Shown: in pieces, positions 1-33,466 of the stretch
Layout of the letters: each line of letters begins with the position of its first letter
Position numbering within the stretch: the first letter of the stretch is position 1
Assembly: GCA_001778095.1 (NCBI GenBank)
Contig: MFGA01000023.1
Coordinates: 112,891-146,356 of the forward strand
Direction: 5' to 3'
Source of the DNA: Candidatus Falkowbacteria bacterium RIFOXYA2_FULL_38_12
Lineage (GTDB): Bacteria > Patescibacteriota > Patescibacteriia > XYB2-FULL-38-15
Length of the DNA stretch: 33,466 nt
Program-made: the position numbers and the translations under genes
The notes under the pieces: model-generated
Database searches by the model: none
Told to the model about the DNA's origin: nothing
The model's input: the letters and a program-made list of their open reading frames with translations, nothing else

Positions 1-49
1 CAATCTCCTATCCTCCCTTCTGATATCTTCACAAAAAACAACTTGCCCG

Positions 50-91
50 CCGCATTTCTTTACAGGAGGTACAAGAGAGATGCGGTTTTTT
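50..91 (+). terminator. Possible rho-independent terminator
   Basis: CCGCAT at 50-55 pairs with ATGCGG at 80-85 and a run of six T follows. Further TCTT/AAGA pairing closes the loop. The loop carries AGGAGG, which resembles a Shine-Dalgarno sequence. The gene it would terminate lies outside the window, on the plus strand before base 1. Confidence 0.35.
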
Positions 92-175
92 ATTTATGTT
101 TATTATTCCCACAACGCACCCCTCTAAACCTCTAGCGAAAGAGGAAGATAAAAATCTATATTTAAAGAAGAGAGG

Positions 176-195
176 ATTCCCGCCTGCGCGGGAAT
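176..195. repeat. Short palindromic element (ATTCCCGC/GCGGGAAT)
   Basis: Two perfect 8-bp arms are separated by the 4-nt loop CTGC. The element is GC-rich inside an AT-rich spacer, so it stands out in composition. It has the form of a dispersed intergenic palindrome, but only one copy is present here. Confidence 0.45.
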
Positions 196-295
196 GACAA
201 ACAGGAGCTGAAAATAGGAATTACAAAAAAGAGAGATGTGGCTCAACTTTAAATTTTAAACCGCAACTTTTCATTTTTCATTTCTCACTTTTAAC

Positions 296-1312
296 TTATC
301 TTGTCGCCAAAATACTCCTCTTGTAAGACTCTAAATTTTCCAAGGCAATACCAGTGCCTTTCGCCACGCAAAGAAGCGCGTCGTTGGCAACATAGGTGGC
401 AATGCCGGTTGCTTGAGATAATAATTGATCAATGTTTCGTAAAAGCGCGCTCCCACCAGACAAGACCATTCCTTTCTCTATAATATCGGCGGAGAGTTCC
501 GGAGGGGTGGCATGAAGCACTTCGCGAACAGCGGCGATAATTCCATCCAGTTCATTGGCAATAGCGTCAGTAACATCGTCTGATGTCACAATTATCGTTC
601 GAGGAAGACCGGTAATCATGTCGCGACCGCGAACTTCCATTTTTAATTTTTCTTCAAGGTATAAGGCCGAACCAATTTCAATCTTAATTTGCTCGGCAGT
701 CCTTTCGCCGATCGCAAGACCGTATTTTCTTCTTATAAAATCAGCAATGGAAGTATCAAGTTTATTACCACCGATTCTAACTGAAGCGGAAGAAACTATT
801 CCGCCCAAGGAAATAACGGCCATTTCGGCTGTCCCGCCGCCTATATCAATAATCATGTGCCCTGAAGCGCTCCCTATGGGGATATTAGCGCCGATGGCGG
901 CGACTATCGGCTCCTTAATGACATAAGCCGCCTTGGCCCCGGCAGTGATCGTAGCGTCAATAACCGCTCTTTTCTCCGTGGAAGTGATGCCGGCCGGCAC
1001 GGCAACCATAACTTCCGGCCTAAAAAGACGCACCCCGCCCAGAGCTTTATTGATAAAATATCTAAGCATTGCCTCTGTCGTTTTATAATCGGCAATAACT
1101 CCATCTTTTAGCGGACGTCTTGCAACAATCGTCTCCGGGGTTCTACCCAACATCTCTTTTGCTTCATGCCCCACGGCTAAAATTTTTCCATCATGAACGG
1201 AGATAGCCACAACAGAGGGTTCATTTACAATGATCCCTCTTTTGGGAATGTGAACTAAAACATTTGTTGTCCCGAGATCAATCCCGATTTTTTTACGAAA
1301 CATAATAGACAA
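296..1312 (-). CDS. mreB: Rod-shape-determining protein MreB
   Basis: This is a 338-residue bacterial actin homologue, within the usual MreB length. It should form membrane-associated filaments that direct lateral-wall synthesis and keep the cell rod-shaped. The actin-fold ATP-binding motifs are visible: the N-terminal phosphate motif GIDLGTTNVLVH near residue 10, the central IDIGGGTAEMAV motif, and LSGGSALL near the C terminus. It is the last gene of a minus-strand envelope cluster, 89 bases after the DUF4012 gene. No mreC or mreD follows inside the window. The ATG at 1312 gives the expected MreB N terminus, with a short hydrophobic and basic lead (MSIMFRKK). Family assignment is secure. Confidence 0.97.
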   Translation of the reverse strand: MSIMFRKKIGIDLGTTNVLVHIPKRGIIVNEPSVVAISVHDGKILAVGHEAKEMLGRTPETIVARRPLKDGVIADYKTTEAMLRYFINKALGGVRLFRPEVMVAVPAGITSTEKRAVIDATITAGAKAAYVIKEPIVAAIGANIPIGSASGHMIIDIGGGTAEMAVISLGGIVSSASVRIGGNKLDTSIADFIRRKYGLAIGERTAEQIKIEIGSALYLEEKLKMEVRGRDMITGLPRTIIVTSDDVTDAIANELDGIIAAVREVLHATPPELSADIIEKGMVLSGGSALLRNIDQLLSQATGIATYVANDALLCVAKGTGIALENLESYKRSILATR

Positions 1313-1337
1313 GATAAAGCACTAAATTCGAAGCACC

Positions 1338-1352
1338 AAATCCTAAATAAAT
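1338..1352 (+). repeat. A/T-rich intergenic repeat, copy A
   Basis: The 15-mer AAATCCTAAATAAAT lies in the mreB/DUF4012 spacer and recurs exactly, on the opposite strand, at 32305-32319. Similar sequence (CAAAAT, CAAAT) follows both copies, so the repeat is probably about 50-60 bases long. It looks like a non-coding dispersed repeat. Confidence 0.45.
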
Positions 1353-1401
1353 GCAAAATACAAAATTCAAATGTTCAAAAATATCAGTTATCAGCTAATC
1401 C

Positions 1402-3393
1402 CTAAAATCCAACTTCAAAACTTTTATCTATATTAAGATCTGTCTCAACATTATAATCACCATCTCCCCATCTCTTTTTCTCTTCTCCCGGCCGAGCGTA
1501 TTTGATATTTTTATCAAAGTCAAGATCTAAAGTCAAGGAATTAATTTCCGCGCCCGGTTGCCTTTGAACAAATAATGTATACAGATCTCCAGCAATAGAT
1601 TTACTTATCTTTTGAGGCAGAATATATTCAAAACTCAACGTTTTTGTTTCTCCCGGTTCAACCGAAATAAAGGCGCCAAAATAGGTTTTATCAAATTCAT
1701 TACCAATATCTATTTTTCCCGAACGACGTCGAGGATCCAGGGTTTTATCATTTTCCATAGTCCCGCTACCAGCAACAAGGACACTGCCATTCGGAACATA
1801 AACGCGGGTATAAGTTCTATAACGAGTGGTTTTCCAAGTAAACGATCCATTATTTTTATATTTTATTTCAACTTTTGCATGGGTCTTTCCATCCTCATTT
1901 TCAAAAATAGAATAACTGATATTTTTATCCATTACGCCATCTGTTTTATAGGCTCCGAGGTTGGCATCCACAACCATCAAATAGTCACCCTCAACTCTTT
2001 TTATTTCTCCACCCCATCCTTCTTTCAAAATCAAATCCTCTAAAATTAAATCTTCGCTCCAAATTAGAATATCTTTTTCCGCGAAAGCGCTTTTAACAAC
2101 TTTGATAATTTCCGGCCAACGCGCCGCTGGCAAACTGGCGACTTTTTTAAATATTTCGTCGGCCAAATCTCCAACTATATCTTTTCTATTTGCCTCAGGT
2201 ATCCCCTTTTCATAATATTCCTTTTCAACTTTGTATTGCAAAACCTCCATCAGATTAGAAGCGGAAAATGTTTCATCTCCCAATTTAATATCCCCTATCT
2301 GTTTTAAAACATTTTCAATAAAGTCGGGAGTTATGGCCACAACCGTATCTATTCCCCTTTCTTCTCCTCCTTCCGCGTAATAAAACCACTTTGCCTTTGC
2401 CGCCGCATCAGGAAAATTAGGCGACCAGTTGGAATCTCTTAAAAATAATTTTTTAACATCCAAATATTTTAAAAGAGGAGCCGGAGGTTCAACCTGTAAA
2501 TCAGACTTTCTGTCCAAAGTGTAGATATTGTCAGTTTTAAATAATTTTATTTCCCCATCTTTTATTCTGACTATTCCATAAGTCCCGATAAAACCTCCCG
2601 TCGGACGCAACTCATCATTGTTTTGAAGAAGAAACAAATAGGTTTTTTCTTTCGGATATCCTGCCATATTTGGCAATATCCGAGCCATCGGGACCGCTTT
2701 ATTAATTGTTGTTTGCAATTTTAATAATGCTTCTCGCATCGGTTCAATGTTATCCAAAATTTTACCGATAACCTTATCTTCTCGTATTTCATCAATAGAT
2801 AAAAAAGCTAAATCTATCTTTTGTTTTGCCGTTTCAAGAGCAGGGCCCGCCTTACTTATTCTTTCCAAGATATCTCTTTTTTGTTTAGCGGCTATTTCAA
2901 TAAAACTTTTTTCGTCATCAATCGGTAACTTATCTAAAATCAAGAAAGCATCCAGTCCACCACCCAAAACATCGTCGGCAACTTCCACAAGGTCACGCAG
3001 GGCGGTAATGGTTCCAACTCCGGCATCAAGCATGTTAGAAACTGCCCCATACTGATATTTTATCCAAGGAATCTTTTTAGAAAAAACTAAACCGGCAAAA
3101 CGAAGTCTAGCGCTCTCAAAATTATTTTCCGCGATAGCTAAACAGGTATCAGCTTGCTTAAAATTCAACTTTTCCACTTCACTGGCCGCAATCTCAAGGT
3201 TAGCTTTTCCCGCTTTTGACAATTTGTAAACATCATTTATCGCCCAAAAATAAAAAGCCAATAAGATCAAACTGACAAAAACGGCGATGAGAAATGCATA
3301 GAGAATAATTCTAAGAAACAAAAAAAGCCTCCTCTTCTTTAGGGCGTCGCGATCTTTGCCAAAAAAACTTAAAAAATTATCGGCATTTATCAT
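1402..3393 (-). CDS. DUF4012 domain-containing membrane-anchored protein
   Basis: This 663-residue protein has one strong N-terminal membrane segment (residues about 24-50) preceded by basic residues, so most of it should lie outside the membrane. A long helical region follows (about 55-240), then the DUF4012 core with the characteristic ELRPTGGFIGTYG at 261-273 and a conserved stretch on to about residue 460. The C terminus is beta-rich. The biochemical role of DUF4012 is unknown. It is often found beside polysaccharide-synthesis genes, and here it lies 11 bases after a tandem glycosyltransferase and before mreB. I infer a role in exporting, attaching or maturing surface glycan. Confidence 0.9.
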   Translation of the reverse strand: MINADNFLSFFGKDRDALKKRRLFLFLRIILYAFLIAVFVSLILLAFYFWAINDVYKLSKAGKANLEIAASEVEKLNFKQADTCLAIAENNFESARLRFAGLVFSKKIPWIKYQYGAVSNMLDAGVGTITALRDLVEVADDVLGGGLDAFLILDKLPIDDEKSFIEIAAKQKRDILERISKAGPALETAKQKIDLAFLSIDEIREDKVIGKILDNIEPMREALLKLQTTINKAVPMARILPNMAGYPKEKTYLFLLQNNDELRPTGGFIGTYGIVRIKDGEIKLFKTDNIYTLDRKSDLQVEPPAPLLKYLDVKKLFLRDSNWSPNFPDAAAKAKWFYYAEGGEERGIDTVVAITPDFIENVLKQIGDIKLGDETFSASNLMEVLQYKVEKEYYEKGIPEANRKDIVGDLADEIFKKVASLPAARWPEIIKVVKSAFAEKDILIWSEDLILEDLILKEGWGGEIKRVEGDYLMVVDANLGAYKTDGVMDKNISYSIFENEDGKTHAKVEIKYKNNGSFTWKTTRYRTYTRVYVPNGSVLVAGSGTMENDKTLDPRRRSGKIDIGNEFDKTYFGAFISVEPGETKTLSFEYILPQKISKSIAGDLYTLFVQRQPGAEINSLTLDLDFDKNIKYARPGEEKKRWGDGDYNVETDLNIDKSFEVGF

Positions 3394-3404
3394 TGAAGCG
3401 ATTA

Positions 3405-5291
3405 TTATAATTTGGTTATTTGAACTTCGCCAACCTTGTTCTCAAATCCCCATTTTTTAAAATAGGTTATCCAGCTTTTGATATGAATGCGAGTGGTTTT
3501 TTTAAAAATTCCGTTCCACCATTTGCCATCCGCTGATTCTCTTCTGTGAAAATGAATCATCGAAACTTCCGGATAGTAGACCACCTTCCATTTATTTTCC
3601 CACATACTGCGACATAAGTCCACATCGTCAAAATAGGCAAAATAGCGCTCGTCAAGAAGCCCTAAACCGCTCAAAGCTTCCTTACATATCAAAAGGCATC
3701 CACCAAGCAACCAATCAACTTCTCTTTCCGAACTATGATCCCAGTCTTTCATGAGATATTTGTCCAATTCTTTTTTGGCAAAATCAATTTTTCCCAAAGG
3801 TGTACGCCTAAAAACCGGTATCCAAAAACTTGGCAAGCGATAACAAGAATCTTGTAAAGTTCTGTCCGGATTTAAAAGCTTCGGAGCGACAATACCCACG
3901 TCTCTGTGGGTGTCCATATAACTGACTAATTTTTCAATAGACTCCGGAAAAATAATAATATCCGCGTTCATAATCATAACATACCTTCCTTTGGCTTCTT
4001 TTATCCCCAAATTATTTCCGGCGGCGTAGCCCAAATTTCTATCCGAAGCGATAAATTTGGTTTCCGAAAATTCTTCTTTCATCATTTTTCCCGTGCCATC
4101 GCCCGAGCCGTTATCAACAACTATTATTTCATAATTCAATTTTGGAGAAACTGCTTTTATCACCCTCAGACACTCTCTTAAGAGGCCTTTTGTTTTATAA
4201 TTTAAGATAATTATTGATACATCAAGGGGATTCGTCGCCCTGATCGCAACAACATCTCTGCTCTTTTTTTCTATCTTCTTTACTATCTCCAAGCCAAACC
4301 ATTTGGTAATATCTTTTGTCCTGACTTTTTTCTTTTCAAGAATTATTTTTCTTTTCTTGTATATCTTGGGCAACTTTTTAAAAAATTCCACTAAACATTT
4401 TAACGTGCTTGTTTCAAAGATTAAGATATAGCCAAACTTTTTAAGCTCATAAACAAAAATCTGCGAAAAAGATCTTAAAATAACCGGCCAGGTTAAATTT
4501 TTTATCAAGAAAAACAAATGATTTTTATAGGAATGATAATTAACAAAATCTGACTTATTCTTTCTATTTTTAATAACATCCGCATCTTCCGTGCCATTAG
4601 TTCTCGCGGTTCTGTCGTGATAAGCTTTAGCTTCCGGAAGAAACCACGCCTTCCAGCCAAAAAGTCTTAGGCGATACGCCAGGTCAACATCTTCTTTGTA
4701 GCTAAAAAAATCTTCATCAAAAAACTGTTCATCGCCGAGCATTACCTCCTTTAAGGCTTTTCTTCTGTAAATCGGGGCAGCGCCCGAAACACCAAAAACC
4801 TCGGCGGGATAGCTCCATTTTTCTCCGTCTTTTTCTTCTCCTCCCAGTTCAATAACTCTGTGGCTTCTAAAAATTTTTAGTCCGGCTGAATCCAAAAATT
4901 CGGTTTTTTTATTCTCATTAAAATCCCAACGCAATAATTTTCCGGTTACTACTCCTGCGTCTTCATTTTTATCCATAAAATCGACTACTTTTTCTAAAAA
5001 ATCCGGCTCTAGAATTATGTCTTGGTTCAACATTAAAACATAATCACTCTCCGACATTTTGAATGCTTGATTGTGTCCTCCGGCGAAGCCAACATTTTTT
5101 TCATTAAAAATAATTTTTGTGTTGGGGATCAATGGATTAAGACTTTTTAAATATTCCACCGTTCCGTCGGTTGAACCATTATCTAAAATTAATAGAGAAA
5201 AATCTCTGAAAGTTTGTTTCGCGATGGAATCCAAACAAAAAGGTAAATACTTTTTACCATTCCACGCCACTAAATTGATTGTAATTTTCAT
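3405..5291 (-). CDS. Tandem family 2 glycosyltransferase
   Basis: Two complete GT2 (GT-A fold) domains lie in one 628-residue chain. The first (about 1-240) has DNGSTDGT at 37-44, the metal-site NQD at 89-91 and an acidic YKEDVDLAYR segment near 200. The second (about 357-610) has DNGSGDGT at 393-400, NAD at 442-444 and FDDVDLCRSMW further on. The pattern resembles rhamnosyl- and other sugar transferases that act on lipid-linked or cell-wall glycans. No membrane segment is evident, so it probably works at the cytoplasmic face. The two domains are diverged, so they may add different sugars. It is followed at 11 bases by the DUF4012 gene. Donor and acceptor cannot be told from sequence. Confidence 0.92.
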   Translation of the reverse strand: MKITINLVAWNGKKYLPFCLDSIAKQTFRDFSLLILDNGSTDGTVEYLKSLNPLIPNTKIIFNEKNVGFAGGHNQAFKMSESDYVLMLNQDIILEPDFLEKVVDFMDKNEDAGVVTGKLLRWDFNENKKTEFLDSAGLKIFRSHRVIELGGEEKDGEKWSYPAEVFGVSGAAPIYRRKALKEVMLGDEQFFDEDFFSYKEDVDLAYRLRLFGWKAWFLPEAKAYHDRTARTNGTEDADVIKNRKNKSDFVNYHSYKNHLFFLIKNLTWPVILRSFSQIFVYELKKFGYILIFETSTLKCLVEFFKKLPKIYKKRKIILEKKKVRTKDITKWFGLEIVKKIEKKSRDVVAIRATNPLDVSIIILNYKTKGLLRECLRVIKAVSPKLNYEIIVVDNGSGDGTGKMMKEEFSETKFIASDRNLGYAAGNNLGIKEAKGRYVMIMNADIIIFPESIEKLVSYMDTHRDVGIVAPKLLNPDRTLQDSCYRLPSFWIPVFRRTPLGKIDFAKKELDKYLMKDWDHSSEREVDWLLGGCLLICKEALSGLGLLDERYFAYFDDVDLCRSMWENKWKVVYYPEVSMIHFHRRESADGKWWNGIFKKTTRIHIKSWITYFKKWGFENKVGEVQITKL

Positions 5292-5343
5292 AAAATTTAT
5301 TTATAGCTTATAACAAGCTTTTTAAATTGTTCCTTAAACTAAC

Positions 5344-5437
5344 TAACCGAAGAAATTATATGATTTTTTTGGCAGAAACTGTTTGAGCCTATTTGGCGAG
5401 TTTTTCTGCTGAAAGAATCATATAATTTCTGAAGTTA
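5344..5437. repeat. Large intergenic hairpin element 1
   Basis: A perfect 15-bp inverted repeat (5351-5365 with 5416-5430) is extended outward by TAAC/GTTA (5344-5347 with 5434-5437) and inward by GCAGAAA/TTTCTGC (5372-5378 with 5403-5409). The tip is a 24-nt loop with GAG, a small GCC-TATTT-GGC hairpin, then GAG again. It fills the spacer between two minus-strand glycosyltransferase genes. It lacks a GC-rich stem followed by a T run, so it is not a standard terminator. Its tip resembles that of the element at 24001-24160. Confidence 0.6.
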
Positions 5438-5467
5438 AAAAAACTTAATATGAATTTATTATATAAC

Positions 5468-6979
5468 TTATTTTCTCGCTTTTTCGGTGACAGCAAACCC
5501 AAGATGTTTCCCAATCATTAGTCTCGTCTGCGCCTCAATTGCCGGAATTGATCCAAAAAAGATTAAAGCGATCGGTAAAAATATCCATTGAAAAACCATC
5601 ACAATATAATATAAATAATTTTTTTGCACCGGTTTGGGAGGTAGAAGGAATAAAAATAAAATAGCTGAAGCAAACATCCCCACCATCGCTCCGGTAAGGA
5701 GCCATTCTAAAACCACCGGGGCGGTTTGGAAAAAAACCGTCGAGCCAAACTGCTCCCTGCCCGTCCAAAGGGGCAATCTGCTCAAAATAAAAATTAAAAT
5801 GGGAGCCGTGGCCCAAGAATACATTCCCTCGGTCAAATTCCAAAGATACTTAAATCTTTTTAAAAAGGGAATTTTGGAGACGGCGATTTCTCCCGTGTTC
5901 GTTTTTAAAATTCCCTTACTAAAATACCAAACCATATAAGGAAAATGCTCAACTCCCCAGGCCCATCTTCTTTGCTGTTTATAAAGATTTTTAAGGCTGC
6001 TCCAAATATTCTCCGCCATAACCGTATCCATGGAAACTGGCATATACATAGGGATAACCTCAAAATCCCCGCCATAGCGAATAAAACATTGCAAAAATAT
6101 TCTGGAGTCGTCGGTCACGGCATCTTTTTGCCAAAAATCAACATCAATTAACGCCTTGTACGAAATACTGTGCGAAGAAAACGTAAAAAGCCTTTCCGGT
6201 TTTGACAATTCTGTCAAAAGCCAAAAAGTCGTACCAAAGGCGACGACTCTCATTAAGGCCAAAGAATCCCAAATATTATTATTATAAAAAGCGACTGGTT
6301 GATAGGCTGCCCTTTCCCGCTTCGGGTTGGTAATATATTTATAGCTCAAATAAGCAAAATATTGCCTATGCACGCAAGTATCACTGTCAAAATAAGAAAC
6401 TATTATTTTTTCGTAGGGAATTTTTTCTTCATCAATATATTCTTTCGATTTCAACGCCGCCCAATAAGCATTAGCGCCCTTTGCTTTTATTTCTCCCGGC
6501 AAGTTATCCGGATGGCAAGTGATAATCAATTTATGAAATCTATCGCCAAATTCTTTTTGCATTGCTTCAGAGGTTGATTTAAAAACATCCATTTTCCTTT
6601 CTTCTCCGGCTAAAACCACAATCATTTTTTCCAATGGATAATTGGAATCAACCAGACTTTGAAAAGTAGTCCTCAAGACTTTATCCGATTCGGTAGAAAA
6701 TGGCAGAAAAATCAAATGATAATAGCTCTCCCAATTGGGAAGTTGTTTAGTTTCCACAAGCCAATCTTTGTTTATGTCCCTCCTCAATCTCCGCCAAGAG
6801 ATAACCAAGTATGTGACAAAATAAAAAACTCTAAAAAGCCAGTAAGTGCAAAAAATTATAATAAAATAGATTACCCAAAGCGGTTTTAAAAATGATAAAG
6901 CCAAGGCACCGATCAAAGTTGTCCAAAGAAGGGTACCCGGAATCATCTCCAATATTCTATATTTTGTATGGTCGGTCAT
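5468..6979 (-). CDS. Membrane glycosyltransferase, processive GT2 type
   Basis: This is a GT2 enzyme of the cellulose/hyaluronan-synthase-like architecture. Two N-terminal membrane segments are followed by a cytosolic GT-A domain with the metal-binding DSD (in YFDSDTCVH) and the QQRRW motif typical of processive synthases. Three or more membrane segments come at the C-terminal end. It probably polymerises or exports a surface polysaccharide. I chose the ATG at 6979 (MTDHTKYR), which has AGAGG about 10 bases upstream. An ATG at 7030 is also possible. The frame stays open to 7105, but that extension runs into the terminator of the upstream gene and is unlikely. It precedes the tandem GT2 gene, separated by a large hairpin. 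Confidence 0.88.
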   Translation of the reverse strand: MTDHTKYRILEMIPGTLLWTTLIGALALSFLKPLWVIYFIIIFCTYWLFRVFYFVTYLVISWRRLRRDINKDWLVETKQLPNWESYYHLIFLPFSTESDKVLRTTFQSLVDSNYPLEKMIVVLAGEERKMDVFKSTSEAMQKEFGDRFHKLIITCHPDNLPGEIKAKGANAYWAALKSKEYIDEEKIPYEKIIVSYFDSDTCVHRQYFAYLSYKYITNPKRERAAYQPVAFYNNNIWDSLALMRVVAFGTTFWLLTELSKPERLFTFSSHSISYKALIDVDFWQKDAVTDDSRIFLQCFIRYGGDFEVIPMYMPVSMDTVMAENIWSSLKNLYKQQRRWAWGVEHFPYMVWYFSKGILKTNTGEIAVSKIPFLKRFKYLWNLTEGMYSWATAPILIFILSRLPLWTGREQFGSTVFFQTAPVVLEWLLTGAMVGMFASAILFLFLLPPKPVQKNYLYYIVMVFQWIFLPIALIFFGSIPAIEAQTRLMIGKHLGFAVTEKARK

Positions 6980-7067
6980 TGTGTTTTTGCCTCTTTTTCC
7001 CTTTAAATAAAACAAATTAGCTATATTCATAGTAGTCTTTCCGGGCATTTTTGTCAATCCAAAAAAG

Positions 7068-7100
7068 AAAAAAGAGAGGATTGCCTCCTCCCTCTTTTTT
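7068..7100 (-). terminator. Rho-independent terminator after the YtxH-like gene
   Basis: On the minus strand AAAAAAGA (7100-7093) pairs with TCTTTTTT (7075-7068), with an inner GAGG-CAAT-CCTC hairpin. The T tract on the 3' side fits a terminator. It starts 9 bases after the stop of the 7110-7421 gene. Confidence 0.6.
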
Positions 7101-7109
7101 GCCAAATAT

Positions 7110-7421
7110 TTACTTTAAATTTTTCTTTATTTCACCCCATTTTTCTTTCAACTCGTCTGCTAAATCATCCAGAGTCGCTTTTGCTAAATTTCTTTTCTTG
7201 CCATACTCGCGAACAACTTTTTCTACAACCATCTCATACTTATCCCTGCTTAATCCCTTTGCTTTTTCCACTTCTTTTACGATTTTTCCAAAGAGATTGG
7301 TGGAAAGACCCTTAATTTCTTTTCTTCTGTCTTTTCCTGTTTTATCCGTAGACAAAAGGGCGGCGACCGATCCAAGAAGAGCTCCAATCAGAGCGCCCTT
7401 GAAAAAAGTTTTTTTCTCCAT
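7110..7421 (-). CDS. YtxH-like small membrane protein
   Basis: This 103-residue protein has a glycine/alanine-rich hydrophobic N-terminal segment (residues about 9-24, GALIGALLGSVAALLS) followed by a lysine-rich amphipathic helix that fills the rest. This is the YtxH/gas-vesicle-GvpP-like layout: a short membrane anchor and a charged helical tail on the cytoplasmic side. YtxH proteins are linked to general stress in Firmicutes, but their mechanism is unclear. It is preceded at 18 bases by a coiled-coil protein gene and followed by its own terminator, so it probably ends that transcript. Confidence 0.72.
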   Translation of the reverse strand: MEKKTFFKGALIGALLGSVAALLSTDKTGKDRRKEIKGLSTNLFGKIVKEVEKAKGLSRDKYEMVVEKVVREYGKKRNLAKATLDDLADELKEKWGEIKKNLK

Positions 7422-7439
7422 AATTATATAAGTTATTAA

Positions 7440-7793
7440 TTAATATGTTTTCTTAAACTTAACATTAAAAACCGGCTCATAGTCATTATTGTCCTCGTCG
7501 GTCACTTTAACCGTCTCCCCTTTTACCAAAGTATTGAGGGCAATATCGCTCAATAATTCTTGATCCGTCTCGGCATCAGCTTTTAATCCATCCAATTCGT
7601 CAAGTTCTGTTTTAAAATCCGCCTTTACGCTTTGTTCTATTCTATTTTTTTGTTCTTTTAACTTCTTCAATTCTTCAACTATATTTTTGTGTTCCAAGGT
7701 TTTTGACAATGCTTCCTTGTAGGCGGAATTTATTTCCCTTTGTTTCTTTTTTGTTTTTTGTAACCTAGTGAAAACTTCTTGCAAATCTTTCAT
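7440..7793 (-). CDS. Coiled-coil protein of unknown function
   Basis: This predicted soluble protein has about 117 residues. Residues 1-75 are a highly charged coiled coil rich in Lys and Glu with regular leucine/isoleucine spacing. The C-terminal 40 residues are acidic and beta-prone, ending in FNVKFKKTY. I do not recognise a family. The reading frame is open up to 7868, but the upstream part overlaps the end of the L,D-transpeptidase gene. The ATG at 7793 (MKDLQEVF) gives a clean start 26 bases after that gene. It lies between the transpeptidase and the YtxH-like gene, so an envelope-associated or stress role is possible but not shown. Confidence 0.6.
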   Translation of the reverse strand: MKDLQEVFTRLQKTKKKQREINSAYKEALSKTLEHKNIVEELKKLKEQKNRIEQSVKADFKTELDELDGLKADAETDQELLSDIALNTLVKGETVKVTDEDNNDYEPVFNVKFKKTY

Positions 7794-7819
7794 AGAAATA
7801 ATTTTTTTAATATTATTTG

Positions 7820-8578
7820 TTAATATAATGATTCTTGAATCTGGACCGGCGTGCCCAAATCGGTCCAATCGTAAATAGATTTCGCGTAGTCAATTCCCAA
7901 TCTGACACATCCGTGAGAAGCGCGACGCCCGATACTTCTCTCCCCTTCTTTTTTCCCGTTGGGCCATTCCGGCAATTCATGAATTCCAAAACTGCCATGC
8001 CTTAAAGACATCCACCACGGCATCCATAATTTCCAACGAGCTGACCATGCTCGCGGGGTCTTGTTATCAACCTTAAAACTTCCCAAAGGGGTTGGCGCAG
8101 CCAAAACTCCCGTTGAAACCAGATATTCTCCTAAAATAACTCTCCCGGTTGATATTCTTAATTTTTGTTCCTTTATTCCAATCTGTATTCTCTTGCCTTT
8201 TAACCTAGCCCCTTCCGTTTTATCTCTTGGATCATTCCCGGAAAAAATCTCATCGCCATCAGAAACTCCATCGCCGTCGGTGTCGGGATTACCCAAATTC
8301 GTTCCCAAAAGTCGTTCCAGCTTGTCTCTTAATTTATCTTTATCAAAATCGGTTTCCTCCATCTTTTTTCCTTTTTCGTGCGGGCTGTAACCGTTTATAA
8401 TTTCAGAATAATCGCTAAAACCATCGCCGTCGGTGTCGGGATTTTTACAATCCGTGTGATAAACATTTTTCTCGTCGTCATCACTAACGCGATCTTTGTC
8501 AGTATCGGTCGCGGCGGAAACGGAAATGGCCGAGAAAAGAAAAACAGTCGAAACAATAATTACCGAAGAGTATCTCAT
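7820..8578 (-). CDS. L,D-transpeptidase (YkuD) with thrombospondin type 3 calcium repeats
   Basis: This secreted 252-residue enzyme should form L,D cross-links in peptidoglycan or attach proteins to it. A signal peptide covers residues 1-22. Aspartate-rich TSP3-like calcium-binding loops follow at about 24-36, 48-58 and 98-108 (DTDGDG, DTDKDR). The YkuD domain runs from about 128 to the end, with the catalytic motif SHGCVRL at 221-227 (nucleophile Cys224) and an upstream conserved His in FGIHELP. The calcium repeats suggest that surface attachment or folding depends on extracellular calcium. It sits 4 bases after the bactofilin-like gene, so the two are probably co-transcribed. Confidence 0.93.
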   Translation of the reverse strand: MRYSSVIIVSTVFLFSAISVSAATDTDKDRVSDDDEKNVYHTDCKNPDTDGDGFSDYSEIINGYSPHEKGKKMEETDFDKDKLRDKLERLLGTNLGNPDTDGDGVSDGDEIFSGNDPRDKTEGARLKGKRIQIGIKEQKLRISTGRVILGEYLVSTGVLAAPTPLGSFKVDNKTPRAWSARWKLWMPWWMSLRHGSFGIHELPEWPNGKKEGERSIGRRASHGCVRLGIDYAKSIYDWTDLGTPVQIQESLY

Positions 8579-8582
8579 AAGA

Positions 8583-9725
8583 TTATCTACTCCTAAATCT
8601 GTTTAACATAAGTTCCAAGAGAGATCCAAAAGCGATTAAGAAGAAAACAAAACCGATTAACCACCCCAGAATAGGAATCCATTTAATAAAACCTAAAAGT
8701 AAAATACCAACCGTAACAGTTTTCCAACTGACAATTTCTCCTTTTTTAAATATTAATTTGTGAAGCATCGAGCCAAAGACAATTCCCGCATAGATTACTC
8801 CTTGAACCATAAAAGCGCCATACAAAAACACTGCCGTCATTCCAAGGGGCGCGCCGACGACACTGACAAAAGAAATAACTGCCGCAATCGGTAACGTCAC
8901 TAAAACGACAAAGCCAATGATAAATTTTCTCCCGGGACGTTCCAAAGCCTCCTCTACCATTTTTTCCGTGTCTTTTCTAAAGATAAAATAAAGAATCAAA
9001 CCAACAACCAAAACAACTAAAATTTTAAGTAAAGCCCCAAAAACCATCGCTATTTTGGCATTTTCTACGTTCTCTTTTACTCCTTCTATAATTTTGTCGT
9101 AGACAATCGTTCCGCCAATTTTCACTTCTCCTCCGATTTCCGCCTCATTTGTTGAACTATATTTTAATCCCCCGCCAATAGCTGATTTGTTTTCTAGTCT
9201 GACCTTCCCGCTCATTTTGGCGGAAACATCTTTTTCCACTATTCCATTAATAGTTAAATCTCCGCCACGGACTGTCAGGTTCCCTTTGATCATTCCATCA
9301 ACGACAATATTTCCTCCGACAAGGACTACATCTTTTTGAAAAATAGCGCCCGAAGCCACTCGTAAATTTCCACCGGCGACAATAACTTCACCTTCAACGC
9401 GACCGCCGACCGTAATTGTCCCGCCGGCAACTCTCAGGTCTCCTTTTATATCGCTTAAAATATTAATCGTTCCGCCGGCGACAATCACATCACCGGAAAT
9501 CGGACCAGAAACGGTAACCACCCCTCCCACTGCCAATAAATCACCTTCAATTGCCCCTTCCACGGAAACATCCGATCCGGCTACGTATAAATTCTCGGAA
9601 ATCTTTTCTCCGCTTCGGAGAACATAACTTTCCCCTCCCTTAAACTGGGCGGCGCTAACCGCAGGCGCAAAGACCATCCCAGCTAAAAGGAAAGTGAAAA
9701 AAACTCCAAAAAATCTTTTTCCCAT
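8583..9725 (-). CDS. Bactofilin-like polymer-forming protein with membrane domain
   Basis: This 380-residue protein has a signal-like hydrophobic N terminus (1-25). A long right-handed beta-helix type region (about 30-205) follows, made of repeated short units such as GDLLAVGGVVTVSG and GDVIVAGGTINI, as in DUF583/bactofilin domains. From about residue 225 there are four hydrophobic segments. Bactofilins are normally cytosolic polymers, whereas the leader here suggests an extracytoplasmic beta-helix anchored by the C-terminal membrane part. It is next to the L,D-transpeptidase gene, which fits the known link between bactofilins and local cell-wall remodelling. The membrane topology is inferred by eye. 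Confidence 0.85.
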   Translation of the reverse strand: MGKRFFGVFFTFLLAGMVFAPAVSAAQFKGGESYVLRSGEKISENLYVAGSDVSVEGAIEGDLLAVGGVVTVSGPISGDVIVAGGTINILSDIKGDLRVAGGTITVGGRVEGEVIVAGGNLRVASGAIFQKDVVLVGGNIVVDGMIKGNLTVRGGDLTINGIVEKDVSAKMSGKVRLENKSAIGGGLKYSSTNEAEIGGEVKIGGTIVYDKIIEGVKENVENAKIAMVFGALLKILVVLVVGLILYFIFRKDTEKMVEEALERPGRKFIIGFVVLVTLPIAAVISFVSVVGAPLGMTAVFLYGAFMVQGVIYAGIVFGSMLHKLIFKKGEIVSWKTVTVGILLLGFIKWIPILGWLIGFVFFLIAFGSLLELMLNRFRSR

Positions 9726-9786
9726 AGTATTAAATTAATTGTTATTTTATTTATTTTATCACAACAAAACATTTCGCGCACTTTAA

Positions 9787-12219
9787 TCAAGTTTTCCCAA
9801 AGTAATTTTTATTGTTGAAATATTTCACCGCTTCCGCCAAAAAAGTGGTAAGAACCGCAACGCCAAAGACTAAAGACCAATGAACTGGGCTAAGGGGCGT
9901 CGTCCCCAGGATTCTATTAAGACCGGGGAGATATACGGCCAAAAATATTAGAATAAAACCGTAAAGCACGCCCAAAAGCAAGTATTTGTTTTGAAATATG
10001 TTTGTCTTAAAAATTGATTCTTTGAGGCTTTTAAAAGAAAAAATGTAAACCAAGCTGGCTGTCGCGACTGTTGAAAAAACAATTGTTCTTGCCAAAACTA
10101 TGTCTCCTGAATTTTTGTAAAAATGCCAGAAGAAGAAAAGGGAGAATCCTCCGGCAGTCAAACTGATGAATAGTATCAACAATTTCATGGAATTGGATAA
10201 AATACTTTCTTGTCCGATTTTTCTTGGTTTTTCCTTCATTAAATTTTTTTCTTTTGGCTCAAAACCGAGCATAAAATCTGGCGGACCGTCGCAAATAAGA
10301 TTTATCCATAAAATCTGGACAACAGTAAGCGGAAACGGAAGACTGAAAATAAGAGCTCCTAAAATTACTATAATATATCCAAAGGAATTAGAAAGAACAT
10401 AGCCAAAAAGCTTCTTGATATTTGAAAAAATTAACCTTCCTTCTTCGCAAGCCGAAACAATTGTTTTAAAATTATTATCCAACAAAATTAAGTCCCCCGC
10501 TTCTTTGGCAACGTCCGATGAATTGCCAAGAACAACTCCAACGTCCGCTCTCTTTAAGGCCGGCGCGTCGTTTACTCCGTCTCCGGTCATGGCGACTATC
10601 TCCCCTTTTTCTTGAAGAACTTTGATAATCTTTAATTTTTCGTGGGGGGAGACTCGCGCGAAAAGAATGATTTTATCAATTATTCTTTTTAATTCTTTGT
10701 CCGATATTTTTTCCAAATCACTTCCCTCCAAAATATTTTCCTTTTTTATCAAAAATCCTAAATTTCTCGCCACATTTTCGGCTGTTTTTCTATGGTCTCC
10801 GGTCACTATTTTTATTTTTATACCAGCGGCTAATGTATCTTTAATTGTTTCTTTTACTCCTTCCCTTAAGGGATCTTCTATTCCCACCAAACCGAGCCAA
10901 GTATAGTTTTCGGTTTCTTTCAATTTTCCCTCCTCTTTACAGGATAATCCTAAAACTTTTAATCCTTCGCCGGCGTATTTTTCTATTTTCGCTAAAATTA
11001 TTTTTTTATCTTTTGCCGGTATTGAACAAAAAGAAAGAATAATTTCCGGAGCCCCAATCGCAAAAGATATTTTCTTTCCCTTGATTTTATTTATCGTGAG
11101 GGCATATTTTTTCTCGCTATCAAACGGCTCTTCGTAAATTCTTTTTGCCAAATTAAAAATCGCCCGCGTGTCCACTTTCTTTTCTTTTTTAACATAATCC
11201 CAAAGAGCTACTTCCAGGCTATCTTTTCTGTCGTTCGTCAGAATCATAGCCATAATTGCCTTTTCTGTATCAACAAAATCAGTTTTAACAACCCTCATTA
11301 TTCCCTCGGTCAATGTTCCCGTTTTGTCTGTGCAAATCACGGAAGTTGATCCCAGCGCTTCCAAGGAAAGCATTTTTTTAATAAGACCATTCTTTTTGTA
11401 AATTCTACTCATTCCTAAGGCTAAAATAACTGTTACGGCAATAGGAAGGCCTTCCGGAATGGAAGCAATCGCCAAGACAACGCCGAATCGGAACATCTCC
11501 CAAAGATTCTCTTCGTAAAAAACACCGACTAAAACAACCACAGCAGAGATAGCTACCATCAACCTGGCCATGCTCCCAATGAATTTTTCCAGTTTGGCTT
11601 GAAGCGGAGTTTTTTCTTTTTTAATTTCAACTAAGCTAAGTCCGATTTTTCCCATTTCCGTATTTTCTCCAGTCTTTTTAATCTCCATTATTCCTCTTCC
11701 GGACAAAACTATTGTTCCCATTAAAAGATTTATATCGCCTTTTATATTTTTTTTAATTCCTTCGCTCTCTCCGGTAATCATCGCCTCATTCACAAAGAGG
11801 TTTACCCCTTCAATCAGTTTTCCATCCGCCGGGATCTTGTCTCCTGTTTGCAAAATAATCAAGTCGCCCGGGACAAGTTCTCTTGTTTCTATTTCCCTTC
11901 TTTCTCCGTCTCTTATGACAATTGTTTTTGGTTTTAAGACTCTTTTCAAGACATCCAACGTTTTTTGACTTTTATATTCTTGCGCAAAACCCATTAAAAC
12001 GTTCAAAAGAATAACTGCGCCGACAATAAGAGCGTCTATTTCTTCTTTAAGAAAAAAAGAAACTACTCCAACAATAACAAGAATATAAACCAGAGGACTC
12101 TTAAATTGCGATAAAAAAATAGAAAAACCGGAAAAGCCTTTTTTTGTCGGTAATAAATTTTCTCCGTATTTCTTCCTTATTTTTTCTACTTCTTTTTCTT
12201 TTAACCCCTCGTAGATCAT
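9787..12219 (-). CDS. P-type cation-transporting ATPase, calcium (P2) type
   Basis: This 810-residue pump has all P-type ATPase signatures: TGES in the actuator domain (149-152), PEGLP in membrane helix 4 (255-259), the phosphorylation motif CTDKTGTLTE (Asp298) and TGDGVNDAPAL in the hinge. The N-terminal cation-ATPase segment and six C-terminal helices are present, so it is complete. PEGLP and the NLICDG segment in helix 6 match calcium pumps. In helix 5 the glutamate that completes site I in SERCA appears to be replaced (NSFG), so a single calcium site like that of secretory-pathway pumps is likely. Export of Ca2+ or Mn2+ is inferred. It follows tspO by 6 bases in one operon. Confidence 0.93.
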   Translation of the reverse strand: MIYEGLKEKEVEKIRKKYGENLLPTKKGFSGFSIFLSQFKSPLVYILVIVGVVSFFLKEEIDALIVGAVILLNVLMGFAQEYKSQKTLDVLKRVLKPKTIVIRDGERREIETRELVPGDLIILQTGDKIPADGKLIEGVNLFVNEAMITGESEGIKKNIKGDINLLMGTIVLSGRGIMEIKKTGENTEMGKIGLSLVEIKKEKTPLQAKLEKFIGSMARLMVAISAVVVLVGVFYEENLWEMFRFGVVLAIASIPEGLPIAVTVILALGMSRIYKKNGLIKKMLSLEALGSTSVICTDKTGTLTEGIMRVVKTDFVDTEKAIMAMILTNDRKDSLEVALWDYVKKEKKVDTRAIFNLAKRIYEEPFDSEKKYALTINKIKGKKISFAIGAPEIILSFCSIPAKDKKIILAKIEKYAGEGLKVLGLSCKEEGKLKETENYTWLGLVGIEDPLREGVKETIKDTLAAGIKIKIVTGDHRKTAENVARNLGFLIKKENILEGSDLEKISDKELKRIIDKIILFARVSPHEKLKIIKVLQEKGEIVAMTGDGVNDAPALKRADVGVVLGNSSDVAKEAGDLILLDNNFKTIVSACEEGRLIFSNIKKLFGYVLSNSFGYIIVILGALIFSLPFPLTVVQILWINLICDGPPDFMLGFEPKEKNLMKEKPRKIGQESILSNSMKLLILFISLTAGGFSLFFFWHFYKNSGDIVLARTIVFSTVATASLVYIFSFKSLKESIFKTNIFQNKYLLLGVLYGFILIFLAVYLPGLNRILGTTPLSPVHWSLVFGVAVLTTFLAEAVKYFNNKNYFGKT

Positions 12220-12225
12220 AAGAAA

Positions 12226-12705
12226 CTAAAAATTCAACATCCAAACAGAATAGTTGAGATATGTCGCGAAGGTCACCCATAGAAGATATGGGATAAATAA
12301 ATATGATGACAATCGCTTTACTTTATAAAATTTAAAAATCAAGACAATAATCATCATCCACATAAGAACAATATCAGACAAAGCCAACAAAGGATTTCTC
12401 ATGCCGAAGAAAAAAATCGACCAAAGGGCGTTTACTGCAAGGTGAGCCATAAAAAAATAAAAAATAAATTTATTCTCACTGCTTTTTAAGCCCTTTTCCC
12501 AAATAAAATAAATAGAGAAAGCCATCAAAGTGTAAAGCAAAAGCCATGCCGGACCAAAAACCCAACTGGGCGGATTCAACGCCGGTTTTTCGAGAGTTGC
12601 GTACCAAAGAGGAATCGCCGAAACGGTAAAAATAGAGCCAATCATTCCCGCACCCTGACAAAGCAAAAAAGAAATAATAAATTTTTTTAAATCAAAACTT
12701 TTCAT
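12226..12705 (-). CDS. tspO: TspO/MBR family membrane protein
   Basis: This 159-residue protein has five hydrophobic segments and the tryptophan- and proline-rich pattern of the TspO/peripheral benzodiazepine receptor family. Visible landmarks are WYATLEKPALNPPSWVFGPAW near residues 33-53 and LAVNALWSIFFFG near 90, with further aromatic residues in the last two helices. TspO binds tetrapyrroles and cholesterol-like ligands and is tied to stress responses in other bacteria. A Patescibacterium is unlikely to make its own tetrapyrroles, so ligand and role are uncertain here. It is the first gene of a two-gene operon with the cation ATPase. It starts about 20 bases after the predicted transcription start from an extended -10 promoter. 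Confidence 0.93.
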   Translation of the reverse strand: MKSFDLKKFIISFLLCQGAGMIGSIFTVSAIPLWYATLEKPALNPPSWVFGPAWLLLYTLMAFSIYFIWEKGLKSSENKFIFYFFMAHLAVNALWSIFFFGMRNPLLALSDIVLMWMMIIVLIFKFYKVKRLSSYLFIPYLLWVTFATYLNYSVWMLNF

Positions 12706-12732
12706 AACTTAAAAATTAATTGTTATTTATTT

Positions 12733-12741
12733 ATTATACCA
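12733..12741 (-). promoter_or_regulatory. Extended -10 promoter for tspO-ATPase operon
   Basis: The minus strand reads TGGTATAAT, a TGn extended -10 with a perfect TATAAT at 12738-12733. No good -35 box is present at 17 bp. Transcription would start near 12726, about 20 bases before the tspO ATG. It lies just beyond the bipA terminator. Confidence 0.5.
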
Positions 12742-12753
12742 TTTTTACAAAAC

Positions 12754-12785
12754 AAAAAACAGCTCGCAATGAACTGTTTTTTATT
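12754..12785 (-). terminator. Rho-independent terminator of bipA
   Basis: On the minus strand AACAGTTC pairs with GAGCTGTT (one G-U pair) across a 5-nt loop, followed by six T. The mismatch becomes a wobble only on the minus strand, which supports this direction. It lies 14 bases after the bipA stop. Confidence 0.75.
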
Positions 12786-12798
12786 TTTTAAAAAATAA

Positions 12799-14592
12799 TT
12801 ACTCTTTTTTTCTTCCGGCGTTTATTCTTTCATTTTCCGTTAAATGTTTTTTGCGTAAACGAACATTTTTTGGAGTTACTTCAAGATATTCGTCATCATT
12901 CATAATACTTAAACCAATTTCCAGAGTTAATTCATTAGGCGGAGTCAAATTTATAGCCTCATCAGACCCCGAAGCTCTCATATTGGAGAGTTGTTTCCCC
13001 TTTATCGGATTGACTGCCATATCTTGTCCTTTTGAAGTATTACCAATAACCATTCCTTCATAAACTTCTACATTCGGACCAATATACAAAGCTCCGCGTT
13101 CCTGAAGGCTCCAGAGAGAATAGGCTAATGCTTTTCCGGTCGCCATAGAGATCATTGAACCGACATCATTTCTTTCTATTTCCCCTGCTCGCGTTTTAAA
13201 ATCCAAAAAATTAGCGCATAAAATTCCCTCTCCTCGAGTATCAACAACAAATTCTTTGCGATAACCGAGCAAACCTCTTGTGGGAATTTCAAAAACTATT
13301 CTTGTCTGATTATTTTTATTTTTCATGTCTATGATTTTTCCCTGTCTCTTGGACAATTTTTGAATTACCGTTCCCGACATTTCTTCCGGAATATCTATTG
13401 TCACCTCTTCAAACGGCTCTAATTTTACTCCATCTTTTTCTTTGATAATAACTTCCGGTCTTGAAACCTGAAGCTCATATCCTTCGCGACGCAGATTTTC
13501 AAGCAAGATGGCAATATGCAATTCCCCTCTGCCAAAAACTTTATAAGAAGCAGGGTCGGAAAAATCTATTTTTAATCCAACATTGACTTCCAGTTCTTTT
13601 TCCAACCGTTCTTTTATCTGACGCATGGTAACAAATTTTCCTTCACGCCCGGCAAAAGGAGAATTATTAACTAAAAAATTCAAAGAAATGGTCGGTTCGT
13701 CAATTCTTATACTGGGTAATAATTGTTGTTCGGAATTTTCGGTAATTGTTTCGCCAATATAAATATCTGAAAGACCGGCAATCATCACAATATCCCCGGC
13801 AACCGCCTCATCTACTTCTTTTCTTTCCAGGCCATTAAAGGTGAACAACTTTGTTACTCGGTACTGACGATTTCCTCCGGCTTCATTTTTTACAAAAACC
13901 TGCTGGCCCATTTTTATCTTTCCTTCATAAATTCTGGAGATAGCGCAACGGCCTAAAAAATTATCATAAGCGAGATTAAATGGTTGGGCGGATAAAGGCT
14001 TTGAAGATTCTTCCGGAGCCGAAGCCGGTTTTACTTTTTCTAAAATTATATCCAAAAGCGGAGTCAAATCTTTATCCTCGTCGCTTAAATTAATTTTTGC
14101 CACTCCTTTTTTCGCGGCAGCGTAAACAACAGTAAAATCCAATTGCTCGTCGCTCGCGCCCAAATCAAAAAATAATTCATAAACCATTTCAGAGACCTCT
14201 TCGGGTCTCGCCGCCGGTTTGTCTATTTTATTTATAATAACTATTGGCTTTAAACCAAGCTCCAATGATTTTTTTAAAACAAATTTTGTTTGTGGCATTG
14301 GTCCTTCCTGCGCGTCAACCAAAAGCAAAACCGAATCGATGGAACGCAAAATTCTTTCCACTTCCGAACTAAAGTCGGCGTGGCCGGGAGTGTCCACAAT
14401 ATTTATTTTCGTATCTTTATAGAAGACTGATGTGTTTTTTGAGTAAATTGTAATGCCACGCTCTTGTTCGAGTTTGTTGCTATCCATACTCGTCTCCCCC
14501 GTACTCATCCCCGTCTGGCGCATCAAATTATCGGTCAGGGTGGTCTTTCCGTGGTCAACGTGGGCAATAATGGCAATATTTCTAATTTCCAT
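12799..14592 (-). CDS. bipA: Translational GTPase BipA/TypA
   Basis: This 597-residue protein is close to the usual BipA length of about 600. It is a ribosome-binding GTPase of the EF-G-like family that assists 50S assembly and growth under cold or other stress. The G1 motif AHVDHGKTTL is at the N terminus, followed by the switch region GITI, the G3 motif DTPGHADF and the G4 motif NKID. Domain 2, an EF-G-like domain III/V pair and the BipA-specific C-terminal domain follow. It has its own promoter and terminator, so it is probably monocistronic. Its predicted 5' leader carries a 10-bp hairpin and no clear Shine-Dalgarno sequence. Confidence 0.97.
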   Translation of the reverse strand: MEIRNIAIIAHVDHGKTTLTDNLMRQTGMSTGETSMDSNKLEQERGITIYSKNTSVFYKDTKINIVDTPGHADFSSEVERILRSIDSVLLLVDAQEGPMPQTKFVLKKSLELGLKPIVIINKIDKPAARPEEVSEMVYELFFDLGASDEQLDFTVVYAAAKKGVAKINLSDEDKDLTPLLDIILEKVKPASAPEESSKPLSAQPFNLAYDNFLGRCAISRIYEGKIKMGQQVFVKNEAGGNRQYRVTKLFTFNGLERKEVDEAVAGDIVMIAGLSDIYIGETITENSEQQLLPSIRIDEPTISLNFLVNNSPFAGREGKFVTMRQIKERLEKELEVNVGLKIDFSDPASYKVFGRGELHIAILLENLRREGYELQVSRPEVIIKEKDGVKLEPFEEVTIDIPEEMSGTVIQKLSKRQGKIIDMKNKNNQTRIVFEIPTRGLLGYRKEFVVDTRGEGILCANFLDFKTRAGEIERNDVGSMISMATGKALAYSLWSLQERGALYIGPNVEVYEGMVIGNTSKGQDMAVNPIKGKQLSNMRASGSDEAINLTPPNELTLEIGLSIMNDDEYLEVTPKNVRLRKKHLTENERINAGRKKE

Positions 14593-14610
14593 AAATTAAA
14601 GAGAATTTAA

Positions 14611-14637
14611 AAGAATTACGATATGTACGTAATTCTT
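14611..14637 (-). other. Hairpin in the bipA 5' leader
   Basis: AAGAATTACG (14611-14620) and CGTAATTCTT (14628-14637) are perfect 10-bp arms with a 7-nt loop. They lie between the predicted transcription start (about 14649) and the bipA ATG (14592). The hairpin could regulate translation. Alternatively it could help end the panA transcript, since a weak T-rich tract follows it on the minus strand. Confidence 0.5.
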
Positions 14638-14655
14638 ATTAGGTGATTATGCTTT

Positions 14656-14684
14656 AATATAACCTATTTGAGTGAAGAAGTCAA
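14656..14684 (-). promoter_or_regulatory. Sigma-70-type promoter for bipA
   Basis: On the minus strand TTGACT (14684-14679) and TATATT (14661-14656) are separated by 17 bp. Transcription should start near 14649, leaving a leader of about 57 bases. Confidence 0.6.
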
Positions 14685-14735
14685 CATTTCAAAACCTTCT
14701 AACAATTTCGTGCATTTCAACCTACTGACATTCCC

Positions 14736-15140
14736 CTATTTCTCGCTCAACTCCTGAACATATCTTATTACTGGCGGTGGCAAAACATCTGGATTATCTA
14801 AAATTTCCCGTTTTAGACTTTTAATATCTGACTCATTGAGTTCTCCTAATGGCTCTAGTTCAGTTATACCGTGGCTATCCGGGCGAGCCAAATGAGCTAA
14901 GCAATCTTTAAAATCATCTGTGGTCAATTTGATAAAACAAGTAACGAGTTTATATTGGGCGACTTTCCCTGGAGATGAATTTTTAAGCACAAAAAGACTT
15001 TCTCTTCTTTTAATAAATTTATTCACTAAATCTGGTTCGGATATTATTTTAGCCGCATAATAGGTAACCCCGTCATCTTTAACGGTAAGGTGAATGTACA
15101 CTTGATCTCTAAAACGATAAATATCTCCAAATTTTATCAT
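14736..15140 (-). CDS. Putative toxin partner (PanT-like) of PanA, unknown fold
   Basis: This 134-residue soluble protein is encoded directly after the Panacea antitoxin gene with a 4-bp ATGA overlap, the arrangement of a toxin-antitoxin pair. I do not recognise its family. The N-terminal 80 residues look beta-rich (FGDIYRFRDQVYIHLTVKDD, YYAAKIIS, YKLVTCFIKL). Residues 100-134 form an acidic helical tail. The opening GDIY followed by short strands is faintly like the PemK/MazF barrel, but no diagnostic residues confirm it. In known PanAT pairs the partner of PanA varies widely and is toxic, often to translation or membranes. The toxin role here is inferred from position only. Confidence 0.55.
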   Translation of the reverse strand: MIKFGDIYRFRDQVYIHLTVKDDGVTYYAAKIISEPDLVNKFIKRRESLFVLKNSSPGKVAQYKLVTCFIKLTTDDFKDCLAHLARPDSHGITELEPLGELNESDIKSLKREILDNPDVLPPPVIRYVQELSEK

Positions 15141-15673
15141 ATTTTAGACAATAAATCGATATCATCCCTATCTACAATGCAGTCGGGATCTTCAGCGGCT
15201 AACTGATAAGGAATTACTTCTAATTCTTTTGTCAATTTCCATGGCGCTTCTTTGTGAGAGACATCTACAATTTGTTTGGTGCTGTAGCCCCCAAACCTTT
15301 TAGTCACCTCCTCCATTGTATCCAGTTCGACCTGGCTAAAATATTCTTTATCATTTTCCGTAAAGGACTGCAGGCAAACAATCTTGTGTATATCATGTCT
15401 GCCGCAACAATGGACTTGAATTGTGTCTGATAGCAATGCTGTCTCCGGATCATCACTCACGGAATCAACCAAATTTTTTATGGTGGTTGGTATTGGCCCG
15501 AATTCAAGATGGTAATATGTTTCTCCCGTTATACTAACACCATATCTTTTTATCTGAGTAAAATCTAAAAAATAAAACAACTTCATCAATTTTGTCTTAC
15601 CCAAAAAAGCGGGATTTGTGTTATGACAAAGGTATTTAATTATTGCTTTCAATTTTGGCAAAGATATCGTCAT
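15137..15673 (-). CDS. panA: Panacea-domain antitoxin (PanA, SocA-like/DUF4065)
   Basis: This 178-residue protein has the Panacea/DUF4065 signature. The N-terminal LPKLKAIIKYL is followed by KTKLMKLFYFLDFTQIKRYG (residues about 26-45), then ITGETYYHLEFGPIPTTI and a C-terminal helical part. PanA proteins are antitoxins that directly neutralise many unrelated small toxins. The toxin candidate is the next gene, overlapping by 4 bp. The start at 15673 lies only about 14 bases after the -10 box of a consensus promoter, so the mRNA would have almost no leader and no Shine-Dalgarno sequence. Family assignment is confident; the antitoxin role follows from family and context. Confidence 0.85.
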   Translation of the reverse strand: MTISLPKLKAIIKYLCHNTNPAFLGKTKLMKLFYFLDFTQIKRYGVSITGETYYHLEFGPIPTTIKNLVDSVSDDPETALLSDTIQVHCCGRHDIHKIVCLQSFTENDKEYFSQVELDTMEEVTKRFGGYSTKQIVDVSHKEAPWKLTKELEVIPYQLAAEDPDCIVDRDDIDLLSKI

Positions 15674-15687
15674 ATTGGAAACATTGA

Positions 15688-15716
15688 TTTATACTAAATT
15701 TATCCACAACTGTCAA
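15688..15716 (-). promoter_or_regulatory. Consensus promoter for panA pair
   Basis: On the minus strand a perfect TTGACA (15716-15711) is 17 bp from TATAAA (15693-15688). The predicted start near 15681 is only about 8 bases before the panA ATG. Confidence 0.7.
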
Positions 15717-15795
15717 TGTTACTATACCATTTTTTACTAATTTTTACCACAGATTGTATAAATCACAGTAATCTGACTCCCCACACAGATTATTA

Positions 15796-15876
15796 CTATT
15801 TTAGATCGTCAAAAACGGTAACTTCACCATCACCTATTTCAAAGCCGTCACAAACAAAATAATTTACATTTTTTTC
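15796..15876 (-). other. In-frame open extension after the XRE amber stop
   Basis: Directly after the TAG stop of the XRE gene the same frame stays open for 26 codons to a second TAG at 15796-15798. The extension reads EKNVNYFVCDGFEIG then DGEVTVFDDLK, with protein-like alternation of hydrophobic and acidic residues and no start codon of its own. It could be a coding remnant left by a nonsense mutation, a readthrough tail, or chance. Bases 15717-15795 hold no gene; CAGATT/AATCTG half-repeats occur at about 15752-15791. Confidence 0.35.
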
Positions 15877-16257
15877 CTAATTATTTTTGATCAAATTAAC
15901 CAGATCGTCAATTTCTTTTTTAGTTGGCTTCTCATTTCTAACGGTTCTAAAAAAAGCCGGTAAAGCTTTTACTAAGTCCGCGCCCCTCATGATATAATCC
16001 GGAATAACGCCTTGGGCGATATTGGCGAGATCAATAAAATTGTAATACTCTTCTCCGCCGCTCTTGATCCCTAAAACACCAGCCCATTGCGACAAAGTTT
16101 GTTTGTCGTCAGGCGGCCGAGTCAGACCTCTTTCAATTTTACTCCAGTTACTGGGGTCGTAATTAACTTTTTTACAAATGTCACGTAAGCTTAAATTTTG
16201 TTTTGTCCTTAATTCCTTTAAAAATTCACCAAATTTTTTAAGATTAGCATTTCTCAT
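15877..16257 (-). CDS. XRE-family HTH regulator
   Basis: This 126-residue DNA-binding protein has a lambda-repressor-like helix-turn-helix at about residues 8-65 (FLKELRTKQNLSLRDICKKV, then YDPSNWSKIERGL). An alpha-helical tail (about 75-126) carries IPDYIMRG, ALPAFFRTVR and a final LVNLIKNN. This type often acts as a repressor or antitoxin encoded beside a small partner protein. No intact partner is seen: panA downstream has its own promoter 200 bases away. A perfect GTGTGGTA/TACCACAC palindrome covers the -10 box of its promoter, so autorepression is likely. The open frame after its TAG stop hints at a lost C terminus or lost partner. Confidence 0.85.
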   Translation of the reverse strand: MRNANLKKFGEFLKELRTKQNLSLRDICKKVNYDPSNWSKIERGLTRPPDDKQTLSQWAGVLGIKSGGEEYYNFIDLANIAQGVIPDYIMRGADLVKALPAFFRTVRNEKPTKKEIDDLVNLIKNN

Positions 16258-16281
16258 AAAAGTTAATGTTAAATAATTTAT

Positions 16282-16319
16282 GTGTGGTATTATTTTACCA
16301 CACTAAAAACTTTTGTCAA
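16282..16319 (-). promoter_or_regulatory. Promoter with palindromic operator for the XRE gene
   Basis: On the minus strand TTGACA (16319-16314) is 16 bp from TAAAAT (16297-16292). A perfect 8-bp inverted repeat, GTGTGGTA (16282-16289) and TACCACAC (16296-16303) around a 6-nt centre, lies over the -10 box. This is where a self-repressing HTH dimer would bind. Confidence 0.65.
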
Positions 16320-16323
16320 ATAC

Positions 16324-16361
16324 GCCTGTGAATAAATTTTCTCTCAAAATTATTTACGGAC
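16324..16361. other. A/T-rich imperfect hairpin after the five-gene operon
   Basis: AATAAATTTT (16331-16340) and AAAATTATT (16346-16354) flank CTCTC, with partial outer pairing of GCCTGTG and TACGGAC. It follows the last gene of the operon by 16 bases on the minus strand and may act as a weak terminator. The minus-strand centre TTTTGAGAGAAAA recalls the tips of the hairpins at 5344 and 24001. Confidence 0.3.
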
Positions 16362-16377
16362 AATTTTTCGCCTTGCT

Positions 16378-16815
16378 TTAAGTGTTTACCCAAATTAGAA
16401 TTATAACAATAACGACCACCAAGGTTGATAAATATATTACTATATCCGGAAAATAACCCATAAACTTTTCAAAACGACTACGTGAAATCATCTCATTAAA
16501 TTTTTCTCCGATGTAATTTTCAATAATTTCTTCGCTATTTCTCAACCCCATCTTTAAATCAACATTATAAAAATATAACGTCAGCGGAATTAAAAAAAGT
16601 AAAATTGAAATGATAACCCTAACAAAATTATTTAATTGTATTAATTGCTCATTAAAGGTGGCGATCACCAGTAGTGCGGCAAATATTGTACTTATTATTG
16701 GCAAAATTCCCATTCTCGCCTTAATCGTATTAAGTATTATGTCCAGTTGAATTTTTAATGCTTCTCTTTTTCCTTCAATCGGTAAACTTTCAAATTTTTC
16801 TTTATCTTGATTCAT
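16378..16815 (-). CDS. Three-helix membrane protein of the TIR operon
   Basis: This 145-residue protein has three clear hydrophobic segments at about 36-54, 64-84 and 121-143. A charged amphipathic N terminus (1-33) and a soluble loop of about 35 residues lie between helices 2 and 3. I do not recognise a named family. It is the last gene of the operon, 12 bases after the unknown 151-residue gene. Membrane proteins of this size in defence operons can be pore-forming effectors or membrane anchors for a sensor. Either is possible, and a host-membrane role unrelated to defence cannot be excluded. Base composition matches its neighbours. Confidence 0.65.
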   Translation of the reverse strand: MNQDKEKFESLPIEGKREALKIQLDIILNTIKARMGILPIISTIFAALLVIATFNEQLIQLNNFVRVIISILLFLIPLTLYFYNVDLKMGLRNSEEIIENYIGEKFNEMISRSRFEKFMGYFPDIVIYLSTLVVVIVIILIWVNT

Positions 16816-16827
16816 AAAAAAATTTCG

Positions 16828-17283
16828 CTAAAAGCGTATTATTTTAAGACATCTGTTTTTCTTGTCCCAAAAAACGGAAATCATCTCACCTTTTTTTAGA
16901 GATGTAGCAAATTCATCCGTAATCTCGATTCTTATGGTCTGAGAGAAATCGTCATAGTCAGTGTAATCTTTGGGAAATCCCAAATTTACAACTGGTTTAT
17001 TTAGTCCAAATGATAATTCAAATTTTATTTGGACTTCCGTATTCGGCTTTTTTCTTATCACCCAATGAAAAACTTTTTTACTAAACCCAACCAATATCTC
17101 AGCGAGAGTTAAATCACGCAAAAAATCGACTACGCTAAAATCTTTAAAAATTATCCTAGTAATTTCCCGAAAATCGATGTCTTTAATGATATACCGTTCG
17201 ATGCCTATCTCTTCTTCCGTGAAGATGGTTTTTATCTCCTCCAATTCTTCATCCGTAAAATTACCATTAACCAACAGTTTCAT
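16828..17283 (-). CDS. Unknown protein of the TIR operon
   Basis: This 151-residue protein has no family I recognise. The N terminus (MKLLVNGNFTDEELEEIKTI) looks like a strand plus an acidic helix. A central stretch at about 50-75 is hydrophobic but broken by charges (VVDFLRDLTLAEILVGFSKK), more like an amphipathic or membrane-associating helix than a true membrane span. The last 70 residues are beta-rich (VQIKFELSFG, QTIRIEITDEF, MISVFWDKKNRCLKIIRF). It starts 38 bases after the TIR gene and ends 12 bases before the membrane protein gene. Its fixed place between them suggests it is a working part of the system, perhaps a sensor or adaptor. The function is unknown. Confidence 0.6.
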   Translation of the reverse strand: MKLLVNGNFTDEELEEIKTIFTEEEIGIERYIIKDIDFREITRIIFKDFSVVDFLRDLTLAEILVGFSKKVFHWVIRKKPNTEVQIKFELSFGLNKPVVNLGFPKDYTDYDDFSQTIRIEITDEFATSLKKGEMISVFWDKKNRCLKIIRF

Positions 17284-17321
17284 ATTTACTTTTCTAATAA
17301 TCGAAACACTTAAATAAATAA

Positions 17322-18179
17322 TTACGAGTTAGATCCAAAAGAGAGCGTCTGATATTTCACGTTCGCCTGTAACCGACAATTTTCGTTCTGACTAAAACCA
17401 ATTAATTTACCATCCGTATCTTTTTGTAATTCAAATTCAGCTCCAAATTTACACTTGTATTTTTCGATGTTTATGCTACCAACTCGCGTGACCGTTTTTT
17501 CCAAGATGTCGTTTCCGTCCGGCAATATAACTTTGTATTGACTAATATTTTTTAATTCAAATTTCCGAGGTTTTTGAATTAAATTATCCCACTCTACTTC
17601 GAAATATTTATTTTTATGAAATATAATTTCGTCGGTGATCTCGCTATATCCACCATCTTCCGGAAAATCAATATAAAGTTTATCATCTCTCCTTAACGCC
17701 CGCATTTTATTAATCTCAATAAACTGATCTTCTGAGAACTTGCGCTCTTTGCCAGTTTCGTCTTGATAAACAGTTTTGTCTACCATCCCGAGTACACCGA
17801 GAGCCTGACGAATTTCTTTAAAACCAACGGCAAAGTCCCTCCTGAAATCAGCATAAATTCTTTCTTGAAGAAGGGGTGGCAATTGTTCTTTACAATTATC
17901 AATCAACGCAGGGATAATTTTAAAATTTCCCTTGACCTCCAACATAAACCCCGCATTAAGTTCTTTTTTTACCCAATGAGAATCGAGAGAATTTTTAGAT
18001 AAAATTGCAATGAGATGGTCTGAGGAATTTAACCCATCATTTATTTTATTAATCAAAGAGTCCCCCGCTTTCATCTCCCAAAGATAACACCAAACATCAA
18101 CCCCGTGCGACTTTAAAGCTTCGGAAAGATTAAGTACAAATTTTTTGTCTTGTGATGAAAAACTAATAAAAACTTTCAT
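17322..18179 (-). CDS. TIR-domain protein, candidate NAD-consuming effector
   Basis: The first 130 residues of this 285-residue protein form a TIR domain: MKVFISFSSQDKKFVLNLSE (strand A and helix A), then VDVWCYLWEMKAGDSL, HLIAILSKNSLDSHWVKKEL and IIPALID. Glu73 in SHWVKKEL is at the position of the catalytic glutamate of NADase TIR domains such as SARM1, so enzymatic activity is plausible. Residues about 135-285 are charged and beta-rich, with no family I know; they may sense a trigger. Its ATG overlaps the stop of the ImmA/IrrE gene by 4 bp, so translation is probably coupled. Bacterial TIR proteins commonly deplete NAD+ or make signals during phage infection; that role here is inferred. 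Confidence 0.85.
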   Translation of the reverse strand: MKVFISFSSQDKKFVLNLSEALKSHGVDVWCYLWEMKAGDSLINKINDGLNSSDHLIAILSKNSLDSHWVKKELNAGFMLEVKGNFKIIPALIDNCKEQLPPLLQERIYADFRRDFAVGFKEIRQALGVLGMVDKTVYQDETGKERKFSEDQFIEINKMRALRRDDKLYIDFPEDGGYSEITDEIIFHKNKYFEVEWDNLIQKPRKFELKNISQYKVILPDGNDILEKTVTRVGSINIEKYKCKFGAEFELQKDTDGKLIGFSQNENCRLQANVKYQTLSFGSNS

Positions 18180-18655
18180 ATTTGGTTAATTAGCCCCGTT
18201 TCCAGTAATCGGACGGATATCGCCTGCTCACTAACTTCATATCTTCGAGCCAACTCGGGAATTTTTAAGACTATTAATTTTTCCTTAATATCTTTTTCTA
18301 AAAAATCTTTTGGCACCAATAGCTCAGCAGCGAATTCATTCGCTTCTCTTTCCTGATCGGTTGGTCTATCGTAAATCCCCTCAATTATTTTTTCATCAAT
18401 CTCGTGCCCTAAAAGAAAATGACCCAATTCGTGAGCTAATGTAAATCTCTGTCGAACCTTCGGCTTGTCGCTATTAATACCTATGGCCAAAAGACCTTCC
18501 CGATTAATTATTATACCCGAAACATGATCGGGAAAGCTGGGATAATAAATAACCTTAATAGAAAATAAATTTGCTACTTTTTCTAGAGGGATTGGCAACT
18601 CCTTGATCTCTAATTTTTTTAATATATCTCTAATTTTATCCGTCAAACCTTTCAT
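18176..18655 (-). CDS. ImmA/IrrE family metallopeptidase
   Basis: This 159-residue zinc peptidase has the HExxH motif HELGH at 75-79 in FTLAHELGHFLLGHE. The downstream REANEFAAELLVP segment (about 103-115) supplies the third zinc ligand. The C terminus (LARRYEVSEQAISVRLLETG) resembles a helix-turn-helix. ImmA/IrrE enzymes cleave a paired XRE repressor in response to stress or phage signals and so relieve repression. The paired repressor is the gene 5 bases upstream, and the next gene is the TIR protein (4-bp overlap). This is the layout of a protease switch controlling a downstream effector. Confidence 0.93.
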   Translation of the reverse strand: MKGLTDKIRDILKKLEIKELPIPLEKVANLFSIKVIYYPSFPDHVSGIIINREGLLAIGINSDKPKVRQRFTLAHELGHFLLGHEIDEKIIEGIYDRPTDQEREANEFAAELLVPKDFLEKDIKEKLIVLKIPELARRYEVSEQAISVRLLETGLINQI

Positions 18656-18660
18656 AAATT

Positions 18661-18972
18661 TTATTTCTCCTGCTTTTTGGCATAATTTATAAAATTCTTG
18701 ATTATTTCGTCGTAATCAATATTTTGTTTGTCTTGTGCCTTGTCAGCCCTAAATTGACTAACAGTTATCGGCTTGTCAAAAAAATAGTCGTGATCAATGT
18801 TAAAAATATTAGCTAGCTTATGTAAATCACTGACACTAATATTTCTCTCACCTTTTTCAATATAGGAAATAAACGACTCAGAATAACCTAAAAGATCACC
18901 CAGATCTTTTTGGGTTAGCCCCTTTAATTGTCTTAATTTCTGGATTTTTCCTCCTATTTTTGCAATGTTCAT
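18661..18972 (-). CDS. XRE-family repressor, first gene of the TIR operon
   Basis: This helix-turn-helix protein has about 103 residues. The HTH domain (about 5-60) reads IQKLRQLKGLTQKDLGDLLG then YSESFISYIEKGERNISVSDL. A short acidic/basic tail of about 40 residues follows. It should repress its own operon and be the substrate of the adjacent ImmA/IrrE peptidase. The frame has an ATG at 18981, but the perfect -10 box ends at 18982, so the transcript should begin near 18975. I therefore chose the ATG at 18972 (MNIAKIGGK), which implies a nearly leaderless mRNA. The start at 18981 would need a different promoter. Confidence 0.88.
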   Translation of the reverse strand: MNIAKIGGKIQKLRQLKGLTQKDLGDLLGYSESFISYIEKGERNISVSDLHKLANIFNIDHDYFFDKPITVSQFRADKAQDKQNIDYDEIIKNFINYAKKQEK

Positions 18973-18981
18973 ATAAATCAT

Positions 18982-19010
18982 ATTATAATTTAGTCATAAA
19001 AATTTGTCAA
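18982..19010 (-). promoter_or_regulatory. Perfect consensus promoter of the XRE-ImmA-TIR operon
   Basis: On the minus strand TTGACA (19010-19005) and TATAAT (18987-18982) both match consensus exactly with a 17-bp spacer. Such a strong promoter must be held down in normal growth, which fits control by the XRE repressor. Transcription would start about 3 bases before the ATG at 18972. Confidence 0.8.
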
Positions 19011-19060
19011 GTGAATAATCTTTTAAACAAAAGGATAAAAACCAAAAAAACTTTTTTAAT

Positions 19061-19096
19061 TTGACAAATAAGCTGATAGTAGTAAACTCTAGAGTT
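19061..19096 (+). promoter_or_regulatory. Promoter with palindrome for the DUF1508 gene
   Basis: TTGACA (19061-19066) is 16 bp from TAAACT (19083-19088). The perfect 12-bp palindrome AACTCTAGAGTT (19085-19096) overlaps the -10 box and predicted start, so it may be an operator. The leader of about 90 bases holds a CTCGTT/AACGAG hairpin (19113-19131). This promoter diverges from that of the TIR operon, and both share the ATTTGTCAA/TTGACAAAT sequence. Confidence 0.5.
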
Positions 19097-19183
19097 AGAG
19101 TAAGCTTATTGTCTCGTTCCCTTAAAACGAGCTAATTCAACCGACTGGAATTTAGGGTGAAAGTTATAAAAGTAAATCTTTTT

Positions 19184-19366
19184 ATGGCAAAATTTCAACT
19201 GTCCAAAGACAGAGCTGGATATTTTTATTGGATTCTTAAATCTGATGAAAATGGGAAGACTATCGCTAAAAGTAGTGAGTCTTACAACTCTAAAAAGGGG
19301 GCGAGCGATTCAATTGCTTGGGTCCGCACTAATGCAAAGACCGCCAAACTTGAAGATCTATCCTAA
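19184..19366 (+). CDS. DUF1508 (YegP-like) small protein
   Basis: This 60-residue protein carries one DUF1508 repeat: KFQLSKDRAGYFYWILKSDE, then NGKTIAKSSESYNSKKGASD and a helix SIAWVRTNA. The YegP family usually has one or two such repeats, so this is a complete single-repeat member. Function is unknown; the fold is a small alpha/beta unit. The frame extends back to a GTG at 19157, but the family begins at the ATG at 19184. It is the only plus-strand gene of the island, driven by its own promoter and ending at a 42-bp palindromic terminator shared with the restriction gene. Confidence 0.85.
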   Translation: MAKFQLSKDRAGYFYWILKSDENGKTIAKSSESYNSKKGASDSIAWVRTNAKTAKLEDLS

Positions 19367-19370
19367 CCCA

Positions 19371-19412
19371 AAAAACAAAAAGAATAAGCGGCCGCTTATT
19401 CTTTTTGTTTTT
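19371..19412. terminator. 42-bp perfect palindrome, bidirectional terminator
   Basis: The sequence from 19371 to 19412 is its own exact reverse complement: 21-bp arms with no spacer, centred on GCGGCCGC at 19388-19395. A-rich and T-rich flanks make it a terminator in both directions, between the DUF1508 gene (plus) and the restriction gene (minus). The stop codon and last four codons of the minus-strand gene lie inside the right arm. Confidence 0.85.
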
Positions 19413-20397
19413 CCCCTTCAACAATCTTAATCTCCTCCTCGCTCAACCCATACAATCCATAAACTTCCTCGTCAATTTTTTTATCGGTTTGGAAAATTTC
19501 GTCTTTGATTTTTTGCCATTCATTGGAATTTTCCGCAGAGCCTCCAATTTTTTTATATGACTCCACTAATGTTTTAGCTAATTTTATTAATTCTCCCTGA
19601 TCATCCGTGGAAACTTTTGGGATTGGGAGTCTATCTGTCACAAAATTATCAAAATGCATTGTTCTTACAGCCTTCCCGTAAATAAATCTGTAAACATACC
19701 AATTTACAAGTTCAGAGTTTAACAACGACCAAATAAAATAATTCGAATATTGCTTGTCTATAGCGAGTTGATTTATCGTATCAAGAATAATATAATTTTT
19801 ATCGTCCGAAATCGCACTGATAATTTTTATATGATCAGTCGGATTTTCTATATGTGCAACAATATTCTGCACAAGAACAGAATTTGGTTTTATAAAAGCC
19901 TTATCGTCAAAAACTTTTTCTTTGTTAATTTTTCCCTTGATTTCCCTTATTCCCATTCTACTTATCGACGCTCCGCCCAAAACCTCCAATTCGCCCACCT
20001 CGCCCACTTCTTTTTGTAGCATTGCCCCGCGTTGATTTGTCGCCACATCTTTCAGCATCAAAGAATTTTTTAACATTTTTCGAGCCACAATAATTTCTTC
20101 ATCAGAAACCCCGTTGAGAAAAAATCCAAACTCCTTAGCTGTCTTTTTATCAATTTTTCCTAATATCAAAATCTGTTCGTCTTTTGCTATACCACTTTGG
20201 TAAATCTTATGGCTCACATCTTTTTCAACAATAATCACAACTTGCTCTAATTTTACTTCTTTCCAAACTTTACTGCCGTCGATAATTATTTTTAAGTCGT
20301 CCCAAACTAGCTGCCGAATCTTTTTATAATTTGAGGCGAAAGTGAAGGCTTTTGGAATAATAAAACCCAGAAATCCTTCTTTTCTTAATTCAGTCAA
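19396..20397 (-). CDS. Type IIG restriction-modification enzyme, C-terminal part (split gene)
   Basis: This 333-codon frame continues the methyltransferase of the upstream frame. GFLGFIIPKAFTFASNYKKI follows motif IV in intact Eco57I-like enzymes, so it belongs to the same polypeptide. The rest (about 120-310) should be the target-recognition domain, which sets the DNA sequence recognised, and the end EEVYGLYGLSEEEI is typical of the family C terminus. Its first usable codon is a TTG at 20397 overlapping the upstream TGA. Reading the frame backward gives LFIKKSL directly before TELRKEG, which fits the expected joined protein. It is therefore probably not an independent gene, unless translational coupling at TTGA makes it a separate subunit. 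Confidence 0.75.
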   Translation of the reverse strand: MTELRKEGFLGFIIPKAFTFASNYKKIRQLVWDDLKIIIDGSKVWKEVKLEQVVIIVEKDVSHKIYQSGIAKDEQILILGKIDKKTAKEFGFFLNGVSDEEIIVARKMLKNSLMLKDVATNQRGAMLQKEVGEVGELEVLGGASISRMGIREIKGKINKEKVFDDKAFIKPNSVLVQNIVAHIENPTDHIKIISAISDDKNYIILDTINQLAIDKQYSNYFIWSLLNSELVNWYVYRFIYGKAVRTMHFDNFVTDRLPIPKVSTDDQGELIKLAKTLVESYKKIGGSAENSNEWQKIKDEIFQTDKKIDEEVYGLYGLSEEEIKIVEGEKQKE

Positions 20398-22043
20398 AGA
20401 CTTCTTGATAAATAAAATGCCGTATCCGTTGAACCAATATCATATTTATCTTTGAAAAAATTTTGATCTTCCTTGGAAAGCTCAGCTCCATACGGCGGAT
20501 TACCAATCACGCAATCAAATCCGCCTTGCTTGAAAACCTCGGGAAATTGTTCTTCCCAATTAAACGGTTTTTTGTCGCGGTAATTTTTACCGAAAAACTT
20601 TTCCAGTTCTTCGTCCGTACCGGAAATGAGCGAATTGCCGTTTTTGATATTGCCTCCCAGGCTCGGCAATTTTGTTTGACTGTCAAAAGTATTCAAAAGC
20701 AAGTTAAGTCGCGCGAGTTCTACGGCCTGCTCGTCCAAGTCAACACCATAAATATTGTTCTGCAAAATCTGAATTTTCAAAAATCCGTCCGGCTTGGCGC
20801 CGAATTCTTCATATTTTTTTATCAAAAAATTCATGGCCGCGACCAAAAATGATCCGCTACCGCAAGCCGGATCTAAAATTTTAATTTTTTGCAAATCATC
20901 AACGCTCTTGCACTTGTCTAAGATCGAACCAAGGGCGTTTTGAACAATATAATCCACGATAAATTTTGGCGTATAATAAATTCCTTGCTCTTTTCTTTTT
21001 CTGTGGCTCTTAATTAAATCTAAATCTTGATCGAATAATCTCTTTTTTGTTTGCTCCAATTTATATCCCAAATAATTTTCATAGACCGCTCCCAAAACAT
21101 CTGCCGGAATGGCGGAAAAGTCATACTCAAAATAATCCTTATCGCCATACAATCTATTGATTACTTTTTCGGTTGCCCCGCTAAATTCTTCCCATTTTTC
21201 AAAAGGATGCGGAGAAAATAAATTAGAGTTATAGATTTTATCAAGCTCGCGGAATTTTTCTACCATAATCGTCCAAGGGCTGGATTTTCCGGTTTGTCCG
21301 CTTGATTTATATTGATGCAAAAGAGGAATCAAAGTGGGTGGCTCAATTTTTCTATCTTCGGCCACCCGAATAAATATTAAGCGATCTAAAAGCTTTTGAA
21401 CGCCTTCGTCTATCAAATGATCCGGCACATCTTTATTCCAAGTTCTAAAAGCCTCGGTCAGCTCTCTACGACAATAATTCAAATCTTCGGCCAATTTTTC
21501 GGTTACCGAGACTTTTTGTATTTTTTTACCATGCTTTTCGGCCTCTTTATCCAAACTATCAGACAAAAAAGCTTCTTTGGATAAAAACCACAGCTGGTCA
21601 AAACGATCCAAATATTCATTATATGGAATCTCAAAATACCTTTTACCGGCTAAAGACTTTTCCGGACTCAAGGCATTGAAAACAATTAGACTCTCAAAAT
21701 CGGTTAACACTGCCCAAGTAACGCCCTTGTTCCAAGAGTATTTAATTGATTGTTTGGCGTAATCATCCCTGTGTAAATCAGCCGATATTTTTTTGGCCTC
21801 CAAGTAAAATTTTATCCGGCTGTTTACATAAAAACCATAATCAACCCGATCGCCGGAAATCTGCTCTTCAAGGGTTATTTCTTCCTTACTTTGAAAATTC
21901 CATCCCAAAGCCTCAAATAACGGTTCTATAAATCCGCGCTTTGTTTCCTCTTCACTGTATCTGGCAATTTTACCGGCGGCTTTTTCCGCTTCATACTTCT
22001 CCACCAATTTTTTTATTTCTAATTTTACGGCTTCTTTTTCCAT
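20394..22043 (-). CDS. Type IIG restriction-modification enzyme, nuclease and methyltransferase part (split gene)
   Basis: This 549-residue frame carries an N-terminal PD-(D/E)xK nuclease (Asp68 in RVDYGFY and the E-x-K of LEAK at 82-84). A helical linker follows, then an N6-adenine methyltransferase with the SAM motif DPACGSGSF at 391-399 and catalytic NPPY at 515-518. Cutting and modification in one chain is the type IIG (Eco57I-like) plan. The frame breaks after STDTAFYL, giving SRSL and a TGA, and resumes in the -1 frame in the next open frame. The break lies in a short TTTA repeat. As it stands the enzyme lacks its recognition domain and is probably inactive, unless frameshifting or phase variation restores it. 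Confidence 0.85.
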   Translation of the reverse strand: MEKEAVKLEIKKLVEKYEAEKAAGKIARYSEEETKRGFIEPLFEALGWNFQSKEEITLEEQISGDRVDYGFYVNSRIKFYLEAKKISADLHRDDYAKQSIKYSWNKGVTWAVLTDFESLIVFNALSPEKSLAGKRYFEIPYNEYLDRFDQLWFLSKEAFLSDSLDKEAEKHGKKIQKVSVTEKLAEDLNYCRRELTEAFRTWNKDVPDHLIDEGVQKLLDRLIFIRVAEDRKIEPPTLIPLLHQYKSSGQTGKSSPWTIMVEKFRELDKIYNSNLFSPHPFEKWEEFSGATEKVINRLYGDKDYFEYDFSAIPADVLGAVYENYLGYKLEQTKKRLFDQDLDLIKSHRKRKEQGIYYTPKFIVDYIVQNALGSILDKCKSVDDLQKIKILDPACGSGSFLVAAMNFLIKKYEEFGAKPDGFLKIQILQNNIYGVDLDEQAVELARLNLLLNTFDSQTKLPSLGGNIKNGNSLISGTDEELEKFFGKNYRDKKPFNWEEQFPEVFKQGGFDCVIGNPPYGAELSKEDQNFFKDKYDIGSTDTAFYLSRSL

Positions 22044-22068
22044 AATAATTTTAGTTAGTTATTCCTCA

Positions 22069-22097
22069 ATTATCCCCCTAAAACCCCTCAAAGTCAA
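22069..22097 (-). promoter_or_regulatory. Promoter for the type IIG gene
   Basis: On the minus strand TTGACT (22097-22092) is 17 bp from GATAAT (22074-22069). Its -35 box is only 7 bases from the -35 box of the divergent surface-protein promoter. Confidence 0.6.
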
Positions 22098-22104
22098 CGA
22101 AATA

Positions 22105-22133
22105 TTGACAAAAACCAGAAAATATGCTATGCT
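22105..22133 (+). promoter_or_regulatory. Promoter for the Ig-like surface protein
   Basis: TTGACA (22105-22110) is 17 bp from TATGCT (22128-22133). Transcription should start near 22140, giving a leader of about 30 bases without a clear Shine-Dalgarno sequence. Confidence 0.6.
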
Positions 22134-22169
22134 TACCCATTAAAAAACGTTAATCATTAAACGAAAATT

Positions 22170-23996
22170 ATGAAAAAAATCCACCTTCTTTTTATTACTC
22201 CAGCCATTATACTGGCTTGCGGATTACTTAGTTTGTCATTTCCAACGGAGGTAAAAGCCGCCCCTTATTTAGTTTACAGCACTCCCCAGAACGGAGCGGT
22301 AAATGTTGATGTCAACACTGATGTTTCTTTTAAATTTAATGAGAGAATAGCCGGCATTAAGTTTGATCGCGCGCCCCTTGATAAGAGATGGGGTAGCGGT
22401 GTTTGGAATACGGATCATACTCTTTTTACCATGAAAAGAATCGGCGCTTTCGCTTACAATACTGAAGCTAAGGTTAGTTTTACTGTTACTGACATGAAAA
22501 AAAATACTTATAGCAGCGCTATTTATTTTAAAACCGCCCCGGAAGTAATTTCTCCAATCCCGGAAATATTTTCTCCGACATATTCCAAGGTCAATGCCAG
22601 TCCCCTTTCTGTTCCGGCCGACGGGTCGAGCGAAACAATAGTGACTATTTTTGCCATGGATAGATGGAACAATCCATTACCCAACAGATATGTCAGTTTA
22701 AGTTCAAGTCGCGGAGTATCTGATAATATAAAAATCGGCAATGCCTATACTACAAATAATGGTAGCGCTACATTCCTTGTTTCTTCGAGGACTGCCGGCA
22801 CATCGACTTTTTCTGCCGTAGTCGAAGGTAATAAAATAAATCAAACTGCCACAGTAACTTTTACTGAAGTAAAAAACAATTCTGTTTCAAATTCAAGATC
22901 AGACATTTATGCTTCAAAATACTCTGTTGACAATAACGGTTCTTCTTACGCAAGAATTACGGTCATTGCCAGAAATTCAAATAACGAACCCTTAAACGGA
23001 AAATTTGTATATCTCGTTTCAAATGGTGGTTCATCTTATTGCATTAAAAATGTTTCTACTACAACCGACAACTCGGGTGTTGCTTTATTTGATATTTCCT
23101 CAAGAGATGTTGGGTCAATAGCTTTTTCCGCGTATATTGACGGAGTAAAAACTGATCGAACGATAACTATCAGCTTTTATCAATCATTTGATGCGACAGT
23201 GAGCGCCTCCAAGTCGTGGGTTAGTCCTTGGGGTCTTGTCTTTGTGGCTAACGGTTCCGGTAACTCTATTATCGTTACCGCCAGAAATAATAATAATGAT
23301 GTTTTGCCTGGAAAAAATATTGTTTTGTACTCAAGCCGCGGATCAATAGATACTATAGCAACTAAAAATAACGTAACAAATTCATCGGGTGTTGTTTTCT
23401 TTACGGTTTCCTCTTTAACGCCGGGCAATGCTTATTTCACTGCTGTAATTGATGGAGTAACCATTAAAGAAAAAGCTCTGCTTTCCTTCTCCTCTGTTTC
23501 AAACTATTCAAACATTTATCAGGACGATGTCTTCAAAGATCCCGATTCTTCAGCAGTCTATTATTATGCCAAAAACGGTAAACGCTACGTTTTCCCAAAC
23601 CAAGGAATTTATTTCTCTTGGTATAAAAACTTTGATTCAGTTAAAACCGTTCCTGCTTATGTTGTAAAATCCATTCCTTTCGGCGGTAATGTTTTAGCGA
23701 AGCCGGGTACCTCCCTTGTTCAATTTTTTACCATAGGTACCCCTCCAACTAAAAAAATCGTTGATCCTAAGGTTTACGCACTGACTGAAAACGGACAACT
23801 ACGCTGGATTAGATCTGCTTCTGCCGCGACCTCAATATTTGGAAAAAGTTGGAAGAAAAAAATTGTTACGGTTCCGGAAATGTACAAAAGCAACTATGCC
23901 AACGGCGTGACCGGATTTGATATTTATGGACCAGCCGACTACGACGCCAGTTATGTTAAAAATCGTGTAACCTCGATTTCGTCAATAATCAAATAA
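22170..23996 (+). CDS. Secreted multi-Ig-domain surface protein
   Basis: This 608-residue secreted protein has a signal peptide at 1-30 (ending near VKAAPY). A SbsA-type Ig-like domain (about 31-125) follows, opening with STPQNGAVNVDVNTDVSFKF. Three invasin-like Big_1 domains come at about 140-235, 245-335 and 345-440, each with the repeated unit ARNNNNDVLPGKNI...YSSRGS...SGVVFFTVSS. The last 160 residues form a separate aromatic-rich domain with two similar halves (YYYAKNGKRYVFPNQG and VYALTENGQLRWIRS). No membrane anchor or sortase motif is visible, so it is probably held by the C-terminal domain or secreted. Adhesion or cell-surface structure is inferred. Confidence 0.88.
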   Translation: MKKIHLLFITPAIILACGLLSLSFPTEVKAAPYLVYSTPQNGAVNVDVNTDVSFKFNERIAGIKFDRAPLDKRWGSGVWNTDHTLFTMKRIGAFAYNTEAKVSFTVTDMKKNTYSSAIYFKTAPEVISPIPEIFSPTYSKVNASPLSVPADGSSETIVTIFAMDRWNNPLPNRYVSLSSSRGVSDNIKIGNAYTTNNGSATFLVSSRTAGTSTFSAVVEGNKINQTATVTFTEVKNNSVSNSRSDIYASKYSVDNNGSSYARITVIARNSNNEPLNGKFVYLVSNGGSSYCIKNVSTTTDNSGVALFDISSRDVGSIAFSAYIDGVKTDRTITISFYQSFDATVSASKSWVSPWGLVFVANGSGNSIIVTARNNNNDVLPGKNIVLYSSRGSIDTIATKNNVTNSSGVVFFTVSSLTPGNAYFTAVIDGVTIKEKALLSFSSVSNYSNIYQDDVFKDPDSSAVYYYAKNGKRYVFPNQGIYFSWYKNFDSVKTVPAYVVKSIPFGGNVLAKPGTSLVQFFTIGTPPTKKIVDPKVYALTENGQLRWIRSASAATSIFGKSWKKKIVTVPEMYKSNYANGVTGFDIYGPADYDASYVKNRVTSISSIIK

Positions 23997-24000
23997 TCAC

Positions 24001-24160
24001 TAGCCCCATCGCATAATAACTTTCGTCGCGAAATTTTCAGATTTTGAGGAAATTTTGTTATAAATTTTTGAGGCAATATGGTTTATTGGCGAGAAAATTT
24101 AGGACAAAATTTACCAAAAGATGAAAATTGCAGTAGAAAGGTTATTGTGCGGTGGGGCTA
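24001..24160 (+). ncRNA. 160-nt structured hairpin downstream of the surface-protein gene
   Basis: The element starts with TAGCCCC and ends with GGGGCTA. The outer stem (24001-24023 with 24138-24160) has 23 successive pairs, three of them G-U when read as plus-strand RNA. Inner stems are 24032-24039 with 24122-24129, 24042-24046 with 24115-24119, 24050-24058 with 24104-24112, 24062-24068 with 24094-24100, and a tip of CAATA/TATTG. The wobbles favour a folded transcript from the plus strand, so it is probably the 3' end of the surface-protein mRNA or a separate RNA. It may also be a mobile palindromic element. It matches no RNA family I know. Confidence 0.5.
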
Positions 24161-24167
24161 ATATACC

Positions 24168-24198
24168 AAAAACCCCGCGCTACTAGCGCGGGGTTTTT
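24168..24198. terminator. Strong bidirectional terminator
   Basis: CCCCGCGC (24173-24180) and GCGCGGGG (24186-24193) form a GC-rich stem with a TACTA loop. Five A precede it and five T follow. It ends the surface-protein transcript on the plus strand and the tRNA-Gln transcript on the minus strand. Confidence 0.9.
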
Positions 24199-24250
24199 AA
24201 TTATCCCTAATCAACCTAAAAATATCCAAAATAAAAAATCCCACGCTAAT

Positions 24251-24321
24251 CTCCGGGGCTTGGATTCGAACCAAGATAAGCAGCTTCAAAGGCTGCTGTC
24301 CTGCCGTTAGACGACCCCGGA
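24251..24321 (-). tRNA. tRNA-Gln (anticodon TTG)
   Basis: The minus strand folds into a full cloverleaf: acceptor TCCGGGG/CCCCGGA, D arm GTC/GAC, anticodon stem GCAGC/GCTGC with loop CTTTGAA (anticodon TTG), and T arm TTGG/CCAA with TTCGAATC. The discriminator base is G, as expected for glutamine. The 3' CCA is not encoded, so it must be added by an enzyme. Confidence 0.95.
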
Positions 24322-24336
24322 GAACAGAGTGGGATT

Positions 24337-24360
24337 AAAAAAGGAGCTATTTAGCACCTT
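24337..24360 (-). terminator. Terminator after ftsX
   Basis: On the minus strand AAGG-T-GC pairs with GC-T-CCTT around a 6-nt loop, with one U-U mismatch, and six T end the structure. It lies about 30 bases after the ftsX stop and before tRNA-Gln, so the tRNA is probably transcribed separately. Confidence 0.6.
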
Positions 24361-24391
24361 GATAATACTATTACATCTTAACTTTTTTTCT

Positions 24392-25306
24392 TTAAATTTT
24401 CAAGTACCTGCCAACCGCCAGGCTACTTGCGACAATAGTCAAGACAACAACACCCAAAAACTGCCCGCCAAAAATAAACAAATAATTGCTAGTGAAAAAA
24501 CCCAAAATATTCAAACTATTCCCGCCAAAAAGACCGGTCATATACGGCTCAATAAAACCAATTATCGGATAAGTGATAACCACCGAAATAATAACTGCCA
24601 AAAAACCATAAATTATTCCGCTGGCCAGATACGGCGAGCGAATAAACCAATTTGTCGCGCCGACAAGCTTCATAATGCCAATTTCATCGCGATGAGTGTA
24701 AATAGCGATTCTGACTGTATTAAAAATAATCAAAACGGCGACGATGGCGAAAATTCCGGCAATACCAAGCGCGGTTTTCTCTCCCTTTTCGGCAATTTCA
24801 GTCACTTTTTCAATTACAGCCTGATGATCTTCAAAATTTTTCTCCAAAATAATGGCATCATACTTTTGATCATCAAAAACTTTTAAAATATTCTCATAAT
24901 CCTTAGTGTCTCGCGCCTTGACGACTAAAGTCGCACCCAAAGGGTTGCCGCCAACTTCGGTTAATGATTCCAAAATCGCCGGGTCATCTTTGTGTGTTTC
25001 CTTAAACTTTTCCAAGGCATCTTCGGGCGAAACATAGAGAACATCTTTCACTTCGGTCATGCTCAAAAGATAGGATTTAATGTTGCCAATCTGGCTTTCC
25101 GGAACATCCTGCTTAAAATAAATACTTACGTCAATTTTATCTCTTACCTCACCCAACGCCACTTTCGTAATAAAATTCAATGTCAATAAAAAATTTATTG
25201 AGATTAATGTTAAAATCAAAATGATGATCGTTGCCACTGAAAGCCAAAAATTCCTCAAAAAATCTTGAAAGGAAAATTTAATGATTCTAAAAAGCGCAAT
25301 GAACAT
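24392..25306 (-). CDS. ftsX: Cell division protein FtsX
   Basis: This 304-residue protein has the FtsX plan. There is an N-terminal cytosolic helix, a membrane segment at about 20-44, an extracytoplasmic domain (about 45-165) and three further membrane segments at about 175-195, 225-250 and 275-298. FtsX works with the ATPase FtsE at the division septum and transmits a signal across the membrane to peptidoglycan hydrolases. The extracytoplasmic domain includes VSPEDALEKFKETHKDDPAI, typical of FtsX. It begins 14 bases after ftsE, so the pair is one operon, ending at the terminator at 24337-24360. No hydrolase gene is adjacent, but the L,D-transpeptidase and parvulin genes show that envelope functions are present. 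Confidence 0.95.
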   Translation of the reverse strand: MFIALFRIIKFSFQDFLRNFWLSVATIIILILTLISINFLLTLNFITKVALGEVRDKIDVSIYFKQDVPESQIGNIKSYLLSMTEVKDVLYVSPEDALEKFKETHKDDPAILESLTEVGGNPLGATLVVKARDTKDYENILKVFDDQKYDAIILEKNFEDHQAVIEKVTEIAEKGEKTALGIAGIFAIVAVLIIFNTVRIAIYTHRDEIGIMKLVGATNWFIRSPYLASGIIYGFLAVIISVVITYPIIGFIEPYMTGLFGGNSLNILGFFTSNYLFIFGGQFLGVVVLTIVASSLAVGRYLKI

Positions 25307-25320
25307 AATATTAAAAATAC

Positions 25321-26001
25321 TTACAGAAGATATTTACCAACCTCCTGATCGCTCACAACTACTCCTTGTTCCAAAGTGACAACTCTTCTATGCAATGAAT
25401 TAATTAATTCCCTGTTGTGAGAAACCAAAAGAACGGTAGTTCCAAACTCATTAATTTTTAAAAGTAGATCGGCAATTTCTCTGGTATTAATAGAATCAAG
25501 GTTGCCTGTCGGCTCATCGGCAACCAGAATCTTCGGCCGGTGAATAAGAGAACGCGCTATCACCGCCCTCTGTTGCTCCCCGCCGGAAATTTGTTTGGGG
25601 TATCTATTCGCTTTGCCTTCAAGCCCGACAATTTTTAAAATCTGGGGAACTGTTTTTTTGATTCTTCCTTGTGTCGCCCCGCAGACTTCAAGGGCAAAGG
25701 CCACATTTTCAAAAATTGTTTTCTTGGGTAATAGTTTAAAATCTTGAAAAATAACTCCGATCTGCCGGCGCAACATTGGCACTTCGCCTTGCCTTATTTT
25801 TGTGATATCCCAATCGCCAATAGTTATCTTTCCCCTTGTCGCTCTTTCTTCCGCCGTCAACAATTTAATCAAAGTTGTTTTCCCCGTACCTGATTGTCCG
25901 ACGATAGAAACAAATTCACCCGCGTTAATTTCCAAATTAATATTTTTGAGGGCAACCGTTTTGGGCGGATATATTTTTTCTATGTCCTTAAATTTTATCA
26001 T
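25321..26001 (-). CDS. ftsE: Cell division ATP-binding protein FtsE
   Basis: This 226-residue ABC ATPase is the usual FtsE size. The Walker A motif GQSGTGKTT lies at about residues 35-43, the Q loop near VIFQDFKLLP, the signature ISGGEQQR near 138, Walker B ILVADEPTGNLD near 160, and the H-loop VSHN near 194. FtsE pairs with FtsX and uses ATP hydrolysis to control cell-wall hydrolysis during division. The order ftsE-ftsX is the conserved bacterial order. A TTGGCA-17-TATAAT promoter lies upstream at 26038-26066, leaving a leader of about 30 bases. Confidence 0.97.
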   Translation of the reverse strand: MIKFKDIEKIYPPKTVALKNINLEINAGEFVSIVGQSGTGKTTLIKLLTAEERATRGKITIGDWDITKIRQGEVPMLRRQIGVIFQDFKLLPKKTIFENVAFALEVCGATQGRIKKTVPQILKIVGLEGKANRYPKQISGGEQQRAVIARSLIHRPKILVADEPTGNLDSINTREIADLLLKINEFGTTVLLVSHNRELINSLHRRVVTLEQGVVVSDQEVGKYLL

Positions 26002-26037
26002 GATCGCCTATTTAAAATTTATTAGACGCCTTTTACT

Positions 26038-26066
26038 ATTATAATTTTTATTTCCGAAACTGCCAA
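26038..26066 (-). promoter_or_regulatory. Promoter for ftsE-ftsX
   Basis: On the minus strand TTGGCA (26066-26061) is 17 bp from a perfect TATAAT (26043-26038). It is divergent from the tRNA promoter 20 bases away. Confidence 0.65.
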
Positions 26067-26085
26067 ATATTTAAGGTGAATACGT

Positions 26086-26114
26086 TTGCCTTTTTTCATA
26101 AAATACCATAAACT
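26086..26114 (+). promoter_or_regulatory. Promoter for the tRNA-Gly/tRNA-Thr operon
   Basis: TTGCCT (26086-26091) is 17 bp from TAAACT (26109-26114). The first tRNA begins 10 bases after the -10 box, so the precursor has almost no 5' leader. Confidence 0.5.
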
Positions 26115-26123
26115 GGAAAATAT

Positions 26124-26194
26124 GCGGGATTAGTACAGTGGTAGTATGCTTGCTTCCCAAGCAAGAGACACGAGTCCGATTCTCGTATCCCGCT
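26124..26194 (+). tRNA. tRNA-Gly (anticodon CCC)
   Basis: Acceptor arms GCGGGAT/ATCCCGC pair fully. The anticodon stem CTTGC/GCAAG encloses loop TTCCCAA, giving anticodon CCC, and the T arm CGAGT...TCTCG is present. Discriminator base is T; no CCA is encoded. tRNA-Thr begins 3 bases later. Confidence 0.94.
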
Positions 26195-26197
26195 TTG

Positions 26198-26273
26198 GCC
26201 GATGTAGCTCAGTTGGTAGAGCAATGCTTTCGTAAAGCAGAGGTCGTGGGTTCGACTCCCGCCATCGGCTCCA
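26198..26273 (+). tRNA. tRNA-Thr (anticodon CGT)
   Basis: Acceptor arms GCCGATG/CATCGGC pair fully. D arm GCTC/GAGC and T arm GTGGG/CCCGC are present (one weak pair). The anticodon stem ATGCT/AGCAG encloses TTCGTAA, giving anticodon CGT; its first pair is an A-G mismatch. Discriminator T is followed by an encoded CCA (26271-26273), unlike the other two tRNAs in the window. Confidence 0.94.
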
Positions 26274-26325
26274 GATGTGACAGGAATAATCACAAATGTA
26301 CACAAAATAATAAGAAATTACATAA

Positions 26326-27105
26326 ATGACATCGCTGTTATTTCCATTTTACGATCCAAATAATGTCGAAACTAAATTTCTAAAGCAGATTTTACCTTTA
26401 CTTAAAGAAAATTTTGATAATGCTTTTGTTAGTATCACGCCCAAAACAGTCGCTATAAATTCTGAATCTCTCAATTTCTTAAAAGAAGACAGTTTCTTTA
26501 TTGTGAACGAAAACCCAGAAGATTCACTAATAGGAGATCATTTTATTGCTGGATATAAAAACGCTGTAGAACATTCAAAATCTGACCAAATACTGCATCT
26601 GTGCTATTTAGATAGAATAGCATTTGCGCTATTAAATTATAAAGAAACTTTTTTGGATGATTTGAACGATGTAAATTCACCAACTCTTTTTCTCAGATCA
26701 GAAAAGGCGTGGTCGACGCATCCAAGGAACTATCGCGCAGCAGAGTCAATGGTTACAGAAGTCGGAAGGGTTTTATTTGACAAGGTTCTGGACTTTACGT
26801 GGTGTCATCTTTCTCTTACCGCAGGACAACTAAGCGATGTGTTGCCCCGCTTAACGGCTCGAGATTTAGTTATAACCTCTCAATTGATTTTTTCTTTGAA
26901 AGAAATTATCAAGACAAAAGCTGTTGATTGGTTGTCTTGGGAGGATCCGTTCATTTTTGGCAAAGACCAGAATAAATTTAAACTAGAGAGGGAGAATGAT
27001 CCAGCAGAATCAGAAAAAAGGATGGGTTATATCTTACCTGAGATAAAATATTTATTTAATGAACACGGAAAACTTATAGCCAGGACGGAAAGAGATTCGA
27101 GCTGA
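26326..27105 (+). CDS. Hypothetical protein downstream of tRNA genes
   Basis: This 259-residue soluble protein has no family I recognise. It has no membrane segment or signal peptide. The N-terminal half alternates strands and helices (SLLFPFYDPNN, FDNAFVSITPKT, DSFFIVNENPEDS), and HFIAGYKNAVEHSKSDQILHL at about 73-93 is faintly like the donor-binding region of GT-A enzymes. No DxD metal motif is clear. The C-terminal half is helical with WLSWEDPFIFGKD near 200. It begins 52 bases after tRNA-Thr with no other promoter visible, so it is probably transcribed with the two tRNAs and ends at the terminator 27141-27168. No Shine-Dalgarno sequence precedes the ATG. It stops at TGA, which confirms the standard code. 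Confidence 0.75.
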   Translation: MTSLLFPFYDPNNVETKFLKQILPLLKENFDNAFVSITPKTVAINSESLNFLKEDSFFIVNENPEDSLIGDHFIAGYKNAVEHSKSDQILHLCYLDRIAFALLNYKETFLDDLNDVNSPTLFLRSEKAWSTHPRNYRAAESMVTEVGRVLFDKVLDFTWCHLSLTAGQLSDVLPRLTARDLVITSQLIFSLKEIIKTKAVDWLSWEDPFIFGKDQNKFKLERENDPAESEKRMGYILPEIKYLFNEHGKLIARTERDSS

Positions 27106-27140
27106 ATACCGCCCCTAATTCCAAAGACACTAATAATTTA

Positions 27141-27168
27141 AAACTCCGCCTTTTCCGGGCGGAGTTTT
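27141..27168. terminator. Bidirectional terminator
   Basis: AAACTCCGCC (27141-27150) and GGCGGAGTTT (27158-27167) form a perfect 10-bp stem with a 7-nt loop, with T and A runs at its ends. It serves the plus-strand hypothetical gene and the minus-strand parvulin gene, whose stop is at 27198. Confidence 0.88.
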
Positions 27169-27197
27169 GTTGGTTCTCCTCCCCCTAAAATCCAAAA

Positions 27198-28193
27198 CTA
27201 AAATTTCACCAGCTCCCAAACTTTTGCTTTTTCGATTTCTTCCTCTAAAATCTGATCAAAGGTTTTTGTCTTAATCAAAATATGTCTGGCTTGAACTTTT
27301 TCTACCTCTCCCTTATCGTTTTTAACAATATCTTCAACTTTTATAATATGATAGCCGTATTTACTCAAAACCAATTCGCTCGTCTCCCCTTTACCTAAAG
27401 CAAAAGAGGCATCTTCAAATTCTTGGACCATTTCGCCTTTACCGAATAATCCCAAATCTCCGCCCTCGCTTGCCGACCCGTCCTCGCTGTACTCTTTGGC
27501 TAATTCTTCAAAAGTCTTTTCTCCACTTTTAACTTTGGCTAAAACTTCTTCCGCCCTGCCTTTCACTTCTTTATTTAAATTTTCATCGCCAGCAATCGCC
27601 TTTTGCAATCTGTCTTGAAGCAAAAATGGTCGTAAAACCTTTTCTTTGAACTTTTCAATTCCCCAACCATACTGTTCATCTAACACTTGCTCCACTTTTT
27701 CTTTGGATCCCTCTTGGGCTATTATTTTTTGGATTTCGTCTTCCAAATCTTTTTCATTGACCACTATGCTATATTTTTTGGCTAGTTGATCGGCAACTTC
27801 ATTTTGGATTAATCTGTCCAAAACGCTTTTTTCAAGACCGGACGTTTCTTCTCCCCCCTGATGTTTTATAAAATTCTTTAGTGTCAACATGTCATCTTCG
27901 TATTCAGAAAATCTAATCATGTGATTGTTAACAAAAGCGACCGGGTACGGAACTATTTTAACAACTCCCGAGATAAGCGAGTTATTCCATTTAAAATAAT
28001 ACAAGCCAAAACCGAAAAAAACTAAGGTTAAGACGATGATGGCAAGAACGCCAACAATCAATCCTCCAAAAAACTTTTTTAATTGCGGTTTGTTTTTTTT
28101 CTCTTCACCTTCTCCGCTTTCTCCGATATCAAGATTGATACTGTCCGTATCAATATCATCCTCTTCGTTGTCCATTTTTTTTGATAAATCCAT
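27198..28193 (-). CDS. Membrane-anchored parvulin peptidyl-prolyl isomerase
   Basis: This 331-residue SurA/PrsA-like foldase has an acidic cytosolic N terminus (1-40), one membrane segment (about 44-68) and an extracytoplasmic chain. A SurA-type helical chaperone region (about 90-205) has LDRLIQNEVADQLAKKY. The parvulin domain (about 210-310) has FEELAKEYSEDGSASEGGDL, GLFGKGEMVQEFEDASFALG and YGYHIIKVEDI. It should help secreted proteins fold by isomerising prolyl bonds. Unlike PrsA it is not a lipoprotein; the anchor is a transmembrane helix with a long cytosolic tail. It follows the FtsB-like gene by 23 bases. The alternative start at residue 7 (MDNEE) is possible. Confidence 0.93.
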   Translation of the reverse strand: MDLSKKMDNEEDDIDTDSINLDIGESGEGEEKKNKPQLKKFFGGLIVGVLAIIVLTLVFFGFGLYYFKWNNSLISGVVKIVPYPVAFVNNHMIRFSEYEDDMLTLKNFIKHQGGEETSGLEKSVLDRLIQNEVADQLAKKYSIVVNEKDLEDEIQKIIAQEGSKEKVEQVLDEQYGWGIEKFKEKVLRPFLLQDRLQKAIAGDENLNKEVKGRAEEVLAKVKSGEKTFEELAKEYSEDGSASEGGDLGLFGKGEMVQEFEDASFALGKGETSELVLSKYGYHIIKVEDIVKNDKGEVEKVQARHILIKTKTFDQILEEEIEKAKVWELVKF

Positions 28194-28216
28194 AAAATTA
28201 TCTTACTTATTAATAA

Positions 28217-28618
28217 TTAATCTTTATTATTGAAAAAATAGTTCCACCATTTCGGGAAATTGCCCCAAAAACTTTCTTTGCTTCCTTTTTTATCCTCATC
28301 TTTTTTGGCGGTCTCTTCTGTGCTTTCCTCTGGTATTATTAAAACTGATTCACCGGGCTTTTGCAAATCAAATTTCAGTCGCGCCTCTTCCTCAAGAAAC
28401 GCTTCGGTGTTGAGATAATTGATAAAATCGTTTAACTCATTATTTTTTGTTTCAAGGCGAGCGATCTCTTCTTCCGCCGCTTTTATGTCCGCGTCTATTT
28501 TATTCCCTTCAATAATTTTTTTGGACACAGCCCAACCAACCAAAACAAGGATCACAAGACCAAAAAGAAAAAATATTTTTGAGGAAAAAATCTTTTTCAT
28601 AAAGTTATCGTTTCTCAT
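28217..28618 (-). CDS. FtsB/DivIC-like septum formation protein
   Basis: This bitopic protein has about 133 residues: a short basic N terminus, one membrane helix (FFLFGLVILVLVGWAV), then a coiled coil (IDADIKAAEEEIARLETKNN) and a region ending EARLKFDLQKPGESVLIIPEE. That is the FtsB/DivIC signature, including the conserved EE-R-K-PGE segment. It should join the divisome with FtsL and FtsQ-type partners and help activate septal wall synthesis. The C-terminal 35 residues are an extra charged tail. I chose the ATG at 28618, which has GGCGAG just upstream; the ATG at 28600 (MKKIFSSK) is an equally plausible start. It is followed by the parvulin gene. Confidence 0.86.
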   Translation of the reverse strand: MRNDNFMKKIFSSKIFFLFGLVILVLVGWAVSKKIIEGNKIDADIKAAEEEIARLETKNNELNDFINYLNTEAFLEEEARLKFDLQKPGESVLIIPEESTEETAKKDEDKKGSKESFWGNFPKWWNYFFNNKD

Positions 28619-28641
28619 ACTCGCCAATCATCAATTCTTTT

Positions 28642-29337
28642 CTATTTTATTTCATCAAGGCTTCCCAGCTTGATCTCGCGCAACCTGTTCTTTGTTGCTT
28701 TATAAATATCTTCAAGTTGTTCCTCGCTCATTTCTCTGACACTTTCTTCCACTGATTCAAATTCTTCATCCGAAATATAGCTCTCTTCTTCGGAAAAATC
28801 TTCATCACGAGCGACGCCCTCCCCGTCTTCGTTTTCATCTCTTTCTTTTAAACGCGCCACATTCAAAATCGTACTCTGGACAGCCTCGGGATTTTTTACG
28901 CCGGAAAATTCCAACTCCAAATTATCAAGGCTTGTTTTGACGCGAATTCTTCCATAATGAAATATCGTTTGCCAAAATCCTTTTATTCTGCAAGAAACAT
29001 CTTTTACTTTTTTGTGAGGAACTTCTGAAATTATTTGGTCAAAAAATCCTCGCTGATCAATATCTATTACCCTTTTACTTGTAATAACAAAAACATTAAG
29101 ATACCATATCGCTATTTTGCGAATGCCATAAAGAAGACCGGACAAAATCGAAAAAGAAAAGATAATCACGCCCCAATAACCTAATCTGAAAAGAGGAAAA
29201 AGAAAAAAGAAAGGAACTAAAATCAAAAGAAGACTAAGACCGATATTCGGCCACAAAGTCAGAAAATAACGACGAACAACTTGAATAATCTCTTCTTCCG
29301 GTCTTAAATTGATTTTATTAGTGATCCGGTTCTCCAT
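28642..29337 (-). CDS. PH-domain (bPH2/DUF304) membrane protein
   Basis: This protein has about 231 residues. Two adjacent membrane segments (about 25-75: LTLWPNIGLSLLLILVPFFF and YWGVIIFSFSILSGLLYGIR) are followed by a bacterial PH-like domain (about 78-150) with WYLNVFVITSKRVIDIDQRG and GRIRVKTSLDNLELEFSGVK. The C-terminal 70 residues are very acidic and then helical. Such YdbS/DUF304 proteins are membrane proteins of unclear role. The reading frame extends to 29439, but that part overlaps the end of murD, and the ATG at 29337 (MENRITNK) gives the family N terminus 34 bases after murD. It lies between murD and the FtsB-like gene in a wall/division cluster. Confidence 0.82.
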   Translation of the reverse strand: MENRITNKINLRPEEEIIQVVRRYFLTLWPNIGLSLLLILVPFFFLFPLFRLGYWGVIIFSFSILSGLLYGIRKIAIWYLNVFVITSKRVIDIDQRGFFDQIISEVPHKKVKDVSCRIKGFWQTIFHYGRIRVKTSLDNLELEFSGVKNPEAVQSTILNVARLKERDENEDGEGVARDEDFSEEESYISDEEFESVEESVREMSEEQLEDIYKATKNRLREIKLGSLDEIK

Positions 29338-29371
29338 TGGGATAATTATAGCACAACTATTGATATATTGC

Positions 29372-30727
29372 TTATTTGAGGGCAGAAATCTCTTTTTCAA
29401 AGTGTTCTCCCCGGTCATACTCGTTTTTAAACATTCCAAAGCTTGTTGAGGCCGGAGAAAATAAAACTATATCGCCTTTTTCAGCCATGCCTTTTGCCGA
29501 CCCGACCGCCTCTTTCATGTTTTTGGAAATAACGAGAGGCGAGCTGTAGCCGGACTCCCGCAACGCTTGGCTTATTTTTTCCGTAGCCGTGCCATTTAAC
29601 AAAACAACTCCTTTGGTGTGATTTTTAATCGATTGCGCCAAATTTTTAAAATCCAAATTTTTATCCGTGCCCCCGGCAATTAAAATTATATTTTTAGCTT
29701 TTTCTCCGAGAGAAGAAAGAGCGGCAATCGTCGCTTCGGGCATGGTGGAAGTTGTATCATTGTAATATCGCGCGCCGTTTTTTTCTTTTATAAACTGGAG
29801 ACGACCCGGAACACCGACAAAAGATTCAACAATCTTTTTTATCTTTGAGCTTGGAATTTTAAAAAGTCTGCCGACAGCCATAGCCGCGGCGATATTTTCG
29901 AGATTATGTTTTCCAACAATTTTTACTTTCCAATTCTTAGGAACATCCTCGGCGCTAAACCAAATCACTTTTCCTTTGGCCATTTTAGCGAACATCTTGG
30001 ACTGTATACAATTTTTGTTCAGGATTAAAAAATCTTTTTTTGTTTGATTTTTAAAGATGGCTGCCTTGTCATTAAGGTACTTTTTAAAATCGTTTTTATA
30101 GTAATTCATGTGGTCGCTAAAAATATTGGTAACAACAGCAACATGCGGACTTATTTTTAAATCTTCCCATCCCTGAAGTTGCCAACTGGATAATTCCAAG
30201 ACAGCTAAATCATCTTTTTTTATTTTACGAACAAGAGGTAATGTCGCCATCCCCTTAATATTGCCGGCCAAATAAACTTTCTTTCTTGTCTCTTTCAACA
30301 ATTCATAAATTAAAGTAGCTGTCGTCGTCTTCCCTCTCGTTCCCGTAACACCAATCACGGGACATGGCGACTCCAGCCCGAACAAAGCATCATCCATCAA
30401 TACCGGTATCTCATTTTTTCTAGCCTCTTCGATATAAATAGAATCCAGGGGGACCCCCGCTGTCTTAAAAATAAAATCGGCTGTTTTAAAATCTTCCAAG
30501 CGATGCTCACCTAGAATAAACTTCATTTTATGGATATTTTTTCCTTCCTGCTTTAATTTACTATAAAAATTTTGAACCTCCTTGATTGATGGAGCAAGCA
30601 TTTTTTTACTCTTGAGGTCAGTTACTGTTAATCTGGCTCCTTGGCTTAATAAATATTTAATTAAGCCTGTCCCCCGCCCCAAAAGACCCAAGCCCATTAC
30701 TGTTATATTTTTATTATTAAAATCCAT
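29372..30727 (-). CDS. murD: UDP-N-acetylmuramoyl-alanine--D-glutamate ligase MurD
   Basis: This cytoplasmic Mur ligase of about 451 residues adds D-glutamate to UDP-MurNAc-L-Ala in peptidoglycan precursor synthesis, using ATP. The N-terminal Rossmann-like domain starts with ITVMGLGLLGRGTGLIKYL. The P-loop GVTGTRGKTTTATL lies at about 128-141, NIFSDHMNYY near 215, and YNDTTSTMPEATIAAL near 310 in the C-terminal domain, all Mur ligase hallmarks. The length matches MurD. I chose the ATG at 30727; a TTG at 30754 in the same frame is less likely. It follows the export-like gene closely and precedes the PH-domain gene. Confidence 0.95.
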   Translation of the reverse strand: MDFNNKNITVMGLGLLGRGTGLIKYLLSQGARLTVTDLKSKKMLAPSIKEVQNFYSKLKQEGKNIHKMKFILGEHRLEDFKTADFIFKTAGVPLDSIYIEEARKNEIPVLMDDALFGLESPCPVIGVTGTRGKTTTATLIYELLKETRKKVYLAGNIKGMATLPLVRKIKKDDLAVLELSSWQLQGWEDLKISPHVAVVTNIFSDHMNYYKNDFKKYLNDKAAIFKNQTKKDFLILNKNCIQSKMFAKMAKGKVIWFSAEDVPKNWKVKIVGKHNLENIAAAMAVGRLFKIPSSKIKKIVESFVGVPGRLQFIKEKNGARYYNDTTSTMPEATIAALSSLGEKAKNIILIAGGTDKNLDFKNLAQSIKNHTKGVVLLNGTATEKISQALRESGYSSPLVISKNMKEAVGSAKGMAEKGDIVLFSPASTSFGMFKNEYDRGEHFEKEISALK

Positions 30728-30754
30728 ATTATATGACGAAATATTATTAAGCAA

Positions 30755-31255
30755 CTAGTCTAGCATCATAATCCCCGTTTGAGTTAAGAGAGTAACAGCT
30801 ATTCCCGCCATTACTACTCCGCAAAAAATCAATAACAACGATCGGCGGGGAGGAATACCGAAAAGAAAAGAAGCAACCGCTCCGGACCAAGCTCCGGTTA
30901 AAGGTAAGGGAATGGCGACAAACAAAACAAGAGCAAGCTGAACACCGTATTTTAAAGATTTCTGCTTAAATTTTTCTTTGACTCTTTTAAACCACCATTC
31001 AAAAAATCTTTCGGCAAGTTTGGAGCGTTTAATTAAAAAATTAGCTACCGGACCAATTAACCAAACCAAAAAAACAACCGGCAACATGTTTCCAAAAATC
31101 GACCAAAAAAAGGCGGAAGCGAGCGGGAGCTTGTAGACAACAAGGGCGATGGGAAGAGAGGCGCGAAGTTCGGCTATGGGGATCATGGCAATAATAGCGG
31201 TTGCCATCTCCGGCGGAAAACTTTTAAACCATTCAATGTAATTAAAATCAAACAT
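30755..31255 (-). CDS. Small multidrug-export-like membrane protein (COG2426 type)
   Basis: This 166-residue integral membrane protein has four or five hydrophobic segments. The conserved opening PPEMATAIIAMIPIAELRASLPIALVVY is followed by FFWSIFGNMLPVVFLVWLIGPV and PLPLTGAWSGAVASFLFGIP. The PIAELRAS and PLTGAWSGA motifs mark the small multidrug export (COG2426) family, which sits in the DedA-like superfamily. Transport function is poorly proven; related proteins are tied to lipid handling in membranes. It overlaps the Nudix gene by 8 bases at its start and stops 27 bases before murD. Confidence 0.88.
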   Translation of the reverse strand: MFDFNYIEWFKSFPPEMATAIIAMIPIAELRASLPIALVVYKLPLASAFFWSIFGNMLPVVFLVWLIGPVANFLIKRSKLAERFFEWWFKRVKEKFKQKSLKYGVQLALVLFVAIPLPLTGAWSGAVASFLFGIPPRRSLLLIFCGVVMAGIAVTLLTQTGIMMLD

Positions 31256-31670
31256 AGTTTTTCTTATCTAAAAAATCTTGCGTTTTTTTCAAAATCTTCC
31301 TTGTATTATCAAACGTAACTTGTTCTATCGCCTCGTTAAAATTAAGCCACTTAAAAGCAACATGCTCCGGGGAGATTTTAACTTCAAAGCTCTCCGTTTT
31401 TGCTAAATAAAAAATAGCTTCCTTGTAAAAAGTCTTTCCTTCTTTTTTGTAGAACCAAAAAGTCTTTTCTCGGAAACCGTCAATAAAAGCTATGTCTGTT
31501 ATTCCCGTCTCTTCTAAAATTTCTCTTCTGGCCGTTTCTTTCTCCGTCTCTCCTTTTTCCATTCCGCCTCTGGGAAAATCCCAATGTCCGGCTTCGTATT
31601 GCAAAAATAAATATTTTATTTCTCCGTCATCCCTAAAAACTATGGCTCCGGCGGAAACTTCTTTCGGCAT
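31248..31670 (-). CDS. Nudix hydrolase
   Basis: This 140-residue enzyme has a complete Nudix box: GMEKGETEKE then TARREILEETGI at about residues 36-57, which fits GX5EX7REUXEEXGU. The N terminus KEVSAGAIVFRDDGEIKYLF and the wall-like loop HWDFPRGG are typical of the MutT/Ap4A hydrolase branch (COG0494). It hydrolyses a nucleoside diphosphate linked to another group; diadenosine polyphosphates or damaged nucleotides are the likely substrates. The C-terminal FDNTRKILKKTQDFL resembles bis(5'-nucleosyl)-tetraphosphatases. It is between the translin-like gene (3-base gap) and the membrane protein gene (8-base overlap). Confidence 0.93.
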   Translation of the reverse strand: MPKEVSAGAIVFRDDGEIKYLFLQYEAGHWDFPRGGMEKGETEKETARREILEETGITDIAFIDGFREKTFWFYKKEGKTFYKEAIFYLAKTESFEVKISPEHVAFKWLNFNEAIEQVTFDNTRKILKKTQDFLDKKNYV

Positions 31671-31673
31671 AAT

Positions 31674-32246
31674 TTATTCCTTCATTTTGACATCATACAA
31701 TATTTCTTCCGCGCGACGTAAATTGTTTTTTGCCTGATCATATTTTGTCCTCAAGTATGATGTCAGATTAAATTTCAAAAGTTCGGCGATTACTTCCCTA
31801 ATCCCCGCGACCAAAAAATCCACATCTTCAAACTTTTTATCAATAGCTCGCAAAACCGCTTTTCTTGTAAGTTCGCCGGTCATATCGCATAATCCCGCCA
31901 GATAACTATCATAATCAACCTTTACTTCTTTGATCTCGTCTATTTTTCCGGTTGCCAAAAAATTACCAAATAATTTCGCTTCAACATATTCTTCAAGCGC
32001 CGCTCTGTACGAACCTTCGTAACGCAATTCCGCTTCTTTGGCAATCTTTTTTTCCAAATCATTGAAGGTTTTTTCCACTTCGGTCAATAGGGCGTTTCCA
32101 CCCTTAATATCATCTCTATGAAAAGCAAAAATGGCCTGTTTGGCCTTTATTAAAGTTTCGTTGGAAATGTTTATTACCTTTCCTCGTTCTTGTTTGTAAA
32201 AATCAAAATCGTCTTTAATCTTTTTAAATAGTTTTTGGTTGATCAT
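31674..32246 (-). CDS. Translin-family protein
   Basis: This 190-residue, all-helical protein resembles eukaryotic and archaeal translin/TRAX. The signature segments are KIKDDFDFYKQERGKVINIS at the start, SYRAALEEYVEAKLFGNFL in the middle and SYLAGLCDMTGELTRKAVLR at about 117-136, close to the conserved translin core. Translin oligomers bind single-stranded RNA and DNA, and TRAX supplies nuclease activity in C3PO. The acidic catalytic residues of TRAX cannot be judged by eye here, so RNA/DNA binding is the safer call. It is next to the Nudix hydrolase (3 bases), suggesting a shared nucleotide or RNA-turnover role. Translin homologues are uncommon in bacteria outside such lineages. Confidence 0.8.
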   Translation of the reverse strand: MINQKLFKKIKDDFDFYKQERGKVINISNETLIKAKQAIFAFHRDDIKGGNALLTEVEKTFNDLEKKIAKEAELRYEGSYRAALEEYVEAKLFGNFLATGKIDEIKEVKVDYDSYLAGLCDMTGELTRKAVLRAIDKKFEDVDFLVAGIREVIAELLKFNLTSYLRTKYDQAKNNLRRAEEILYDVKMKE

Positions 32247-32304
32247 AACTGTTTGGTTGATAGTTGTTTGTTGTTAGTTAAATATTTGGATTTTGAAAAT
32301 TATG

Positions 32305-32319
32305 ATTTATTTAGGATTT
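32305..32319 (-). repeat. A/T-rich intergenic repeat, copy B
   Basis: This is the exact reverse complement of the 15-mer at 1338-1352. It lies in the spacer between the site-2 protease and translin-like genes, within an A/T-rich tract of simple TTTAGGATTT and GATTTCGGATT units. Confidence 0.45.
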
Positions 32320-32338
32320 AGGATTTCGGATTTTTATT

Positions 32339-33448
32339 TTATATACTTTTATCACACTTAACCGCCAAAAGCAAGATGATGGAATTCCTAGTTACCATGC
32401 CAACAACTTCTCCATTTTCCACAACCGGCAAGCGTCCCAAATCATTATTGGTTAGTTTTAAAAAAGCATCAAACGCATTATCTTTCGGTTTTAAAAAATG
32501 CAATTTTTCCGCGTCGGTCATAACTTTTTTGACTATTGTTTTTTCCCACTTATCTTGGGGAATTGTTCGCAAGTCTTCCAGAGTAACAATGCCAAAAATT
32601 CTCCCATCCTCCACAACCGGAAAGCCTCCTTGTTTGTATGTCAAAAATGCCTTAGCCAATTCGTGAAGGGGCATCTTGGGCGAAATGCTCCTGAAATTAG
32701 TTTCCATTATTTCCGTAACTTTTATCGGAGACAACACATGCTCCATCAATGATTGCTTGAGACTCGCTCCGGCCGCTTGCAGAAGAAACCAACTGATTAA
32801 AATCATCCAAAGCCCGCCGATGAAATTATTTTCCAAAAGCATTTTTATTCCCCAAAGAGTAAGAATCAGGGCGCAGATTCTGCTTACCCAAACGGCGTAG
32901 CGAGTGGCCCGATCAAGATTTTTATACTTTACCCAAAGAATTGACCTAAAGATTCTTCCCCCATCAAGAGGAAAGGCGGGAACTAAATTGAAAACTACCA
33001 AGATGCTGTTTATTAAAAAAAGATAATGAGCAATCGCGGAAATCGCCAGTCCCGCTCCGGCAATGGAAATCACAAAGAAAGCGCCCGCCAAGACAAAACT
33101 GGCGACCGGTCCGGCCACAGCCATTTTAAATTCTTCGTCCGGCCTCTCCGGTTCGGTAAGCATCTCGGCAACTCCGCCAAAAACAAACAAAGTAATGCTT
33201 TTTACAATCACGTGATTTTTTCTCCCGACAAGAGAGTGAGCCATTTCGTGAAATAGAACCGAGGCAAAAAGCAAGACAGCGGCGATTAAAGAATAAAACC
33301 AATAAAAAAAACTTCCAAGGCCGGGATACTGCGCGGGGAAATAAAATCGGGCCAAAGACCAGGTAATAAGGAAAAAAATCAAAAACCAAGAATAATGGAT
33401 TTTAATCTCAATATTCTTGACTTTTCCCAAGGAAAAAGAATTGTGCAT
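32339..33448 (-). CDS. Site-2 protease family (M50) metallopeptidase with CBS domains
   Basis: This 369-residue intramembrane zinc protease has HEMAH at 67-71 (zinc ligands His67 and His71, catalytic Glu68). LVPAFPLDGGRI near 155-166 supplies the third ligand, Asp162. About six hydrophobic segments lie in residues 15-225. A pair of CBS domains (about 245-300 and 305-365) forms the cytosolic C terminus and probably binds adenine nucleotides to regulate the protease. This is the SpoIVFB-like group III architecture. Substrates may include membrane-bound anti-sigma factors, but none is nearby. The gene is complete within the window. Confidence 0.95.
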   Translation of the reverse strand: MHNSFSLGKVKNIEIKIHYSWFLIFFLITWSLARFYFPAQYPGLGSFFYWFYSLIAAVLLFASVLFHEMAHSLVGRKNHVIVKSITLFVFGGVAEMLTEPERPDEEFKMAVAGPVASFVLAGAFFVISIAGAGLAISAIAHYLFLINSILVVFNLVPAFPLDGGRIFRSILWVKYKNLDRATRYAVWVSRICALILTLWGIKMLLENNFIGGLWMILISWFLLQAAGASLKQSLMEHVLSPIKVTEIMETNFRSISPKMPLHELAKAFLTYKQGGFPVVEDGRIFGIVTLEDLRTIPQDKWEKTIVKKVMTDAEKLHFLKPKDNAFDAFLKLTNNDLGRLPVVENGEVVGMVTRNSIILLLAVKCDKSI

Positions 33449-33466
33449 AAATATATTTATTAGATA

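Follow-up and report, generated by a model that had tools for sequence, protein, structure and literature searches.

A candidate DNA-damage-derepressed TIR cassette behind a CapH-CapP-like controller in Candidatus Falkowbacteria

A five-gene operon and its neighbours

We analysed a 33,466-nucleotide stretch of the Candidatus Falkowbacteria bacterium RIFOXYA2_FULL_38_12 genome (hereafter the window), which carries five consecutive minus-strand genes with the following features in and around them:

14736-16257: toxin-antitoxin (TA)-like unit directly downstream of the five genes, comprising an XRE gene (15877-16257, next to the five-gene unit and with its own 11/12 promoter), a SocA/Panacea gene (15137-15673) and a partner (14736-15140)
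16378..16815, minus strand: gene 5, orphan three-helix membrane protein of 145 aa
16828..17283, minus strand: gene 4, orphan protein of 151 aa with no hydrophobic stretch or membrane helix
17322..18179, minus strand: gene 3, TIR domain at residues 3-121 by Pfam (Trp69, Glu73) followed by an orphan C-terminal half (residues ~131-285)
18176..18655, minus strand: gene 2, CapP-like ImmA/IrrE metalloprotease with HELGH at residues 75-79
18661..18972, minus strand: gene 1, CapH-like XRE/HTH repressor; the ORF opens at 18981, likely start 18972
18982..19010, minus strand: perfect sigma-70 promoter of the five-gene unit, TTGACA-17-TATAAT
19061..19088, plus strand: promoter-like TTGACA-16-TAAACT (10/12) facing yegP, of a quality that arises by chance in the region
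19184..19366, plus strand: YegP/DUF1508-like gene (PF07411, 1.5e-11), divergent from gene 1; the ORF opens at GTG 19157
19373..19410: long hairpin with T-runs, lying where the restriction-modification and yegP genes converge (-19.4 kcal/mol, z -5.57, 0/200 shuffles)
19396..22043, minus strand: type IIG restriction-modification gene, split in two overlapping frames (20394-22043 and 19396-20397)

The coordinates confirm the five-gene layout given in the preliminary description, with spacings from gene 1 to gene 5 of 5, -4, 38 and 12 bases. The perfect promoter reported there, at 19010-18982, is the sole 12/12 match in the window; among 200 dinucleotide shuffles of it, 3 held any such match. The first ATG of the gene 1 frame, at 18981, abuts the -10 box. 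Because the transcript has normally not yet begun directly 3′ of this box, the in-frame ATG at 18972 is the likelier start, which would make the mRNA almost leaderless. The ImmA/IrrE and TIR frames share four bases (ATGA), arguing for co-translation. An operator palindrome was sought between gene 1 and yegP; the best arm was 6, matched by 242 of 300 shuffles. Codon usage in genes 3, 4 and 5 is of coding type in frame (0.155, 0.183 and 0.157 bits per codon, respectively) and below zero in each of the other five frames, which marks gene 4, gene 5 and the orphan half of gene 3 as real coding sequence.

In support of a defence role, yegP and the restriction-modification gene adjoin the operon. The two restriction-modification frames match the PADLOC model REase_MTase_IIG (1.8e-86 and 1.3e-12), and the gene also has an Eco57I match, with TaqI_C just below the cut-off. 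The hairpin between this gene and yegP is a probable bidirectional terminator. In an empty-site comparison, typA was present in all three family genomes (51% identity in the two others), and in the stretches taken around it the sole other window gene with a match lies at 28642-29439 (27-29% identity).

A CapH-CapP-like controller

Gene 1 matches Pfam HTH_3 (3.8e-16) and PADLOC capH (8.7e-10), with several other HTH models scoring better (the best being HTH_VI, 6e-13). Gene 2, in which the HELGH motif described earlier was found again, matches Peptidase_M78 (4.2e-23), and capP is its top hit among 5027 PADLOC models (5.4e-30, profile positions 5-153 of 242). Six plasmid relatives of gene 2 span almost the same part of the capP profile, and capP is also the top model for a Vibrio relative (4.7e-28) with neither an HTH partner nor a defence annotation nearby; the model is the best match for stand-alone ImmA proteins in general. 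Genes 1 and 2 have the arrangement of CapH-CapP, an HTH repressor gene followed directly, across the 5-base gap, by a stand-alone ImmA/IrrE protease gene.

Ten plasmid relatives of gene 2 were hand-picked among the matches listed (40 of 138 records), and seven of them were aligned with it. Gene 2 is 31-40% identical to these seven proteases; gene 1 is only 17-24% identical to seven HTH partners, its likeness being limited to the HTH. All eight aligned protease sequences share HExxH, E102, E104 and an arginine of the C-terminal HTH, R149. An annotated HTH gene lies upstream of the protease gene in 8 of the 10 plasmid loci (in L053 with an antisense frame annotated between them), and in those eight the gene flanking the HTH-ImmA pair on the opposite side runs divergently from it. 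Annotated ThiF (Bub-like; five loci) or CBASS (one locus) genes lie beside the relative in 6 of the 10. Multiubiquitin was confirmed by Pfam in two of the plasmid loci, whereas the ThiF annotation in one of the five ThiF loci (L059) found no Pfam confirmation on the part examined. In one of the ten, YegP separates the controller from an annotated ThiF gene. These pairs support the earlier view of the XRE and ImmA proteins as a protease-controlled repressor, and genes 1 and 2 look like a CapH-CapP controller.

CapH and CapP control CBASS and Bub operons in response to DNA damage and ssDNA. According to the available text of two reports, ssDNA activates CapP, which cleaves CapH (PMC10904395; PMC13373217). 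Shared with the present locus are the adjacent HTH repressor and stand-alone ImmA/IrrE protease, HExxH, the C-terminal HTH arginine, the promoter-proximal place, here behind a perfect promoter, and the defence neighbours. Apart from the limited likeness of the repressor, the locus differs in its cargo, a co-directional TIR gene and two orphan genes that match no known immune system, and in having yegP as the divergent gene. As an alignment with its seven relatives, gene 2 gave 376 matches in viral_contigs. Neither the 80 best of these viral CapP-like loci nor the 10 plasmid loci yielded a TIR gene to a TIR model, which recovers only 7 of 10 seeds in leave-one-out. No nucleotidyltransferase of the CBASS CD-NTase kind was found among eleven scanned ORFs from 14736 to 22043 (9 + 2 by Pfam, 10 by PADLOC).

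The locus also resembles those of CapK-CapS. In the available text of a survey of 443 such loci, Type IV Thoeris occurs in 12, yegP is next in 57, and 88 lie just downstream of a restriction-modification system (PMC13373217). A regulator responsive to damage, predicted so for the present locus, with restriction-modification, yegP and TIR genes beside it is common to both, although that text does not state that these neighbours co-occur in one locus. CapK-CapS is moreover a kinase and repressor, whereas the five-gene unit has a protease and repressor, with no caspase-like effector found in it. A literature search, which left subscription papers mostly uncovered and does not show absence, returned, among the entries listed, neither an ImmA/IrrE-TIR operon nor a TIR protein in candidate-phyla bacteria. 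Of the earlier proposal of a new defence system, the novelty of the cargo stands, whereas the regulatory half is known and a damage-responsive Cap regulator with a TIR system is already in print, as far as the available text of that survey goes (PMC13373217).

The CapK-CapS authors, in the same text, call the line between immune and stress pathways blurred (PMC13373217), and another TA-like unit lies directly downstream of gene 5. Both points favour a TA-like or maintenance module, in which XRE-ImmA would be a regulator or antitoxin, the TIR protein a toxin, gene 4 its direct inhibitor and gene 5 an anchor, with a role in addiction or stress dormancy and not in phage defence. We consider this improbable, given the ThiF or CBASS annotations beside the plasmid proteases and the restriction-modification gene close by.

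The TIR protein and two orphan proteins

Gene 3 matches Pfam TIR_2 (8.7e-29). Trp69 and Glu73 align with the W and E of the five solved TIR chains listed, including AbTIR and Cat1 (two of the chains are alike over the match), which upholds the conserved Glu73 and places a catalytic Glu at the position seen in NADase TIR domains. Gene 3 is predicted to encode an NAD+-consuming or signal-making enzyme. Its likeness to solved bacterial TIRs (AbTIR, 3h16 and Cat1) covers residues 3-100 with the Trp and catalytic Glu; the matches stop at about residue 100, and the C-terminal half has no sequence counterpart among them. Relatives of this TIR are rare in the clade (4/379 and 3/380 genomes, own included). 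The whole protein matched two phage records, in the TIR domain only, while matches extend to residue 164 for Streptomyces clavuligerus plasmids and to residue 203 in one genome (G066, 28%). The C-terminal half alone (131-285) gave E 5.1 against the G066 protein, nothing better than E 0.19 among ORFs from nine further TIR loci, and no match in plasmids; pattern scans with it returned 42 stretches in genome_contigs and 6 in viral_contigs, none confirmed.

Pfam gave no family for gene 4 even with E allowed to reach 10, and no family passed for gene 4 or gene 5 in Pfam, PADLOC or NCBIfam. Gene 5 has the three hydrophobic stretches described before, starting at residues 36, 64 and 125. For gene 4, 20 of 379 genomes in the phylum sample matched at E ≤ 0.1, its own included and the others at 9.5e-4 or worse, which is chance level; the class sample gave one of 380 at E ≤ 0.01, namely itself, and the solved structures a single match at E 0.42. 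Gene 5 matched in 32 of 380 genomes at E ≤ 0.05, these being itself and noise; the best of the others, at 3.4e-4, has internal stop codons. Neither gene had a match in plasmids, their phage matches were at chance level (E 0.1 and 0.2), and pattern scans for the two returned 10 stretches in viral_contigs and 15 in genome_contigs, none confirmed. Such single-sequence scans are insensitive, as the TIR domain alone and gene 2 alone also found nothing in viral_contigs; they exclude only close relatives of genes 4, 5 and the TIR C-terminal half, and distant ones may exist.

Two candidate assignments were tried for the orphan proteins. Gene 4 had been matched by eye to EACC1 (PF19953), from a helix ending in W-x-x-R/K followed by a strand, and was rejected at an hhalign probability of 0.11% against a set of nine proteins (9/9 matching PF19953); gene 5 (0.06%) and gene 3 (0.13%) fared alike. 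A PF19953 search of the organism's own genome and of one Streptomyces plasmid returned nothing, and no positive control registered. For a SLATT membrane effector, only SLATT_4 appeared (E 0.28, 11 bits against a cut-off of 55).

A TIR enzyme with its catalytic Glu, encoded in one operon with a soluble and a membrane partner, recalls Thoeris, in which the TIR protein ThsB works with ThsA or another effector. On a Thoeris-like reading, the TIR protein itself would sense phage and make an ADP-ribose-type signal, gene 4 would bind it and open or assemble gene 5 in the membrane, and CapH-CapP would set the expression level only. The Thoeris effector is defined by a SIR2-SLOG, Macro-TM or caspase-like domain, and none passed in genes 4 and 5. 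ThsB models match the TIR domain only moderately (5.4e-9 at best), PDC-S66 in PADLOC (2e-21) and the retron TIR of NCBIfam (3e-22) fit better, and the type III Thoeris protein ThcB4 reaches 1.1e-4, far under its cut-off (21 of 220 bits). Single-sequence AlphaFold models are not good enough to reveal a ligand fold, with mean pLDDT 34.5 for gene 4 alone and 44.9 for TIR residues 125-285 alone, where only a four-strand stretch at ~225-264 exceeds 65. We regard this reading as unlikely.

Across the sets searched, gene 4, gene 5 and the C-terminal half of gene 3 appear to lack credible relatives, so comparative support for their tie to the TIR protein is absent. The cassette itself likewise turned up only once in these sets. 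It is operon structure only that joins the five genes as one system. The suggestion that they recur together is so far unsupported, and with no second case the co-occurrence check speaks neither for nor against it. A lone instance would also be expected if unrelated, horizontally acquired genes had come to lie behind a CapH-CapP pair by chance, genes 4 and 5 being orphan passengers. The rarity of the TIR relatives and the codon scores of the five genes (0.105-0.183, under most long genes of the window, several of which were in the training set and thus favoured) point the same way. Against this, one promoter serves closely spaced genes whose five frames are unbroken, with codon usage of the coding type, and we give chance assembly little credence.

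A proposed damage switch for a TIR cassette

The five-gene unit looks like an immune or self-killing cassette; with a single example, its status as a new system is not yet proven. Gene content, promoter, spacing, catalytic residues, the kinship of gene 2 and the yegP and restriction-modification neighbours are seen directly, and from them we propose a DNA-damage-derepressed TIR cassette, which we judge to have about an even chance of being right. In the uninduced cell, the gene 1 repressor would keep the promoter region off. ssDNA from phage replication, restriction cuts or damage would activate the gene 2 metalloprotease, which would cut the repressor, whereupon capH, capP, tir and genes 4 and 5 would be made together, possibly along with the divergent yegP. 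The TIR protein would then use up NAD+ or make a nucleotide signal. Gene 5 is predicted to work at the membrane, with gene 4 as a soluble partner that either regulates the TIR protein or serves as the receptor through which the TIR product acts on gene 5. Most likely the infected cell would stop growing or die, making the cassette probably abortive.

Unlikely, in our estimate, is that this genome-reduced bacterium has a TIR immune system of a separate kind, switched on by CapH-CapP. The TIR C-terminal half would here be a sensor or assembly domain, genes 4 and 5 a new pair, receptor and membrane effector, that the TIR product drives, and yegP a co-regulated arm across the shared promoter region.

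If the damage-derepressed cassette is real, a TIR cassette would join CBASS and Bub operons as cargo of the CapH-CapP damage switch. Two protein families and one domain linked to TIR, all lacking known relatives, would come with it. It would also place a restriction-modification gene, yegP, a Cap switch and immune cargo together in a 0.9-Mb genome, offering a testable link from restriction cuts through ssDNA to a second-line TIR response.

Layout and surroundings of the five-gene unit

The genome holding the window comprises 914,259 bases in 23 contigs, the window lying in contig 23, and is 98.59% complete; its small size points to a bacterium of candidate-phyla type. The preliminary description had proposed an XRE-ImmA/IrrE-TIR operon with two unassigned proteins as a candidate defence system, and all of its measurable statements hold. 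The five genes (gene 1, CapH-like XRE/HTH; gene 2, CapP-like ImmA/IrrE; gene 3, TIR; genes 4 and 5, orphans) all lie on the minus strand, separated by gaps of 5, −4, 38 and 12 bases. HELGH is present in gene 2, Glu73 in gene 3 and three hydrophobic helices in gene 5. The perfect promoter, TTGACA-17-TATAAT at 19010-18982, is the sole one in the window, and 3 of 200 shuffles of it contained any. Since the ATG listed for gene 1 abuts the −10 box, translation more likely begins at the ATG 18972, which would leave the mRNA almost without a leader. Codon usage, modelled on 11,273 codons from this genome, identifies gene 3, gene 4, gene 5 and the C-terminal half of the TIR protein (residues about 131-285) as coding sequence; in frame they score 0.155, 0.183, 0.157 and 0.166 bits per codon, respectively, and all their remaining frames fall below zero.

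Features around the unit:
14736-16257, minus strand: XRE, SocA/Panacea and partner genes, a unit apart from the five-gene unit
19157-19366, plus strand: yegP/DUF1508 gene (family match), divergent from gene 1
19373-19410: stable 17-pair hairpin with T-runs, between the converging yegP and restriction-modification ends
19396-22043, minus strand: type IIG restriction-modification gene in two overlapping frames, with a break near 20394

The hairpin (z −5.57, equalled in none of 200 shuffles) contains a perfect 18-base palindrome at 19383-19400 and is probably a bidirectional terminator. As the type IIG gene is split into two frames, either it is not active or the split reflects an assembly error. 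Among the 443 loci in a survey of another Cap regulator, CapK-CapS, yegP comes next after 57, a restriction-modification system lies directly upstream of 88 and Type IV Thoeris, a TIR system, follows 12 (PMC13373217). With its yegP and restriction-modification neighbours, the window thus resembles an arrangement described there. The nine bases TTGACAAAT also occur, in mirror orientation, at the −35 boxes of both yegP and gene 1.

The downstream XRE-SocA/Panacea-partner genes likely form a toxin-antitoxin unit. Its XRE gene has its own promoter (11/12 match), overlapped by a palindrome, GTGTGGTA-N6-TACCACAC, at 16282-16303, whose arm length was reached by 22 of 300 shuffles. Elsewhere in the window, an invasin-like 608-aa protein (22170-23996, plus strand) has three Big_1 stretches and matches in 22 of 38 genomes, its own included, mostly to the C-terminal part and up to nine per genome.

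The probable controller pair

Gene 2 encodes a stand-alone ImmA/IrrE protease whose top match among 5027 PADLOC models is capP (5.4e-30). Gene 1 matches capH at 8.7e-10, one of many HTH models matched, some of which score better. As capP was also the top model for an ImmA protein that had neither an HTH partner nor annotated defence genes close by, the genomic context of relatives was examined. Plasmid relatives of gene 2 comprised 138 records (tblastn), and ten loci were chosen non-randomly from 40 listed. An annotated HTH gene lies 5′ of the protease in eight of the ten, and there the pair is divergent from the gene on its other side. The protease adjoins annotated ThiF genes in five loci and a CBASS cyclase and patatin gene in one; in one of the ten, a YegP gene lies between controller and annotated ThiF gene. 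Multiubiquitin was confirmed by Pfam in two of the ThiF-annotated loci; the ThiF annotation of one locus in this group, L059, was not confirmed by Pfam on the part scanned. Seven of these proteases show 31-40% identity to gene 2 and have in common with it the zinc motif, Glu residues further downstream and an Arg within the HTH at the C-terminus; identity between gene 1 and the corresponding HTH partners is 17-24%. Two published studies describe CapP as activated by ssDNA and as cutting CapH (PMC10904395; PMC13373217).

The TIR protein, its putative partners and a search for the cassette elsewhere

The TIR domain of gene 3 (TIR_2, 8.7e-29) is matched by solved bacterial TIR proteins, including the NAD hydrolase AbTIR, and Trp69 and Glu73 align with their W and E. 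Few genomes of the clade carry a gene detectable with this domain: 4 of the 379 sampled from the phylum and 3 of the 380 from the class, counts that include the genome of the window.

Pfam searches reaching E = 10 returned nothing credible for gene 4, gene 5 or the TIR C-terminal half; Ribosomal_S17e, the sole Pfam match to TIR residues 125-285, was under the cut-off at 0.11. PADLOC and PHROGs gave no credible match to genes 4 and 5; in NCBIfam the single match to gene 5 was SLATT_4, below threshold. For none of the three sequences did searches of genomes, viral sequences, plasmids and phages exceed chance; the pattern scans among them detect close relatives only, since in viral_contigs gene 2 alone found 0 loci and an alignment of gene 2 found 376.

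The best 80 of these 376 viral loci yielded no TIR gene with a model that regained the window's own TIR at 2.2e-50 and 7 of 10 seeds in leave-one-out, and could therefore miss about a third of TIR genes. None of the same 80 contained a relative of the two orphan genes or of the C-terminal half of the TIR protein, and 11 had an XRE relative of gene 1. The ten plasmid loci likewise gave no TIR with this model and no relative of the other three sequences. Elsewhere, a TIR gene in the vicinity of HTH and ImmA genes was seen only on a plasmid of Rhodoferax antarcticus (L048, 2944-6333). There, a TIR, an HTH and an ImmA/IrrE gene cluster with two unknown genes, one on either side of the HTH gene, but in a different order from the window and with ImmA on the opposite strand. 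Of three further TIR plasmid loci, two contained nothing similar and the third was without annotation.

Proposed mechanism

Overall, the observation behind the proposed defence system stands and its interpretation is supported in part. The switch and the enzyme domain are already known, and the partner genes are without known relatives. From this single instance, genes 4 and 5 could encode a receptor and a membrane effector, TIR regulators or passengers, none being favoured. The bolder alternative, that the unit is a TIR system of its own with an orphan effector in two parts, appears unlikely. In the most likely mechanism, ssDNA from phage or cut DNA would activate the gene 2 protease, which would cleave the gene 1 repressor, steps suggested by homology. 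Production of the TIR cassette would follow, and the TIR enzyme together with the gene 5 membrane protein may then halt the cell, a second half drawn from domain logic only.
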